Part shown: one piece after another, positions 1 to 64,000 of the stretch
Layout of the letters: each line of letters begins with the position of its first letter
How positions within the stretch are numbered: the stretch's first letter is position 1
From: Sphingomonas anseongensis
GTDB taxonomy: Bacteria; Pseudomonadota; Alphaproteobacteria; Sphingomonadales; Sphingomonadaceae
Length of the DNA: 64,000 nt
Assembly: GCF_023516495.1 (NCBI RefSeq)
Contig: NZ_JAMGBC010000001.1
Location: 1,116,001 to 1,180,000, forward strand
Reading direction: 5' to 3'
The notes under the pieces: model-generated
Told to the model about the DNA's origin: nothing
What the model saw: only the letters and a program-made list of their open reading frames with translations
Databases searched by the model: none
Program-made: the position numbers and the translations under genes

Positions 1-557
1 TGCCGGCGTGACGGCAGCTTGCCGCTGGAAAGGAGCCCTTCCAGCGCCACCCGGCCGCGCGCGACCCGGCTCTTGATTGTCCCGACGGCGCAACCGCAGA
101 TTTCCGCCGCTTCTTCATAAGCGAAACCGCCGGCACCGACGAGGATAAGCGCCTCGCGCTGCGGCTGCGGCAGGTGCATCAGTGCGCGCTGCATGTCGGC
201 AAGCTCGATATGCCGGTCCTGGCTGGCCGGCGCGGCGAGGATCTTCGAGGCCGTCAGCTCGTCCCATTCACCCTTGAAGCGGGCTCGGCGCATCTGGCTG
301 AGGAAGAGGTTGCGAAGGATGATGAACGTCCACGCGCGCATGTTCGTCCCCGCCTGGAAGCGCTTGCGCGCAGCCCAGGCCTTGAGGAGCGTTTCCTGGA
401 CCAGGTCGTCGGCCAGGTCGCGGCTTCCGGAAAGCGAGCGGCCGAAGGCGCGCAGGTGCGGGATCACCGCCGCAAGCTGATCCTTGAACTCAGGATCGGA
501 GAGCGGAATCAGCTCTTCGGGCTTGTCAGCCGCGTCGTCGTCGTCAGTTGCGGCCAT
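1..557 (-). CDS. ecfG: EcfG-type general stress sigma factor (3' end cut by window edge)
   Basis: I read 185 codons leftward from an ATG at 557; the frame is still open at base 1, so the C-terminus is missing. ECF sigma factors have region 2 (core RNA polymerase and -10 binding) and region 4 (-35 binding) and little else. Region 2 is visible at about residues 50-61 (DDLVQETLLKAW) and the region 4 helix-turn-helix at about 146-168 (EEAAEICGCAVGTIKSR). A family length of about 180-190 residues means almost all of it is here. GGGGA precedes the ATG by five bases. The EcfG call rests on phyR and nepR lying within 2 kb. It should direct the alphaproteobacterial stress regulon from GGAAC-N16/17-CGTT promoters and be held inactive by NepR. 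It lies downstream of the 47-residue peptide and its promoter, not behind nepR as is common. Confidence 0.9.
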   Translation of the reverse strand, partial: MAATDDDDAADKPEELIPLSDPEFKDQLAAVIPHLRAFGRSLSGSRDLADDLVQETLLKAWAARKRFQAGTNMRAWTFIILRNLFLSQMRRARFKGEWDELTASKILAAPASQDRHIELADMQRALMHLPQPQREALILVGAGGFAYEEAAEICGCAVGTIKSRVARGRVALEGLLSSGKLPSRR

Positions 558-650
558 TATTCCCCGTCACCTTTGCTCACACGCCGCCCTGGGGGACGGA
601 CGCTGAACCTGAACTTACCATGTTGGTTGCGGGTCAAGCGAAACAAGAGG

Positions 651-794
651 TCATCCACCCAGCCCGAAAAGCAGGAGGAATATGATGACTACCAGTACGA
701 GGCCTACGCCGAGCACATAGCGAGTCATGTGCGGAGTGGCGCCGCCGCGCGCCTCCGTGGTCGTCACATGTTCAGTTGGCTCGTTGGTGCTCAT
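651..794 (-). CDS. 47-residue single-span membrane peptide upstream of ecfG
   Basis: A 48-codon frame starts at ATG 794 with GGAGG just upstream and ends at a TGA at 651-653. It begins MSTNEPTEHVTTTEARGGAT (hydrophilic, residues 1-24), continues with one hydrophobic helix at about residues 27-44 rich in L, V, I and G, and ends GLGG. It is probably an inner-membrane peptide with a short polar N-tail. I do not recognise a family. The frame lies directly downstream of a perfect EcfG-type promoter (825-849) and 93 bases before ecfG on the same strand, so it is probably the first gene of the stress-induced ecfG transcript. No function can be assigned. The start codon, Shine-Dalgarno sequence, promoter and coherent membrane segment together argue against a chance frame. 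Confidence 0.7.
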   Translation of the reverse strand: MSTNEPTEHVTTTEARGGATPHMTRYVLGVGLVLVVIIFLLLFGLGG

Positions 795-824
795 GGCCTC
801 CGCTCAATCCCTGTTTCCCCAGCC

Positions 825-849
825 AACGCCGCTTGCGGAACCATGTTCC
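825..849 (-). promoter_or_regulatory. EcfG (general stress) promoter for the 47-residue peptide and ecfG
   Basis: Read on the minus strand this is GGAAC (849-845), a 16-base spacer, then CGTT (828-825), an exact match to the EcfG/SigT consensus GGAAC-N16/17-CGTT. Transcription would start near 818-820, about 25 bases before the peptide ATG at 794. It gives positive autoregulation of ecfG and separates the peptide and ecfG from phyR, whose stop codon is at 904. Confidence 0.85.
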
Positions 850-903
850 CGACGCGCAACGATTGAGCCGACTGACCGCCCGTTTCGGCCGTTCGAAGGG
901 ACC

Positions 904-1701
904 TCAGGCCGGCACTGTTGCGGCGTCGAAGAAGAGCGCCTGGGCGATCGCCGCCTTCACCGTCGACCGCTGGAACGGCTTCGTAATCAGGAAGGTCGGT
1001 TCGGGTCGCGTCCCGGTCAGGAGCCGCTCGGGAAATGCGGTGATGAAGATCACCGGCACCGAAAATTCGACGAGAATGTCGCGAACCGCGTCGATTCCGC
1101 TGGAATCGTCCGCGAGCTGGATATCAGCGAGGACGAGTCCTGGCGGGCTCTGGCGAGCCATGGACACTGCTTCGTCGCGCGTGACCGCAACTCCGGTGAC
1201 GTTATGACCCAGATCGCGGACGATCGTTTCGATGTCCATCGCGATGATCGGCTCGTCCTCGATGATGAGGACGTCGGTCAGGGTCTGACGCTCGATCTCG
1301 CTAAGCGCTTCGGCAACCAGCGATTCGACGTCGTCGGGGCTGGCGCCGATCAGGTAACCGGCATCCTCCGACGAAAATCCCTCCAGCGACGTAAGAAGGA
1401 GCGCCTGGCGCGACAGCGGTGTGATCTTCGAAAGCCGGGCGTGGGCAATGCCCTCGGCGCCGGAAATGTCCTTCGACGGCTCCTCGCCCTCCTCCACGTT
1501 GGCAGTCGACCAGATGGCGTGAAACGTCTTGTAGAGACCCAATCGGGGGTCGACGTCGCGCGGGAACTCGTCCGGCTGCGCGACAATGGCTTCCAGCGTA
1601 GCGCGCACGAAGGCGTCGCCATGGGCCTGGCTGCCGGTCAGCGCGCGCGCGTAGCGGCGCAGGAATGGCAGATGTGGCGCAAGTTCCTGTCCAAGCGACA
1701 T
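904..1701 (-). CDS. phyR: PhyR anti-anti-sigma response regulator
   Basis: 265 residues with the PhyR domain order: a sigma-like domain that mimics EcfG (about 1-130) fused to a C-terminal receiver (about 141-262). The receiver shows the acidic pocket (IIEDEP at 146-151), phosphoacceptor Asp193 (LADIQLADD), the TAF element (VIFITAFPERLLTG) and the conserved Lys in ITKPF. In the known mechanism, phosphorylated PhyR opens its sigma-like domain, captures NepR and frees EcfG. The family length and all receiver residues are intact. It starts at ATG 1701, is divergent from nepR across a 292-bp gap, and is followed on the same strand by the peptide gene and ecfG. A weak EcfG-like element in the divergent region (1820-1847) could feed back on it. 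Confidence 0.95.
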   Translation of the reverse strand: MSLGQELAPHLPFLRRYARALTGSQAHGDAFVRATLEAIVAQPDEFPRDVDPRLGLYKTFHAIWSTANVEEGEEPSKDISGAEGIAHARLSKITPLSRQALLLTSLEGFSSEDAGYLIGASPDDVESLVAEALSEIERQTLTDVLIIEDEPIIAMDIETIVRDLGHNVTGVAVTRDEAVSMARQSPPGLVLADIQLADDSSGIDAVRDILVEFSVPVIFITAFPERLLTGTRPEPTFLITKPFQRSTVKAAIAQALFFDAATVPA

Positions 1702-1819
1702 GGGTCACGGATCTCCTAATCAGGGACGTTTCCTCCCTATTGAGGAGCGGTCCGGTCGTTGCAACCCTCGAAGGAACGGCACTCGCGTGCCGAGGCGCTC
1801 CCCCGCAGAGATATGCGTT

Positions 1820-1847
1820 GGAACAAAGCATCAGCCATTTGGTTTCC
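1820..1847. promoter_or_regulatory. Degenerate, two-way EcfG-like element between phyR and nepR
   Basis: On the plus strand GGAAC (1820-1824) is followed by 16 bases and GGTT, one mismatch from the -10 CGTT. On the minus strand GGAAA (1847-1843) is followed by 17 bases and TGTT. The element is nearly symmetric (GGAACAAA...TTTGGTTTCC), so it could serve both nepR and phyR. A start site here would leave a leader of about 140 bases for nepR. I see no better EcfG match in the 292-bp gap. Confidence 0.35.
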
Positions 1848-1993
1848 GCCCATGTGGCGGGGTCGCCGTCTGGTCGTTGACGAGACGGGAGCGCCAAAGT
1901 TACGGCACGAAACGGCGCTCCCTCATGGAAAACCGTTGCACTGCGCTTGATACTCGCCTCAAGGGCGAAGCGCACATACCCGCACAAGGGGGG

Positions 1994-2194
1994 ATGGATA
2001 GGTTGAGTGACAGCAAGGTGGGCGATTCGGGCGGGCCCAAGGTGAGCAAGAAGATCAGTGCGGCCAGGCGGCCGATCAAGCCGCGCGGGAAGCGCGGTGC
2101 CGACGTCGGCCGGGCGCTTCGATCCGTCTATGACGAGACTTTGCGCGAAGAGGTGCCCGACGATTTCCTCGACCTGCTCGGCAAGCTCAATTGA
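1994..2194 (+). CDS. nepR: NepR anti-sigma factor
   Basis: 66 residues, the usual size of NepR. The C-terminal half carries the diagnostic helices: GRALRSVYDETLREEVPDDF followed by LDLLGKL (residues 39-65). These wrap around EcfG in unstressed cells and around PhyR when PhyR is phosphorylated. The N-terminal 38 residues are basic and low-complexity, as is typical. It starts at the ATG at 1994, five to eight bases after a G-rich tract (GGGGGG). It is followed after 21 bases by the PhyP-like gene on the same strand. In many alphaproteobacteria nepR is instead translationally coupled to ecfG; here ecfG is 1.4 kb away on the other strand. Confidence 0.92.
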   Translation: MDRLSDSKVGDSGGPKVSKKISAARRPIKPRGKRGADVGRALRSVYDETLREEVPDDFLDLLGKLN

Positions 2195-2215
2195 GATTCT
2201 AAAGGAGCCGACTCG

Positions 2216-3754
2216 GTGATGGCCGCTGCCGCCGAGCGTTTCGCCCGTCTCTCGACGCCGGCGAAGCTGTTGCTGATCCTCACCGCGGCGCTTCTTCCCA
2301 TCGGGTTCGGACTGGGTTGGGTGGCCTATGCGGGCATTCGCGAGGCTAATGCGACCCTCCAGGCGCAATCGAACGACAAGGCGCGCAATGCTGCCCGCGC
2401 GATCGAAAGCCTCGTTGCCCGAAACGCGCTCGCGCTCCGAGTGGCCGCTAACGGGAGGATGGAGGGCCCCGACCCGTGCGGCCCGGTCCAACGCTCGCTG
2501 ACCATCGCCCCCGCCGTGGCACAGCAGTTCCGCCTCGAAACTCCAGAGGGGCAGCCGATGTGCAGTGTCGGCGATATCGGCGATACCGGCCTTCTTTCCC
2601 CGGTCGCGCCCGGAGACATCCGGCTTCGGGTCGCTCCCGACGAGGATTCGCTGATCCTGCAGGTCGGCGTAGTCGGCGGCATCGCGACAACCACCCTTTC
2701 GACCACCGAGCTGCGCTCTGCCGCACTTGACGGCGGAAGCGTGGTTCACGGCGTCGCGATCAAGGACGGACAGCGCCAGATCGACATTATGAGTGCGGAA
2801 GAGAATTCCGAACCTGGGCATGAGCCGTCGGTGACCCGCTGGGCGATCGCCAACGGCCGGCTGATGGTCGAAGTCGAGGGCCAGGTGCCGACCGTCACGA
2901 CCGGCGACCGGATCGTGATCCTGCTTCCCGTCGTCATGTGGTTCATCGCTGCGCTGATGACGTGGTTGATGGTCACGCGGCTGCTGATCCGGCCTCTCCG
3001 GCGGCTGCAGCGCGTGGTTTCGCAATATGAACCCGGCGGTCCTGCGCTCGAGCTCCCAAGGAAGCTTGGCCCGGCGACCGAAATCCAGGAGCTTCGCGAC
3101 GCTTTTGCCCGTGCGGTGACCCGGGTCCAGGAGTCCGAAGGGGAAATGACCGCCGCACTTGAGGGCCAGCGCCGGCTTGTTCGCGAGGTTCATCACCGGG
3201 TGAAGAACAATCTGCAGGTGATTGCCTCGCTACTCAGCATCCATGGGCGAACCACCGAAAGCGAAGCCGGCAGAGCCGCTTACGGAGCGATCGGGCGAAG
3301 GGTAAGCGCGCTCGCGATCGTCCACCGCAACCATTATGCGGAAATGGAGGAAAACCGCGGAATCTCGATCCGGCCCCTGTTGTCCGAGCTCGCAGCCGAG
3401 CTTCGCGCCGGAGCGCCCGAGCAGGCCCGACGGGTTTCCGTCGACCTGGAGGTCGAGCCGCTTCACACGACCCAAGACGTCGCCGTGTCGGTCGCTTTCC
3501 TGATCACCGAGGTCGTCGAGTTCGCGATGCTCAACCGTCCCAGCGACCCAGTCGAGATTTCGCTTCGCCGAACAAGCGAGTTGACCGCTCGAATGACGCT
3601 GGCAAGCCCGGTCCTGAACCCGGATGCCGAGGATGTTCGCGAGCAGGTTCAGTTTGAAAGAATCATTGCCGGCCTCGCAAAGCAGTTGCGTTCGACGCTC
3701 GATCGGCGGCTCGGACGCTACAGCGTCGACCTCCCCGTATTTCCCGGGAGATAG
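2216..3754 (+). CDS. phyP: PhyP-like membrane sensor with HisKA_2 H-box and degenerate ATPase domain
   Basis: 512 residues from GTG 2216 (AAAGGAG eight bases upstream; an ATG at 2219 is the alternative). Order: transmembrane helix at about 17-40, a sensor region of about 190 residues outside the membrane, a second helix at about 232-258, a HAMP-like linker, then a HisKA_2 dimerisation domain with an intact H-box (REVHHRVKNNLQVIASLLS, His near 326). The ATP-binding part looks broken. The expected N-box (ELVTNA-like) reads ITEVVEFAM near 431, without the Asn, and no DxGxG box follows. Sphingomonas PhyP, encoded beside phyR, is reported as a negative regulator that probably dephosphorylates PhyR. 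Position, HisKA_2 type and degenerate ATPase fit that role better than an active kinase. The phyP name is an inference from locus and architecture. Confidence 0.75.
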   Translation: MMAAAAERFARLSTPAKLLLILTAALLPIGFGLGWVAYAGIREANATLQAQSNDKARNAARAIESLVARNALALRVAANGRMEGPDPCGPVQRSLTIAPAVAQQFRLETPEGQPMCSVGDIGDTGLLSPVAPGDIRLRVAPDEDSLILQVGVVGGIATTTLSTTELRSAALDGGSVVHGVAIKDGQRQIDIMSAEENSEPGHEPSVTRWAIANGRLMVEVEGQVPTVTTGDRIVILLPVVMWFIAALMTWLMVTRLLIRPLRRLQRVVSQYEPGGPALELPRKLGPATEIQELRDAFARAVTRVQESEGEMTAALEGQRRLVREVHHRVKNNLQVIASLLSIHGRTTESEAGRAAYGAIGRRVSALAIVHRNHYAEMEENRGISIRPLLSELAAELRAGAPEQARRVSVDLEVEPLHTTQDVAVSVAFLITEVVEFAMLNRPSDPVEISLRRTSELTARMTLASPVLNPDAEDVREQVQFERIIAGLAKQLRSTLDRRLGRYSVDLPVFPGR

Positions 3755-3795
3755 GGGATCGTTTCGCTGGTGGCGAAAAAAAATCTGTCTGTGTC

Positions 3796-3821
3796 GGAAC
3801 CGGGGCAAAAGAAGGGGCGTT
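3796..3821 (+). promoter_or_regulatory. EcfG promoter for the predicted GsrN-like sRNA
   Basis: GGAAC at 3796-3800, a 17-base spacer, and CGTT at 3818-3821: an exact EcfG-type promoter on the plus strand, 41 bases after the stop of the sensor gene. No plus-strand coding frame follows, because the next 800 bases are tatC on the other strand. The expected start site (about 3827-3829) coincides with the left arm of a hairpin, as expected for a promoter that makes a non-coding RNA. Confidence 0.85.
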
Positions 3822-3827
3822 TGGTAC

Positions 3828-3933
3828 TTCGGATAGTGACCTTTTGCCCCCCCGCTCTCGCTATCCGATTAAATGGGCCCGGAACCGCCAACCCTCCCCC
3901 CCCCCGGTGGCGCTTCCGGGCCCTCACTTTTTT
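3828..3933 (+). ncRNA. Predicted general stress sRNA, GsrN-like, with C-rich loops
   Basis: About 106 nt between an EcfG promoter and a terminator. Hairpin 1: 3829-3839 pairs with 3858-3868 (core TCGGATAG/CTATCCGA plus three more pairs, one G-U). It exposes an 18-nt loop, 3840-3857, that contains CCTTTTGCCCCCCC. Hairpin 2: 3875-3884 pairs perfectly with 3914-3923 (GGGCCCGGAA/TTCCGGGCCC), with an inner CGCCA/TGGCG stem and a loop holding ten consecutive C. It is followed by TCAC and six T. Caulobacter GsrN is a SigT-dependent sRNA of similar size encoded in the GSR locus, with a C-rich 5' loop that binds mRNA leaders and a 3' terminator hairpin. The resemblance is architectural; I could not compare sequences. 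The 3' half overlaps the last 18 or so codons of tatC in antisense. The C-rich loops could pair with purine-rich Shine-Dalgarno sequences. Confidence 0.72.
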
Positions 3934-4696
3934 CAGCTGAAGCCGACGCCGACGCATTGCGCGCGGCTCGCCAGTGCGTGACCCGAATCGCCAGGATCGC
4001 CAGCTCGTAAAGTGAGTAGAGGGGAACAAGCAGAAGCATCATCGACACCGCGTCCGGCGGGGTCAGGACGGCGGAAACGGCCGCTGACGCGACGATCGCG
4101 TAGCGACGGTGCTTGGTGAGCTGCTGCAGAGTGACGATCCCGGTCCGCTCCAGAATCATCAGCAGGATCGGAGTTAGGAATGCCACCCCGAAGCCGAACA
4201 GGAAGCGGGTGCAGAAGGTGAGGTAGTTTCCGACGCCCGGAAGCGCCTCGCGCTGGACTCCGCCGACGTCGCCCTGGAACCCCAGCAGGAAGTGCAGCGC
4301 CCAGGGCATCGCGACGTAGTAGGCGAAGGCTGCCCCTGTGAGGAAAAACACCGGCGTCAGCATCAGGAACGGAAGCAGCGCCTTCTTCTCCTTGGCGTAG
4401 AGCCCGGGAGCGACGAACTTCCAGATCTGGATCGCGAAGAAGGGGAAGCCCAGCATTAGGGCAGCGAACAGCGCGACCTTCACCTCCGCGAAGAAAGCTT
4501 CGAAGACATCGGTGTAGATAAGTCGCCCTTCGCCGGCCTGGAGAAGCGGCTGGACGAGGAAACCGAAGATCGGCTTGGCGAAGTAGAGGCAGGCGGCGAA
4601 CAGAAGCACCAGAAGCCCGACCGACCACAGGAGCCGACGCCTCAGCTCGATCAGATGCTCCATCAGCGGCGCCTTGGTTTCGTCGATGTCTTTCAC
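3869..4696 (-). CDS. tatC: Twin-arginine translocase subunit TatC
   Basis: 275 residues. TatC is the six-helix inner-membrane receptor of the Tat system, which exports folded proteins with twin-arginine signals. The family N-terminus is present (MEHLIELRRRLLWS, residues 12-25), followed by hydrophobic spans, the conserved first periplasmic loop region (TDVFEAFFAEVKVALFAAL) and the later FLFGFGVAFLTPILLMIL and YAIVASAAVSAVLTPPD segments. GTG 4696 overlaps the tatB stop as GTGA. The tail after the last helix (about 250-275) is Ser/Ala/Gly/Pro-rich and coincides in antisense with the predicted sRNA, so part of it may be shaped by RNA constraint. It is the last gene of scpA-scpB-tatA-tatB-tatC. 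No serS follows, though serS often does in alphaproteobacteria. Confidence 0.95.
   Translation of the reverse strand: MKDIDETKAPLMEHLIELRRRLLWSVGLLVLLFAACLYFAKPIFGFLVQPLLQAGEGRLIYTDVFEAFFAEVKVALFAALMLGFPFFAIQIWKFVAPGLYAKEKKALLPFLMLTPVFFLTGAAFAYYVAMPWALHFLLGFQGDVGGVQREALPGVGNYLTFCTRFLFGFGVAFLTPILLMILERTGIVTLQQLTKHRRYAIVASAAVSAVLTPPDAVSMMLLLVPLYSLYELAILAIRVTHWRAARNASASASAEKSEGPEAPPGGGRVGGSGPI
3875..3933 (+). terminator. Rho-independent terminator of the predicted sRNA
   Basis: A perfect 10-bp GC-rich stem (3875-3884 with 3914-3923), a second inner stem of 5 bp, and six T at 3928-3933. It is a strong intrinsic terminator on the plus strand. It lies inside the 3' end of tatC and encodes TatC's odd Gly/Pro-rich tail on the opposite strand. 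Confidence 0.8.
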
Positions 4697-5028
4697 GGAA
4701 GCTCGCGCTTCCCGGCTTCGCCCAAGGGCAGGCGCGGCTCCTCCACAGAGTCGGGAGGGATCGGAGCGGCCTCAGCTGTCGGTGGCTCCAGCGCGGGATG
4801 CTCGCGCATGATCCGCTCGTTCTCCTCACGCCACTTCTTCTCCATCTCCTCGAGCTCGGCTTCGCGGATCATCGCTTCAATCCCGCTGGTGAAATGCCGC
4901 GACATGGCGCGAATCTTCCCGACCCAGCGGCCGATGGTGCGCATCGTCGCCGGAAGCTCCTTCGGTCCGATGAACAAAAGGGCCAGCACGGCGACGATAA
5001 TGAGCTCGGTGGAATCGACGCCGAACAT
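4693..5028 (-). CDS. tatB: Sec-independent translocase protein TatB
   Basis: 111 residues with the TatB pattern: a short N-terminal membrane helix (MFGVDSTELIIVAVLALLFI, residues 1-20), the GPKELP hinge, then an amphipathic helix rich in Arg, Glu and Lys (about 25-80) and a Pro/Glu-rich tail. TatB pairs with TatC to bind twin-arginine signal peptides. Glu8 and the FIGPKELP hinge separate it from TatA. ATG 5028 lies 16 bases after the tatA stop; its own stop overlaps tatC by four bases. Confidence 0.93.
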   Translation of the reverse strand: MFGVDSTELIIVAVLALLFIGPKELPATMRTIGRWVGKIRAMSRHFTSGIEAMIREAELEEMEKKWREENERIMREHPALEPPTAEAAPIPPDSVEEPRLPLGEAGKRELP

Positions 5029-5044
5029 GGCCCGGCAGTCCTCC

Positions 5045-5305
5045 TCAGCCGCGCGGCTGTTCGTCCTCGCGGGGGCGGGGCTCGGGCGTGACTTCGATCG
5101 GCTGTTCAGGCGCCCGGCCCTGGGGCGGGAGCTGGCGCGGGTCGTCGCGCTTGTCGGCGGGCTTGTCGTCCTCGCTCATCCCCTGCTTGAAGCTTTTGAG
5201 GCCCTTGGCGACGTCGTTCATCATTGCCGAGAAGCGGTTCCCGCCGAACAGCAGCAGGAGGAACAGGCCGAGAATGATCCAGTGTATGAGGCTGAAACCG
5301 CCCAT
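5045..5305 (-). CDS. tatA: Sec-independent translocase protein TatA
   Basis: 86 residues from ATG 5305 (MGGFSLIHWIILGLFLLLLF), with GGAGTG nine bases upstream; a GTG two codons earlier is less likely. TatA forms the oligomeric channel-like part of the Tat translocase. The membrane helix is followed by the Phe-Gly hinge (LFGGNRFSAMMNDVAKGLKS), an amphipathic helix and an acidic/proline tail. It is the first of the three tat genes, 25 bases after scpB, so it is probably co-transcribed with the scp genes. Confidence 0.93.
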   Translation of the reverse strand: MGGFSLIHWIILGLFLLLLFGGNRFSAMMNDVAKGLKSFKQGMSEDDKPADKRDDPRQLPPQGRAPEQPIEVTPEPRPREDEQPRG

Positions 5306-5330
5306 GAGCACACTCCAATCTAAGGGCTAT

Positions 5331-5921
5331 CTAGTCCGCCTCTTCCTGTGATTCCAGCCGCTCCTCGGATTCGGAGTCCAGGTCGAGCTGGAAAATCGCG
5401 TCCTCGAGCGGATCGAGAAGTCCCGCCGCCTTCAGATCGTCGATTCCCGGGAGGTCCTTCCGCGAGCCGAGGCCGAAGTGAGTCAGGAACTCCGGAGTGG
5501 TAGCGTATAGGAGCGGCCGGCCGGGCACTTCGCGCCGCCCGGCGGTCTTTACCCACCCGGCCTCCATCAGCACGTCCAGCGTGCCCTTGGAGATCTGGAC
5601 CCCGCGAATGGCCTCGATATCAGCCCGGCTGACCGGCTCGTGATAGGCGACGATTGCCAGAGTCTCGGTCGCTGCACGCGACAGCCGGCGCGGCTCCTCG
5701 CGAGTGCGGCGAAGCAGGTGCGCGAGGTCCGGAGCGGTCTGGAAGTGCCAGCGCCCTCCCCGCTCGACCAGCTCGATTCCGTGGCCCTGGTAGCGCTCGG
5801 CGAGCTCGGCAAGAGCGGCGGCGACATCGCCCTCCCCTGCATACGCAGCGATTTCAGCAGCGCCGAGCGGCTCGGCAGACGCGAATACCGCGGCTTCAAC
5901 CGCCCTCACGAATTCGTCCAT
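5331..5921 (-). CDS. scpB: Segregation and condensation protein B
   Basis: 196 residues from ATG 5921, which overlaps the scpA stop by one base (TGATG). ScpB dimerises through winged-helix domains and joins ScpA in the SMC condensin complex. The conserved core is visible: LSRAATETLAIVAYHEPVSR (about 107-126), ADIEAIRG and the second winged-helix segment GRREVPGRPLLYATTPEFL. A Ser/Glu-rich acidic tail follows. The order scpA-scpB-tatABC is common in alphaproteobacteria. A longer upstream start would overlap scpA heavily and is rejected. Confidence 0.93.
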   Translation of the reverse strand: MDEFVRAVEAAVFASAEPLGAAEIAAYAGEGDVAAALAELAERYQGHGIELVERGGRWHFQTAPDLAHLLRRTREEPRRLSRAATETLAIVAYHEPVSRADIEAIRGVQISKGTLDVLMEAGWVKTAGRREVPGRPLLYATTPEFLTHFGLGSRKDLPGIDDLKAAGLLDPLEDAIFQLDLDSESEERLESQEEAD

Positions 5922-6676
5922 CAGGCGGCAACCTTCAGGCTCAAGGGAGCGAAAGCTTCCTCCTGCAACAGGTCGAGGCGGCCGCGGCGGGCGAGCTCGA
6001 GAGCCGCGAGGAAGCTGGACGCGAGCGCGGAGCGGCGAAGCTGGGGATCGTCGGTCTGGGGAAGGAAGGCCTCCAGCTGCATCCACTCGATCGCCATCCC
6101 GAGCATCGCGCTGACCCGCTCTATCGCTTCTTCGAGAGTCATCACGGAGCGGGCATGGACGACGTGCATCGGCGGCTGGCTTCGTGCCTTCACCGCTCCA
6201 TAGGCTGCGTAGAGATCGAAGGCGCTGACCTGCCAGGCGGACTTGCGGACGAGCCGGAGCCCTTCCGGCGCTCCGCGCTGGAACACGTCGCGGCCAACCC
6301 GGTCACGGCCAAGAAGGCGCGCCCCGGCCTCGCGCATGGCATCCAGCCGCTGGAGCCGCATCTGGAGCCGGAGAGCGATCTCCTCGGGGCTGGGATCTGC
6401 CTCCGGATCCTTTGGAAGCAGGAGGCAGGATTTCAGGTAGGCGAGCCACGCTGCCATCACGAGATAATCGGCGGCGATCTCGAGCTTCAGCGCGCGCGCA
6501 TCGCTCAAATAGGCAAGATATTGCTCGACGAGGTCGAGGATCGAGATTTGCGCGAGGTCGACCTTCTGCGAGCGCGCTAAGCTCAGCAGCAGGTCGAGCG
6601 GGCCCTCCCAGCCGTCGAGGGTGAGATTGAGCTCGTCGCCGTCGCGAGCAGCCGAATTGAGCGTCACAACCGCCAC
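5921..6676 (-). CDS. scpA: Segregation and condensation protein A (kleisin)
   Basis: 251 residues starting at GTG 6676. ScpA is the kleisin bridging SMC heads. The N-terminal signature FxGPLDLLLSL is present as GWEGPLDLLLSLARSQKVDL (22-41), followed by ISILDLVEQYL and AADYLVMAAWLAYLKSCLLL. The C-terminal winged helix that contacts the SMC head contains FLAALELARRGRLDLLQEE. It is coupled to scpB by a one-base overlap. The 88-bp gap upstream to the S10 peptidase gene is AT-richer than its surroundings and may hold a promoter. Confidence 0.93.
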   Translation of the reverse strand: MAVVTLNSAARDGDELNLTLDGWEGPLDLLLSLARSQKVDLAQISILDLVEQYLAYLSDARALKLEIAADYLVMAAWLAYLKSCLLLPKDPEADPSPEEIALRLQMRLQRLDAMREAGARLLGRDRVGRDVFQRGAPEGLRLVRKSAWQVSAFDLYAAYGAVKARSQPPMHVVHARSVMTLEEAIERVSAMLGMAIEWMQLEAFLPQTDDPQLRRSALASSFLAALELARRGRLDLLQEEAFAPLSLKVAA

Positions 6677-6764
6677 AAATGAAGATTAGCTCAAATCCCG
6701 CACATTGTAAGCGAAGGGCGCTCGCCGCGACCCTGCACAATCCACAAATATGTGGACGAACGGG

Positions 6765-8345
6765 CTACTTCGCCTGGGACACGGCCCGATTGATGAAATC
6801 CTGGACGTCCAGGCGCATCCGGTGGAGCGCCTCCGGGTTCAGGTAGACCATGTGTCCCGAGGGATAATAGCGGAACTCCAGGTTCTGTTGCTGGGCCGGC
6901 TCGAGCATCATGTGGTTGAGGTCATATTCCGTGCCGAAGAACGGCGTCGCCATGTCGTAATAGCCGTTGAGCGACAGCACCTTGAGATAGGGGTTGGTGC
7001 GCATCGCCGAAGCCAGGTCGATCGCCGTATTGGGATTGTTCAGCGCGAAGCGGACGCCCGGCGCCTCATGCTTCCAATCCCACTTGTAGCCTTCCTCCTC
7101 GCTGGCGCTGAGGCGGTACTGCATGTCGGTCTGGTAGCCCAGGCTGGCCAGATAATCGTGATGGACGCCAATGAAGCCGCCGCTGATTGCGACGTCGGAA
7201 GCGTCGAATTCCGGGCTGTCGCCAGACGCGTCGGCATCGACCCCCATGTATCGCGAATCAAACCGCCCCACCGTCTGGCGCTGGTCGCGAAGCAGCTCCT
7301 TGCGGAATTGCGACAGCCCGACGCGCAGGTCAGCATTTTCGATGAACCTGGGCGAGAGGCCCGTGAGCTGGCTCATCTGCTGGGCTATGCTGGCGCGCTC
7401 TTCGGGGCTGATCGTCTGCCCCTTCTCCAGAGCCGTCGCATAGGCGCCCTGGGCGAATGCCCGGCCCTGGGCGACCGCTTCCTCCAGCGTCGTGGGAGGA
7501 TTGGCCATCTTGTGGTGGTACCAGGCGGTCGCCGCATAGCTTGGGATATAGTTGATGAAGTCGCGGTCCAGGCCCGGCTGCCGGCGGCCGTAGTTCATGA
7601 TCGACGACAACAAGACGACGCCATTGAGCGCCATTCCCCGATCCTGGAGCTGGTAAGCGAGCGCTCCGGACCGGGTGGTGCCGTAGCTTTCGCCGAACAG
7701 GAACTTGGGGCTGCTCCATCGATCGAACTTCGTCACGTAGCGGATGATCGCCCGGGCGAATGCGTCGGCGTCTTTATCGACCCCGTAGAAGTCGGCCGGC
7801 TTGGCGTCCCCGAGCATCCGCGAATAACCGGTTCCCGGAGCGTCGATGAACACCATGTCGGTGCTTCCTAGCAAGGTGTCCGGATTGGGCCCGTAGTTGA
7901 ACGGCGCCGGCCGGATGTAGCTGGCGTTCTCGGTCTGGATGCGGGTCGGGCCGAACGATCCCATTCTAAGCCACAGGGAAGCGGAGCCCGGACCGCCGTT
8001 GTAGAAGAAGGTCACCGGCCGGCGGGCGCCCGGCACTCCGTCGAGCGTGTCCGCTGTGTAAAAAATGCTCGCCGTCGGCTTGCCGGCCGCGTCGCGGATG
8101 GTCAGCGTTCCCGCTGTTGCGGTATATTTCAGGCTGCGCCCGTCAACGGTGACACTGCCGCGCTTTGAGACCGTTCGTTCCTCAACAGGCGCGACGGCCC
8201 AGGCAGCCTTTGCGGCGTCTGCCATCGCCTGCTTGTGCAGCTCTTCAACGCTATTGGCCTTTGCTTGAGCAGGCTCCGGATCGGCGGCCGCTAGCGGAGT
8301 CCCGAGCATGAGGGCGAATGCGGCCAAAGCATGAAGCAAGCGCAT
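6765..8345 (-). CDS. Exported serine carboxypeptidase-like peptidase (family S10)
   Basis: 526 residues from ATG 8345 (GGAGA nine bases upstream). A signal peptide covers about 1-21 (MRLLHALAAFALMLGTPLAA). S10 enzymes are alpha/beta hydrolases that remove C-terminal residues. Catalytic elements: nucleophile Ser near 220 in LFGESYGTTRSG, Asp in SLNGYYDMATPF and His in YPSGHMVYL. The oxyanion/substrate element FYNGGPGSASLWLRMGSFGP lies at about 120-139. All three catalytic residues are intact. It probably acts in the periplasm; substrates are unknown. It interrupts the usual nagZ-scpA order, with 116 bp to nagZ and 88 bp to scpA, so it is probably its own transcription unit inserted in a conserved operon. 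Confidence 0.85.
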   Translation of the reverse strand: MRLLHALAAFALMLGTPLAAADPEPAQAKANSVEELHKQAMADAAKAAWAVAPVEERTVSKRGSVTVDGRSLKYTATAGTLTIRDAAGKPTASIFYTADTLDGVPGARRPVTFFYNGGPGSASLWLRMGSFGPTRIQTENASYIRPAPFNYGPNPDTLLGSTDMVFIDAPGTGYSRMLGDAKPADFYGVDKDADAFARAIIRYVTKFDRWSSPKFLFGESYGTTRSGALAYQLQDRGMALNGVVLLSSIMNYGRRQPGLDRDFINYIPSYAATAWYHHKMANPPTTLEEAVAQGRAFAQGAYATALEKGQTISPEERASIAQQMSQLTGLSPRFIENADLRVGLSQFRKELLRDQRQTVGRFDSRYMGVDADASGDSPEFDASDVAISGGFIGVHHDYLASLGYQTDMQYRLSASEEEGYKWDWKHEAPGVRFALNNPNTAIDLASAMRTNPYLKVLSLNGYYDMATPFFGTEYDLNHMMLEPAQQQNLEFRYYPSGHMVYLNPEALHRMRLDVQDFINRAVSQAK

Positions 8346-8461
8346 CAAGACAGGTCTCCGGTGCGAGTTCAGGAAGACTCCCATCTTGGCCAAACTTAGT
8401 TGCGCACCGCAACCCTCTTCATCGACGAACCGCCGGTCTCGCTCTGCGAGCGCGCCGGTGC

Positions 8462-9469
8462 TCAGACCAGCGCGAGAAGCTCGTCGCGCTTGGCGATCAG
8501 TTCCTCGAAGCCGGGACCGTCCGCGGGGTCGGAGGCGATCACCATGGCCTGCCGGAGCCGCTCTTCGCCTTCGCTGGTCATCCGCGGGGCGGCCGCGGCG
8601 ACCGCGACCATCTCGTCCATCTTGCCCGAGCAATGAAGGGCGGCGTCGCAACCGGCGGCGATGACCCCCGCGGCTCGCGCTCCAAAATCGCCCTGGAGCG
8701 CCTCCATCCCGATGTCATCGCTCATCAGCCAGCCGTCGAAACCGATGCGGCCGCGAACGATGTCGCGGATCACTACGGGCGACAGGCTCGCCGGACGTTC
8801 TTCGTCCCAGGCGGTGTAGACCACGTGCGCCATCATCCCCATCGGCGCCCAGTTGAGCTTCGCGAACGGCTCCAGGTCCACCGCGAGCTCATCCTCACCG
8901 GCCTCGACGATCGGAAGTTCCTTATGGCTGTCGCACAACGCACGGCCGTGACCCGGAATATGCTTCACGACCCCGACGACTCCCGCCGACGCGAACCCGT
9001 CGAGCACCGCCCGGCCCAGCGCAGACACCTGCATCGGTTCGGCGCCCAGAGCGCGGTCGCCGATGATATCGTCGGCACCCTCCTGGCGGACGTCGAGCAA
9101 CGGCAGGCAGTCGACGTTTACGCCGCAATCCCTGAGCATCAGCGCCAAAGCGCGCGCGTTCGCCATCGTCGCCTCGATCGCCGACGTGGGCGCCTTGGAA
9201 TAAAGGTCGGCGAACGCCCATGACGGCGGGAATCTGGGCCATTCGGGCGGCTGCATTCGCGCGACCCGGCCGCCCTCCTGGTCGATGAGGATGGGGAGGT
9301 CCGCACGGCCGGCCAGGCCGCGAAGTTCTTCGGTCAGCGCCCTTAGTTGCTGAGGGTCTATGCAATTGCGCTTGAACAGGATGTACGCCGCCGGTTCGGC
9401 GTCCCTAAAGAAATCACGCTCGTCGTCGGTGAGAACGTCGCCTGCGAGGCCGTAAATCGCGGCCTGCAT
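8462..9469 (-). CDS. nagZ: Beta-N-acetylhexosaminidase NagZ
   Basis: 335 residues, glycoside hydrolase family 3 of the NagZ type. In the cytoplasm it removes GlcNAc from GlcNAc-anhydromuramyl peptides during cell wall recycling. The signature VKHIPGHG is followed by CDSHKELP, which supplies the His of the Asp-His dyad. The nucleophile Asp lies in GWLMSDDIGMEALQG, and the N-terminal LIDQEGGRVARMQPP is typical. Start at ATG 9469, overlapping the stop of the SPOR gene by one base. Length matches the single-domain NagZ class. Confidence 0.93.
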   Translation of the reverse strand: MQAAIYGLAGDVLTDDERDFFRDAEPAAYILFKRNCIDPQQLRALTEELRGLAGRADLPILIDQEGGRVARMQPPEWPRFPPSWAFADLYSKAPTSAIEATMANARALALMLRDCGVNVDCLPLLDVRQEGADDIIGDRALGAEPMQVSALGRAVLDGFASAGVVGVVKHIPGHGRALCDSHKELPIVEAGEDELAVDLEPFAKLNWAPMGMMAHVVYTAWDEERPASLSPVVIRDIVRGRIGFDGWLMSDDIGMEALQGDFGARAAGVIAAGCDAALHCSGKMDEMVAVAAAAPRMTSEGEERLRQAMVIASDPADGPGFEELIAKRDELLALV

Positions 9470-10155
9470 CAGCGGGCGATGAAGCAGCTCTCGCCGCCCG
9501 CCTGGATTGCCTGGCACGCCTGGCGAGCAGCGTCGGGGGACGATGCCGCGGCGCGAAGGCGGTAGCCGCTGCTGCCGCCCGCGGAATAAGGCACGACCAT
9601 CTTCGTGAGCCCGGACAGCGACGGAAAGCGGGTCTTCAGCACAGTCCACGCGCGCTCCGCCTGCGCGGTGTTTTTGAATGCGCCGAGCTGGATCACGCTG
9701 CCGGCGGCACCCGAGGACTTCGGCTGCTGCGGCGGGGCCGGTTTTTCCACCGGAGGCGCAGGGGTTTGGCTCGCAGGCTGTTCCGTCGGGGCGGTTGTCG
9801 CAGGAACGTCCTCGCGTCCGTCGCCGAGGTTGAGCCGCGAATCCACGTCCTGACCGGCGCTGGTTTCGAAGGTGGTCTGGCTTTCGCCGGCGATGTCGAG
9901 GCCGCCCGGGTCCTCCGGCTTGACCTTGTAGGGCGTCGTCGGCGCCCTGATCAGCTCCGGCTCGCCGGCGCCTGCCTCACCGTCCCGGCTTCCGAGCCAG
10001 AAGAAGGCGGCGGCGATCGCGGCAGCGAGCAAAAGCACGACGAGAACTCCGACGAGCATCGCGCGTGCGGAAATTCCGCTCGGCGCATCCTCGTCCTCGA
10101 CCTCCTGAAGCCAGGGCAGAGAGTCTTCGTCATAGCCGCTGCGGCTGTCCGTCAT
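9469..10155 (-). CDS. SPOR-domain membrane protein
   Basis: 228 residues from ATG 10155, one base after the argS stop. One transmembrane helix at about 33-58 (MLVGVLVVLLLAAAIAAAFF), a Pro/Glu/Thr-rich periplasmic linker (about 65-150), then a C-terminal SPOR domain (about 152-228: SVIQLGAFKNTAQAERAW... GYRLRAAASSPDAARQACQ). SPOR domains bind denuded glycan strands at division septa. The gene sits between argS and nagZ, the standard place for this family in alphaproteobacteria. It is probably a septal peptidoglycan-binding protein; a specific role is unknown. Confidence 0.88.
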   Translation of the reverse strand: MTDSRSGYDEDSLPWLQEVEDEDAPSGISARAMLVGVLVVLLLAAAIAAAFFWLGSRDGEAGAGEPELIRAPTTPYKVKPEDPGGLDIAGESQTTFETSAGQDVDSRLNLGDGREDVPATTAPTEQPASQTPAPPVEKPAPPQQPKSSGAAGSVIQLGAFKNTAQAERAWTVLKTRFPSLSGLTKMVVPYSAGGSSGYRLRAAASSPDAARQACQAIQAGGESCFIAR

Positions 10156-10156
10156 C

Positions 10157-11890
10157 TCAGCGCATCTCCTCGGCGGCTTCGACACCCATCAAATCGAGGC
10201 CGCTGCGGATGATTTGCCCGATGCCGAGCGCCAGTTCCAGACGCGCCCGAGAAAGCTGTGGGTCGTTCTCGATAAGGAATCGCCGGCCGGGATCGTCGTT
10301 GCCCCGGTTCCACAGCGCGTGGAATGCCGCCGCAAGGTCGTACAGATAGAAAGCGATCCGGTGCGGCTCATGCGCCATCGCCGCGCTTTCGACGGTGCGC
10401 GGGAATTGCGCCGAGAGCTTCACCAGCGCCAGCTCCTCGTCGTCGAGAAGCGAGAGGTCCGCCGCCGCATCGAGCTCCACGCCGGCGTCCGCGGCCTTGC
10501 GCTTCAGCGAGCTGATGCGCGCATGCGCGTACTGGACGTAGAAGACGGGATTGTCCTTCGACGCCTCGACAACCTTGGCGAAGTCGAAGTCGAGCGGTGC
10601 GTCGGCGCGGCGGGTCAGCATCATGAACCGAACCACGTCCCTGCCCACCTCGCGAACGACGTCCGCGAGAGTAACGAACGTGCCGCCGCGCTTCGACATC
10701 TTGACCGGCTCGCCGGCGCGGAACAGCCGGACCATCTGAACCAGCTTCACGTCGAGGTCGACGCGGCCATCAGTCAGCGCCCGGACCGCAGACTGGACGC
10801 GCTTCACCGTCCCGGCATGGTCGGCGCCCCAGATGTTGACTAGGTGGTCGGCGCTCTGTGCCTTGCGAAGGTGATAGGCCGCGTCGGAGCCGAAATAGGT
10901 CCAGCTTCCGTCCGACTTCTTCATCGGCCGGTCCTGGTCGTCGCCGAACTCGCTCGATTTGAAGAGCGTAAGCTCGACCGGCTCCCACTCGTCATGCTCG
11001 TCGAGGCTCTTCGGCCGCTCGAGCGCGCCTTCGTATACGAGGCCCTTCGACCGCAGGGTGTCCAACGCGGCGTCGACGGCCCCTTCCTTCTGGAGCTCGG
11101 CCTCCGAAGCGAACTTGTCGAAGTGAATGCCGAGCAGGCCCAAATCGTGGCGGATCAGGTCGAGCATCGCCGCGACCGCGCGTTTGCGGAACAGCTCGAG
11201 CCACTCGGCCTCCGGCGCGTCGGCATATTGGCCGGCAAACTCGGCCGCCAGCAGCTCCCCGATCGGCTTCAGATAGTCGCCCGGGTACATGCCCTCGGGG
11301 ATGTCGCCGATGTCCTCACCGAGCGCCTCGCGGTAGCGCAGGTGCACCGACCGGGCGAGCGTATCGACCTGACCGCCCGCGTCGTTGACGTAATATTCCT
11401 TGGTGACCCGGAAACCCGCCGCCTCGAGCACGCGCGCGAGCGCGTCGCCGACCACTGCGCCGCGGCAATGGCCCATGTGCAGCGGCCCGGTCGGGTTGGC
11501 GGAGACGTATTCGACATTCACTCGCTCGTTCGCGCCGATCGTCGAGCGGCCGTAATTTTCCCCATCGCGCAGGATCGTCTTGAGCTCGTCGCGCCAGGCG
11601 TCGGCGGAGAGCCTGAGATTGATAAAGCCGGGGCCGGCCACATCGACCGAGATCACCGCCGGGATCGCCTCCAGCTTCGGAGCGATCGCTTCGGCAAGCG
11701 CACGAGGGTTGGTCCGCGCCTGCTTGGCGAGCACCATCGCCGCGTTCGTCGCCAAGTCGCCGTGACTTGGGTCGCGCGGAGGCTCGACCGCCACCGCCTT
11801 CCGGTCGGCGTCGGCCGGAATGAGGCCTTCGGACTGAAGCTCGTCGAGCGCTTCGTCGAGAAGCGCCGAATATTGCGCGTAGAGGCTCAA
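10157..11890 (-). CDS. argS: Arginyl-tRNA synthetase
   Basis: 577 residues, class I synthetase that charges tRNA-Arg. The HIGH motif appears as [12 protein letters not shown] (about 131-142) and the KMSKS loop as [11 protein letters not shown] (about 395-405). The N-terminal additional domain that binds the tRNA D-loop ([18 protein letters not shown]) and the C-terminal DALR anticodon-binding domain (ending [20 protein letters not shown]) are complete. The start is TTG 11890 preceded by AGGTGAG; no ATG lies near. It heads the argS-SPOR-nagZ unit. Confidence 0.95.
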
Positions 11891-11963
11891 TTGCTCACCT
11901 GTGGTCGGGAGCGAGCGCGTCTAGCGCAGCGTCACCGGCTCGTCACTACGATGTGATTCGGCC

Positions 11964-12275
11964 TTAGCCGACCTTCAGGCCGGCCGAAGCAAAGCAGGCC
12001 TCCATTGCGCGCTGGCCGGCGGGTGTCAGCTTCACGCTGACGGCTCTCTTGTCCCTCTTGTTCGACGAGAGCGTCACGAACCCATGCCTGTGCAGCTCGC
12101 GAAGCCAGCGAACGGTCGTGGTGCGGGGGATTTCGGCACGGATTGCGAGATCCCCAACGCACAGGTCGCCTTCGGCTGGAGGCAGCCCGAACAGCACGAG
12201 CAGCAGGTCCCATGCCGGACCGGTTGCATCGACGGGCATCAAGTGTTTGCGCCGCTCCTGGCGCAGGCGCAGCAA
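11964..12275 (-). CDS. Small winged-helix (MarR-like) DNA-binding protein
   Basis: About 103 residues. A winged helix-turn-helix is clear: VGDLAIRAEIPRTTTVRWLR is the helix-turn-helix, GFVTLSSNKRDKRAVSVKLT the wing. PAWDLLLVLFG before it is typical of a small sphingomonad family of MarR-like proteins. The start is uncertain: TTG 12275 lacks a good ribosome binding site, and the same frame stays open upstream with a plausible sequence (DWSADEPRHLARR) until a TGA, but without an ATG or GTG. It lies alone between dgt and argS. Target genes unknown. Confidence 0.65.
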   Translation of the reverse strand: MLRLRQERRKHLMPVDATGPAWDLLLVLFGLPPAEGDLCVGDLAIRAEIPRTTTVRWLRELHRHGFVTLSSNKRDKRAVSVKLTPAGQRAMEACFASAGLKVG

Positions 12276-12432
12276 ACGCCGCGCCAGGTGGCGCGGCTCG
12301 TCAGCCGACCAATCGTGATGCGCGATATCGACAGTAGGTCTCCCGAATCTTCATGCTTAACTTTAGCTAGTATCCCGTTGAATAAATGTTTCGCAAGACA
12401 GCGAAATTCAAGTGCTTGATTCCTGACCCAAG

Positions 12433-13593
12433 TTAGAAACGGTCCGGCAGCTCCACCGGGCCGATCAGCTGCGCATGTTGGGCGATCGCGAATCGGTCCG
12501 TCATCCCGGCGATAAAGTCGGCGATCCGCCGTACCTGCTGCGTTTCGCCATTCTCCGTTCGCCACTCGGACGGAAGCAGGGAGAGATCGGAGCGATAGGC
12601 CCGAGCCAGGCCGGCGACGACTCGCTGCGCCTCCACGCGTACCGACACCAGTTCCGGCGCATTGTAGAGATTGTCATAGAGGAAGCGCTTGAGCCCCTTT
12701 TCCTCATCCCTCAGCTCCGCTGAAAATCCGGCGAGTTGCCGTTCCGCTGCCCTAACCTCGTCGATGGAGCGGACGCCGCTTTCGGCGACCCTGCGTTCGG
12801 TCTCCGCGATTACGTCGCTCACCATGGTTCCGATCATGTCGCGGACCAGCGCGCGCTGCATCTTCTCGCGCGGAAGCTCCCCCACCCGAGCTACGATCGC
12901 CTTCCAGTGCCGCCCGACCAACGCGACTTCCAGCAGCGCATGGAGATCGATGAGCCCCGCGCGCAGGCCGTCGTCGATATCGTGATTGTCGTACGCAATG
13001 TCGTCGGCGATCGCAGCGACCTGCGCTTCGAGCGAGGGCCAGCTGTCCAGCTCCAGGTCGAACTCGGCGTTGGCCTCCTCAAGCGCCCAGCGAGGGTCTG
13101 TCACCGGACCGTTGTGCTTTGCGAGACCTTCCAGCGCTTCCCAGCTCAGGTTGAGCCCGTCAAAGCCGACATAGGGGGTCTCCAGCCGGGTCACGATGCG
13201 GACCGTGTGCCCGTTGTGGTCGAAGCCGCCGGCGTCCGCCGTGGCCTCCTCCAGCGCATCTTCCCCCGCGTGGCCGAACGGCGGGTGCCCGAGGTCGTGC
13301 GCGAGGCACAGCATCTCGGTCAGGTCCTCGTTCAGGCCAAGCGCTCGGGCGATGGTGCGCCCGATCTGCGCCACCTCCAGGCTGTGGGTCAGCCGCACCC
13401 GGTAATGGTCGCCGTCCGGAGCGACGAACACCTGCGTCTTGTGACGGAGGCGCCGAAAAGCGACGGAATGGATGATTCGGTCGCGGTCGCGCTGGAAGAT
13501 GTCGCGCGGACCTCGCGGGCCGTCGTCGCTTTCGGGATGAAGCCGGCCGCGCGACAGGCGTGGCTGGGCGGCGAGGCTGGAGAGCACCGGCAT
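12433..13593 (-). CDS. dgt: Deoxyguanosinetriphosphate triphosphohydrolase-like protein
   Basis: 386 residues, HD-domain dNTPase that splits dNTPs to deoxynucleosides and triphosphate. Metal ligands are visible: THSLEVAQIGRTIAR, then the HD motif CLAHDLGHPPFGHAGE (about 97-112) and the later Asp in AIADDIAYDNHDIDDG. The N-terminal RDIFQRDRDRIIHSVAFRRL is the family signature for the alphaproteobacterial type 2 subgroup. It starts 10 bases after the TPR/SPOR gene stop and is probably co-transcribed with it. It has no sign of damage. Confidence 0.93.
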   Translation of the reverse strand: MPVLSSLAAQPRLSRGRLHPESDDGPRGPRDIFQRDRDRIIHSVAFRRLRHKTQVFVAPDGDHYRVRLTHSLEVAQIGRTIARALGLNEDLTEMLCLAHDLGHPPFGHAGEDALEEATADAGGFDHNGHTVRIVTRLETPYVGFDGLNLSWEALEGLAKHNGPVTDPRWALEEANAEFDLELDSWPSLEAQVAAIADDIAYDNHDIDDGLRAGLIDLHALLEVALVGRHWKAIVARVGELPREKMQRALVRDMIGTMVSDVIAETERRVAESGVRSIDEVRAAERQLAGFSAELRDEEKGLKRFLYDNLYNAPELVSVRVEAQRVVAGLARAYRSDLSLLPSEWRTENGETQQVRRIADFIAGMTDRFAIAQHAQLIGPVELPDRF

Positions 13594-13603
13594 GCGGTGC
13601 GCT

Positions 13604-14884
13604 CTATTGGGTCGACAGCTTCCTGACCACCTGCCCGGGCTGGCTCGTCCAGCTGAACGCCTTGATGCTCACCGTTGCCAGCGCATCGGCAAACTCTCGC
13701 GCGTCGTCGGCGGTGTGGAACGGACCTATCAGGAGCCGCGCCCGCGGCCCTTCGGCGACCCATCCGCCAAGGCCGGCGAACAGCGAAGGGTCGCGCGACC
13801 GGATGCGCTTGAATTCATGCGGCAGGTCCGCCGAGCTGGTGCCGGAGGCGAGCTGGAGCCAGATTTTCCTGCCGCCCGGATCGGAAGCGACGCGCGCCGT
13901 CTGGATCAGCTCGTTATTGGGCGTCGCGGCGCTGATGATCTTGCTCCGCGATACCGACGCGACCTGAACCCGCGGCGGGGCCTGGTTGTAAGCGACTGCC
14001 GGTGCAGGCGTTGGCGAATAAGCGTAGGAAACCGGCGCCTTCTGCGGCTGCGGCTGCGAATCCGACTGGTTCAGCAATTGCTCGATCGAGGCGAGACGAT
14101 CGCCGGCGGGCGTGCTGTTGGAAGCGAGGGCAACGCCGGACTCTGGGAAAATTCCCAGGTGGACGGCAGCCGCCTTTTGCACCGGAGTGAGCATCGGAAG
14201 GCGCCGGAAGAATGGATCCATGCGTGCCGACGCGCCGGGCATCGTGAAATCGAGCGCGGCCTTGGCTCCGGCCAGGTCTCCATCGACGGCAAGGACGAGC
14301 GCCCTTACGCGCTGTGCAGCGACGTCGCGGCGCTGGAGGAGCGGCTGGAGCGCTTCCAGCGCGAGAGCCTTTTTGCCGCTGATCGCGAGGCTGAGCGCCA
14401 GGCGGCGGCGCGCCTCGTCCCGGTCGGCGCCCATAAGCGCCGCACGATAATCAGTCTGTGCAGCCTCCTGGTTGCCGAGGAGGTCATAGGCGAGGCCGCG
14501 GTCGCAGCCCATGCTCGCGGCAGTCGCGCCGAGGCGCTGGGCCCTAGCGAAATAGGTGAGAGCGCCGGTGGGGTCGCCGGTGCCGACCAATGCGGCGCCC
14601 ATCCCTTCCTGCGAAAGCGCGCTGTTGGCGTTTACCTCTTCGGCGCGGCCGAAGAATCCAGCCGCGGCCTGCGTGTCGCCAAGCTTGAGCGCGGCCTTTC
14701 CGGCTGCAATCAGCGCGTTGAAATCCTTCGGGTTGGTCGCGAGCGTTCGAACGTTGCGCGCAAGCGCGTCGGCCGCGCTCTCAGAATAGACGGGAACGCC
14801 CTGCGACAGTGCCGCAGACGGAATCGCCGCCACGCCGAGCGAGAAGCTCGAGACAAAAAGCGTCGCAATGCGCACGCGCATCAT
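13604..14884 (-). CDS. Exported TPR and SPOR domain protein downstream of ftsZ
   Basis: About 426 residues from the double ATG at 14884 (a GTG at 14896 is an alternative). A signal peptide (about 1-28, ending SAALSQG) leads into helical repeats resembling tetratricopeptide repeats (about 40-220: PKDFNALIAAGKAALKLGDT, QRLGATAAS). A Pro/Gln-rich linker and a C-terminal SPOR domain (about 345-420: KIWLQLASGTSSADLPHEF... RLLIGPFHTADDAREFA) follow. It is probably periplasmic and drawn to septal glycan. A GC-rich hairpin separates it from ftsZ, and dgt follows after 10 bases. The exact division role is unknown. Confidence 0.83.
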   Translation of the reverse strand: MMRVRIATLFVSSFSLGVAAIPSAALSQGVPVYSESAADALARNVRTLATNPKDFNALIAAGKAALKLGDTQAAAGFFGRAEEVNANSALSQEGMGAALVGTGDPTGALTYFARAQRLGATAASMGCDRGLAYDLLGNQEAAQTDYRAALMGADRDEARRRLALSLAISGKKALALEALQPLLQRRDVAAQRVRALVLAVDGDLAGAKAALDFTMPGASARMDPFFRRLPMLTPVQKAAAVHLGIFPESGVALASNSTPAGDRLASIEQLLNQSDSQPQPQKAPVSYAYSPTPAPAVAYNQAPPRVQVASVSRSKIISAATPNNELIQTARVASDPGGRKIWLQLASGTSSADLPHEFKRIRSRDPSLFAGLGGWVAEGPRARLLIGPFHTADDAREFADALATVSIKAFSWTSQPGQVVRKLSTQ

Positions 14885-14982
14885 AGAAAACCCCACCGCA
14901 TTCGATCCCCGTGGGGCAGAGAATCTTGCCGGAACCTTTCTGGCTAGTCCTTTAACGACGAGCCGTGCCGACGAGGCGGTGA

Positions 14983-15005
14983 GCGGGGCGAATTAACCGC
15001 CCCGC
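14983..15005 (-). terminator. Hairpin after ftsZ, probable terminator or processing site
   Basis: A perfect 8-bp stem (GCGGGGCG/CGCCCCGC) with a 7-base loop, 7 bases downstream of the ftsZ stop codon. No T-tract follows, so termination may be partial or Rho-assisted, or the hairpin may stabilise the ftsZ mRNA end. Confidence 0.5.
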
Positions 15006-15011
15006 GGCCGA

Positions 15012-16421
15012 TTACTGGTTGTTCTGGCGGTTCAGGAAGCGCGGGATGTCAAGCGGTTCGCGGCTGAAGCTCGCGCTCGGCTCGTCGTCGTCGATCTGCG
15101 CCCTCGGGGCACCGCGGGCAATGCTCGACATACGTTCGAACAAAGTGCCGCCACCGGTTGCCGCCTTCGGCTGTTCCGCAACCTGCTCCTGAGGTTCGTC
15201 CGCAGCGGCGCTGTCATCCTCATCCGAGGGTGGCTCGATCGGAGGCGCGCCCACCGGAGTGGTGAGGATGTCGTCGCTGTCGAGCAGCAGCTCTTCGCCG
15301 CCGTCCTGCTCCGAAGTCACCTGCTCGGTCAGGTCCAGAGTCTCTTCCTCGTCCGAAGCTTCAGCTTCGGCGGAGTCCGTCACCGGCGCGACTGGAGCCG
15401 ACACTGTCCGTGACGGGAAGGTGAACACCTTGGCAGGCTGCGGCTGGACCATGTTGTCCGCTTCTATGCCGGTCGCGACGACGGAGACACGAACCTTGCC
15501 GTCGAGGTCGTTGTTGAACGCCGATCCCCAGATGATGTTCGCGTCCGGGTCGACCAGCTCCTTGATGTGGCTGGCGGCCTCGTCGACCTCCATCAGCCGC
15601 ATGTCCTCGCCGCCGGTGATCGAGATGATCACGCCCTTGGCGCCCTTCATGCTGACGCCGTCGAGAAGCGGGTTGGAGATCGCCTTTTCTGCGGCTTCGA
15701 TCGCGCGATTGTCGCCGGAAGCCTCGCCGGTGCCCATCATCGCCTTGCCCATCTCGCCCATCACGGAGCGAACGTCGGCGAAATCGAGGTTGATGAGGCC
15801 GGGCATGACCATCAGGTCGGTGATCCCGCGGACGCCCTGCTGAAGGACCTCGTCGGCCATCTCGAACGCTTCCTTGAAGGTCGTTTCGGAGTTGGCGAGA
15901 CGGAAGAGATTCTGGTTCGGGATGACGATCAAGGTATCGACGTGCTGTTGAAGCTCCTCGATGCCGCTGTCGGCTGAGCGGGAGCGGCGAGCGCCCTCGA
16001 ACGCGAAGGGCTTGGTGACCACGCCGACCGTCAGGATGCCCTTGTCGCGAGCAGCCTTGGCGATGACCGGAGCAGCGCCTGTGCCGGTGCCGCCGCCCAT
16101 TCCGGCGGCGAGGAAGCACATATGCGCGCCTTCCAGCGCCTTGTTGATCTCGTCGAGCGATTCCTCGGCGGCGGCGCGTCCGATTTCCGGCCGCGACCCG
16201 GCACCCAGGCCCTGGGTGATCTTGAGGCCCAGCTGTATCCGGCGATCTGCCGAGGAGGTGTTGAGCGCCTGGGCGTCCGTGTTGGCCACGACGAAGTCGA
16301 CCCCCTGGACGTCCGCCCTGATCATGTTGGCAACCGCGTTGCCGCCTGCACCGCCGACACCGATGACGCTAATCCGCGGCCGAAGCTCGTCGACTTCCGG
16401 CCGGATGAAATCAATGCTCAT
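15012..16421 (-). CDS. ftsZ: Cell division protein FtsZ
   Basis: 469 residues from ATG 16421 ([19 protein letters not shown]). Tubulin-like GTPase that forms the Z-ring. Nucleotide-binding elements: [13 protein letters not shown] near 22-34, the tubulin signature [10 protein letters not shown] (about 106-115) and the T7 loop region [12 protein letters not shown]. The GTPase core ends near 325. A long acidic, Glu/Asp/Ser-rich linker runs to about 440, and the C-terminal peptide DIPRFLNRQ, the contact for FtsA and others, closes the protein. A frame open further upstream is rejected because the family starts at MSIDF. FtsZ is unusually far from ftsA (4.4 kb), so it must have its own promoter in 16422-16560. 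Confidence 0.97.
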
Positions 16422-16560
16422 GGGTCCCACCCCTAAATTCGCAGCAACGCTTTGTAGCGTCGGATGAATCTTTGAATCATCGCGAGTCGCAAGCCAAGCG
16501 AAAAAGTTAACCAACGCAAAAAAATGTGGGGGTGAGTCCCCGTCACCTCAGGGCGTCCGC

Positions 16561-18366
16561 GTGGGAACGGCAGCAGCGATGCGCTTGTTCAGCATCTGTC
16601 GCGAGGGAGTCGATGCTTTGATCAGGAACGTCGCCAGGTGGAAGGCGGCCGTCGCGGGCGCCGCCGGCGCAGCGGCGATGCAGGCTGCCGCCTATGCGTT
16701 CAAGGCGGCGCACATCCCGGTTATCGATTTCGCCTCGGAGATCGGTTCAATCGTCTATCCCAACGGGGGCTTCATGGCCCTGTCGGCAGGCCTTCTCGCC
16801 CATGCGGCGGTCGGCATCGCGTGGGCAATGTTCTACGCCTACTTCTTCTGGGGCCGGCTGCGCCTCGCGAGGCCGCTTCAAGGGCTGGTCTTTGCAGCCA
16901 TTCCTGCCGTCCTGGCGATCGCGATCGTTCACCCTCAGCTTCAGCTGATGCAGCTTCATTCGGAGGTGGTGAAGGTCGGCTTGACCGATTTCCTCGACGT
17001 CGCGCCGCTCGCGGTTCTGACCGTCCTGGCGATCCACGCCGTTTACGGCCTGACGATGGGCGCCGTGTACACGCATCCGGTCGGCTATCGCGTCGGTCGC
17101 CAGCCGAAATATCCGCACCGGCGAAGGGAGATCGAGCGAACCGCCGAGCGCGGGCGAACCAATGACAACGGTTTCATCTTCGCGACGGGAGTGGAGTGCA
17201 GCTACCCGACGATCGATCACGGGCGCTGGAGGCGCGACGAGCTGCAATCGACCCGCCATTACCAGAATTGGCAGCGCGACTTCGAACAGTGCCGTCAGGT
17301 CGGAATCACGCATTTGCGCTACGGGCCGCCGCTCCACCTGACGTTCCCCGGGCCAGGCAAATATAACTGGGGCTGGATCGACGAGCCGATGGCGGAACTG
17401 GAGGCGCATGGGCCGGAGCCGATCGTCGATCTTTTCCATTTCGGAGTGCCGGACTGGCTGGAAACAGTTCAGAACCCGGAGCTTGCACCGGCGATGGCGG
17501 AATATGCGGCGGCGTTCGCGGAGCGCTATCCGTGGGTGCGCTTCTACACACCGGTCAACGAAATGTACGTCTGCTCCAGGATGAGCGCGCTCGACGGCAA
17601 TTGGAACGAGCAGGAGCAGGATGAGGGCGCTTTCGCTCGAGCGGCGGTCAACCTCGCCGCCACGAGCAGGGCCATTTGCGGCGCCATCGTCAAGGCGCGG
17701 CCGGACGCCATATTGATCAACAGCGAGAGCAGCGATTTCACCCAGCCCTGCTGCCCGGACCCGGAGATCGTCAGGCTCGCGGATTTCGAGAACGAGCGCC
17801 GTTTCCTACCGCTAGACCTGATCTTCGGCCACGAGTTGAGCGGCGTGATGAAGACCCATCTCCGCGATCACGGCATCGGCGATGAAGAGCTGGCCAGCTT
17901 CAAGGGCATCGATGTGCCGCGCCGTTCCGTGCTGGGGATCGATTATTACGAATGGAACGAGCGGATGATCGACAGCGACGGGGAGCTTCGTTCGCTCGGG
18001 GAGCTGTTCGGCTGGTACGTGATCGCCAACCAATATTACGACCGATACCGCCTCCCGATGATGCACACCGAAACCAATCGCATGGACGGCGACGCACCAC
18101 GTTGGCTTTGGAGGCAGTGGCACAACGTGCAGATGTTGCGCAGGTCCGGAGTGCCTCTGATCGGCTTCACCTGGTACAGCCTGACCGACCAGATCGACTG
18201 GAATATCGCGCTAAGCAAATCGCTCGGCCTGGTGTTTCCGGTAGGCCTGTTCGACCTCAATCGCGACATTCGGGACGTCGGCCTGGCTTACAAGCAGTTG
18301 ATCGGCATGTTTGCCGACGCGCCGGATTTCCGCGAGTGCGAGCATGTCGCGGAGCTGATGCGCTGA
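16561..18366 (+). CDS. Membrane-anchored GH1-like glycosidase (four-helix domain fused to a TIM barrel)
   Basis: 601 residues from GTG 16561 (ATG 16579 is equally possible; neither has a strong ribosome binding site). The N-terminal 185 residues hold about four membrane spans. The C-terminal 400 residues (from FIFATGVECSYPTI) look like a clan GH-A enzyme close to family 1 beta-glucosidases. The acid/base position reads YTPVNEMYVC (near 338) and the putative nucleophile HTETNR (near 502); WYSLTDQIDW near the end matches the GH1 aglycone-site region. The usual NEP and ENG motifs are altered, so substrate and even activity are open. The stop overlaps the next ATG by one base. It lies inside the ftsA-ftsZ gap and is transcribed against the dcw genes. 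Confidence 0.75.
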   Translation: MGTAAAMRLFSICREGVDALIRNVARWKAAVAGAAGAAAMQAAAYAFKAAHIPVIDFASEIGSIVYPNGGFMALSAGLLAHAAVGIAWAMFYAYFFWGRLRLARPLQGLVFAAIPAVLAIAIVHPQLQLMQLHSEVVKVGLTDFLDVAPLAVLTVLAIHAVYGLTMGAVYTHPVGYRVGRQPKYPHRRREIERTAERGRTNDNGFIFATGVECSYPTIDHGRWRRDELQSTRHYQNWQRDFEQCRQVGITHLRYGPPLHLTFPGPGKYNWGWIDEPMAELEAHGPEPIVDLFHFGVPDWLETVQNPELAPAMAEYAAAFAERYPWVRFYTPVNEMYVCSRMSALDGNWNEQEQDEGAFARAAVNLAATSRAICGAIVKARPDAILINSESSDFTQPCCPDPEIVRLADFENERRFLPLDLIFGHELSGVMKTHLRDHGIGDEELASFKGIDVPRRSVLGIDYYEWNERMIDSDGELRSLGELFGWYVIANQYYDRYRLPMMHTETNRMDGDAPRWLWRQWHNVQMLRRSGVPLIGFTWYSLTDQIDWNIALSKSLGLVFPVGLFDLNRDIRDVGLAYKQLIGMFADAPDFRECEHVAELMR

Positions 18367-18908
18367 TGGTCAGCCTCCTTTCGGCACACGGCTATGATCC
18401 CGGTCCGACGCAGCGGCCGCTGCTCGTCGGCGCGCTGTGCGGAGTCGCGGCCGCCATCCCCGCCGTGGGCATCCTCTGGCTCTTCGGTTCGATCCTCGTC
18501 GAAGCGCGCATCCTTCACCTCGGGGTCACCGCTACGCTCGCCGCCGGCTTTGCGACGATGGCGATGGCTGGAGCGATCTACGGCCGAGCGTTCGGGCGGG
18601 CGGCGAACGACAAGCGAGGCGGCTGGCTTTTCGGGATGGCCTATGCCTTCAGCCTGTGGGCTGCGGGCGCGGTGTTCGTTCTTCCGATCGCGAGCGGCGG
18701 CGACGCGCCGGCCGGAATCGCCGCCGTCGGCGTGTTCGTGTCGCTGCTGGTCTGGGGCTTCGGCCTGGGGCTACTGGTGCCGATCGTCCAGCCGCACCTG
18801 CACGAGGGGCTGGAGACGGGCTCGAAGGTCGCTGCGGTCGGACCCAGGGCGGCCGCGCCCGACAAGCAACGCGATCCGAGGCGCCCGGGATCGAAACAGA
18901 AGAGCTAA
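18366..18908 (+). CDS. Four-helix integral membrane protein, unknown function
   Basis: 180 residues, ATG 18366 coupled to the glycosidase stop (TGATG). About four hydrophobic segments (roughly 19-45, 52-75, 90-115 and 120-145), then a basic Pro/Arg/Lys-rich cytoplasmic tail (about 150-180). GAIYGRAFGRAAND after the second helix recalls GAVYTHPVGYRVGR at the end of the membrane domain of the neighbour, hinting that the two are related domains that pair in the membrane; this is inference. It ends four bases inside the convergent MFS gene. Confidence 0.65.
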   Translation: MVSLLSAHGYDPGPTQRPLLVGALCGVAAAIPAVGILWLFGSILVEARILHLGVTATLAAGFATMAMAGAIYGRAFGRAANDKRGGWLFGMAYAFSLWAAGAVFVLPIASGGDAPAGIAAVGVFVSLLVWGFGLGLLVPIVQPHLHEGLETGSKVAAVGPRAAAPDKQRDPRRPGSKQKS

Positions 18909-20128
18909 TCGAGCTCCACTTCCCGTATCGCGGGAATTGCGAGCAGCCACCAAAAGGCACCGAACAGGGCGACGGCAGCAGTGACCACAAAGGCCATCTG
19001 GTACCCCGCGGCCGCGACGATGAAGCCAGTCACGATTGGCCCCACAATCCCCGAAAGGTTGCCGAGCGCGTTCTGCACACCGACCCACGTGCCCGCCGCC
19101 TCCCGGCCCGAGAACATCTGGGCCACCGCGTAAAGATTGAGCGACAGGGACGCGGTTGCCACACCGGCGATGCACAGCAGGATTGCCGTCATTGCCGTGC
19201 TCTGCGCGAATGCGAGAGCGAGGATGGCGGCGGCCGAAGCGGCTTGGCTAAGAACCATCATCCAGCGACGCATCGTCCCTTCCGAACGGCCGGAGCGAGT
19301 CCACTTGTCCGAAAGGTGCCCGAAGCTGAACGCCGCGACCGCCTGAACCGAATAGCCGGCAGTCGCCAGCAGGGTCATTTGCGCGATGGAATATCCGCGC
19401 GACTGGACCAGGTAGAGCGGCAACCAGGCAAGCAGGAAATAAAAACAGTAATTGCCGGCCGCGTGAGCGATCGACATCGACCACAAAGGCCATTTGCCGA
19501 TGAGCGCCCCAACCGGCACTCGCCTTCCGGTCTTTTCATGAGCTGCCGTATCGAGGCTTGCGACCAGGCTCCGCCACGGGAGAAGCCAGAGCAACGTAAG
19601 CACGCCGAACGTGACGAACATCACTCGCCAGCCGAACCCGGCCATGATCATGCCGCCGGCAAGCGTTCCGACCGCCGGCCCGAGGGCGATTCCCGCCGCC
19701 ACGAACGCGTTGGCCATGCCTCGGCTTTCGGGCGGCACGTGGCGGGCGATGATTTTCGAGCTTCCCGGGAAGCTGATGCTTTCGCCTATGCCAAGCATGA
19801 CTCGAAGCACGAGCAGCGAAGCGAAGCCGCCGACGAAGCCTGTCAGCAGGGTGCTTCCGGCCCAGACGAGGATTCCGAGCGACATCAGCCGGTAAACGGA
19901 GAAGCGATCGCACAGCCAGCCGGCGAACAGCTGGATCGGCGCATAGACCCAGAAGAATGCGGAAAAGGCGATTCCGTAGGTCTCGGGCGAAAGATGAAGG
20001 TCGGATTTCAGCAGCGGCGCTGCGATCCCAACCGCCCCCCGGTCGACATAGTTGAGGAAAACCGCTGCCCCAAGGAGCAGCACAAGCATCCCGCCGACGT
20101 TGCGCTGGCGGCGAACCGCTGTCGCCAT
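18905..20128 (-). CDS. MFS transporter, anion:cation symporter (sugar acid) type
   Basis: 407 residues with twelve predicted helices. ATG 20128 follows GGGGGAGGG closely, which decides against the in-frame TTG five codons upstream. Family features: FLNYVDRGAVGIAAPLL in helix 1, the signature GWLCDRFSVYRLMSLG between helices 2 and 3, and ISFPGSSKIIARHVPPESRG between helices 4 and 5, typical of ACS-family (glucarate/galactonate/hexuronate) symporters. It converges on the glycosidase pair (4-bp overlap) and is divergent from the lipoprotein gene. Import of a sugar acid in step with the glycosidase is possible but not shown. Confidence 0.83.
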   Translation of the reverse strand: MATAVRRQRNVGGMLVLLLGAAVFLNYVDRGAVGIAAPLLKSDLHLSPETYGIAFSAFFWVYAPIQLFAGWLCDRFSVYRLMSLGILVWAGSTLLTGFVGGFASLLVLRVMLGIGESISFPGSSKIIARHVPPESRGMANAFVAAGIALGPAVGTLAGGMIMAGFGWRVMFVTFGVLTLLWLLPWRSLVASLDTAAHEKTGRRVPVGALIGKWPLWSMSIAHAAGNYCFYFLLAWLPLYLVQSRGYSIAQMTLLATAGYSVQAVAAFSFGHLSDKWTRSGRSEGTMRRWMMVLSQAASAAAILALAFAQSTAMTAILLCIAGVATASLSLNLYAVAQMFSGREAAGTWVGVQNALGNLSGIVGPIVTGFIVAAAGYQMAFVVTAAVALFGAFWWLLAIPAIREVELD

Positions 20129-20219
20129 TTCGCCCTCCCCCAAAGACAGCGACGGTTAATGCACTTGCGAGCAGTGTGACGCCAGTCCAACTTGCTGCGT
20201 TCACGAGTCCAGCGCCCGT

Positions 20220-20245
20220 GGAACGTGCTGTTCCACGCGAACGTT
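20220..20245 (+). promoter_or_regulatory. EcfG promoter for the CC0125/CC1285-type lipoprotein
   Basis: GGAAC (20220-20224), 17 bases, CGTT (20242-20245), plus strand, 28 bases before the lipoprotein ATG. The -35 lies in one arm of a 7-bp inverted repeat, GTGGAAC/GTTCCAC, five bases apart, so another regulator could bind over it. Confidence 0.82.
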
Positions 20246-20273
20246 TGGTGAATCGCAGCGCACGGAGGCCCTT

Positions 20274-20855
20274 ATGTTGAGTATCAGGAACTACAGGAGG
20301 TTGGCGGCGCCGATCGCGGCCCTTGCGATCCTCGCGGGCTGCACCACGGCGACGCCGTACCAGCCTCTCGGCTCCACGAGCACTCGGGGCGGCTTTGCCG
20401 ACCAGCAGCTTGACGCCACGCACTATCGCGTCAGTTTCTACGGAAACAGCCTCACCTCGCGCCAGCAGGTGGAGAATTACCTGCTGTATCGCGCAGCCGA
20501 GCTGACCGCGCAGCGGGGCTTCAACTGCTTCATCATCGTGAACCACGGCACCGACAAGAACACGACGGTGCAGGTGAACCCGTACGGCCCTTATGGCGGC
20601 GGATATTACGGTGGCGGATATTATGGCGGCTGGTCGCCTTATTGGCGCCTTCATGGCCCTGCCGGTTGGTATTCATATGATCCGTTCTACGGCGGACCGT
20701 TCTTCGGCCAGTACGACATCAACACCATCGACCAGTATCAGGCGATGGCGGACATCGCGGTGAGCAACACCTGTCCAGCCGGTCCGGCGACGTTCAATGC
20801 GCAGCAGGTAATTGCAAACCTGCATCCGTATCTCGTCTATCCGCGGACGCGATAA
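20274..20855 (+). CDS. CC0125/CC1285-family lipoprotein
   Basis: 193 residues. A lipoprotein signal with lipobox LAGC (Cys near 23) is followed by a conserved region: FADQQLDATHYRVSFYGNS and LLYRAAELTAQRGFNCFIIV, the pattern of the alphaproteobacterial CC0125/CC1285 lipoproteins. A Gly/Tyr-rich insert (about 100-150, repeats of YYGGG) and two further Cys (FNCF, NTCP) follow. It should sit in the outer membrane or periplasm. The family's function is unknown to me. An exact EcfG-type promoter lies 28 bases upstream, so it is probably stress-induced. GGAGG precedes the ATG. Confidence 0.83.
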   Translation: MLSIRNYRRLAAPIAALAILAGCTTATPYQPLGSTSTRGGFADQQLDATHYRVSFYGNSLTSRQQVENYLLYRAAELTAQRGFNCFIIVNHGTDKNTTVQVNPYGPYGGGYYGGGYYGGWSPYWRLHGPAGWYSYDPFYGGPFFGQYDINTIDQYQAMADIAVSNTCPAGPATFNAQQVIANLHPYLVYPRTR

Positions 20856-20863
20856 GCAGTCCT

Positions 20864-20886
20864 GGCCCGCGCCGGCGGTGCGGGCC
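20864..20886. terminator. Hairpin between convergent lipoprotein gene and ftsA
   Basis: GGCCCGC (20864-20870) pairs with GCGGGCC (20880-20886) around a 9-base loop. It is symmetric, lies between two convergent stop codons and has no T-tract. Probably a weak two-way terminator. Confidence 0.4.
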
Positions 20887-22178
20887 TAATAGCCACCTTT
20901 CATGGCGGCGATCAGTCGGCCGAGGACGCCCTTGGCCGGGGCCTGCCTGACGATGGTGCCAAGCGCGATGTCGCGGATGTCGCCGCTTCGAGAAGCACCG
21001 ATGCACGCCAGCCCCACAAGCGTCGAAAAAGCCGGGCCGCTATGCGCGTCGGGCAGCCCCGGAAGCACACGCGGACGTCCCACGCGAACGGTTCGACCCA
21101 GCACGCCCTGCATATAATCCGCGATATTCTTGAGCTCGGCTCCGCCTCCGGTCAGCACGACAGGCCGTCCGACCGGTCCGGAAAAGCCAAGGCTCTTCAG
21201 CGCCTTGTCGATCTCATTCGTCAATTCCTCGACCCGGTGGCGTATCACCGTCATCAGCTGCGCCCGGGTGATCCGAACGGGCTCGGAAGCATCCTCACCG
21301 CCCGCCTGGTTGGCGTCGATCAGCTCGTGGTTGTCGCGCGGCGAGGTCATCGCCGAGCCGTAGAAGCACTTCAGCCGCTCGGCGTCGCGCCGGTTGACCC
21401 CGAAAGTGGCGGCGATGTCGTCGCTGATGTCCTTGGCGCCCAGCGGGATCGAGCGAAGGCCGACGAGTATCCCGCCATAGTGCAACGAGACGTTCGTGAC
21501 CCCTGCGCCCAGCTCCACCAGCGCCACCCCAAGGTCCCGCTCCTCTTCCGACAGGCAGGCAATCCCCGATGCGATCGGGGAGGCGACGATCGCCTTAACC
21601 CCGAGGTGAGCGGCGCGGATGATATAATCGACGTTCCGGAGCGGCGCCGGATCTGCGGCGATGACGTGGATATCGACGCCGAGGCGATCGGCGTGAAGTC
21701 CGACCGGCTGCTGAACCTCCTGCGCGCCGTCGATCGTGTAGAGCGCCGGATGGGCGTGGAGCACCATCTTGTCGCCGCGGTCCAGTGCCGCGCGCCCCTG
21801 GCTGAGAAGCTGCTCGATGTCCGACGGCTCGATCTGGTGGCCGCCGAGCTCGACCTCGATATTGGCGATCTCGCTGGTCAGTCCGCCGGCGCCGTAGCTC
21901 GCCCACACATGGTCGATGGTGACGCCCGACATGCGCTCGGCGAGCTCGACCGCTTCGCGGACCGCGAACTCGCTCTTCTCGATGTCGGTGATGTAGCCGC
22001 GCTTCACTCCGCGGCTCTCGCGCTGCCCGGTCCCGAGGACTCGAAGCCGGTCTTCGCCGTCCCTCGCCGCGATCAGCGCGCTGACCTTGGACGAGCCGAT
22101 GTCCAGAGCGGCAATGAGCGGCTGATCGTTCGGCGCGGCCAAGGGGCTATCCCTGAGTCGGGGAGTCGGCGCCGGCAT
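20886..22178 (-). CDS. ftsA: Cell division protein FtsA
   Basis: 430 residues. Actin-like ATPase that anchors FtsZ to the membrane. The phosphate-1 loop is LIAALDIGSSKVSALIA (about 21-37), phosphate-2 VALVELGAGVTNVSL, and the adenosine motif VVLTGGGAELKNI (about 344-356). The C-terminal amphipathic helix (LGRLIAAMKGGY) is the membrane-targeting sequence. ATG 22178 overlaps ftsQ by 32 bases. It ends the contiguous dcw operon; ftsZ does not follow. Confidence 0.95.
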   Translation of the reverse strand: MPAPTPRLRDSPLAAPNDQPLIAALDIGSSKVSALIAARDGEDRLRVLGTGQRESRGVKRGYITDIEKSEFAVREAVELAERMSGVTIDHVWASYGAGGLTSEIANIEVELGGHQIEPSDIEQLLSQGRAALDRGDKMVLHAHPALYTIDGAQEVQQPVGLHADRLGVDIHVIAADPAPLRNVDYIIRAAHLGVKAIVASPIASGIACLSEEERDLGVALVELGAGVTNVSLHYGGILVGLRSIPLGAKDISDDIAATFGVNRRDAERLKCFYGSAMTSPRDNHELIDANQAGGEDASEPVRITRAQLMTVIRHRVEELTNEIDKALKSLGFSGPVGRPVVLTGGGAELKNIADYMQGVLGRTVRVGRPRVLPGLPDAHSGPAFSTLVGLACIGASRSGDIRDIALGTIVRQAPAKGVLGRLIAAMKGGY

Positions 22179-23022
22179 CGCCGGGCGGGTGCGGAAGCTG
22201 CACGATCATCTTGCCGGCAAGCCTGAGGTCGAACCGGATCAGTCCGCGGCCGAGAAGCCCGGTCGCCTTGTCGAGCTCGGCGAACTTGGCGAGCGCCCGC
22301 TTCGCTTCCTCGGTGCCTTCGGGAAGCGCGATCGTCTCGCCAGTCTGAAGCGTCAGGTCCCAGCGCCGATCGCCGACCCAGGTAGCCGAGACCAGCTGCG
22401 GCTTGAGCGTCGGCGCAGCTTCAAAAAGAGTGTTCAAATCGGTCTCGTGCAGGTTGGCCCGCGGCCCGACGAGAAGCGGGAGGTCCGGCATTTGCGTGAC
22501 CGGCACCCGGTCGATCACGACCCCGTGGGAATCAATGAGCGCAAGCTTGCCGTTCGCTTGCCACAGGGCCGCAGGCTCTCGCTCCACGATGTCGACAACC
22601 AATGTGTCGGGAAGCCGCCGCGACACGCGCGCATCCTTGACCCAGCCGAAGCGAAGGAGGCGCTCACGGATGTCGCTGACGTCGACGAGCGGCATCGCCA
22701 TGCTCTTCTGGTCGAGCGCGATTCGGTAGACCGGCGCGCTGTCCATGTGGCGGATACCGACGACCTCGACCCGCTTCACCGTGAAGCCGGCCCTCCCGAT
22801 CGCTTCGCCCGTGGCTGTCGCCACCTTGTGCGGGACGTCGAGCGCCACCAGGACCACTGCGGCGATGAGTGCGAGGAAGAGGCCGAATGCAAGCGCCGCC
22901 CAGCGGGTCACCCGCGACTTATCGCCCGGCAGGCGCTTGGCGATGCGGTTCGGAACGGTGACGCGAGCGCCTTGCTTGCGCTGCTTGGGAGATCCGCCGC
23001 GCCTGACCCGCGCCGCGCTCAT
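22147..23022 (-). CDS. ftsQ: Cell division protein FtsQ
   Basis: 291 residues. Basic cytoplasmic N-terminus (1-38), one membrane helix at about 41-62 (AALAFGLFLALIAAVVLVAL), a POTRA domain (about 78-150: FTVKRVEVVGIRHMDSAPVY) and a beta domain. It links the cytoplasmic ring to septal wall enzymes by binding FtsL/FtsB. ATG 23022 overlaps the ddl stop by four bases. Confidence 0.93.
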   Translation of the reverse strand: MSAARVRRGGSPKQRKQGARVTVPNRIAKRLPGDKSRVTRWAALAFGLFLALIAAVVLVALDVPHKVATATGEAIGRAGFTVKRVEVVGIRHMDSAPVYRIALDQKSMAMPLVDVSDIRERLLRFGWVKDARVSRRLPDTLVVDIVEREPAALWQANGKLALIDSHGVVIDRVPVTQMPDLPLLVGPRANLHETDLNTLFEAAPTLKPQLVSATWVGDRRWDLTLQTGETIALPEGTEEAKRALAKFAELDKATGLLGRGLIRFDLRLAGKMIVQLPHPPGDAGADSPTQG

Positions 23023-23945
23023 TTCAGCGCCTCGGCAATTAGCGTTTCGACGAGCTGCGCATAGCTGGTGCCACGCTGCTTGGCCTGCTCGGGAACAAGG
23101 CTCAGCGGAGTCATTCCCGGCTGCGTGTTCACCTCGAGCAGGAATATCCCTTCCTCGCCCCGCTCATCGTCCCAGCGAAAATCCGAGCGCGAGGCTCCGC
23201 GGCAGCCGAGCAGCCGGTGCGCGTTCAGAGCCATGTCCTTCATTGCCGCGGCAATTTTGTCCGGAACCTCCGCCGGACAGACGTGCTCGGTCAGCCCGTC
23301 GGTATATTTGGCGTCGTAATCGTAGAAACCGGCGAGAGGCTTGAGCTCCGTCACCGCCAGCGCTTCGTCTCCGAGCACGGCGACCGTGAGTTCCCGCCCA
23401 CGGACGAACGGCTCGGCCAGAAGCCGGTCGAAATGGTGCCAGGGGCCTTCGACATCGCGGCCGATCGGCGAGCCGTAATTGCCGTCGTCGGTGACGATCG
23501 CAACACCGACCGACGAGCCTTCGTTGACGGGCTTGAGCACGAACGGGCGCGCAATCGGGTCCTCGCGGAACAAGCTCTCACTCTCCACGATACGCCCCGC
23601 AGGCATTCGGATGCCGTGAGGCACGAGGACCATCTTGGTCAGTTCCTTGTCGATCGCGATGACGGACGTCTCGAGCCCGCTGTGCGTATATTTCAGGCCC
23701 ATCAGGTCCATCATGCCCTGTACGCTTCCGTCCTCGCCGGGAGTCCCGTGGAGGGCGTTGAAGACGATGTCGGGCTTAAGCTCGGCAAGCCGCCGAGCGA
23801 CGTCGCGGTCCATGTCGAGCTCCGTCACCCGGCTCCAGCCGTTGCCGCGGAGCGCTTTGGCAACGCCGCGCCCGCTCATCAGCGACACTTCGCGCTCGGC
23901 CGACCAGCCGCCCATCAGCACGACGACATGGAGGTCGCGGTTCAA
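23019..23945 (-). CDS. ddl: D-alanine--D-alanine ligase
   Basis: About 308 residues from TTG 23945, which overlaps the murB stop as TTGA and has GGGAG six bases upstream; an ATG at 23975 has no ribosome binding site and overlaps murB by 34 bases. An ATP-grasp enzyme making the D-Ala-D-Ala dipeptide for UDP-MurNAc-pentapeptide. Motifs: VVVLMGGWSAEREVSLMSG at the N-terminus, FNALHGTPGEDGSVQG, LKPVNEGSSVGV in the grasp loop, and the metal-binding end EVNTQPGMTPLS. Confidence 0.94.
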   Translation of the reverse strand: MNRDLHVVVLMGGWSAEREVSLMSGRGVAKALRGNGWSRVTELDMDRDVARRLAELKPDIVFNALHGTPGEDGSVQGMMDLMGLKYTHSGLETSVIAIDKELTKMVLVPHGIRMPAGRIVESESLFREDPIARPFVLKPVNEGSSVGVAIVTDDGNYGSPIGRDVEGPWHHFDRLLAEPFVRGRELTVAVLGDEALAVTELKPLAGFYDYDAKYTDGLTEHVCPAEVPDKIAAAMKDMALNAHRLLGCRGASRSDFRWDDERGEEGIFLLEVNTQPGMTPLSLVPEQAKQRGTSYAQLVETLIAEALK

Positions 23946-24847
23946 TCGTAGCTCCCGATCCGCTGAATTTCCCATTCGAGCAGGATGTTCGTCTTATCCA
24001 TCACCCTGCGACGCACTTCCTCACCCAGATCCTCGATCTCCGCGCTGGTGGCGTTGCCCAAGTTGAGTAGGAAATTGCAATGCTTTTCCGAAACTTGCGC
24101 GTCACCGACGCGAAGCCCGCGGCAGCCCGCGGAATCGATCAGTGCCCAGGCCTTGTGGCCGGGCGGGTTCTTGAACGTGGATCCGCCGGTTCGGCTTCGA
24201 AGCGGCTGCGAGGCTTCGCGCTCGGCTGCGATCCGGTCCATCTCCGCGCCTATCGTCGCGGAGTCGCCGGGAGTCCCTTTGAAGAGCGCTTCGACCACGA
24301 CCGCGCCTTCCGGCACGTCGCTATGGCGATAAGTGTAGCCGAGCTTGTCCAGAGGCCAGGTCTCGGCGCTGCCGTCGCGAAGCACGACGCGAGCCTCGAC
24401 CAGGACGTCCTTGACCTCGCGCCCGTAAGCGCCCGCGTTCATCCTGACCGCGCCGCCGACCGTGCCGGGAATTCCGCGGAGGAACTCAAGCCCCGCGACG
24501 CCGGCGTCACGGGCAGCGGAAGCGACGGTGATCCCCATCGCCGCGCCGCCCGCGCGCACTTTGTTGCCCGGTTCGATGGTCACATCCGCGAAACTCTTGG
24601 GCAGCCGGACGACGACGCCATCGACTCCGCCGTCACGGACGATCAGGTTCGATCCCACTCCGATGGGCGTGACCGGTACCTCGTTCGGAAGCTCGGCGAG
24701 GAATCGCGCCAGGTCCGCTTCGTCCTTTGGTCTCACCAGCCATTCCGCCGGCCCGCCGGTCCGGAACCAGATGAAGCTGGCGAGGCTTCCGCCTCGTTCG
24801 GCACTTCCCTCGAGCTGCGGAAGCGTCAGCTGGTCGGAGGCGGTCAT
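23942..24847 (-). CDS. murB: UDP-N-acetylenolpyruvoylglucosamine reductase
   Basis: 301 residues from ATG 24847 (four-base overlap with murC). FAD enzyme that reduces UDP-GlcNAc-enolpyruvate to UDP-MurNAc. Motifs: [33 protein letters not shown] in the FAD domain, [20 protein letters not shown], the catalytic-loop [10 protein letters not shown] and the C-terminal [19 protein letters not shown]. This is the type I layout. Confidence 0.95.
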
Positions 24848-26256
24848 TTCCCCTGCCTCGCCTTGGTAATCCCGTCGGCGAGCCCCGCTGCCCATTTGGT
24901 GATGTCGCCGGCGCCCATGCAGATGATCGTGTCGCCTTCCGCCGCAATATCGCGAAGCGACTGGGCGAGGTCCTGCGGGTCCGCGACGGACTTGACCATA
25001 CGGTGGCCGTGCGCGCGAAGCCCGTCGACAAGCGCGTCCGAATCCACGCCTTCGATCGGCTCCTCATTGGCGGCATAGACCGGCGCGACGAACACCATGT
25101 CGGCGTCGTTGAAGGCCGCCTGGAAGTCCTCCATCAGCGACTGGAGCCGGGTGAAGCGGTGCGGCTGCATGACCGCGATAACCCTGCCCTCGGTCGTCTC
25201 ACGGGCCGCGGAAAGCACCGCTCGGATTTCCACCGGATGATGCGCATAATCGTCGATGACGGTCGCGCCGTCGACTTCGCCGACCTTGGTGAAGCGGCGC
25301 TTGACCCCCTCGAACCGCTCGAAGCCCGTGACGATCTTGTCGTCCGGTATTCCGAGCTCGAGGGCCACCGCCACGGCGGCGAGCGCATTCTGGACGTTGT
25401 GCCGGCCCGGGATCGGTACGTGGATGCCCTCAATCGTTCGGTGCTCGCCGTCACGCTCGTACACCAAAGCGTCGAACCGGCTTCCCAGCCCGTCGGGCTG
25501 GACGTTCTCGGCGCGAAGATCGGCAAGCGCCGAAAATCCGTAAGTGACGATCCGGCGGTCCTGGATCCGGCTCAAGATGCTCTGAACTTCCGGATGATCG
25601 ACGCACAGCACCGCAAGTCCGTAGAAGGGCACGTTCTCGATGAACTCGCAGAAGGCGCGCTTCACTTCGTCGAAGCCGCCCCAATGCTCCAAATGCTCCG
25701 GGTCGATGTTGGTGACGACCGCAATCGTTCCGTCGAGGCGAAGGAAACTGCCGTCGCTCTCGTCGGCTTCCACGACCATCCACTCGCTCTTGCCGAGGCG
25801 GGCGTTGGATCCGTAGCGGTTGATGATGCCGCCATTGATCACCGTCGGGTCCATCTCCCCGGCGTCGAGCATCGCCGCGATCATCGACGTCGTGGTCGTC
25901 TTTCCGTGGGTCCCGGCGACGGCGATCGTCTTTTGCATCCGCATCAGCTCGGCGAGCATCTCCGCGCGCTTCACGATCGGCAGCCGGCGTTCGACCGCTG
26001 CCTCGATTTCCGGATTGCCGCGCGAGATCGCGCTCGAGCAGACGACGACGGCGGCGCTTCCGAGGTTGTCGGCATTATGGCCGATGGTCACGGGGATCCC
26101 GGCCTTGCGGAGCTTCTCGACCACATAGCTGTCCGACTGGTCGGAGCCCTGCACCGAATAGCCGAGCTGGTGCATCACTTCGGCGATCCCGGACATTCCG
26201 ATGCCGCCGATGCCGATGAAGTGGATGGTGCCGATGTCGGTGCCGATCGCCTTCAT
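24844..26256 (-). CDS. murC: UDP-N-acetylmuramate--L-alanine ligase
   Basis: 470 residues. Adds L-Ala to UDP-MurNAc in the cytoplasm. The Rossmann start [20 protein letters not shown] (13-32), the ATP loop [13 protein letters not shown] (about 114-126) and C-terminal domain elements [11 protein letters not shown] and MQPHRFTRL are all present. It overlaps murG and murB by four bases on each side. Confidence 0.96.
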
Positions 26257-27413
26257 GCCGGTACTCCCGGCCCGGCATAGGCCGCGGCTTTCCGGGGCGT
26301 GAGCGCGGGGCCGACCATCAACGGTGCGTAGCCGCCGCCGACACGCTCGACGAGATCGGCGAGGTCGCTAGCTGCGTTGGGCCGGCCGACCGAAAGCGAG
26401 CGTGCAGCTGCGTTTGCAAGCGCGTTCGGATCGGAAGCGACCATCTCAATCTGCTTTGCGAGCGTCTCCGGAGTGAACTCGTCCTGCGGGATTGCCCTCG
26501 CGCCTCCGGCGCGGACCATGTCGCGAGCGTTGGCAGTCTGGTGATCGTCGGTCGCTGCCCCGAACGGGATCAGGATCGCCGGGCGCCCGGCTGCCGTAAG
26601 CTCCGCCACCGTCGACGCTCCGCTTCGGCCGATGACCAGATGCGCATCGGCGAGCTTCTGCGGCATGTCGAGGATGTAGGTCATCAGCTCGGCCGGAATT
26701 CCCAGCTCGGCGTAGCGGGCGCGGATTTCCTCGATGTCGTCGGCCCGGCACTGCTGGACGACCTGAAGCCGGTGACGAAGCGACGGATCGAGCATTCCGA
26801 GGCCGCTGGGCACGACCTTCCCGAGAATAGTCGCGCCTTGGCTTCCGCCGGTGACCAGGATCTTGAGCGGCGCAGTGTCGTCGAACGGTGGGAACGGCAT
26901 CTCGCCGATCTTGACGATCTCTGTCCGGACCGGGTTGCCGACAAGCACGACCTTATCGCGATAGCGCGGCTTGAGCCGGTCGATCTGGGAGAATGCGGTA
27001 GCGATGGCGGCGGCCTTGCCGGCGAGCGCCCGGTTCACCCGCCCGAGCACCGCATTCTGCTCATGGAGCAAGGTCGGAATTCGCATCGAGCTTGCGGCGA
27101 GTAGCGCCGGGAATGCCGGATAACCGCCGAAGCCGACGACGGCATCGGGCCGGTGCTCGCGATAGATGGTCTTGGCTTCCCAGCGGCCGGCGAGGACGGC
27201 GCGGGCGGCCTTCATCAGTGCGATGGGATTCCGGCCGAGCCTTCCGGCGGGAAGCACGTGCACCGGCACCTTGTCGAAGAGGCCGGGAATCTTCGCTCCG
27301 CGCTCGTCCGTGATCACAAGCACGCCGTGGCCGCGAGCTTTCAGCTCCGCAGCAAGCGCATGTGCAGGGACCATGTGGCCGCCGGTTCCTCCGGCAGCGA
27401 GTACGAAGTTCAT
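26253..27413 (-). CDS. murG: UDP-GlcNAc:lipid I N-acetylglucosaminyltransferase
   Basis: 386 residues from ATG 27413 (ATGA overlap with ftsW). GT-B glycosyltransferase on the inner face of the membrane that converts lipid I to lipid II. The N-terminal glycine loop [15 protein letters not shown] (3-17), the [12 protein letters not shown] loop, the GGSQGA loop of the donor domain and [20 protein letters not shown] are visible. The tail after residue 370 is slightly extended. Confidence 0.95.
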
Positions 27414-28636
27414 GCCGCCTGGCTCTCGCTCTCTCCGCTCCATTTCACGACATAGGGCGAGCGTGTCAGATACGGGTTGCGGCGAGTGAAGGCGAGTAGC
27501 AATCCCATCGCGATAGACAGCGCAAGCATCGAGCTTCCGCCATAACTGATGAACGGGAGAGTCATGCCCTTGGACGGGGCGATCTGGACGTTCACCGCCA
27601 TGTTGATCAGCGCCTGGAGCCCGAACTGGATGACCAGCCCCGCGCCGGCGAGGATCGCGAAGGGCGAATCCTCGTCGAGCAGCTTCACCAGCACGCGAGC
27701 GACGATGGTGAGATAGAGGACCGCGATCGCAAGGCAGGCGATCAGCCCGAACTCCTCGCCGATGACGGAGAAGATGTAATCAGTCTGCGGTTCGGGAAGG
27801 CCGAACTTGCGGGTGCCTGCGCCCGGCCCCATGCCGAACAGCCCGCCCGCGGTCAGCGTTCGCATCGCGTTATCGGTCTGGAAGGTGTCGCCCTGCCCAA
27901 ACAGGAACGCGTCGATGCGCTGCGTCGCGACGTCGTAGAAAAAGTAAGCGAGGACGATCCCGACGACGCCTGCGACCGCGAGGCCGCCCAGCACGCGGAG
28001 CGAAACGCCGGCGAGCGCAAGCATCGCCACCCAAACAGCGACGAAGATGATCGTGGAGCCGAAGTCTGGCTGCTTCATCAGCAGGAAAGCGATAGCAGCC
28101 ACCGGCAAGGCGGACAGAGCGAAGACCGGAAGCGATTTGTCGCCGTCGCGCAGGCTGAGAAGCCAGGCCATCGCCACCGCGAAGAAGGGCTTCAGGAACT
28201 CGGATGGCTGGAGCTGGCCGACTCCGATCCCAATCCAGCGACGTGCGCCGTTCACTTCCGGGCCGAGGATGGGGACGAAAAGCAGGAGGACGAAGAAGAA
28301 GCCCGCGCCGAACAAAGCGAAGCGGCGAGCGCGCTCACGCGAGAGCATCGAGATGCCGATCATCACCGGGATCCCGACCGCGATCCAGGCGATCTGCCGG
28401 TAGAAATAATAGAGCTCGGCGAAGCGGACGTTGCCGCCCGAATAGCGGACTGCCGCCGCGGGAGAGGCCGCCGCGACCGCGATCAGGCCGATCCCGATGA
28501 GGACCGCGATCAGAAGCAGGAGAACGCGGTCTATTTCCCAGAACCAGCGGCCCATTGCCGACCGGTCGGACCGGCCGTAGCGGTTCGCGTCGACCGTGAT
28601 CCTCGCCTTGAACTTGTCCGAAATGAGCCCCGTCAT
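27410..28636 (-). CDS. ftsW: SEDS glycosyltransferase FtsW
   Basis: 408 residues from ATG 28636 (ATGA overlap with murD); a longer upstream frame is rejected. Ten or so membrane helices. FtsW polymerises lipid II at the septum with FtsI. SEDS motifs: NGARRWIGIGVGQLQPSEFL with the KPF after it, LLMKQPDFGSTII, the cytoplasmic/periplasmic loop PEPQTDYIFSVIGEEFGLI, and PFISYGGSSMLALSIAMGLL near the end. Confidence 0.94.
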   Translation of the reverse strand: MTGLISDKFKARITVDANRYGRSDRSAMGRWFWEIDRVLLLLIAVLIGIGLIAVAAASPAAAVRYSGGNVRFAELYYFYRQIAWIAVGIPVMIGISMLSRERARRFALFGAGFFFVLLLFVPILGPEVNGARRWIGIGVGQLQPSEFLKPFFAVAMAWLLSLRDGDKSLPVFALSALPVAAIAFLLMKQPDFGSTIIFVAVWVAMLALAGVSLRVLGGLAVAGVVGIVLAYFFYDVATQRIDAFLFGQGDTFQTDNAMRTLTAGGLFGMGPGAGTRKFGLPEPQTDYIFSVIGEEFGLIACLAIAVLYLTIVARVLVKLLDEDSPFAILAGAGLVIQFGLQALINMAVNVQIAPSKGMTLPFISYGGSSMLALSIAMGLLLAFTRRNPYLTRSPYVVKWSGESESQAA

Positions 28637-29931
28637 AACGCCCTCACCAGCTCCCGGAATTGGTCGCCGCGATCCTCGAAATCGCGGAATTGGTCGAAGC
28701 TCGCGCATGCCGGCGACAGAAGCACCGTGTCGCCTGCTTCGGCATCCTGTGCAGCAGCGCGCACCGCAGCGCCAAGCTCGTGACAATTTTTCACGTCGAT
28801 ATGCGGACTTAGCAGCCGCTCGAAAAGCTCGGCCGCCTCGCCAATCGTGTAGGCCGAACGCACGTGCGCGAAGTGCGGCGCGCATTCGTCGAGATTGTCC
28901 GTCTTCGCCTGCCCGCCGCAGATCCAGCGGATCGCCGGGAAAGCGGCGAGCGCCGGCGCGGTGGCGGTCGGGTTGGTCGCCTTGCTATCATTGACGAAGA
29001 GCACGCCGTCCCGCTCGCGGACTCGCTCCATGCGGTGCGGGAGGCCGGGATAGGTTCGGAGGCCTTGTGCAATTGCTTGATCGGACACGCCAAGCACTTG
29101 AGCCGTCGCAATCGCCGCTGTTGCGTTCTGAGCGTTGTGCGGCCCTTGGAGCGCCGGCCAGTTTCCTTGGCTGCCAAATACGGGGTTGTTCCGTTTGTTT
29201 ACCATCCAACTGGCGGAGAGCTCGTCACGAACGAGCCCATCGGCGACGCTCTGGCTGACTACATCATCTACCATAATGATGCCGTTGGGATTCTTGCCTC
29301 GCTGCATTGCAAAAATGCGGGCCTTTGAATTCACGTAAGCATCAAAGCTGTCATACCGATCGAGATGATCGGGCGTGATGTTGAGCAACACCGCGACGTC
29401 GCAATCGAGGCTCTGCGTCAGATCGATCTGGTAGCTCGACAGCTCCAGCACATAGACCCCGCCTTCGGGCAGCGGGTCCTGCGCGAGGATCGGAAGCCCG
29501 ATATTGCCGCCCATCGTCGTCGGAACGGAGGCAGTCTTGAGGATGTGATGCACCAGCGCTGTCGTCGTCGACTTGCCGTTGGTGCCGGTGATGCCGACGA
29601 CCTTGTGCGGCGGCAACTCGGGCCGGGCGCGGGCGAACAGCTCGATGTCGCCGATGATCTCGAGACCCGCATCCCGCGCGCGCTGCGCAATCGGATGGCG
29701 GTTCAGCGGAAGGCCCGGAGTGACGACGAGGCTGTCGAACTGCGACAGGTCCGCCTCGTCGAGGTTCGCGATGTCGGTGCCCGCAGGCGCTTTTTCCCTC
29801 GCCTCCTCCTTCGCGTCCCAGGCGGTGACTTTCGCTCCGCTCGCTAGCAGCGCTTCGGCCGTCGCAAGCCCCGAGCGCGCCAGGCCGTAGACCGCGTAAT
29901 GCTTCCCTTCGAAGGCGCGTGCGGTGATCAC
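28633..29931 (-). CDS. murD: UDP-N-acetylmuramoylalanine--D-glutamate ligase
   Basis: 432 residues. Adds D-Glu to UDP-MurNAc-L-Ala. The N-terminal [20 protein letters not shown], the P-loop [20 protein letters not shown], the metal/substrate segment [17 protein letters not shown] with carbamylated-Lys region SKARIF, and [20 protein letters not shown] near the end are all typical. It overlaps mraY and ftsW by four bases each. Confidence 0.95.
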
Positions 29932-30998
29932 CGCAGCTTGAGGGTCGCGAGACCCGCGAGCGCCAGAACGAAGCTGACGATCCAGAAACGGATGACGATG
30001 GTCGGCTCCGACCAGCCGATATGCTCGAAATGGTGGTGGATCGGCGCCATCAGGAACACGCGCTTGCCGGTTCGCTTGAACACCATCACCTGGATGACGA
30101 CGCTAAGCGCCTCGACGACGAAAAGCCCGCCGACGATGGCGAGGACGAACTCGTGGTGGGTGGCGACCGCGATGGCGCCGAGCGCCCCGCCTAGAGCCAG
30201 GCTGCCGGTATCGCCCATGAAGACCGCCGCCGGCGGCGCGTTGAACCAGAGGAAGGCGAGGCAGGCGCCCACGATCGCAAGGCACAGAACCGTCAGGTCG
30301 CCCGCGCCCGCCACGTGCGGGATGCCAAGATAGGCCGCATATTTCACGTTGCCGACCATGTAGGTGATGAGGAGGAAGGCGAGGCTTGCGATCACCACCG
30401 GCATGCTCGCCAGCCCGTCGAGGCCGTCGGTCAGGTTCACTGCGTTGCCGAACGAGACGATCACGAAGGCTCCGAACACGATGTAGAGCCAGCCGAGATC
30501 GGCGACGGACTCCTTGACGAACGGGATGTGCAGATCGGTGCCGCTGTGGCGGACCATCAGCCAGGTCGCAAAACCCGCGATGAGGAATTCCAGCGCCAGC
30601 CGGGTCTTGCCCGACAGCCCCTTGTGATGCGCCTTCTTCACCTTGTCGTAATCGTCGAGGAACCCGATCAGGCCGAAGCCCGCGGTCACCGCAAGGCAGC
30701 CCCAGACATAGACGCTGCCGATGTTCATCCACAGCAACGACGAACCGATCACCGCGATCAGGATCAGAAGGCCGCCCATGGTCGGGGTTCCGCGCTTGGC
30801 GAAATGCCCCTGCGGTCCGTCGTCGCGGATCGGCTGGCCCTTGCCCTGCCGCTCCCGCAGGTAGGAAATGAACCACGGCCCGAGGAGAAGGCCGATGAGG
30901 AGCGCGGTCGCGCTCGCCGCGCCAGCGCGGAAACTCAGATAGCGGATGAGGTTCAAAAGGCCCGGGAAGTCGAGCTTCTCGGCGATCAGGTAGAGCAT
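29928..30998 (-). CDS. mraY: Phospho-MurNAc-pentapeptide-transferase
   Basis: 356 residues, ten membrane helices. Transfers phospho-MurNAc-pentapeptide to undecaprenyl phosphate to give lipid I. Family motifs: [12 protein letters not shown] (66-77), the Asp pair [46 protein letters not shown], and the C-terminal [23 protein letters not shown] 30998 overlaps murF by 13 bases. Confidence 0.96.
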
Positions 30999-32374
30999 TC
31001 CGCCATCCCCTTCGTCAGCCGGTCCACGACCCGGCCGAGCCCAACCGAATTCGACGCCTTTACCAGCACCGCATCGCCGGGCCTAAGCAGACGCGAGAGA
31101 GCGTCCGCGGCTTGCGCGGCATCGGCTACGTTCGTCACATGCACTTGTCCATCGAGCGCCTGCTCGAGCGGGCGCATGTCAGCCCCGACGAGCACGAGCT
31201 CGTCGACCTTGGCGGCGATCACCGACGGCGCGAGATCGGCGTGAAGCTGGTCGGCATGCTCGCCGAGCTCGCGCATCGGGCCGAGCACGGCGATCCGGCG
31301 CTCTGCGCCGACTTCCTCGCCGAGGCTCTTGAGAGTCGCAGCCATGGACGCGGGATTGGCGTTGTAGCTTTCGTCGATCAACAGCGCCTCGCCGCCATCG
31401 ACACGAATCTGGTGCCGCTCTCCGCGACCCTTGATTCCGCCCAGGTCGGCGAGCGCAAGCCCGGCGAGCGCTGCGTCGCCGCCGATGGCTTCGACGACGG
31501 CAAGCACCGCCAGCGCGTTCGACACCCAATGCTCGCCGCGTTGGGAGATGGTGAAGGTCACGTCGCTGTCGAGGAGCGAAGCCGTGATGAGGCTTCCGCC
31601 ATTGTCGGCCCGCACAGCGTGGAGCGCGTGGACGTCCGCATCGCCGGTGCCGAAGGTTACGATGCGGTCAGCATGGCGGCGCGCGGCGCGCACCAGCCGG
31701 TCCCGGTGTGGACTGTCGTTCGGGATGATCGCGACGCCGTCGGCCTCGAGCCCTTCGAAGATCTCCGCCTTCGCGTCGGCGATCGCCTCTTCCGAGCCCA
31801 GGTTCTCGATATGCGCGGGGGCAATCGCGGTCACGACCGCGACGTTCGGCCGAACCAGGCGGGTCAAGGCCGCGATCTCGCCCTTGGCGTTCATGCCCAT
31901 CTCGAGGACGGCATAGGCAGTTTCGCGAGGCATTCGAGCGAGGCTGAGCGGAACGCCCGTATGGTTGTTGTAGCTCTTCACCGACCGATGGACCTTGCCC
32001 GGCTGCCAGCGGTCGAGCGCAGCGTAAATGGCTTCCTTGGTGCTGGTCTTTCCGACCGAGCCGGTCACTCCGATGATGGTCGCGCCGCTTCGCTCCCGGG
32101 ACGCGCGGCCGAGGTCCTGGAGAGCCTTAGCAGTGTCTCCGACCAGCACGTGCGGGTGATTGACGGGCCGCGACACGATCAGGCCCGCCGCGTGCGATGC
32201 GATCGCCTGGGGCACGAACTCGTGTCCGTCATGGACCGTCCCCGGCATTGCGATGAACAGATCGCCGGGACCGACCTCGCGGCTGTCGAACGTGACGCCC
32301 GTCACCTCGAAGGCAGCGCTTGCGGTCCCGCCGGTCGCGTCCGCGATCTCCTCGGAGGTCCACAGCACGCTCAT
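30986..32374 (-). CDS. murF: UDP-MurNAc-tripeptide--D-alanyl-D-alanine ligase
   Basis: 462 residues from ATG 32374 (ATGA overlap with murE). Adds D-Ala-D-Ala. N-terminal [20 protein letters not shown] (28-47), ATP loop [19 protein letters not shown] (about 108-126), the [19 protein letters not shown] segment, and [11 protein letters not shown] in the central domain, which is diagnostic for MurF. Confidence 0.95.
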
Positions 32375-33786
32375 GCAGCGCATTCCCGGGCCACGAGCGC
32401 GTCGTCGAAGGGAAGAACCTTGTTGCCCACGATTTGGCCTGTCTCATGGCCCTTGCCGGCGAGAAGGACGATGTCGCCGCTCGCCGCCATTTCAAGGGCG
32501 CGCGCAATCGCTTCCTTGCGCCCGGCGACCTCAATGGCTCCCGGCGCTCCGGCCATGATGTCGGCGCGGATCTTCGCCGGGTCCTCGCTTCGCGGGTTGT
32601 CGTCGGTGACGATGACCACGTCGGACAGACGAGTTGCCGCCTCACCCATCGGCGCGCGCTTGCCCTGGTCGCGGTCGCCTCCGGCGCCGAATACCGTGAT
32701 CAGCTTGCCCTCCACGTGCGGGCGAAGGGCCTGGATCGCCGCTTCGAGAGCATCGGGCGTGTGGGCATAATCCACATAGACGGGAGCACCTGCGCGGCTG
32801 ATCACCGCCCGCTCCAGCCGCCCGCGAACCGGCGAAACCCGGCCCATGGCAGAAAACACGTCGCGCCATTCACCGCCCGTGGCGAGGACCAGCGCGGCCG
32901 CGGTCATGACATTCGACGCCTGGTAGGCACCGATCAGCGGAAGCGCGAGCCGATAGCTCTTGCCCGAATGCTCGATCTGCAGAGTCTGGCCGAGTGGGGT
33001 CGAGGTTTGGTCGAGTAGCCGGATCGTCTCGCCCTTGCGGCCGACGGTCAGCAGCTTCAGGCCGCGCCTGCGCGCCCGCTCAATCACCTCCTCGGATTTC
33101 GGATCATCGGTCCAGATCACGGCCGACTGTCCCGGCTCGGCCACCTCGTCGAACAGCCGCATCTTGGCTTCGAAATAGGAGTCCATGTCCGGGTGATAGT
33201 CGAGGTGGTCGCGGCTGAAGTTGGTGAAGGCCACCGCCGCGAGCGGAACGCCTTCCGCGCGATACTGGTCGAGGCCGTGGGAGGAAGCTTCGTAGGCGAC
33301 GTGGCTGATGCCCATCCGCTCCAGCCCTGCGACATTGCTCAAGAACGTGACGATGTCGGGCGTCGTCAGCCCGGTTTTCACCTGGTCGTCCGAAGTTGTG
33401 ACTCCGAGAGTCCCGATCGACGCGGAACGGTGTCCCAGCATCCTCCAGATCTGCCGCGTCATCTCCACCGTGGACGTCTTGCCGTTAGTGCCAGTGACGG
33501 CGACGACGATCTCCGGATACGGCCCGAAATATTTCGCCGCCATTTGCGCGAACAGCCTGCGCGGCCGCTCGTCGGCGAGGTGCAGGGCCCGCTCGACCTT
33601 GGCTTGGGGCCGAGCGACGACTGCCACCGCTCCGCGCTCGACCGCCGCGGGGATGAAATCCTCGCCGTTGAACACTGCCCCGGCAAAGCCGCCGAAGACG
33701 TTGCCCTTCGTCACCTTGCGATGATCGATCGCAAAGCCGGTCACTTCAGAATCGTCGTCGACATCAGCCAGGTCGCGAAGGCGCAC
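32371..33786 (-). CDS. murE: UDP-MurNAc-tripeptide synthetase MurE, meso-diaminopimelate type
   Basis: 471 residues from GTG 33786, four bases after the ftsI stop; a much longer upstream frame lies inside ftsI and is rejected. Adds meso-diaminopimelate to the dipeptide. The ATP loop VAVTGTNGKTSTVEMTRQIW and NFSRDHLDYHPDM are present. The side-chain specificity motif DDNPR (VIVTDDNPRSEDP) marks a meso-DAP rather than L-Lys enzyme, as expected for a Gram-negative. Confidence 0.95.
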   Translation of the reverse strand: MRLRDLADVDDDSEVTGFAIDHRKVTKGNVFGGFAGAVFNGEDFIPAAVERGAVAVVARPQAKVERALHLADERPRRLFAQMAAKYFGPYPEIVVAVTGTNGKTSTVEMTRQIWRMLGHRSASIGTLGVTTSDDQVKTGLTTPDIVTFLSNVAGLERMGISHVAYEASSHGLDQYRAEGVPLAAVAFTNFSRDHLDYHPDMDSYFEAKMRLFDEVAEPGQSAVIWTDDPKSEEVIERARRRGLKLLTVGRKGETIRLLDQTSTPLGQTLQIEHSGKSYRLALPLIGAYQASNVMTAAALVLATGGEWRDVFSAMGRVSPVRGRLERAVISRAGAPVYVDYAHTPDALEAAIQALRPHVEGKLITVFGAGGDRDQGKRAPMGEAATRLSDVVIVTDDNPRSEDPAKIRADIMAGAPGAIEVAGRKEAIARALEMAASGDIVLLAGKGHETGQIVGNKVLPFDDALVARECAA

Positions 33787-33790
33787 CGAT

Positions 33791-35500
33791 TCACTGCTCC
33801 TCGTGAATGTAGGGCAGGACCTCGGACATGTCGGGCTCGCGATGAAGGTCCGGCGCGATTCCGAGCATCGGCGCGATCCGGCTAACGGTCTTGCTGACGA
33901 CGGGTGCAACGTTCCAGCCGGCAGTGGTGAATCCGTAAGTCTCGGCAGTGGCCTTGGGTGCGTCGAGCATCACGACGATCACATAGCGCGGGTCGTCCAT
34001 CGGGAACACACCGGCGAAGCTGGTGATGTTGACCGACTGGCTATAGCGGCCGCCGATGATCTTCTGGGCGGTGCCGGTCTTGCCCCCGACCCTGTAGCCC
34101 GGCGCATCGGCCTTCCTGCCCGTGCCCTTGGTCACGACGAGCCGCAGAAGTGCGCGCATCCGGTAGCTCGTGTCGGCGGTGAACACGCGACGCCCTTTCG
34201 GCAGCGGATGGTTCGGCCCGATCTTGAGGATCGTCGGCGGGTGATAGATTCCTCCGTCGAACAGGGTCGCATAGCCCATCGCCAGCTGAAGCGGCGCAAC
34301 CGCGATGCCCTGGCCGAAGCCGACGGTCATCGTTTCGAACGGTCCCCAGCGCGATCCGGGGGTCAGGGTCCGGCCGCGCTCGGGAAGCTCGACCTCGACC
34401 TTGCTCAGGAAGCCCATCCGGCGGAGGAACGCCTGCTGCCGGGCTGTGCCGAGCTGCTGGGCCATCTGCGCCATTCCGATGTTGGAGCTTTCCATCATGA
34501 TCTCGGCGACGGTGCACGTGCGGCCGAACGGGTGCGTATCGTGGATCACGTGGCCGTAAGCGGGAAGCGTCTGCGGGCAATTGTAGATTTGCCCCGGGCC
34601 GCTGACGACGCCGGCGTCCATCGCCATCGCCAGAGTGAACGGCTTGAAGGTCGATCCCAGCTCATAGACTCCCAGGGTCGCCCGGTTGAACATCTGGTCC
34701 GGAGTGACCTTCCCGGGAGCATTGGGGTTCATCGACGGAAGCGACGTCATGGCGATGATCTCGCCGGTATGGACGTCCATCACCACTCCGGCGGCGCCGA
34801 TCGCCGAGAAGCGAGTCATTGCCTCCTGCAGCTCATGCTCAAGCGCCTGCTGGACCGTCATCGAGATCGACAGCTGCACGGGAGTCGCGCGCGTCGCTGC
34901 ATCTGCGAGCTGCTTGTCGAAGGCCAGCTCGGCACCAGCGGCGCCGTGGCCGTCGAGGTTGGTGAAGCCGATCACGTGGGCGGCGAGGTTCGTCTGCGGG
35001 TACAGCCGCTCCGGCTCGCGATCGAGCGCAAGCCCGGGCTCTCCAATCGCGTTGACCGCCTCGACGATCTCAGGAGAGGCCCTGCGTCGAAGGTAGAAGA
35101 AGCTCTTCCCCGAGCGGAGCATGTTGAAATAATCGGCTTCGCTACGCTCCGGCATCAGCTGGGCGAGCTTTCGCGCCAGCTGCAGCTTGTCGCCGATGAC
35201 CTTGTTTGGATGGAGCCCAATGCTCCACGCGTCGATCGTCCGAGCCAGCGGTTGGCCGTCCCGGTCGACGATGTCGCCGCGATCGGGCACCAGAGCGCCG
35301 ACCCCCGCCTGCCGCCCGGCGTGGTCGCCGAACGCGGCCAGGTAGAGAATCCTCAACGCAATGAGAGCGACGACGCCGGCATAGACGAGCATGCCCAGCA
35401 TCAACCGCTGGTGCATCATCGAAAGCGTCTGGCGCCGCTGGCCGACAAGCCGAAGCCGCTCGGGGCGCGGGGCGACGAGGGCTGCTGTCGGGGCGTTCAT
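33791..35500 (-). CDS. ftsI: Septal transpeptidase FtsI (PBP3)
   Basis: 569 residues. One N-terminal membrane helix (about 34-54), a dimerisation domain, then the transpeptidase. Catalytic motifs: STFK in YELGSTFKPFT (nucleophile Ser near 280), SSN in MMESSNIGMAQ and KTG in GGKTGTAQKI. It cross-links septal peptidoglycan with FtsW. ATG 35500 overlaps ftsL by four bases. The PASTA domain of some relatives is absent, as usual for Gram-negatives. Confidence 0.95.
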   Translation of the reverse strand: MNAPTAALVAPRPERLRLVGQRRQTLSMMHQRLMLGMLVYAGVVALIALRILYLAAFGDHAGRQAGVGALVPDRGDIVDRDGQPLARTIDAWSIGLHPNKVIGDKLQLARKLAQLMPERSEADYFNMLRSGKSFFYLRRRASPEIVEAVNAIGEPGLALDREPERLYPQTNLAAHVIGFTNLDGHGAAGAELAFDKQLADAATRATPVQLSISMTVQQALEHELQEAMTRFSAIGAAGVVMDVHTGEIIAMTSLPSMNPNAPGKVTPDQMFNRATLGVYELGSTFKPFTLAMAMDAGVVSGPGQIYNCPQTLPAYGHVIHDTHPFGRTCTVAEIMMESSNIGMAQMAQQLGTARQQAFLRRMGFLSKVEVELPERGRTLTPGSRWGPFETMTVGFGQGIAVAPLQLAMGYATLFDGGIYHPPTILKIGPNHPLPKGRRVFTADTSYRMRALLRLVVTKGTGRKADAPGYRVGGKTGTAQKIIGGRYSQSVNITSFAGVFPMDDPRYVIVVMLDAPKATAETYGFTTAGWNVAPVVSKTVSRIAPMLGIAPDLHREPDMSEVLPYIHEEQ

Positions 35501-36207
35501 CGATTCGCGCGCGATCCCTTGGCTGCGGAACGCTCGGTCGGAAGTGGAGCGAGCGGATCGATTTTGGCGCTGCGGGCCGGCTTTGTCACCGAAGCAGTTT
35601 GGACTCGAAGCGACTTGTCCCCAGCTTTCTTGTCGGCAGCCGGCGGCTTGGCCGCGACCGCTTTGGGAAGGGACGAAGCAGCCGCCGTTTTCGCTTTGGG
35701 AGACGCGGCTGTCGCGGCCGCCTTGGGCTCTGCTTTCTTCGGCTCGGCTTGAGCGACCTTCGGGAGTGCGGGCCTGGCCGGGACCTCGTAGCTCGCCTCG
35801 TGAAGGAGCTGGCGGACCGGGGCTACGTCAGGGTCGGAATCCTGCGCCAGCGGCTGCGCCGGCTGAGGCGCCGGAGCCGAAGCGAGCACGAGCGGAGCCT
35901 CGACGTCGTTGCGCTGCGGCTGAACGAGTTTGGCGAGCTGGAACTTGTCGCCGAGGATCTGACCTGCGGTCGGTGCCGACAACGCCAGCACTCGGACGTT
36001 CCACCGCTCGAGCTGGGCCAGGCGCGACCGCGTCCCGACCTCCGTCTGAAGCATTCGGATGTTTGCCTGGGTGGCGACGATCTGGCTTTCGACCTGCTCC
36101 AGAGCCGCCCGCTCCGAGGCCACACGGAGCGAGACGAGGTAGCAGCCGAGTGCCGCACCGGCCACGGCGGTGGCCATGAAAACCGAGTGGAAGCTGCGAA
36201 CGCTCAT
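35497..36207 (-). CDS. ftsL: FtsL-like divisome protein with a long Ala/Lys/Pro-rich tail
   Basis: 236 residues, about twice the size of a typical FtsL. The N-terminal 90 residues look like FtsL: a short cytoplasmic end, one membrane helix at about 8-27, then a coiled-coil with heptad-like spacing ([19 protein letters not shown]). From about residue 105 the protein becomes Ala/Pro/Gln-rich and then a Lys/Ala/Pro low-complexity tail (about 150-236), strongly basic. Identification rests on position between rsmH and ftsI and on the topology. The tail should lie in the periplasm and could bind wall or anionic lipid. Confidence 0.8.
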
Positions 36208-37154
36208 TTGCGCTCTCCTTTGCGTTCTCTTGGTGGTGCGGAGGTCCGGACTGCGCTCCTGAGACGCGCGGATCGCGATCGGGGATTGCCGGCCAGCTCG
36301 CGTTCCGTCGGGGAAACCGGCTTTGCGACCCGTTCGAACGTCGGTTCGTTCGGGTCGGAAAGCTCAGGACGGTGACGCGAGCCGGCCGGCGTCCCACCGC
36401 TCCGCTCACGAAGGAAGCGCTTGACGATCCGGTCCTCGAGACTGTGGAAGGTGACGACCGCCAGCCGCCCACCGGGACGGAGGGACCGTTCGGCCGCCAA
36501 CAAGCCGTTTTCGAGCTCGTCGAGCTCGGCATTCAGGTGAATTCTTATTGCCTGGAACGTTCGCGTTGCCGGGTCGCTTTTCTGCCCCGGCCGGAATCCG
36601 GCCGCGCGGCGAACGATGGCCGCAAGCTCGGCGGTGCGCTCGATCGGCCTGCCGGCGACGATGGCGCGTGCAATGGTCCGCGCGCGGGGTTCCTCGCCGT
36701 AATCGCGGAGCACGCGGGCTATATCCGCTTCATCGGCCTGGTTGAGGAACTCCGCCGCGGTAGGCCCGCTTTGGTCCATACGCATGTCGAGAGGCCCGTC
36801 GGCCTGGAACGAGAAGCCGCGCTCGGCGCGGTCGATCTGCATCGAGCTGACGCCGATATCGAGGGCGATTGCGTCGACCGGGCCGATGCCGCGGTCGGCG
36901 AGGACCCGGTCCATCTGGCTGAATCGTTCCTGCACCAGCTCGAGCCGCGGGTCGGGGACGAGTGACCGGCCTTCCGCGATCGCATCAGGATCGCGGTCGA
37001 AACCGATCACCCGTCCCACCCCCACCGCAAGCATCGCGCGGCTGTAGCCGCCGGCCCCGAAGGTGCCGTCGACCACCGTGTCGCCGGGCTGGATTGCAAG
37101 CGCCTCGATCACTTCATCGAGAAGGACGGGCGTATGGGCGGAACGCGGGCTCAT
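36204..37154 (-). CDS. rsmH: 16S rRNA (cytosine-1402 N4) methyltransferase
   Basis: 316 residues. Methylates C1402 in the decoding centre. AdoMet motif [16 protein letters not shown] (27-42), [13 protein letters not shown] at the start, [35 protein letters not shown] and [16 protein letters not shown] are the family landmarks. It overlaps mraZ and ftsL by four bases each. The last 25 residues are very basic. Confidence 0.95.
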
Positions 37155-37642
37155 TGACTAAGCCCGCGCTCTTCGAGCCGGAACCGCGCGATATCCTTGA
37201 GATCGTCGGGAACGGTCGGTTCGCCCAGGAACAGGCTCGGGTTCCACACCTGGAACGTCTCGCCGGCGCCGAGAAACAGGGCGAGATCGTCGATCCCGCC
37301 CTTCCGGCGCATCATCGGGGGGAGGACGATCCGGCCGGAACTGTCGTACGGCACCTCTTCGGTCGCCGCGAAAGCCATGAGGTTGCGCTGCTGGTAATCG
37401 AGGGCTGCGTCGGGGTCGCCCTCCTGCTTCTCGAACAGCCGCTCCAGCTTCGAGTGCTTCAGCGCCGCGTAGGCGGGATCGTAGGCGCTTAGGCAGGGAA
37501 ATGCTTCGTGCTTGGCGAGGACGATGGTGCGGGCGTCGCCGCGGCGCTCGATCACCGAGCGCAGGAATGCGGGAACGGAGACGCGGCCCTTCGCGTCCAC
37601 GGCATTGAGAGCGCTTCCCTGAAATAGATGCTCTAGCGCCAC
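37151..37642 (-). CDS. mraZ: Transcriptional regulator MraZ
   Basis: 163 residues from GTG 37642 with GGGGAG just upstream; an in-frame TTG at 37666 is less likely. Two AbrB-like MraZ halves: [20 protein letters not shown] (7-26) and [20 protein letters not shown] (about 92-111). MraZ forms rings that bind 10-bp direct repeats in its own promoter and repress the dcw operon. A set of phased decamers lies upstream at 37785-37834. First gene of the cluster. Confidence 0.94.
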
Positions 37643-37784
37643 GTCACTCCCCGTTCCGCAGCGCAAAGCTTTCCCGTTCGCGGGCGCGCGGCAGTGCCGC
37701 CGGTCCCGCGCCGGTCAATCGCAGTATGGGTTTAGCCCCGCGCTACAGCCGATGTTGGTAACTCAGGCTCGGGCGGGATACAAT

Positions 37785-37834
37785 GGATTTTGATGCCATT
37801 TCACGGGTTTTTATGCCTAGTGGCGGATTTCCGC
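37785..37834 (-). promoter_or_regulatory. Candidate MraZ operator: phased 10-bp repeats
   Basis: Decamers in exact 10-base register on the plus strand: GGATTTTGAT (37785), GCCATTTCAC (37795), GGGTTTTTAT (37805), an unrelated one at 37815, then GGATTTCCGC (37825). The common core is a run of three to five T after two or three G/C. MraZ of other bacteria binds direct repeats with a 10-bp period, and the site is 140 bases before mraZ. The motif differs from the enterobacterial TGGG box, so this is a suggestion. Confidence 0.4.
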
Positions 37835-37890
37835 GACTTTTTTGGCGCAGTTTTGCGGGCCGTTCTTATCCTGTTCTTGGCTCTTTAGGC

Positions 37891-37899
37891 TGTGGATAA
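37891..37899 (-). promoter_or_regulatory. DnaA box
   Basis: The minus strand reads TTATCCACA, the exact DnaA-box consensus. A 7-of-9 match (TTATCCTGT) lies at 37866-37874 on the plus strand. In the mraZ upstream region it could link division gene expression to replication initiation. Two sites in an AT-poor region are too few to propose an origin. Confidence 0.45.
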
Positions 37900-38027
37900 G
37901 TCTGTGAGCCGCCATCCCTCGAGTGCGACTCGCGATTCGCGCCCCGCCGGAGGCCCAGTTGACTCGAAAGCGCTCCCGGCTAGCGTTGGTGCTTCGGCTA
38001 AGTCGCCGATTCAGGGGGGTTATCAAA

Positions 38028-39290
38028 ATGCGTCTGTTGTCACTGCTCGCCGGCGCAGCCGCGTCGATCGTTTTCGCTCAACCTGCGCTCGCGCAGGCCA
38101 CCATGATGGTTCCGGTCGGCGGCACGGCTCCGGCGGCCGTTGCCCAGCATCCGGTCGACCCCAAGGATTCGGCCGAAGAGATCGCTAAGGACGCCGCTCG
38201 CGACCTCCGCGACGACAGATTCTACAACAAGCCCGGCGCGACGCGCGCGCAATATGATTCCGACTGGCAAGAGTGCCGCTTGATCGCTCGCGGATCGCGG
38301 ACTCCCGCTGGGACCATCCCTTATTATTACAACCCCGCCGTGGTCTCACCGGTCGCTGCCGGGGTTGGCGGAGCTCTTGGCGGACTGATCGGCGGGATGA
38401 TCGCAGAGGGCGAGCAACGGCGGACCAACCGGCGCAACTGCCTCCTGATCCGGGGCTGGCGCCAGGTCGAGGTTCCCAACGAAACCGCCCAGCGCGTTCG
38501 CGCGATGAGCGATTCCGAACGCAGCAACTATTTCAACACCATCGTCGGCGCCCAGGATGTCGCTGGCGAAATCACGGAAAGGACCAGCTTCTCGATGTCG
38601 CCCGCCGCGCTTGGCAAGGTGGACGGCCCCCTTTCCGGCCCGGAATCCGTATTCCTCGGCAAGAAGGTGGCCGCGACCGAGCCGGTGAAGCTCGAGGATA
38701 ATGAAGGCGCGGTGGTGCTCGCGTTCCGCCGTCCGAACGAGCTGAGCGCCGGTCGAGCGGCCGCGATCTCGATCGCCCGCTATGATCCGGAATATCAGGA
38801 TCTCGAATATCGTCCCAAGGACTGGAAGGCGACCGGCGACAAGACAACGTACGGCAGCCAGGTCGTGAGCAACGATCGCAAAGCCGGGCTTGAGGTCCAG
38901 GTGGTGAAGCTGACTGCCGGCGATTATGTGCTTTCCGGTCAAGCGCTGGGCAAGATCATCCTGAGCACGAACTGCTTCGGCGCGCCTACATTTCATGTGG
39001 GCGCCGGAGAGGTTCTCTACCTGGGTGACTTCATTCCCGTCTCCGGCGCGATCGGAGCCGACGGCAAGAAGGTCTACGGCATCGGCTATACGAACATGAT
39101 CGAGGACAGCCGCCGGGTCCTGGCGTCGAGCCAGCCGGCGCTTGCTTCGGTGCTCAAAGCAGCCGAAATCCGGAACGGAGCGACCTACGCCTGTTCGGCG
39201 GTGACGATGGACAGGTGGGATATCGCCGGTGCTCCTGCGCTCCAGGCTCCTACCGCGGCCGCCGACCAGCCGGCGACGTCAACGCCCTAG
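38028..39290 (+). CDS. Exported protein of unknown function with a glycine-zipper-like segment
   Basis: 420 residues from ATG 38028 (AGGGGGG eight bases upstream). Signal peptide at about 1-22 (MRLLSLLAGAAASIVFAQPA). A middle stretch VAAGVGGALGGLIGGMIAEG (about 108-127) resembles glycine-zipper segments of envelope proteins. After it come a mixed alpha/beta region and two Cys (STNCFGAP, YACSAV). No catalytic motif is apparent and I do not recognise the family. The 3' end overlaps the convergent next gene by 12 bases. Confidence 0.65.
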   Translation: MRLLSLLAGAAASIVFAQPALAQATMMVPVGGTAPAAVAQHPVDPKDSAEEIAKDAARDLRDDRFYNKPGATRAQYDSDWQECRLIARGSRTPAGTIPYYYNPAVVSPVAAGVGGALGGLIGGMIAEGEQRRTNRRNCLLIRGWRQVEVPNETAQRVRAMSDSERSNYFNTIVGAQDVAGEITERTSFSMSPAALGKVDGPLSGPESVFLGKKVAATEPVKLEDNEGAVVLAFRRPNELSAGRAAAISIARYDPEYQDLEYRPKDWKATGDKTTYGSQVVSNDRKAGLEVQVVKLTAGDYVLSGQALGKIILSTNCFGAPTFHVGAGEVLYLGDFIPVSGAIGADGKKVYGIGYTNMIEDSRRVLASSQPALASVLKAAEIRNGATYACSAVTMDRWDIAGAPALQAPTAAADQPATSTP

Positions 39291-40031
39291 CCGATCGAGC
39301 TCGCCAAGCAGGAATCCGAGGTTCGCCGAGCGGGCGGTCCCGCGGCGTCCTTCGACGGCCAGGAAGTCGGCGTCGGCTATGACGATTGCCTTGCCTTGGC
39401 CCACCTTGCATCGTGCGACTAGGCCGCCAGCGGTGATCTTGCAGCCGCCGTTCGTCGCACGAAGCGTTCCCGGCGACAGGGTTTGAACGGCCTTGCCGTC
39501 AGCCTCTAATGTTGCCGGGCCGAAGGTCTCGGGGGCCTCGAGCAGCACGCCCCAATGGCCCAGAAGGCCGGTATCGGAAAAGGCGAATGGGGGGCGCGTT
39601 ACGTCCCCCAGCGGCTTGCTCGTCGGCCATTCGAGCGCCGGATCCGCGAGAACCACGACCCGGCCGCCGCCCCGCACCCAGCGGTCGAGCTCCACCAGCA
39701 TCTCTGACGGCTGCGCTCGCGGCTGCGCCATCAGCAAAAGACGGTGGCCGGCTAGCGAGGAAGCGTCGGCGACGCTGATCGGAGTCACTCGGTAGCGGCC
39801 CTGGAGCGCCGACAGCGCTGGCGAAGCTACTGTGTCGAGAGTCAGGCGCTCAGGAAAGACGATCGGAAGGCTGGTGAGCAGCAGAAGCTCCGGCCGTTCG
39901 CCTGGAGGCCTTGCCGGAACCTCGCCGCCGCCGCTGGCGAGCCGCAGCCCTGCCACCGACGCGGCCAATGCAAGCGCGACGAGCATCGCGACCGCGACAG
40001 CGCGCCTGAGGCCGAGCCTGCCGACTTGCAT
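39279..40031 (-). CDS. GldG-like (ABC-type transport auxiliary) membrane-anchored protein
   Basis: 250 residues. One N-terminal signal anchor (about 9-30), then an alpha/beta domain that resembles GldG/ABC-auxiliary proteins: PELLLLTSLPIVFPE, LLLMAQPRAQPSEMLVELDR, VRGGGRVVVLADPALEWP and GQGKAIVIADADFLA. The pattern (a list of beta strands each ending in small polar loops around VLADP) suggests a Rossmann-like or ThuA-like fold. No partner ABC transporter is beside it. Function unknown. Confidence 0.55.
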   Translation of the reverse strand: MQVGRLGLRRAVAVAMLVALALAASVAGLRLASGGGEVPARPPGERPELLLLTSLPIVFPERLTLDTVASPALSALQGRYRVTPISVADASSLAGHRLLLMAQPRAQPSEMLVELDRWVRGGGRVVVLADPALEWPTSKPLGDVTRPPFAFSDTGLLGHWGVLLEAPETFGPATLEADGKAVQTLSPGTLRATNGGCKITAGGLVARCKVGQGKAIVIADADFLAVEGRRGTARSANLGFLLGELDRLGR

Positions 40032-40109
40032 GTCAAAACGGATCAGACTGCCTCCTGATCGAACTCGCTTCCAATCGTCCCGGCGCGGCGCCTACTCTAG
40101 CTTGCCGGC

Positions 40110-40514
40110 GTGCGATATCAGCGTGCCGAACACCCGCTCAAGCTCAACGGACTCGCCGCCGCTCGCGAATTCTTCGCCGGCTGCCTTGCCGAGTCCGACC
40201 CGAAGATCGAGCGGCTGTGGGTCGCGCACCTCGATGAATCGCTCAACTGCGTTCACCTCACCGATCACGTGGGGGACGAGTTCGGGACCGATTTCCCGCT
40301 CCGGTCGATCATTGCGGACGCCGCAAACCACGGCACCGTCGGGATCCTGCTCGCCCACAATCATCCCAGCGGCGATCCCCGGCCGAGCGACGGCGACCGC
40401 CGCGCCACCCGCCGCCTCGCCTGCGCTGCCGAGGCGATGGACTGCCAGGTCCTCGATCACCTGGTGTTCGGCGGCGCGCAATGTTCGAGCTTCCGCCAGT
40501 TAGGGCTGCTCTAG
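40110..40514 (+). CDS. Short RadC-like JAB/MPN-domain protein
   Basis: 134 residues from GTG 40110. The JAMM metal motif is complete: HNHPSGDPRPSDGD (about 83-96: His-x-His, then Ser and Asp), as in RadC. Upstream, LWVAHLDESLNCVH and FPLRSIIADAANHGTVGILL match the RadC core. The N-terminal helix-hairpin-helix part of full-length RadC (about 220 residues) is absent. Despite its name RadC has no settled role in repair; JAB domains of this type are often near mobile elements, but no such element is present here. It is convergent with the EVE gene. Confidence 0.75.
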   Translation: MRYQRAEHPLKLNGLAAAREFFAGCLAESDPKIERLWVAHLDESLNCVHLTDHVGDEFGTDFPLRSIIADAANHGTVGILLAHNHPSGDPRPSDGDRRATRRLACAAEAMDCQVLDHLVFGGAQCSSFRQLGLL

Positions 40515-40555
40515 TTCTCCCTGCGCGCCTTGACGCGCGAGAGCAGCCCTAGACT

Positions 40556-40954
40556 TCAGCTCCCCATCTTCAGAACAAGATTCCACTCCTCGCCGCGGAC
40601 CGGCGCTACCGACAACCGCGACTGCCTGATCAGCTCCATTTTCGCGAGCTTCGGCTCCGCCTTGATGTCTTTCAGCGTCACGGGGCGGTCGAGAGGCCTG
40701 ACCGGCTCGACCCTCACCGAAACCCAATCGGGATCCCTAGGGTCGGGCGCAGCTTCGCGGGTGATGCGCATGATGCCGACGACGGAGCGCTCCTCCATGC
40801 TGTGGTAGAAGAAGGCCTCGTCGCCGCGCTTCATCGCCTTGAGATGGAGCCGCGCTGCGTTGTTGCGGACGCCGTCCCATTCGGTGGAACCGTCGCGGAC
40901 GAGGTCCTGCCAGCTATAGCTGCCAGGCTCCGATTTCATCAGCCAATATGCCAC
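40556..40954 (-). CDS. EVE-domain protein
   Basis: 132 residues from GTG 40954 (AGGAGG upstream). The EVE/PUA-like fold is plain: YWLMKSEPGSYSWQDL at the start, WDGVRNNAARLHLKAMKRGD, FFYHSMEERSVVGIMRI, DWVSVRVEPVRPLDRPVTL and LIRQSRLSVAPV. It resembles the bacterial relatives of THYN1. EVE domains are thought to bind modified bases in DNA or RNA; a housekeeping RNA-modification role is equally possible. It reads away from the cell wall hydrolase gene across a 303-bp gap. Confidence 0.88.
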   Translation of the reverse strand: MAYWLMKSEPGSYSWQDLVRDGSTEWDGVRNNAARLHLKAMKRGDEAFFYHSMEERSVVGIMRITREAAPDPRDPDWVSVRVEPVRPLDRPVTLKDIKAEPKLAKMELIRQSRLSVAPVRGEEWNLVLKMGS

Positions 40955-41257
40955 TGCGCCCTCCTGAGGCGCCCCTAGCCGGAACACCCGAAAAGCTGAA
41001 CCACTTTAATTTGTTTAGGTTTCTCAAGTGGTTCCGTCATTCACCCCGCCGGTGGCTCAGTTCACCGCTGCGGGCCTTGGCTTAGCCCGGAAAATCCATA
41101 TTTGGCGCTCATCGGTTAACGAGAGCGGGACAGCAAGGCGCATTTAGACGCCGGTCCCGGGCAAGACGGACGAACCTGCACATTGGAACTTGCGAGACGC
41201 TGAACGGCGCCCCGCTATCCCTGTGTCAGGACGGCCGCCAAGGGCAAGAGAGAGAAT
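40955..41257. other. 303-bp divergent gap between EVE gene and hydrolase gene
   Basis: No coding frame is convincing. The left part holds the 9-bp inverted repeat at 40998-41034 with an AT-rich centre. The right part contains CGCTC/GAGCG around GGTTAACGA (about 41107-41128) and ends with AGAGAGA before the TTG start at 41258. Promoters for both genes should lie here. Confidence 0.5.
40998..41034. repeat. 9-bp inverted repeat (GAACCACTT/AAGTGGTTC)
   Basis: Perfect 9-bp arms at 40998-41006 and 41026-41034 separated by 19 AT-rich bases, 44 bases before the EVE start. The arm spacing, about 28 bp centre to centre, is near three helical turns. This suits a dimeric regulator or an RNA hairpin in the EVE leader. 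Confidence 0.45.
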
Positions 41258-41998
41258 TTGAAAAAGCTTCTGCGGAACCGCAGCCTCGCTGCGGTGATGG
41301 GGTCACTTACTCTGTTCCTGGGTGCGGGCAACGCAGCCGCCCAGAGCACTCCCGTCCTCAACAGCACTTATGCGGTCAACGCCGCCACCGTCGACTCGAC
41401 GGCCCGGCCGCTCGGCACCCAGGCCACCGCGCCGGTGCTTAGCGCCGTGCAGCAGACGATCACGTCCACCAGCACGATGTTTTCCAACGCGGTCGGCGCG
41501 GTGTTCGGCACCCGCCAGAACCCGCAGCAGGCGGAGCTCGCCAAGATCGCTCGCGAGGGCCGCTGGCTACTCAACGCCGGATGGCCGCTTTATGCCCTGG
41601 TCGATCGCTACAGCGCCGGAGCACCGCTCGACGAGCAGGCCAACTGCCTCGCCACCGCCGTTTATTTCGAAGCTCGCGGTGAGAATCTCGAAGGCCAGCT
41701 TGCAGTCGCCGACGTGGTCATGAACCGCGCCGCATCGGGCAAATATCCGTCGACCTGGTGCGAAGTCGTCAAGCAGCCCTGGCAGTTTTCGTTCGTGCAG
41801 CACGGGCAGTTCCCGGCGATCACCGACAGCGCTTCCTGGGCCAAGGCTCAAGGCGTCGCACGGCTCGCGATGGCCAACGTTCTCCGCACGGTTCCGACCG
41901 ACGTCCTGTGGTACCACGCCAATTATGTCGCTCCCTCGTGGGGCAGCCGGCTGACCAGGGTCGAGAAGATCGGCCAGCACATCTTCTACCGCGCTTAA
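41258..41998 (+). CDS. SleB-type cell wall hydrolase
   Basis: 246 residues from TTG 41258. Signal peptide at about 1-29 (ending NAAAQS), a Thr/Ser-rich linker, then a Hydrolase_2 domain (about 125-246): LATAVYFEARGENLEGQLAV with the catalytic Glu of the SleB family, VVMNRAASGKYPSTWCEVV, QFSFVQHG and LWYHANYVAPSW. SleB-like enzymes cleave glycan strands as lytic transglycosylases. It is probably periplasmic or outer-membrane associated. A GC-rich hairpin follows at 42025. Confidence 0.87.
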   Translation: MKKLLRNRSLAAVMGSLTLFLGAGNAAAQSTPVLNSTYAVNAATVDSTARPLGTQATAPVLSAVQQTITSTSTMFSNAVGAVFGTRQNPQQAELAKIAREGRWLLNAGWPLYALVDRYSAGAPLDEQANCLATAVYFEARGENLEGQLAVADVVMNRAASGKYPSTWCEVVKQPWQFSFVQHGQFPAITDSASWAKAQGVARLAMANVLRTVPTDVLWYHANYVAPSWGSRLTRVEKIGQHIFYRA

Positions 41999-42024
41999 CT
42001 TACCGGGGGGGGGTGAGGGGGACC

Positions 42025-42048
42025 GGGCGGGGCCGAAAGGCTCCGCCC
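42025..42048 (+). terminator. Hairpin terminator after the SleB-type hydrolase
   Basis: A 10-bp stem (42025-42034 with 42039-42048; one G-U) closed by a GAAA tetraloop, 27 bases after the stop codon. No T-tract. A run of nine G precedes it. Confidence 0.5.
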
Positions 42049-42162
42049 GACTCATATCGGGCTCATTCCGGCGTAAATCCCGTTTACGGGGGATTCGCTC
42101 AGCCTCTCTTTTCTGACTCCGTGCCAATCGCGTTCACATCGCGTTGGGGAGGGGTCCTTTCA

Positions 42163-42663
42163 GTGCTCAAGATTCTGGTCGTCGAGGACGATGCTCATCT
42201 CGCATCCACGGTGAAATATCTGATCGAGGACAATCCCCGTTACCGCGTCGTCGCAATCGCCGATGACTCCGAAAGCGCGGTCGCTGCAGGAACCCAACAC
42301 CAGCCGCACCTCGCGCTCGTCGACCTCCAGCTCGCTCGCGGATCGACCGGCTTCTCCGTCGCCGTTCGCCTGGGAGAGCTCAACGTCCCCTGCCTGTTCG
42401 TCAGCGGACGCGCACCGGACTTCCCGATGCCGGATCTGGCGCTAGGCTGCCTGACCAAGCCGTTCACAGCCGAGGACGCGCACCGTGCGCTGGCCCTCGC
42501 CGAGGACAAGCTCCGCGGCAGGGACTCGCTCCGGATGCGACTTCCGCTCAACCTGAGGATCTACGACGAGCCGGAAGAGATGCTCGAAGTCCGCGGCTTC
42601 ATCCCGTCGAAGCCGTCGTTGCGCACTCGCCTCGGCCACTGGATCGCAGCCCACCAGCGATAG
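42163..42663 (+). CDS. Orphan single-receiver response regulator
   Basis: 166 residues from GTG 42163; GGGGAGGGG lies about nine bases upstream. Receiver domain at 1-120: acidic pair in ILVVEDDAHL, phosphoacceptor Asp in ALVDLQLARGSTG, Ser in CLFVSGRAP and Lys in CLTKPFTAEDA. The last 45 residues (LPLNLRIYDEPEEMLEVRGF...) form a short tail of unknown fold, not a known output domain. No kinase is adjacent. It may be a phosphate shuttle or a CheY-like adaptor. Confidence 0.78.
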   Translation: MLKILVVEDDAHLASTVKYLIEDNPRYRVVAIADDSESAVAAGTQHQPHLALVDLQLARGSTGFSVAVRLGELNVPCLFVSGRAPDFPMPDLALGCLTKPFTAEDAHRALALAEDKLRGRDSLRMRLPLNLRIYDEPEEMLEVRGFIPSKPSLRTRLGHWIAAHQR

Positions 42664-42732
42664 CGCTGCCCGACCGGCTAAGCGGTCGCGCGCAACCACA
42701 GGCCAGTTCAGCTTAGGCAGATAGGTGCCGAG

Positions 42733-42806
42733 TGGATGCCCCGTGAGGATTCGAACCTCAATTGACGGAGTCAGAGTCCGTAGTCTTACCATTAGACGAC
42801 GGGGCA
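42733..42806 (-). tRNA. tRNA-Gln (anticodon CUG)
   Basis: Minus-strand cloverleaf. Acceptor stem TGCCCCG/CGGGGCA; D arm CGTCTAATGGTAAGAC; anticodon stem ACGGA/TCCGT with loop CTCTGAC (anticodon CTG); T arm with GGTTCGAATCC. The 3' CCA is encoded (42733-42735) and the base before it, the discriminator, is U. It lies 70 bases after the response regulator gene and 194 bases before ppx, reading leftward. Confidence 0.93.
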
Positions 42807-43000
42807 GCGCCGGCTTCGGGCGAGGGCGCGAGATAGTGAGTGGCCGTGGCCGGTGTCAACCGCGCTTGGCCGCCCATTCAGTGCCTGCAAGCATTGAAAA
42901 TCCGCGCGAACTTGCCCTTGCCGCGGATTCGGGCATACATTCGAGGCAAGTCAGCCGCCGGTATGTCCGACGGTGCAAGGATAAGAACGGGCGTTTCAAT

Positions 43001-44059
43001 ATGGCGCAGGACGTCGCCAGCGCGCCGGGACCGCAGATGCGGGAACAGCCGGCTCTCGCAAAGCCGCCTCAGGGGCGGCTCCAGCAGCCGCACAATCAAC
43101 GCCACACCTACGGTGCGCTCGATCTCGGCACCAACAACTGCCGGCTTCTCATTGCGCGCCCAAGCGATGGCGGCTTCACCGTCATCGACGCCTTCTCGCG
43201 CATCGTCCGGCTTGGCGACGGGCTTTCGCAAACAGGCAAGCTGTCGGACGACGCGATGGATCGGGCAGTGGCGGCGCTCGCCGTCTGCGGCGAAAAGCTG
43301 AGGCGGCGGAACGTCTCGCTCTCCCGCTCCGTAGCGACCGAAGCCTGCCGCCGCGCGGCCAACGGCCGGAAGTTCCTCGAACGGGTCCGCAACGAAACCG
43401 GAATCGCGCTGGAGATCATCGAGCCGGCCGAGGAGGCCCGGCTTGCGATGCTTGGCTGCCACAAGCTGCTCGAGCCCGGCGAAGGCCCGGCCCTGATATT
43501 CGATATCGGCGGCGGTTCGACCGAGCTGGTGCTGATCGATCAGGTCAGCGGAACGCCGAAGATCAGGAGCTGGTGGAGCGCTCCGTGGGGCGTGGTTTCG
43601 CTGACGGAGAGCGAGGGCCGCGAGGCAATCGAAGGCGAGGACCGGGTCAGGGCGTACAAGCGGATGCGCGAGCGCGTCCGGCGGTCGTTCGACCAGTTCG
43701 AAGCCATGCTGCCCAGGCACCGGGCCGGAATCCGCCTGCTCGGAACCAGCGGCACAGTGACGACCCTAGCCAGCGTTCATCTCGCACTTCCCAGCTACGA
43801 CCGACGTGCCGTCGACGGCCTGCACGTCCCGATCGAAGCTATGCACGCGATCAGCACAATGATCGCGGAGATGGATTTCGGAGAGCGAGCGGCCCTGCCA
43901 TGCATCGGTCCCGACCGCGCGGACCTCGTGGTCGCCGGCTGCGCGATCCTCGAGGCGATCCTGGAAATCTGGCCGGCGGAAAAGCTGGGCGTGGCCGACC
44001 GCGGGATCCGCGAAGGAATTCTCCGCTCGCTGATGGCGAGAGACGGGTTCGTCCTGTGA
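43001..44059 (+). CDS. ppx: Ppx/GppA family exopolyphosphatase
   Basis: 352 residues from ATG 43001; a longer upstream frame runs antisense through the tRNA and is rejected. Sugar kinase/actin fold: GALDLGTNNCRLLI (about 44-57) binds phosphate, VRLGDGLSQTGKLSDDAM follows, and IFDIGGGSTELVLID is the second phosphate loop, with LLGTSGTVTTLASVHL after it. It hydrolyses polyphosphate and/or pppGpp; the two cannot be told apart here. The first 40 residues are Gln/Pro-rich. It overlaps rlmE by four bases (GTGA). Confidence 0.88.
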   Translation: MAQDVASAPGPQMREQPALAKPPQGRLQQPHNQRHTYGALDLGTNNCRLLIARPSDGGFTVIDAFSRIVRLGDGLSQTGKLSDDAMDRAVAALAVCGEKLRRRNVSLSRSVATEACRRAANGRKFLERVRNETGIALEIIEPAEEARLAMLGCHKLLEPGEGPALIFDIGGGSTELVLIDQVSGTPKIRSWWSAPWGVVSLTESEGREAIEGEDRVRAYKRMRERVRRSFDQFEAMLPRHRAGIRLLGTSGTVTTLASVHLALPSYDRRAVDGLHVPIEAMHAISTMIAEMDFGERAALPCIGPDRADLVVAGCAILEAILEIWPAEKLGVADRGIREGILRSLMARDGFVL

Positions 44060-44727
44060 GAGGCGGCCGCGGGCCGCGGCAGCGGGTCCGCACTGCCCGC
44101 AACCGCTCCGCTTCCTCGACGCGCTGGCTCGAGCGGCAGCTCAACGATCCCTATGTCCGCCGCGCCAGGGCCGAGAATTACCGAAGTCGCGCCGCGTACA
44201 AGCTTCTCGAGATCGACGAACGATTCGGGGTTCTCAAAGGCGTCACCGCGGTTATCGATCTCGGCATTGCTCCCGGCGGCTGGTCGCAGGTTGTCCGGCG
44301 GCGAATGCCACAGGCGAAAGTCGTCGGGATCGACCTCTTGCCGACCGACCCGATCGAGGGCGTCGAGATCCTCCAGATGGACTTCATGGACGATGAAGCG
44401 CCGGAGAAATTGAAGGCGGCGCTCGGCGGACCCGCGGACCTGGTGCTGTCAGACATGGCCGCGAACACTGTGGGTCATCCGCAGACCGACCATCTGCGGA
44501 CGATGGGTCTGGTCGAAGCCGGGCTGGAGTTTGCCAAGGAGGTCCTCCGCCCCGGCGGTGCCTATGTTGCCAAGGTTCTCGCCGGCGGCGCGGACAACAA
44601 CCTCGTCGCCGAGCTCAAACGGCACTTCACCGCGGTAAAGCACGCAAAGCCACCCGCGAGCCGCAAGGATTCGTCCGAATGGTATGTGATCGCCCAGGGA
44701 TTCAAGGGCGAACTGCCGAAGACTTGA
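44056..44727 (+). CDS. rlmE: 23S rRNA (uridine-2552 2'-O) methyltransferase
   Basis: 223 residues from GTG 44056. The FtsJ/RrmJ catalytic tetrad is visible: Lys in SRAAYKLLEID, Asp in DLVLSDMAAN, Lys in GAYVAKVLAGG and Glu in SSEWYVIAQG. The AdoMet loop is VIDLGIAPGGWSQVV. The N-terminal 30 residues are basic and Arg/Ser-rich, as in other alphaproteobacterial RlmE. It methylates the A-loop of 23S rRNA late in 50S assembly. Coupled to ppx; ends back to back with the DsbA-like gene. Confidence 0.94.
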   Translation: MRGGRGPRQRVRTARNRSASSTRWLERQLNDPYVRRARAENYRSRAAYKLLEIDERFGVLKGVTAVIDLGIAPGGWSQVVRRRMPQAKVVGIDLLPTDPIEGVEILQMDFMDDEAPEKLKAALGGPADLVLSDMAANTVGHPQTDHLRTMGLVEAGLEFAKEVLRPGGAYVAKVLAGGADNNLVAELKRHFTAVKHAKPPASRKDSSEWYVIAQGFKGELPKT

Positions 44728-45444
44728 TCAGGCTTTCGTTCGAGCGTCCGCGACGGCCTTCTTCAATTCCTCGTAGCTTACCGCGCTGTTGAACACCCGG
44801 TCGCCGATCACGAACAGCGGCGTGCCCGTAGCGCCGAGCTGTCCGGCCAGCTGGAAATTCTTCTTCAGCTCCGCTTCGATGTCGGCGCTCGCCGGCGGCT
44901 GAGAAGCGAGACCGGCAGCGTCGCTTGCGGTCGCAAGCGTTTCCGGGCTCGGCCTTCCGGCAGCCCACAACGCATCGTGGAACTGGACGAACCGTCCGGC
45001 CTTCGACGCTGCGAGGGAAAGCCGAGCCGCGTTGACGCTTTCGGGACCGAGGATCGGAAGCTCGCGATAGACGACGCGGAGCCCCTTATCCTCCTGAAGC
45101 AACTGCTCGAGCGCGGGGTTGCTCGCCTTGCAATAGGGGCAGGCGTAATCGAAGAATTCGACCAGCGTGACGTCGGGCTTGCTCGCGCCCTTCCAGGAAG
45201 TTCCGAACGGCGTTTCGATCTCGGCGCGGTGCTGCGCTAGCACTGGCTGATATTGCTGGTCCCGGAGCGCCTGGCCGGCATCGACGAGGATTTGCGGGTC
45301 GGCCATCATCCCGGCGCGGACTATGCGCCCGCCGATCAGCTGAGGTGCTGCGAACAGCAGCAGCGCCGCCATCAGGACAGCTCCAACCACTCCACCCGAA
45401 ACCGCCGTTATGAAGCCGCCCGGGCCACTTCGTGGTTCTGTCAC
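44728..45444 (-). CDS. DsbA-family thiol:disulfide protein
   Basis: 238 residues from GTG 45444 (GTGA overlap with the M48 protease). Membrane anchor at about 14-35, then a thioredoxin fold with a helical insert. Active site CPYC in LVEFFDYACPYCKASNP (about 93-109), and cis-Pro in GATGTPLFVIGDRVF. The CPYC pair and layout match the DsbA/Com1-like family of alphaproteobacteria. It acts in the periplasm as an oxidant or isomerase. Co-transcribed with the protease. Confidence 0.87.
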   Translation of the reverse strand: MTEPRSGPGGFITAVSGGVVGAVLMAALLLFAAPQLIGGRIVRAGMMADPQILVDAGQALRDQQYQPVLAQHRAEIETPFGTSWKGASKPDVTLVEFFDYACPYCKASNPALEQLLQEDKGLRVVYRELPILGPESVNAARLSLAASKAGRFVQFHDALWAAGRPSPETLATASDAAGLASQPPASADIEAELKKNFQLAGQLGATGTPLFVIGDRVFNSAVSYEELKKAVADARTKA

Positions 45445-46832
45445 TTGTCCTTCTTTTCTTCGTACTTCTTGTCTTTTTTCACCAGCTCGGCGCGCGACAC
45501 CATGGCGATGTCCTGCGCCCGAAGATAGTCCGGCGATCCTGCCGGAATGCTCTTCATCGCCGCCTGGGCGCTCGACAGTGCGAGCTTCGGGTCGCCCTCG
45601 AGATTGCTTCGCTCCGCGGTCGCAAGCGCGGCCCGCCCGTAATCGCCTTCCTGGTCGTAGATGATCCCGAGCTGGTACCAGGCGAACGGATTGTCATTGT
45701 CGCGGCTGACCGCCTCCTTGAGCACCTGCTTGGCCTCGCCGTAATTCTGGGTCTTCTCGGTCGCGATCAAGGCGTGGCCGAGCATCGCGGCGATCAGCGG
45801 CGCCTCGCCGGATTTCTTGGTGGCTTCGCGAAGCGGCGCAATCGCGTCCGCCGGCTTGCCAGTCTCCAGCAGGATCTGGCCCTTCAGCTCCAGGAAATAG
45901 GGATCGTCGGGCGCCGTCGCGAGCAAGGCATCAGCTTCCTTCAGCGCTTTGTCCGGATAGCCGCCGAGATGATAAGCATAGGCCCTCGCGTAATGGGCGG
46001 GGACGCTTTCGTCGCTTTCCGGATATTTGATCACCGCCTGCTTGGGATCGACGAAGCCGGTCAGCTTGGCCTTCACCCGCTGGAAGCGCGCGTCGAGAGC
46101 CGCGTCGACCGGCTTGTTCCACGACGGGTCGTTCTTGAGCTTCTGCTCGAGCGCCTGGATCCGCTCGGTCGAAAGCGGGTGGGTGCGATCGTAGCTATCG
46201 GTGTCGTAGACTGCGAGGCGGTATTCCTGGTTCTGGAGCTTGCCGAAGAATTCGAGCATCCCCTTGCCGGAGACTCCCGCCTTCGACAGGTAGCTCGCGC
46301 CCGCTGCGTCGGCGGTGCTTTCCTGGGTGCGGCTGAACGACAGGAACTTGCCGAGCGCAGCCCGCTGCCCGGCCATCATCACGCCCATCCCCGCTTCGCC
46401 CGCGCCAGCCGCGATCGCGATTGCACCGAGGATCATGGTGGCGATGGTGATTCCCGTCGCCTGCCCGACCCCCTGCTGGAGCCTGATCGAATGCCCTCCG
46501 GCTACGTGCCCGAGCTCGTGCGCGATCACGCCCTGGAGCTGGTTCACATTGTCGGTGGCGAGGATCAGCCCCGACTGGATGTACACCGTCTGGCCGGTAG
46601 CGACGAAGGCGTTGATCTCCGGATCGTTGAGAAGCTCGACGTGAACGCTCGTCGGGTCGAGGTTCGCCGCCTGGACCAGCGGCACCGCCAGGTCGTGGAA
46701 GAGATGCTCCGTCTCCGTGTCGCGGAGCGTCGATGGTCCAGAGTCCGCGGCGGCCGCCGGCCTTGCGACCGACAGCGTCAGTAGAAGCGCCATCATCAAG
46801 AAGCGCGTCAGCCGGGACAGCGCGGAGGTCAT
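45441..46832 (-). CDS. M48 metalloprotease with TPR repeats (BepA-like)
   Basis: 463 residues from ATG 46832; a longer upstream frame is rejected because the signal peptide (about 8-32, ending ARPAAA) starts here. Zinc site: GVIAHELGHVAGGH (HExxH near 105), third ligand in ESTADAAGASYLSKAG. Helical TPR repeats fill the C-terminal half (from about 270: YARAYAYHLGGYPDKALKEA and later repeats). This is the layout of BepA/YfgC, a periplasmic protease and chaperone for outer membrane proteins such as LptD. The last 12 residues are Lys/Glu-rich. Confidence 0.88.
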   Translation of the reverse strand: MTSALSRLTRFLMMALLLTLSVARPAAAADSGPSTLRDTETEHLFHDLAVPLVQAANLDPTSVHVELLNDPEINAFVATGQTVYIQSGLILATDNVNQLQGVIAHELGHVAGGHSIRLQQGVGQATGITIATMILGAIAIAAGAGEAGMGVMMAGQRAALGKFLSFSRTQESTADAAGASYLSKAGVSGKGMLEFFGKLQNQEYRLAVYDTDSYDRTHPLSTERIQALEQKLKNDPSWNKPVDAALDARFQRVKAKLTGFVDPKQAVIKYPESDESVPAHYARAYAYHLGGYPDKALKEADALLATAPDDPYFLELKGQILLETGKPADAIAPLREATKKSGEAPLIAAMLGHALIATEKTQNYGEAKQVLKEAVSRDNDNPFAWYQLGIIYDQEGDYGRAALATAERSNLEGDPKLALSSAQAAMKSIPAGSPDYLRAQDIAMVSRAELVKKDKKYEEKKDK

Positions 46833-46923
46833 CGCCCCGCCTTCACACCCTGGAAGTGAACCCGCGATGAAAGCATCCGCACACCGCCATGCCGCGAGCA
46901 TGGCGGGCCGGATGCTTTCGCCA

Positions 46924-49416
46924 CTAGCCGAACGTCCTCTGCCACCAACCGCTGCGCGGCTTTCCGGGCGTCTCGTCGCCATTCTGGTCGTTGTCGGCGG
47001 CGGGAAGCTGTGCCGGCGCGGAACCCTCCGCAGCTTCCACCGGCTCGGCCGCCTTCTTGCGGCTCCGCTTGGGCTTGGCCTCGGTTTTCGTCTCCGCCGG
47101 GGGAGCGTCTGCCGGGGCAGGCTCGGGAGCCTCGACGGGGGCGGTTGCCGCTGCCTTCCGGCGGCGCTTCGGCTTCTCGGGCTGCGGCTCGGGAGCGGCT
47201 TCGGTCTCGGCGATCGGCTGCTCCTCGTCGACCGGCGTTTCGATCATCGGAGAGCTGTCCGGCTGGATCTCGCCGGCAGCCTCACCCTTGGGCTTGCGGC
47301 GGCGGCGCGGCCTCTTCGGCTTGTCTTCGCCTTGATCCTCAGCCGCGGGTTCGGCGCCAGCTTCAGGCGCTTCGTCCAGGGGCTCGTCGGGCGTGCCGGT
47401 CTCTTCGATCGGTGGCGGAACCTCGTCGGCCGGGATGCTTCCCTCGGCGCCTCCGCGGCGGCGGCCGCGTCCTCCGCGCCTGCGGCGGCGGCGCTTGCGA
47501 CCTCCCCGCTCCTGTCCCTCGCCCTCTTCGCCGTTTTCGTGATCGCGGCGCTCTCCGCGCGGCTGACGCTCCTCGCGCTCCTCCCGCTCTTCGTCCTCAT
47601 CCTCATCGAGAATCTCGTCGAGCTCGTCCTCGTCCTCTTCGACGCTCTGCGGAGCGCGAGCGATCGGCTCGACCGGCACGGGCTTGGGCCCGGAACTTTC
47701 GACCGCCATCTTCGCGCCCTCGAAGCTCTCGTCGATCGCGATTTCGACGAACACCCCATAGCGCGCTTCGATCTCGGCGAGCTCGGAGCGCTTCTTGTTG
47801 AGGACGTAGACGGCGGCATCGCGGCCGGCGCGCAGGACGACCCGCTCGCCGCGGCCGCGGGCGGCCTCGTCCTCGATGAAGCGAAGTGCCGACAGGCCCG
47901 CCGACGAAGCGGTGCGCATCAGCCCCGTTCCCTCGCAATGCGGGCAAGGCTTGGTCGAGGCTTCGAGGACTCCGGTGCGGAGCCGCTGGCGGCTCATCTC
48001 CATCAGGCCGAAGCTCGAGATCCGTCCGACCTGAATCCGCGCCCGGTCGTTCCTCAGCGCGTCCTTCATCGCCTTCTCGACCTTACGGACGTGGCTCGAC
48101 TGCTCCATGTCAATGAAGTCGATCACGATGAGGCCGGCCATGTCGCGGAGCCGAAGCTGGCGGGCGATTTCCTGCGCAGCCTCGAGGTTCGTCATGAAGG
48201 CCGTCTGCTCGATATTGTGCTCGCGGGTGGAGCGGCCCGAGTTGATGTCGATAGACACCAAGGCCTCGGTCGGGTTGATGACGAGGTAGCCACCGGACTT
48301 CAGCTGGACGACCGGCTGGTACATTGCGGAAAGCTGGTCCTCGGCCCCCGCCCGCTGGAACAGCGGAGTCGATTCCGTGTGCTGCTTAACCCGCCGGACG
48401 TGGCTCGGCATCAGCAGCTTCATGAAGCCGCGCGCGGCCTTGTATCCTTCCTCGCCCTCGACGATCACCTCGTCGATGTCGCGGTTGTACAGGTCGCGGA
48501 TCGCCCGCTTGATGAGGTCGCTGTCGCGATAGATGAGCGCTGGAGCGGTGCTGGTCAGGGTCTTCTCGCGAATCTCGTCCCAAAGTCGCGCGAGATAGTC
48601 GAAGTCGCGCTTGATCTCGGTCTTGGTCCGCTGGAGCCCGGCGGTGCGGACGATCAGGCCCATCGTCTTGGGCAGGTTGAGGTCGCCCATGATCGACTTC
48701 AGCCGCTTGCGGTCGGCGCCGTTGGAAATCTTCCGGCTGATTCCGCCGCCATGCGACGTGTTGGGCATCAGCACGCAATAGCGCCCGGCAAGGCTGAGAT
48801 AGGTGGTCAGCGCGGCGCCCTTGTTGCCGCGCTCTTCCTTGACGACCTGGACAAGCAACACCTGGCGGCGCTGGATCACGTCCTGGATCTTGTAGCGGCG
48901 GCGGAGATTCTGGCGCTTGCGCCTCAGCTCGTCAGCGGCGGATTCGTCGACCGGCGAGCGCGAAGATTCGGTCCCGGCCTCCACCGCCGCATCGCCGTTC
49001 GAACCGTTCTCGTCCTGGTCCTCGTCCTCACGGTCCTGGTCGAGCTCGCGATCCTCGTCATGATCCTGCTCTTCGGCGGAATCGTAACTGTCGCCCTCGT
49101 CGGCGCGAAGCCGCTCTTCCTCGGCCGCGTGCTCGGCTTCTTCCTTGAGAAGCGCGTCTCGGTCGGCCTTGGGGATCTGGTAATAATCGGGATGGATTTC
49201 GCTGAAGGCGAGGAAGCCGTGGCGGTTGCCGCCATAGTCGATGAACGCCGCCTGGAGCGACGGTTCAACCCTGGTTACCTTGGCGAGATAGATATTTCCT
49301 TTGAGCTGCTTGTGCTCTGCGGATTCGAAATCAAACTCCTCGATCCGGTTTCCCTTGACGACGGCGACCCGGGTTTCCTCCGGGTGGCGCGCATCGATCA
49401 GCATGCGCATTGACAT
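46924..49416 (-). CDS. rne: Ribonuclease E
   Basis: 830 residues from ATG 49416 (GGAGAG six bases upstream). Endonuclease scaffold of the degradosome. The S1 domain starts at about 20 (KGNIYLAKVTRVEPSLQAAF) and is interrupted by an acidic Asp/Glu insert at about 80-140. The catalytic core shows IVRTAGLQRT, the metal-binding INSGR and VIDFID stretches and the zinc link CPHCEGTG. After about residue 550 an Arg-rich, Pro/Glu/Ala-rich disordered scaffold follows with several RRRRR blocks and ends SGWWQRTFG, a likely conserved partner-binding peptide. It is divergent from the amidase gene. Confidence 0.94.
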   Translation of the reverse strand: MSMRMLIDARHPEETRVAVVKGNRIEEFDFESAEHKQLKGNIYLAKVTRVEPSLQAAFIDYGGNRHGFLAFSEIHPDYYQIPKADRDALLKEEAEHAAEEERLRADEGDSYDSAEEQDHDEDRELDQDREDEDQDENGSNGDAAVEAGTESSRSPVDESAADELRRKRQNLRRRYKIQDVIQRRQVLLVQVVKEERGNKGAALTTYLSLAGRYCVLMPNTSHGGGISRKISNGADRKRLKSIMGDLNLPKTMGLIVRTAGLQRTKTEIKRDFDYLARLWDEIREKTLTSTAPALIYRDSDLIKRAIRDLYNRDIDEVIVEGEEGYKAARGFMKLLMPSHVRRVKQHTESTPLFQRAGAEDQLSAMYQPVVQLKSGGYLVINPTEALVSIDINSGRSTREHNIEQTAFMTNLEAAQEIARQLRLRDMAGLIVIDFIDMEQSSHVRKVEKAMKDALRNDRARIQVGRISSFGLMEMSRQRLRTGVLEASTKPCPHCEGTGLMRTASSAGLSALRFIEDEAARGRGERVVLRAGRDAAVYVLNKKRSELAEIEARYGVFVEIAIDESFEGAKMAVESSGPKPVPVEPIARAPQSVEEDEDELDEILDEDEDEEREEREERQPRGERRDHENGEEGEGQERGGRKRRRRRRGGRGRRRGGAEGSIPADEVPPPIEETGTPDEPLDEAPEAGAEPAAEDQGEDKPKRPRRRRKPKGEAAGEIQPDSSPMIETPVDEEQPIAETEAAPEPQPEKPKRRRKAAATAPVEAPEPAPADAPPAETKTEAKPKRSRKKAAEPVEAAEGSAPAQLPAADNDQNGDETPGKPRSGWWQRTFG

Positions 49417-49821
49417 TGAAAACTCTCCGGGCGCGGCCGCTGCGTCGAAGCGACTGCGGGCGCGCCATTGACTGGGCTGGCTCAAGCGGGTGTCGGCCGC
49501 TGAAGCCGGCGGATGTTATGAAAACCGTGTCTGCTGCGCGCGCCGATCCCGCTTCACTTGCGGAATAGCCGCCCCGCAGCTCAGACTTGAGCAGGCGGGG
49601 GGGGAAAAGAGGCGTCATGCAGCGTCAACCTGTGTGAGGCCGCGTTCCGGATTGGGCGCGGCGCGACCCTGCGGCATTGGGAGGCCGAGGATTCAAGCCG
49701 GTTAGCATCGCTGCAGGCCCGCCGCAACAAAGTTGCTTCGACGGTTCGAGTTTAACGCTAAGTAGCTGTTAACCATGAAGTCGTGATAAACAGCGTCAAA
49801 TCGGCGCCGTCCGGAGACCAG
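49417..49821. other. 405-bp divergent region between rne and the amidase
   Basis: No credible coding frame. The rne leader is long, as is usual for this self-regulated gene, and contains a run of nine G (about 49592-49600). Near the amidase, GTTTAACGC and TGTTAACCATG (about 49749-49773) include TTAACCAT, a half-site like that of CtrA, but the TTAA-N7-TTAA spacing is not met. Nothing else is evident. Confidence 0.4.
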
Positions 49822-50688
49822 ATGCAAGCGCGTTGGAGCAGCAAGCGGATTATCGCAGGGGCGGGCGCGACATGCGCCGGCGCCGCGATCCTGCTCGCGC
49901 TCGGCGGAGCGGCCGCTGCCGGCGGTGGGTCTGATTATGGCCCGAACGGCGTGACGGTCACCCTCCCCTCGCCTGCCGAGAACGTCAGGATCATCGAAGG
50001 GCGGACGCCTGGCCGTCCGCTGGTCCTGATCGATCCCGGTCATGGCGGCCAGGATCCCGGCGCGACATCGGTGACGGGCGAAGTGAAGGAAAAGCAGCTG
50101 ACCCTTCAGCTTGCGCTCGAGCTTCGCGACAAGCTTGCGAGCGACGGTCGCGTGCGCATCGCGATGACCCGCGAAAGCGACCGTTACCTGACCCTCGACC
50201 AGCGCTCCGCGCTCGCTCGCCGCATCGGCGCCAGCCTCTACGTCTCGCTGCACATGGACAGCGCCCCCAACCCGCTTGCACGCGGGGCGAGCGTCTATTC
50301 CCTGTCCGACGTTGCCTCCGATGCCGAAGCCGAGCGCGTGGCCCGGTCCGAGAATAGCGCGCTGGCCCGCGCTGCCGGTTCCGACGGCTCGATCCGGGCG
50401 ATCCTTTCGGACCTGGTGCTTCGAAGCCAGATGACCGCGTCTGCCAATCTCGCCGAACGGCTGGTCCGCAACTCGAGCGGCCGCTTTGAGCTAAGGCCGC
50501 AGCCGCATCGCTTCGCCAATTTCTACGTCCTTCGAAGCGCCGGGGTGCCCGCGGTGCTGTTCGAGGCCGGCTACATCAGCAATGTCGACGACGAGGCGCT
50601 GCTTCGCACGCCCGAGCAGCGCACGCGCATCGTCGCCGCCCTCGCTCATGCGATCGAGGCCGACGTCGCCGCCCGATCGCTTCGCTAA
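49822..50688 (+). CDS. N-acetylmuramoyl-L-alanine amidase (Amidase_3)
   Basis: 288 residues from ATG 49822 (GGAG seven bases upstream; GTG 49783 in frame is less likely). Signal peptide or anchor at about 10-36. Amidase_3 zinc motifs: VLIDPGHGGQDPGA (His and then Glu in EVKEKQLTL), SLHMDSAP with the second His, and the catalytic Glu in VLFEAGYISN. Cleaves the MurNAc-L-Ala bond to split septal wall. The AMIN targeting domain of AmiC is missing. PBP1A follows 45 bases later and is probably co-transcribed. Confidence 0.92.
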   Translation: MQARWSSKRIIAGAGATCAGAAILLALGGAAAAGGGSDYGPNGVTVTLPSPAENVRIIEGRTPGRPLVLIDPGHGGQDPGATSVTGEVKEKQLTLQLALELRDKLASDGRVRIAMTRESDRYLTLDQRSALARRIGASLYVSLHMDSAPNPLARGASVYSLSDVASDAEAERVARSENSALARAAGSDGSIRAILSDLVLRSQMTASANLAERLVRNSSGRFELRPQPHRFANFYVLRSAGVPAVLFEAGYISNVDDEALLRTPEQRTRIVAALAHAIEADVAARSLR

Positions 50689-50733
50689 GCCTTTCCGCAA
50701 TCGGCGGAAGCCGCTAGACGGTCGCCGAAGCCC

Positions 50734-53340
50734 ATGAAATTCGAACGCTTGTCGACCCCCAACCTGCCGTTGCCCGACCTCGTCGCCTTCAACCGGCGGG
50801 TTCACACCTACGTCGACCCCTGGTTCGAGCGGCGGTGGGTGAAGCGGCTTGCGATCGTCGGCGCGATCCTCTTCACGATATTCGGCGGAGTCTGGCTCTA
50901 TTTCGCCACCGGCTTGCCCTCGTCGGAGAGCCTTCTTGCCTACCAGCCGCCGCTTCCTACTAACATCCGCAGCTATGACGGCGATCCGGTCCAGACGTTC
51001 GCTCGCGAGCGCCGGGTGAACTTGTCCTACGACGAAATACCGCCCGTCGTCGTCAACGCGTTCGTTTCGGCCGAGGACAAGACCTTCTTCCGGCACCACG
51101 GGATCGACTATCCCGGCTTGTTCGGCGCCGTGGGCGATTTCGCGGTCAAGAGCGTCACCGGAGGCGGGCGCGCTCGCGGCGGATCTACGATCACGCAGCA
51201 GGTGGCGAAGAACCTGCTCAAGGACAGCAGCTACAATATCGGTCGAAAGATCCGCGAGGCGATCCTTGCCTTCCGGCTGGAATCTGCGCTGTCCAAGCAG
51301 CAGATCCTCGAGCTCTACCTCAACCAGATATTCCTCGGCCGGAATGCCTATGGCGTCCAGGCGGCCGCGCGGGCCTATTTCGACAAGGATATCGGCGACC
51401 TGACGCTCCCTGAGGCGGCTTATCTCGCCGTTCTTCCCAAGGCACCGTCCAATTACGACCCGGAGCGGGCGACCACGCGTGCGCTCGATCGCCGCAACTA
51501 CGTGCTGCGCGAAATGTCGCACAACGGCTACATCAGCGAGGACCAGTGGCGCTCTGCCGCGGCGACCCCGCTCGGGACCATCCGCTACGGCACCGGCCAC
51601 CACTTCCTCGACATGGGCGGCTATTACATGGAGGAGGTCCGAAGGGAGCTTCTCAAGCGCTTCGGAGAGACCGAGAAGGACGGGCCGAACAGCGTCTATT
51701 CGGGAGGCCTGTGGGTTCGCACCTCCGTCAATCCGGTCATGCAGGCAGCCGCGGCGGACGCGCTTCGCGAAGGTTTGGCGACGTTCGACGGCGGACGCGG
51801 CTGGCGCGACCTCGGGCTGAACGTCAATCCGAAGGGCGATTGGGCTTCCGAGCTCGACCGGACTCCGGTCGGCACGGGCTTCCCCGACTGGCGCAAGGCC
51901 GTCGTCCTGTCGAAGGATTCGGGCTCCGCGGAGATCGGCTTCGCCAATGGAGAAAAGGGCACGCTTTCCGCGTCGGCTGCATCCATGCCGAAGGTCGGCG
52001 GGGGCGGATCGGCCTTCAGCAACTTCCGTCCTGGAATGGTGATCGTCGTCAAGGACAATGGTGGCGGGAGTTACGTCCTTCGCTCGATCCCCCGCGTATC
52101 GGGGGGAATGCTCGCCCAGGAAGTGCACACCGGCCGCGTCCTCGCGATGCAGGGCGGTTTTGACGTCGTCGGCTCGTCCTACAACCGCGCGACCCAGGCG
52201 CTTCGCCAGCCGGGCTCGGCGTTCAAGCCGCTTGTCTATGTGACGGGACTTGAGAACGGCTTCACCCCGGCGACGATCGAGGTCGATGCCCCCTTCTGCA
52301 TCTGGCAGGGTGCCGGCCTCGGCAACAAGTGCTTCACCAACTTCGACCATCGCTACGCGGGCCCGCACACCATGCGCTGGGGCCTCGAGCAGTCGCGCAA
52401 CCTGATGACGGTCCGTGCAGCCTCCCAGATCGGCATGGCGAAGATCACCGACACCGCGCGCAAGCTCGGCGTGGGCGACTATCCCAATTACCTGTCGATC
52501 GCTCTGGGTGCCGGCGACACGACAGTCGCACGCCTGGTCAACGCCTATGCCATCCTCGCCAATCAGGGACGGTCGGTCACTCCGACGATCATCGATTATG
52601 TCCAGGACCGCAGCGGCAAGGTCATCTACCGCGCCGACAACCGATGCGCGATCATGCAGCGCTGCAACGCTGCCGACTGGGACGGCAAGCCGATGCCGCG
52701 CCCGCCGCTGAGGACGAAGCAGCTGCTCGACCCGATGGCCGCATTCCAGATGGTGCATGTCATGGAAGGCGTGATCCTTCGCGGCACGGCGACCATTTTG
52801 CGTGACCTCGACCGGCCGCTGTTCGGAAAGACTGGCACCACCAATGGACCGACCAATGTGTGGTTCGTGGGCGGCACTCCGGACATCGTCGCCGGAGTTT
52901 ACCTCGGCTACGACCAGCCGCGGCCGATGGGGGCCTGGGCTCAGGGCGGCCGGATCGCCGCTCCGGTGTGGAAGCAATGGGCAAAGACCGCGCTGAAGGA
53001 CCAGCCGAAAGTACCGTTCGTCGCTCCGCCGGGAATCCGCTGGGTCAGGATCGACCGCGCCAGCGGCAAGCGAGTCTACGGCGTCTTCCCGACAGATGTG
53101 GACCCGAAGTCGCCCGTCATCTGGGAAGCGTTCCAGCCGCAGACGGAGCCGAGGCGGAGCTTCCGGCATCGCCATGGCGTGGATGCCGAGACTGCCGAGG
53201 GCGAAGAGCCGCCGGGCGTGGTCCGCCGCCCTTCGGTCGCTCGCCCCTCACAACAACCGAGCTACCAAGCGCCGGCGCCGGTCTCGCCGTACCAGGCGCC
53301 GCAACCGACACCCTTGCAAAACACCGCCGCCGCTCACTAG
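50734..53340 (+). CDS. mrcA: Penicillin-binding protein 1A (bifunctional)
   Basis: 868 residues. A membrane helix at about 38-60, then a family 51 glycosyltransferase (about 80-260: AFVSAEDKTFFRHHGIDYPG holds the catalytic Glu, RGGSTITQQVAKNLL and RKIREAILAFRLE follow). The transpeptidase has SAFKPLVY with the nucleophile (RQPGSAFKP), SRN in LEQSRNLMTV and KTGTT near the end. The OB-like domain between them fits PBP1a. The last 80 residues are Pro/Gln/Arg-rich. It builds and cross-links glycan in the periplasm. Confidence 0.95.
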   Translation: MKFERLSTPNLPLPDLVAFNRRVHTYVDPWFERRWVKRLAIVGAILFTIFGGVWLYFATGLPSSESLLAYQPPLPTNIRSYDGDPVQTFARERRVNLSYDEIPPVVVNAFVSAEDKTFFRHHGIDYPGLFGAVGDFAVKSVTGGGRARGGSTITQQVAKNLLKDSSYNIGRKIREAILAFRLESALSKQQILELYLNQIFLGRNAYGVQAAARAYFDKDIGDLTLPEAAYLAVLPKAPSNYDPERATTRALDRRNYVLREMSHNGYISEDQWRSAAATPLGTIRYGTGHHFLDMGGYYMEEVRRELLKRFGETEKDGPNSVYSGGLWVRTSVNPVMQAAAADALREGLATFDGGRGWRDLGLNVNPKGDWASELDRTPVGTGFPDWRKAVVLSKDSGSAEIGFANGEKGTLSASAASMPKVGGGGSAFSNFRPGMVIVVKDNGGGSYVLRSIPRVSGGMLAQEVHTGRVLAMQGGFDVVGSSYNRATQALRQPGSAFKPLVYVTGLENGFTPATIEVDAPFCIWQGAGLGNKCFTNFDHRYAGPHTMRWGLEQSRNLMTVRAASQIGMAKITDTARKLGVGDYPNYLSIALGAGDTTVARLVNAYAILANQGRSVTPTIIDYVQDRSGKVIYRADNRCAIMQRCNAADWDGKPMPRPPLRTKQLLDPMAAFQMVHVMEGVILRGTATILRDLDRPLFGKTGTTNGPTNVWFVGGTPDIVAGVYLGYDQPRPMGAWAQGGRIAAPVWKQWAKTALKDQPKVPFVAPPGIRWVRIDRASGKRVYGVFPTDVDPKSPVIWEAFQPQTEPRRSFRHRHGVDAETAEGEEPPGVVRRPSVARPSQQPSYQAPAPVSPYQAPQPTPLQNTAAAH

Positions 53341-53376
53341 TCCGGCAATCGCACAGCTGAAGAAAGACGGACGATC

Positions 53377-54504
53377 ATGCGCGCCGAAGCGCAAGCCAGT
53401 GTCGACCAGATCAACGCCTCGACGGCGCTCCTGCGCAGGTTCCTCGATTGGGACCGCGCGCACCGGCGCCTGGAGGAGCTGAACGCCAAGGTCGAGGACC
53501 CGAAGCTGTGGGACGACCCCAAGGCGGCTCAGGACGTGATGCGCGAACGGCGCCGGCTGGACGAAGCCATCGGAGCGACCACGGCGATCGAGCGCGAGCT
53601 GGCCGACACTCTGGAGTTGATGGAGCTAGCCGACAGCGAAGGCGACCAGGCTTTGGTCGACGATGCCGTGAAGAGCCTGGCCGACCTCGCCGATCGGGCG
53701 GAACGCGACAAGGTCGCGGCCCTCCTCGCCGGAGAGGCGGACGCCAACAACGCCTATGTCGAGGTCAACGCCGGGGCCGGCGGCACCGAGAGCCAGGACT
53801 GGGCCGAGATGCTGCAGCGCATGTACACTCGCTGGGCGGAGCGGCACGGGATGAAGGTCGAGCTCATCGACCACCATGCCGGCGAGCAGGCGGGCATCAA
53901 GTCGGCGACCATCCTAGTGAAGGGCGAGAACGCCTACGGCAACCTCAAGACGGAGAGCGGAGTCCACCGCCTCGTCCGGATCAGCCCCTACGACGCCAAT
54001 GCCCGCCGCCACACCAGCTTCTCCAGCGTCTGGGTCTATCCCGAGGTCGACGACGACATCGACATCGAGATCAACGAGTCCGAGCTGAGGATCGACACCT
54101 ATCGCGCGTCCGGCGCCGGCGGCCAGCACATCAACACGACCGACAGCGCGGTGCGCATCACGCACATCCCGACGAATATCGTCGTCCAGTGCCAAAACCA
54201 GCGCTCGCAGCACAAGAACCGCGCCGAGGCGATGAAGCAGCTCAAGGCTCGCCTGTATGAGGCGGAGCTGACTCGCCGCGAGGCAGAAGCCGACGCAAGC
54301 GCGGCCAACAAGACCGACATCGGCTGGGGCCACCAGATCCGGAGCTACGTCCTCCAGCCGTACCAGCTGGTGAAGGACCTTCGCACCGGCGTCACCTCGA
54401 CCAGCCCCGGCGACGTCCTAGACGGCGACCTCGACCGGTTCATGGCGGCGGCGCTGTCACAGCGGGTGACCGGTGAAAAGGTCGAGGTCGAAGACGTTGA
54501 ATAG
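53377..54504 (+). CDS. prfB: Peptide chain release factor 2
   Basis: 375 residues in one uninterrupted frame from ATG 53377; there is no in-frame UGA frameshift site as in E. coli. It ends translation at UGA/UAA. The GGQ motif is in [19 protein letters not shown] (near 247-265). The stop-recognition tripeptide reads SPY ([15 protein letters not shown]) where E. coli RF2 has SPF. N-terminal helices ([20 protein letters not shown]) are typical. The stop lies 32 bases inside the following methyltransferase frame. Confidence 0.95.
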
Positions 54505-55192
54505 GCGCGCTGCCGCAGCGCTGCTCGCGGCCAGCGCTCTCCTCGCCTCCTGCCGCGCCGAGCCTCAGCACGACGAGTTCCCCAAGCCGCACCGCCCGGT
54601 CGCCTCGATCGTCGCCGATACCTTCTCGACCGAGGACGTCCGCGATCGGATGGGCGAGTTCGAGCGGGTGGTCGAGCTCGCCGGGGTCAAGCCCGGTATG
54701 TGGGTCGCCGACGTCGGCGCCGGCGAAGGCTATTATGCGGTCCGCCTGTCTCCGGTCGTCGGCCGCCGCGGCCGGGTGCTGGCCGAGGACATCGTGCCAC
54801 AGGTCCGCGACCGTCTCGCCCAGCGAGTCCAGCGCGAGAACCTCGACAATGTCGCGGTGTCGCTCGGCGACCCCGACGACCCCAAACTTCCCGCCCATTC
54901 GCTCGACCGCGTGTTCCTGATCCACATGTATCACGAGGTGGATTCGCCCTACGCCTTCCTCTGGCACGTCCGGGAGGCGCTTAAACCCGGCGGCCTGATC
55001 ATCGTCGTCGACGCCGACCGCCCGCCCCAGCGCCACGGCCTCGCCCCAACCCAGCTCCGGTGCGAGTTCGCCGCGCTCGGCCTCAAGCTTCGGGCCTTCC
55101 AGCCGGTCGACAACGGCGATGCCTACTTCGCGTCGTTCGAGCCGGTGGGCGAGAGGCCGGCGCCGGGCGAGATTAAGCCGTGTAAGGGCTAG
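54473..55192 (+). CDS. Exported or lipid-anchored class I methyltransferase-like protein
   Basis: 239 residues from GTG 54473, overlapping prfB (TTG 54497 is an alternative). The N-terminus has a basic stretch, a hydrophobic segment and LLASC, a plausible lipobox (Cys near 27). The rest is an AdoMet methyltransferase fold: [20 protein letters not shown] (about 76-95), [36 protein letters not shown] and [15 protein letters not shown] methyltransferase domain outside the cytoplasm would lack AdoMet, so either the signal is not used or the domain has another role. Confidence 0.7.
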
Positions 55193-55194
55193 CG

Positions 55195-57030
55195 CTACGC
55201 CGCCTCGAGCTTCCTCGACGCCTTCTTCCGCTCATGCGGGTCGAGGTAGCGCTTCCTGATCCGCACCGCCTTGGGCGTGACCTCGACCAGCTCGTCGTCC
55301 TGGATGTAGGCGATCGCCTGTTCCAGGCTCATCCGGCGCGGAGGGGTCAGGCGGATGCCTTCGTCCTTGGGGCCTGACGCGCGGAAGTTGGTCAGCTGCT
55401 TGGACTTCAGGGGATTGACCTCGAGGTCCTGCGGCTTGGCGTTCTCGCCGATGACCATGCCTTCGTAGAGCATCTCGCCGGCCGAAATGAACAGAACGCC
55501 CCGGTCCTCCAGAGCGCTCAGCGCATAGGCGACCGCGGGGCCCTGTTCCATCGAGATGAGGACCCCGTTCTGGCGGCCCTGGATCGGGCCCTTGTAGGGC
55601 GCATATTTCTCGAACAACCGGTTCATGATGCCGGTGCCCCGGGTGTCGGACAGGAACTCGCCGTGATAGCCGATCAGGCCGCGGCTGGGTGCGGAGAAGG
55701 TCAGGCGGGTCTTGCCGCCGCCCGACGGGCGCATGTCGGTCATCTCCGCCTTGCGGAGCGCCATCTTGTCGATGACGGTGCCGGAGAACTCGTCGTCGAC
55801 GTCGACGACCACCGTCTCGAACGGCTCCTCGCGGCCGCCGGATTCGCTGTCCGCGCCGTCGCGGAACAGGACGCGGGGGCGGCTGATGCTCAACTCAAAG
55901 CCTTCGCGGCGCAGGGTCTCGATAAGGACTCCGAGCTGGAGCTCGCCGCGGCCGGCGACCTCGAAGCTGTCGTTGTCGGCGGACATCGTCACCTTGATCG
56001 CGACATTGCCCTCGGCCTCGCGCTCGAGCCGTTCGCGGATGACCCGGCTCTGCACCTTGTCGCCGTCGCGGCCGGCGAACGGGCTGTCGTTGACTGAAAA
56101 GCTCATCGCCAGCGTCGGCGGGTCGATCGGGCGCGCGGGGAGCGGCTCGGTGACGACCGGCTCGGCGATGGTGTTGGAAACGGTCGCCTTGACCAGCCCG
56201 GCGATGGCGACGATCTCGCCCGCTTCGGCGCTGTCCACGGGGACTCGGTCGAGGCCGCGGAAGGCGAAGACCTTGGTCGCGCGGCCTTCCTCGACGACGT
56301 TGCCGTTCACGTCGATCGCCTTGATCGGCATGTTGACGTCCAGCCGACCGCCCTCGATCCGCCCGGTGAGGATGCGTCCGAGGAACGGGTCGCGGTCGAG
56401 CAAGGTGGTGCGCATCCTGAACTCACCCGAGGGGTCTGTCGTGGGCGCGGGGACGTGGCTGACGATGGTGTCGAACAGGGGCGTCAGGTCGCCCGAGCGG
56501 ACGTCGTCGGTGAGGCCCGCATAGCCGGCGCGGCCGCTTGCGTAGAGCGTCGGGAAGTCGAGCTGCTCGTCGCTTGCGTCGAGGTTGATGAAGAGCTCGA
56601 ACACTTCGTCGAGCACTTCGGCGGGGCGCGCGTCGGGGCGGTCGATCTTGTTGACGACGACGATTGGGCGGAGGCCGAGGGCGAGCGCCTTGCCGGTGAC
56701 AAACTTGGTCTGTGGCATCGGGCCTTCGGCAGCGTCGACGAGCAGGATGACCCCGTCGACCATGCTGAGGATCCGCTCGACCTCGGCGCCGAAATCGGCG
56801 TGGCCCGGAGTGTCGACGATGTTGATGTGGGTGCCGTGCCAGTCGACGCTGGTGCACTTGGCGAGGATGGTGATCCCTCGCTCTTTCTCCAGGTCGTTCG
56901 AATCCATCGCGCGCTCTTCCACGCGCTGGTTGTCGCGGAAGGTGCCGGACTGGCGGAACAGCTGGTCGACGAGCGTCGTCTTGCCATGATCGACGTGGGC
57001 GATGATCGCCACGTTGCGCAATTTCATCAT
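55195..57030 (-). CDS. typA: Ribosome-binding GTPase TypA/BipA
   Basis: About 611 residues from ATG 57030 (AGGAAA upstream). G1 [15 protein letters not shown] (11-25), G2 region RGITILAK, G3 DTPGHADF, G4 [10 protein letters not shown], followed by the EF-G-like domains and the BipA C-terminus ([19 protein letters not shown]). BipA aids late 50S assembly and growth under cold and other stresses. A perfect EcfG promoter lies 67 bases upstream with a 15-bp palindrome in the leader, so it is probably part of the general stress regulon here. Convergent with the methyltransferase gene, two bases apart. Confidence 0.95.
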
Positions 57031-57096
57031 CTTTTCCTGAAAATCGAGCGGCGCGCGTAGCGGAATCGCGGCATTGTTGCAATGCAACATGGGACG

Positions 57097-57121
57097 AACG
57101 GTCCCGTTTGCAAGCCGTTCC
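57097..57121 (-). promoter_or_regulatory. EcfG promoter for typA
   Basis: Minus strand: GGAAC (57121-57117), 16 bases, CGTT (57100-57097). The -35 box starts at the last base of the MarR gene stop codon. The start site would be near 57090, giving a 60-base typA leader that opens with the palindrome TGTTGC-AAT-GCAACA (57075-57089). Confidence 0.85.
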
Positions 57122-57540
57122 TAGAGTCCGCGCTCCAGAATCTCGACCGCCCGCTCGACGGCGCGAAGCTCGCTGTGCGCAAGCCGCTCGAACTTGGTGC
57201 GGAGCATGCGGTTGGCCGACGGGTTCCGGCTTAGCTCGTCCAGGCCGGCGCTCGACAGGCGAAGCGCGAGGCGGCGGCGGTTGTCGGGATCGGCCTGGCG
57301 CTCGACGAGGCCGGCGCGAACAAGCGCCTCTACGGAGCGGCTGACTGCGGGAGCCCCGCGCGCAACCGCGGCTGCGACCTCGTTGAGCGTGGCCGGCTCC
57401 TTCTCCGCGATCGCCTGGAGAAGCTTGCGCCTGGCAGCCTCGGCGCGCTCGGCGGGACCGTCCTCCACCCATTTGTGAGCGACGTTGGTGAACCGCGTGG
57501 CGAGCGCCGCAGGCGTATGGGGCGAGCTGATTTGCTGCAT
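57121..57540 (-). CDS. MarR-family transcriptional regulator
   Basis: 139 residues from ATG 57540. Winged helix: EPATLNEVAAAVARGAPAVS (about 59-78) is the helix-turn-helix, RSVEALVRAGLVERQADPDN the recognition helix and wing start, with the Asp-x-Arg wing tip RRRLALRLSSAG. N- and C-terminal helices for dimerisation flank it. It is divergent from an MFS transporter, the usual layout for a local repressor of an efflux gene. The typA EcfG promoter overlaps its stop codon. Confidence 0.85.
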   Translation of the reverse strand: MQQISSPHTPAALATRFTNVAHKWVEDGPAERAEAARRKLLQAIAEKEPATLNEVAAAVARGAPAVSRSVEALVRAGLVERQADPDNRRRLALRLSSAGLDELSRNPSANRMLRTKFERLAHSELRAVERAVEILERGL

Positions 57541-57627
57541 GACAACAGTTTGAACAGCAATAAGGTTGTTCCTGTCAAGCGCCGCTTCAACCTTGCGGAT
57601 CGGGAGATGTGTCCGCAATGGCGGGCA

Positions 57628-58812
57628 ATGGCCGGCCAACGCCCTCCGCTACCGCGCACCGTCTGGGTGCTTGGCTTCGTCAGCCTGCTGATGGACCTGA
57701 GCAGCGAAATCTATCACGCGCTTCTGCCGGTCTTCATCACATCGGTCCTCGGCCTTCCGGTGCTTGCTCTCGGGGCGATCGACGGGGTGGCCGAGGCCAC
57801 GGCGTCATTCGCCAAGCTCGCATCCGGGCGGCTTTCCGACCGAAGCCGGAGGCGGAAGCCGTGGGTCCTGCTGGGCTATGGAATGGCGGCGCTCTCCAAG
57901 CCTCTGTTCCCGCTCGCAACAGGCGCGGTGACGGTGATGGCGGCGCGGTTCATGGATCGGATCGGCAAGGGCATTCGCGGCTCTCCGCGCGACGCGATGA
58001 TCGCCGACGAGACTCCGCCGGAGATCCGCGGCCGGGCCTTCGGTCTCCGGCAGGCGCTCGACACCGTCGGCGCATTGATCGCTCCCATCATCGCGATGGC
58101 GCTCATGTATGCGTTCGCAGGCGCCGTCCGCACGGTCTTCTGGATCGCGATCATTCCCGCCGCCTTGTCTGCCCTCCTGATCGTCTTCGCGTTGAAGGAG
58201 ACGAGCGGCGCGACCGTGACAGACAAGAAGCAGCCGCTGCTTCGCGGCTTTCGCGAGCTCAACGTCGAAACCCGCCGAATCCTGGGCGTCGGCTTTTTGT
58301 TCATGCTCGCGCGCTTTTCGGAGAGTTTCCTGATCCTTCGCGGAATGGACCTCGGTCTGTCGCCGGCGCTGTCGCCGCTCGCGCTGGTGCTGTTCAACGT
58401 GGGCTTTGTCGCCCTCGCTTATCCGGCCGGAGCGCTCAGCGATCGAATCCCACCGCGCTCGATCCTCATGGCGGGGATCGCTGTCCTGATCGCGGGTGAC
58501 CTCATCCTGTCACAGGATTGGGGCCTCGCAGGTCTCACCATCGGAGTGCTGCTCTGGGGCGCGCACATGGCGATGACGCAGGGGATCTTCGCCCGGATGA
58601 TCGCCGACAGCGCGCCCGATCACCTGCGCGCCACGAGCTTCGGCGCCTACTATTTCGTTACGGGTGTCGCGGGACTGCTTGCAAGCCTTGCTGCGGGCGC
58701 GCTGTGGGACCGCGAAGGCGCTGGCGCGGTGTTCGTGACAGCAGCAGGAGTGGCCGCGGTCGCCTGGGCGATGCTTGCGCTGCTCCCGCAGGAGCCACGC
58801 CCTAGCGCGTAA
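57628..58812 (+). CDS. MFS transporter, probable drug or small-molecule efflux
   Basis: 394 residues from ATG 57628 (ATG 57607 is possible). Twelve helices; [20 protein letters not shown] in helix 1, [20 protein letters not shown] in loop 2-3, and the subfamily motif [20 protein letters not shown] between helices 4 and 5. Divergent from the MarR gene. Substrate unknown. The 3' end overlaps the convergent fatty acid gene by 11 bases. Confidence 0.83.
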
Positions 58813-60859
58813 ACTTCTCGCCCTTTTGCGCTTTGTCCAGCAGCAGCCTGGAGAAGCTGAAGTCAGGCTTCATCCGCGCTTCCTGCTGCTTGAGGCCCGC
58901 GACGATCTTCGTCAGTCCTTCGATATTGTCAGCCCAGAACATCGGCCCGCCTTTGTACACCGGCCAGCCGTAGCCATAGACCCACACCACATCGACGTCC
59001 GAGGCGCGCTGGGCCATTCCCTCCTCGAGGATCTTCGCGCCTTCGTTGACCATCGGATAAATGGTTCGCTCGACGATCTCCTGGTCCGAGATCGTCCGCC
59101 GCTCGACGCCCCTCTCGGCGGCGAACTTCTCGATGATGTCCTGCACGACCGGCGAGGGGCTGGGGCGGCGCTTGTCGTCATAATCGTAGAAGCCAGCGCC
59201 TTTCTTCTGGCCCCAGCGCTCGATTGCGCAGAGCGCGTCGCGAAGGCTCTCGATGCGGTTGGGGTCGCGGTGCCAACCGATATCCACGCCCGCGAGATCC
59301 GCCATCTGGAACGGGCCCATCGGCATTCCGAAGTCGACATGGACTTTGTCGACCTGGGCCGGCGTTGCGCCTTCCAGAAGCAGCTTCATCGCCTCGACCT
59401 GCCGGGGCATCAGCATCCGGTTGCCGATGAAGCCGTGGCAGACTCCGGCGACGACCGGCACTTTGCGGATTTTCTTGCCGAGCTGCATCGCGGTCAGGAG
59501 CACGTCGGGCGCAGTCTTTTCGCCGCGAACGACCTCGAGAAGCTTCATCACGTTCGCCGGCGAGAAGAAGTGCATGCCCAGGACGTCCTGAGGCCGCGAC
59601 GTCGATGCCGCGATCTCGTTGACGTTCAGGTAGCTGGTGTTCGACGCCAGGATCGCGCCGGGCTTGGCGATCTTATCCAGGCGGCCGAAGACCTCCTTCT
59701 TCACGTCCATATTCTCGTAGACCGCCTCGATCACGAGGTCGCAGTCGGCAAGCGCGTCGAAATCGAGCGTCGGCGATAGCAGCCCCATCGCCTTCTCAAC
59801 CTGCTCGCCTGTGAAGCGGCCCTTTGCCGCGCTAGCCTCGTAATTCTTGCGGATCACTCCGGTGCCCCGGTCGAGCGCCTCCTGCCCCATCTCGACGATC
59901 GTCACGGGGATTCCGGCCGACAGGAAGTTCATCGAAATTCCACCGCCCATGGTGCCGGCGCCGATCACGCCCACCTTGCGGATGTCGCGCGGCTTGGTGT
60001 CCTCCGGAATGTCGTCGATCTTCGCGGCCTTGCGCTCGGCGAAAAAGAAATATTGCTGCGCCTTGGCTTGGGTGCCGCCCATCAGCTCCATGAACAGCTT
60101 GCGCTCTTCGGTCACGCCTTCGGAATAGGGCTTCTGGGTCGCGACCTGGACCGCCCGGATATTGGCCTCGGGGGCGTCGAAGTTCCTGAACTTGCGCGCG
60201 TTCGCTTTTCGGAATTCGTCGAACACCGCGGGATCGACCCCGTCGACACGGTCCTGCCGCTCGGACGATTTGGGCAGCGGCCGGATGTCGCGAACCTCCT
60301 CGGCGAAAGCCACCGCGTGCGGAAGAAGGTCACCTTCGACCAGCCGGTCAACCAGACCTGCCTCGCTCGCCTCCTTGGCGCCGATCGGGGTGCCGGTCGC
60401 ACACATTTGCAGCGCCTTTTCGACTCCGGCCACACGCGGAAGCCGCTGGGTCCCGCCTGCGCCGGGAAGCAGGCCGAGCTTCACCTCGGGCGTACCCAGC
60501 TTCGCCGTCGGCACAGCGACCCGATAATGGCAACCGAGCGCGACCTCGAGCCCGCCGCCAAGCGCGGTGCCGTGGATCGCTGCGACAACCGGCTTGGTGC
60601 AATCCTCGATCCGGTCGACGACCTGCGGAAGCCACGGCATGATCGGCGGCTTGCCGAATTCGGTGATGTCGGCTCCGGCGAAGAAGGTCTGTCCCTCGCA
60701 GGCGATCACCACCGCCTTCACGCCCTCGTCCGCCTCGGCTTGCTCGATAGCCTCGACGAGCCCCTGGCGGACTGCTGCCGAAAGCGCGTTCACCGGCGGA
60801 TTGTTCGATTCGATGATGAGCACGTCGCCGTGGCGCCTGGTCGAGATGGGGTTGGTCAC
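58802..60859 (-). CDS. FadB-like enoyl-CoA hydratase / 3-hydroxyacyl-CoA dehydrogenase
   Basis: 685 residues from GTG 60859. N-terminal crotonase domain (about 10-190: [16 protein letters not shown] oxyanion loop, [18 protein letters not shown] with the catalytic Glu pair), then the NAD-binding dehydrogenase (about 295-475: [48 protein letters not shown] with the catalytic His) and two C-terminal helical domains. It carries out steps two and three of beta-oxidation in the cytoplasm. It is the last gene of a four-gene operon and 15 bases after the SDR gene. Confidence 0.92.
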
Positions 60860-60874
60860 TAGGTCCTCCGGTAG

Positions 60875-61633
60875 TCAGGCCGAGGTGCGGCCATAGTCCT
60901 GGATCGAGAACGGATGCGAGGCCGAAAGGCCCCCGTCGACGGCAATCGCCTGGCCGTTGACGTAGCTTGCGGCGTCGGACGCAAGGAACAGAGCGACCGA
61001 GGCGATCTCCCCAGGTTCGCCGCCGCGCTTCATCGGGTTCAATCTGCCGATCCGTTCCTCGCGGCCCGTCGAACGTGCCCACTCGTACAAGGGCGCGGTC
61101 ATGCCGGTCTCTATCAGTCCGGGGCAGATGGCATTCACGCGCACGTTGGTGCCTGCAAGTTGCGTCGCTGCCACTTTCACCAGGCTGATGACGCCGGCCT
61201 TGGACGCGGAATAAGCCGCGCCCCCCGCGCCCGCTCGAAGCCCCGCGACCGAGGCCGTGCAGATGATCGAGCCGCCGCCCCTCTCCTTCATGTGAGGCGC
61301 AGCATATTTGATCAGAAGGAAAGGGCCGACGAGGTTGACCCGAAGAATCTCCTGCCAGTCGGTGCTGCTCTGCTCGAAAATACCCGCCATGCCGCCCGAA
61401 ATCCCGGCATTGGCGAAGACGATGTCGATCCCGCCTAAGTCCGCGACGGTCCGCTCGACGAAAGCCTCAACCTCTTCTTCCGATCCTGCGTCGAGCTGGG
61501 TGATCCCTTCGCCCAAGGTTCGATCTGCAGCGACGACCGTCGCGCCCTCGGCCCTGAACAGCTCGGCTGCAGCCATCCCGATCCCGGAGGCGCCGCCAGT
61601 GACGATCGCAACCTTGTGATCGAGCATGCCCAT
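60875..61633 (-). CDS. Short-chain dehydrogenase/reductase
   Basis: 252 residues. Rossmann start [20 protein letters not shown] (8-27), FANAGISGG, catalytic Ser in [11 protein letters not shown] and the YxxxK pair in [13 protein letters not shown], ending in [13 protein letters not shown]. All catalytic residues are present. It overlaps the acyl-CoA dehydrogenase stop by one base. It probably oxidises or reduces a hydroxyacyl intermediate in the same pathway. Confidence 0.9.
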
Positions 61634-62883
61634 CAGTTGCTATCCCGAGGCCGGTGCTTTTCGAGCTCGATCCTGGCGATGCTCCGATTATGCACTTCGT
61701 CCGGGCCGTCGGCGAGGCGAAGTGTGCGGATATGCGCCCAGCTCATTGCCAGCGGAGTGTCCTGGCTGACCCCCGCGCCGCCAAATGCCTGGACCGCATC
61801 GTCGATCACCTTGAGGGCCATCTGCGGAGCTTTGACCTTGATCATCGCGATCTCGGCCTTGGCGGCCTTGTTTCCGGCGCGGTCCATCATGTCGGCCGCT
61901 TTGAGGCAGAGCAGCCTGGTCGCCTCGATCTCGATGCGCGCTTCGGCGATCCTTTGCTCCCAGATGCTGTGCTCGGAGAGGCGCTTTCCGAAGGCGATCC
62001 GGCTTTGGAGCCGCTCGCACATCAGCTGCAGCGCCTCTTCCGCTACGCCGATGGTCCGCATGCAATGGTGGATCCGGCCCGGGCCCAAGCGGCCCTGGGC
62101 GATCTCGAAGCCGCGGCCTTCGCCGAGTAGCAGGTTCGACGCGGGAACGCGCACGTCCTCCAGCGCGATCTCCATGTGCCCATGTGGCGCATCGTCGTAT
62201 CCGTAGACGGTGAGCGCCCGCTCCACCCGCAGCCCTTGCGCGTCCATCGGCACCAGGATCATCGATTGCTGCTTGTGCGGCGGAGCGCCGGGGTCGGTCT
62301 TGCCCATCAGGATCGTGAGCTTGCAGCGCGGGTCGCCGGCGCCCGACGACCACCATTTGCGGCCGTTGATGACATAATCGTCGCCGTCGCGCGCGATCGA
62401 GCATTCGATGTTGGTCGCGTCCGACGAAGCTACGCCCGGCTCCGTCATGAGGAATGCGGAACGGATTTCGCCGCGCATAAGCGGCGCCAGCCACTGATCC
62501 TTCTGCTCGCGCGTCCCGTAGCGGTGGAGGACCTCCATGTTGCCGGTGTCGGGCGCCGAACAGTTGAAGACTTCGCTGGCCCAGGGGATCCGCCCCATCT
62601 CCTCGGCGCACAACGCATATTCGAGGTTGGTCAGCTGCTCGCCTTCGAAGGCGAAGCTGTCGTCGACCTGAGGCACTGCCGGAGCCGGCGGCATGAACAG
62701 GTTCCACAAGTCCGCCTCGCGAGCCTTGGGCTTCAGCTCCTCGATGATTGGCAGGGGTTGCCAGCGGTCGCCGGCCGCGTGCTGGTCGCGGCAGTCCCCC
62801 AGCCGCGGCCGGATCTGATCCTCCACGAACGCGCGAACCCGGTCGCGAAAGTGCGCCTGCCGCTGGGTGAGCTCGAAGTCCAC
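61633..62883 (-). CDS. Acyl-CoA dehydrogenase (ACAD10/11-like)
   Basis: 416 residues from GTG 62883. FAD-dependent first step of beta-oxidation. Landmarks: [20 protein letters not shown] (flavin-binding strand), [54 protein letters not shown] and the end [18 protein letters not shown], a motif of the ACAD10/11-type branch. Coupled to the SDR gene by TGATG and 41 bases after the thioesterase gene. Confidence 0.9.
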
Positions 62884-62924
62884 GGCGCCAAGCGCTGCCA
62901 GAATATAGGCGGCCGCGCCAGTGG

Positions 62925-63314
62925 TCAGACGGTAGTGGGACGCTCCAGAAGGAAGTTCAGCCTTGCGCTCGCGATAGGCTGGTCGCGATGCTCCTGCCAG
63001 GCGAATGCCTCGACGTTGGCAATCGTCGCGCCAAGACGCTCGATGACGGCGGTTGCATAGGTTTCGCGCTCGACCCCGGGACGCATGTAATCGACGGTCA
63101 CGGTGACCGGCTTCATCGCGACCGAGTCGTCGTCGAGCGCGCGCGAAAGCCCGGTGAACGCCGCAAATTCCAGGAGTCCCGCAATCGCTCCGCCATGAAG
63201 GAAGCCGGGCCTTCCGACCACGTCTTCGCCATAGGGCATCACGACGAGGGGTGCGCCCGCCTCAGTCTCGAAACGGAGGCGGAGCAGCCGGGCATAGGGC
63301 GGAAGATCTCTCAC
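62925..63314 (-). CDS. Hotdog-fold thioesterase (PaaI-like)
   Basis: 129 residues from GTG 63314. Hotdog fold: [20 protein letters not shown] (about 35-54) is the long helix with the HGG motif of PaaI-like thioesterases, and [20 protein letters not shown] gives the following strands. It would release free acids from acyl-CoA thioesters. First gene of the beta-oxidation operon. Confidence 0.85.
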
Positions 63315-63358
63315 CCGTCGCTTCTAGACGAGCCGTCGCGGCTAGCAACGGCGAGCGG

Positions 63359-63511
63359 TCAATCGCCCTTGGACTTGTACCCGGAAAGGGCGCCCAGGAC
63401 GAAGCAGGTAAACAAGGCGAGCCGCACCTTTCCTTCGGGGTCGTGCCAACCGAAATAGGTCCCACCCCAGCCGAAAACCGCGACGAAGATGGCAAGAGCG
63501 AGCCAGACCAT
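63359..63511 (-). CDS. 50-residue membrane protein
   Basis: Starts at ATG 63511 after GGGGAGATTGGG. Two hydrophobic helices (about 2-21, MVWLALAIFVAVFGWGGTYF, and about 31-45, LALFTCFVLGALSGY) with a short charged loop and a Lys-Ser-Lys-Gly-Asp end. I do not recognise it. It is on the same strand as the thioesterase operon, 44 bases upstream. A longer open frame extends upstream but lacks a ribosome binding site. Confidence 0.65.
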   Translation of the reverse strand: MVWLALAIFVAVFGWGGTYFGWHDPEGKVRLALFTCFVLGALSGYKSKGD

Positions 63512-63622
63512 CCCAATCTCCCCAATAAGCCGGTTACAGGCCGGCACGCTCTCAACATGCGCGCTTCTGGTAAACAGAGGGTAAAGCTTGCCGCCGACGA
63601 GCTTCGCAGCCATAGGGCCGCC

Positions 63623-63856
63623 ATGAAAGCGCGCGTTTTCATTACCCTCAAGCCCGGCGTCCTCGATCCCCAGGGGAAGGCCATCCACCATGCTCTCGAA
63701 GGGCTCGGCTTTTCGGGCGTCAACGACGTCCGCGCGGGCAAGCTGATCGAGCTCGATGTTGAAGATTCAACCAGCGACTCGGACATCGAGGCGATGTGCC
63801 GTAAATTGCTGGCCAACACGGTTATCGAGAATTTCAGGGTCGAGCGAGGGGGCTGA
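63623..63856 (+). CDS. purS: Phosphoribosylformylglycinamidine synthase subunit PurS
   Basis: 77 residues from ATG 63623. PurS links PurL and PurQ in the three-part FGAM synthase of purine synthesis. The fold signature is complete: [20 protein letters not shown] (2-21), [18 protein letters not shown] and [16 protein letters not shown]. Two bases separate its stop from purQ. No purine riboswitch is visible in the short leader. Confidence 0.95.
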
Positions 63857-63858
63857 AC

Positions 63859-64000
63859 GTGAAGACCGCGGTCATCGTCTTCCCCGGGTCAAATTGCGAT
63901 CGCGACCTCGCCGTTGCGCTCGAGCAGGTCACCGGGCGGGCTCCGGCCATGGTCTGGCACAAGGAAAGCGAGCTTCCCGACGGAACCGACTTCGTCGGCC
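63859..64000 (+). CDS. purQ: Phosphoribosylformylglycinamidine synthase subunit PurQ (5' end)
   Basis: 47 codons from GTG 63859 to the window edge. The start [19 protein letters not shown] is the class I glutamine amidotransferase strand and loop of Pur[18 protein letters not shown] matches the next conserved segment. PurQ releases ammonia from glutamine for FGAM synthesis. The active-site Cys lies beyond the window. Confidence 0.93.

Follow-up and report, generated by a model that had tools for sequence, protein, structure and literature searches.

A predicted small RNA gene with two C-rich loops in the general stress response locus of Sphingomonas anseongensis

Gene content of the locus and the predicted RNA

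The window (i.e. the whole stretch of 64,000 nucleotides that was analysed) comes from a genome of 2.23 Mb. Near its start lie genes for an ECF sigma factor, PhyR, NepR, a histidine kinase and TatC, which by their protein domains are a general stress response (GSR) locus (Table 1). The sigma factor was named EcfG because its neighbours are PhyR and NepR. A predicted small RNA (sRNA) gene lies between the kinase gene and tatC.

Table 1. Features of the GSR locus and of the predicted sRNA gene (positions in the window).
Feature	Position	Strand	Evidence and remarks
ecfG, ECF sigma factor of the general stress response	3..557	-	Pfam sigma-70 regions 2 and 4
phyR, anti-anti-sigma response regulator	904..1701	-	Pfam PhyR_sigma2, PhyR_sigma-like, Response_reg
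nepR, anti-sigma factor	1994..2191	+	Pfam NepR, 3.6e-11
HisKA_2/HWE histidine kinase, directly upstream of the sRNA	2216..3754	+	Pfam HisKA_2, 1.2e-17
EcfG-type promoter, GGAAC-N17-CGTT	3796..3821	+	Sequence; GGAAC 3796-3800, CGTT 3818-3821
Predicted sRNA, about 105 nt	3826..3933	+	5' end inferred from promoter spacing
Hairpin 1, presumed pairing loop	3829..3868	+	Fold; stem 3829-3839 with 3858-3868, 11 bp
tatC, convergent with the sRNA	3869..4696	-	Pfam TatC, 1.8e-67
Hairpin 2, terminator-like, loop with CCCTCCCCCCCCCC	3875..3923	+	Fold; stem of 10 + 5 + 2 bp
T6 tract 3' of hairpin 2	3928..3933	+	Sequence

The initial annotation had described an exact EcfG promoter with no coding frame after it, followed by two hairpins with C-rich loops, as an sRNA gene in the GSR locus. 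The promoter sequence, both structures and the neighbouring genes agree with this description. The kinase gene ends before the promoter, and the short open reading frames called mechanically over the region are probably not real, because the promoter spacer and both C-runs differ in length among relatives. The loop of hairpin 1 (3840-3857) consists of 18 nt, CCTTTTGCCCCCCCGCTC, with seven C in a row at 3847-3853. Hairpin 2 has ten C in its loop (3896-3905), and the CCTCC in this loop is anti-Shine-Dalgarno-like in sequence.

RNA folding of 3826-3935 reproduced both hairpins. The minimum free energy was -48.8 kcal/mol, compared with a mean of -27.3 for shuffled sequences (z -7.2), and none of the 200 shuffles was as good as the native sequence. 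The opposite strand also folded well (z -5.4), as is expected for stems. Between 3000 and 5000, neither a sigma-70 promoter nor a terminator-like site was detected by a simple scan, which considered loops of 3-8 nt only. Complementarity of the promoter-spacer sequence GGGGCAAAAG to loop 1 was not maintained in relatives. When the whole window was compared with Rfam 15, only one tRNA was found, and the sRNA interval had no match at the gathering score; at E values up to 5, the interval 3750-3960 matched MIR2933 and Pxr, both far below the gathering score.

Further exact EcfG promoter patterns occur elsewhere in the window. Those at 20219 (+) and 57121 (-) lie 28 and 66 nt, respectively, upstream of start codons that we called ourselves, and one at about 825-849 (-) falls inside a gene that we called on the ecfG side.

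Conservation, covariation and distribution

We searched 149 genomes, including the source genome, by blastn with window 3790-3940 as the query. Matches at E ≤ 0.1 were obtained in 82 genomes, and those outside the genus were mostly noise. Within the genus, the sRNA was matched in 68 of the 70 other sampled members at E ≤ 1e-15, with the copy in G051 cut by a contig end. The two exceptions, G005 (only E 0.04) and G027 (no match), have a completeness of 77% and 79%, respectively.

For the alignment of 72 copies, rows with a match to the promoter pattern were retained, so that these copies were chosen by their promoter. Of these, 69 belong to the genus, G003 contributing two, and the other three were taken from different genera. 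Five of the 77 loci were omitted: two pieces at contig ends, the unrelated L075, L074 (no blastn match at 0.01) and L001, which duplicates the source genome's own copy. GGAAC-N16/17-CGTT is present in all 72 copies as a result of this selection, with a spacer of 17 nt in 43 and 16 nt in 29 copies. The distance from CGTT to the GGATAG of hairpin 1 is exactly 9 nt in 72/72. In hairpin 1, 24 of the 40 positions are invariant and 11 more are at least 90% identical (35/40 in all), compared with a majority identity in the genus of 56-61% for the promoter spacer and 49% for the upstream flank. The terminator-like hairpin with its C10 loop and the T-tract described in the annotation are present in the source genome, but a T-rich tail (at least five T in the 8 nt after hairpin 2) was found in only 42 of the 72 copies.

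Both stems showed compensatory changes. In the 72-copy alignment, 11 base pairs were changed on both sides, and none of 500 shuffles scored as high. A second alignment held 89 copies at E ≤ 1e-6, of which 14 are from the source genus and 75 from elsewhere in the family. This alignment, which was fitted to the model and hence leans towards it, had 26 of the 28 pairs changed on both sides (10/11 in hairpin 1 and 16/17 in hairpin 2), with 93.7% of the cells paired. Again, 0/500 shuffles were as high, here on all five measures, and the paired share dropped to 28-45% in slid controls.

The C-runs were conserved as well. Runs of at least six C occur in both halves of the RNA in 72/72 and 86/89 copies of the two alignments, and in the first hairpin region in 72/72 and 88/89. 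Hence, the second C-rich loop, which the annotation had singled out as a feature of its own, is indeed conserved; its region contains CCTCC in 68/72 and 54/89 copies. A second RNA was seen in a single genome, G351 (locus L155, C1:2287347-2297445; RNA at 5999-6095). There, an EcfG promoter pattern is followed by CCTTTTGCCCCCCCGCTCTC in an unrelated stem and by a terminator that differs from that of the main sRNA. Because the same loop sits in a different stem, it looks like a module.

The wider distribution was studied with a covariance model (R1; E ≤ 0.01, strict filters) in 298 genomes from 96 genera of the family. Raw matches were found in 106 genomes and 38 genera, and 192 genomes had no match under these filters. 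We inspected 73 of the 81 fetched matches and judged 68 copies credible. Five weak matches (L128, L150, L151, L156 and L157) had neither promoter nor hairpin 1 and were dropped; three of these were the sole match of their genome and genus. After inspection, 103/298 genomes and 35/96 genera hold the sRNA, where every one of the 35 genera is represented by one or more inspected copies and the remaining genomes are counted from the R1 match alone. GGAAC stands at the right distance in 66 of the 68 inspected copies, 54 with a strict CGTT and 12 with an altered -10 box. Close relatives thus retain the promoter. The annotation had named non-conserved stems and a promoter missing from close relatives as a refuting outcome, and this outcome did not occur. 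The loop core CCCCCCGCTC was present in 64/68 copies, and the 5' portion of the loop (CCTTTT) differs among genera. That 35 genera retain one loop core downstream of an EcfG promoter pattern points to strong selection on a regulator.

A sample drawn from the whole order gave matches at E ≤ 0.1 in 37 of 196 genomes, every one in the Sphingomonadaceae. A pattern scan of named genomes matched at least 120 stretches; the matches listed (80 loci) include Sphingomonas, Sphingomicrobium, Sphingosinicella, Stakelama, Hephaestia, Rhizorhabdus, Parasphingopyxis and Sphingorhabdus, as well as less precisely named or metagenome-derived records. The laboratory strain Sphingomonas echinoides ATCC 14820 is among the carriers of the RNA. 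A broader model (R2), applied to 385 genomes of the class with strict filters, had no convincing member outside the family: it matched the source genome, one family member and, weakly, a sequence in G601 that has no EcfG promoter.

Gene order around the sRNA was compared in 33 credible loci of at least 4 kb. PhyR and the kinase lie upstream in 19 of them, and tatC lies downstream in 27, often followed by tatB, tatA, scpB and scpA. Neither a clear PhyR nor tatC was found beside the sRNA in four loci, of which one is at a contig end and one is the second copy L155. In the source genome, the coding sequence for the tail of tatC extends across hairpin 2 on the opposite strand (3869-3923), and the annotation had taken this antisense overlap for another feature in its own right. 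tatC was identified beside 71 aligned copies; its frame runs into or through the sRNA in 49 of them, and the position of its stop varies. The frame does so in 0/27 loci with tatC from other genera, where the stop lies 61-2083 bases past the RNA. Since the stop varies within the genus and the overlap is missing from all 27 loci of other genera, we rejected it as a core feature. On this comparison of sequences, it is regarded as incidental to the source genus among the loci examined.

Search for target sequences

G-rich sites in mRNA leaders had been suggested as pairing partners. In a sample of the source genome (C1:1-800000 and the window; 864 kb, G+C 64%, 711 self-called genes), we examined the 27 nt before translation starts. 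Of the sequences complementary to loop 1, GAGCGGG occurred 21 times there (3.3 expected) and GGAGCGGG 12 times (0.8 expected); the loop 2 complement GGAGGGTT occurred six times (0.2 expected). The same count in G170, a family genome without the sRNA (414 kb, G+C 57%), gave one GAGCGGG (0.6 expected) and neither GGAGCGGG nor GGAGGGTT; the loop-2-like GGGAGGG was enriched (4 versus 0.1 expected).

Across genomes, GGAGCGGG-N2-10-ATG was compared with the permuted motif GGAGGCGG-N2-10-ATG in 40 genomes with and 39 genomes without the sRNA. The median ratios were 0.66 and 0.70, respectively (p 0.42), so that the two sets were not separated, and counts of GGAGGGTT were low in both. The source genome had a ratio of 1.74, the highest of 15 genus members. 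Most of its genus-mates have no excess over the permuted motif (ratio of at least 1 in 3/14). We rejected the ribosome-binding-site motif as evidence for targets, because the enrichment in the source genome failed across genomes.

The leader of katG was examined in 30 of the 68 katG-bearing genomes of the genus, the source genome excluded, and had no G-run longer than four within 140 nt. The mean duplex energy of these 30 leaders was -17.2 versus -18.1 for shuffled sequences, with single leaders down to -28.7 kcal/mol. With no complementary G-tract in the 30 leaders and no mean excess in pairing, katG was discarded as a target in this sequence test. Neither of these two tests yielded a target. 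Duplexes of loop 1 with the 711 translation starts at -24 kcal/mol or below numbered 47, versus 27, 37 and 20 in controls, which is some excess. CGGGGGG had 146 sites in the source genome and its reversed pattern 128, which is no clear excess.

Known RNAs and interpretation

The initial annotation had likened the RNA to GsrN of Caulobacter crescentus (ccna_R0081). According to PMC5869019, GsrN is about 100 nt long, has a Sigma-T/EcfG promoter, six tandem C in its 5' loop and a 3' intrinsic terminator, and lies, like its predicted homologues, usually near ecfG-phyR-nepR. It activates katG by base pairing between its C-rich loop and the leader of the katG mRNA, and its target sites include CGGGGGGC and UCGGGGGGU (PMC5869019). 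The same source describes a second exposed region, endonucleolytic processing to a stable 5' isoform, and stabilisation of the full-length RNA by Hfq (PMC5869019). From the target sites, we infer that the GsrN loop holds CCCCCCGA, which is similar to the CCCCCCG found here.

Our RNA was compared with the published description of GsrN, and the resemblance is one of plan, not of demonstrated sequence homology. The two share an EcfG-class promoter directly upstream, a locus near ecfG-nepR-phyR and a C-rich 5' loop. The predicted size and the terminator-like 3' hairpin (with a T-rich tail in 42/72 copies) would fit as well. In contrast to GsrN, the sphingomonad RNA has a C7 followed by a conserved GCTC, carries a C-run in the terminator loop, and had no visible site in the 30 katG leaders. 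An EcfG promoter combined with CCCCCCGA occurred in nine of 289 genomes of the class, none of them convincing by eye. Inspection by eye of 20 PhyR loci (one from the family, 19 from outside) likewise revealed no comparable promoter-plus-C-loop hairpin. Thus, the general plan, promoter and locus of the comparison held, but no convincing relative appeared outside the family in 385 genomes and the 30 katG leaders lacked a G-tract. By analogy, the sphingomonad sRNA would work like GsrN, while membership in the GsrN family is unproven.

These findings bear on whether the RNA could be a true, strongly diverged GsrN orthologue, i.e. an ancestral GSR-linked sRNA of Alphaproteobacteria whose stems and flanks were replaced while the C-run loop was kept. 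We consider this rather unlikely. It would fit the agreement in locus, size and type of promoter, the C-rich loop in the 5' part, the arrangement of the terminator, the second exposed region of GsrN (PMC5869019) and the resemblance of CCCCCCGA to the loop found here. However, it has to contend with the R2 result for 385 class genomes, the 20 PhyR loci and the 30 katG leaders. Erythrobacter litoralis is an order-mate of the source organism. For this species, the available text of PMC5869019 reports no apparent gsrN-like gene.

Other C-rich sRNAs were compared as well. RFMSmelA075 and RFMSmelA099, which are CCUCCUCCC-loop sRNAs of Rhizobiales, also have C-rich anti-Shine-Dalgarno hairpin loops, variable stems and a link to stress, but they are described with three or four hairpins and CCUCCUCCC in each (PMC3927594), whereas the sphingomonad RNA has two hairpins and contains neither CCUCCUCCC nor CCTCCTCCC in any copy (0/72 and 0/89). 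The SisA-D family of Caulobacter, compared by description only, differs in that no link to the GSR locus is given in the available text (PMC12559287). Our literature search, which covered titles and the beginnings of abstracts and lay mostly outside subscription papers, retrieved no report of a conserved sRNA in the sphingomonad GSR locus among the matches listed. The available portions of PMC8103513 and of a paper on the GSR of Sphingopyxis granuli (PMC7083833) mention no GSR sRNA; the reference list of the latter includes SuhB, a catabolite-repression sRNA. A survey of non-coding RNAs in 26 genomes uses an element from Sphingomonas echinoides in another setting (PMC8632094, as far as its text is available).

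It is improbable, in our view, that the conserved loop is a protein-binding site by which the RNA titrates a C-run-binding protein or an RNA chaperone and pairs with no mRNA. The loop core over 35 genera and the swapped stem of L155 fit a protein site equally well, and no target motif held across genomes, but in GsrN, it is base pairing with the katG leader through which the C-rich loop works (PMC5869019). We give hardly any credence to a mere terminator or 3'-UTR structure common to the kinase and tatC transcripts: although the region sits between convergent genes and its other strand folds well too, a promoter pattern of its own precedes it in 72/72 copies, always at the same distance, termination does not need a hairpin 1 with a conserved loop, and four of the 33 loci (the contig end and L155 among them) have no clear PhyR or tatC alongside.

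We consider it likely that the interval is a gene for an EcfG-transcribed non-coding RNA of about 105 nt, which probably acts in trans via its C-rich loops. In its favour are the promoter, two hairpins, conservation, covariation, synteny, the second locus L155 and the precedent of GsrN (PMC5869019). Against it count the 192 of 298 family genomes with no match under strict filters, the T-rich tail in only 42/72 copies, and the negative results for the 30 katG leaders and for the start-site motif across genomes. The sequence pattern of the gene, its promoter sequence, stems, loops, conservation and synteny were obtained directly; transcription, dependence on EcfG and pairing in trans are predictions. 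Under general stress, RNA polymerase with EcfG would transcribe the sRNA, as its promoter suggests. The 5' hairpin would then display the conserved C7 loop, and the terminator hairpin a second C-rich loop, mostly with CCUCC. Loop 1 is predicted to pair in trans with G-rich stretches of several mRNAs, either in their leaders or at their ribosome-binding sites. Loop 2 could pair with Shine-Dalgarno-like GGAGG sequences. The sRNA thus probably fine-tunes other genes during stress, which would add post-transcriptional control to the general stress response, much as GsrN does in Caulobacter.

More tentatively, the RNA may represent an sRNA family specific to the Sphingomonadaceae, not GsrN by descent, that serves as a post-transcriptional hub of the general stress response. 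Its two loops would be a transplantable loop 1 module (CCTTTTGCCCCCCCGCTCTC in the source genus) for many mRNAs and an anti-Shine-Dalgarno terminator loop. If this hub exists, EcfG-driven C-loop riboregulators would have arisen more than once in Alphaproteobacteria. Sphingomonads are common bacteria of plants, soil and water, and their general stress response has been described at the level of the sigma factor, anti-sigma factor and kinases. With this sRNA, two questions become testable: is an sRNA arm a common part of the stress response in Alphaproteobacteria, and do GsrN-like RNAs reflect shared descent or convergence?

The searches also returned other candidate RNAs with C-rich loops. The weak R2 match in G601, from another family of the class (L178, about 1508-1600), has two hairpins, with GTCCCCCCCG and CCTCCCCC in the loops, and no EcfG promoter, and is perhaps a separate C-loop sRNA. 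Two of the dropped R1 matches (L151, 6001-6086; L156, 5001-5087) resemble terminators, with a GGCCCGG...CCGGGCC hairpin whose loop contains CTCCCCCTCCC, and have neither hairpin 1 nor an EcfG promoter; they are possibly other anti-Shine-Dalgarno sRNAs.
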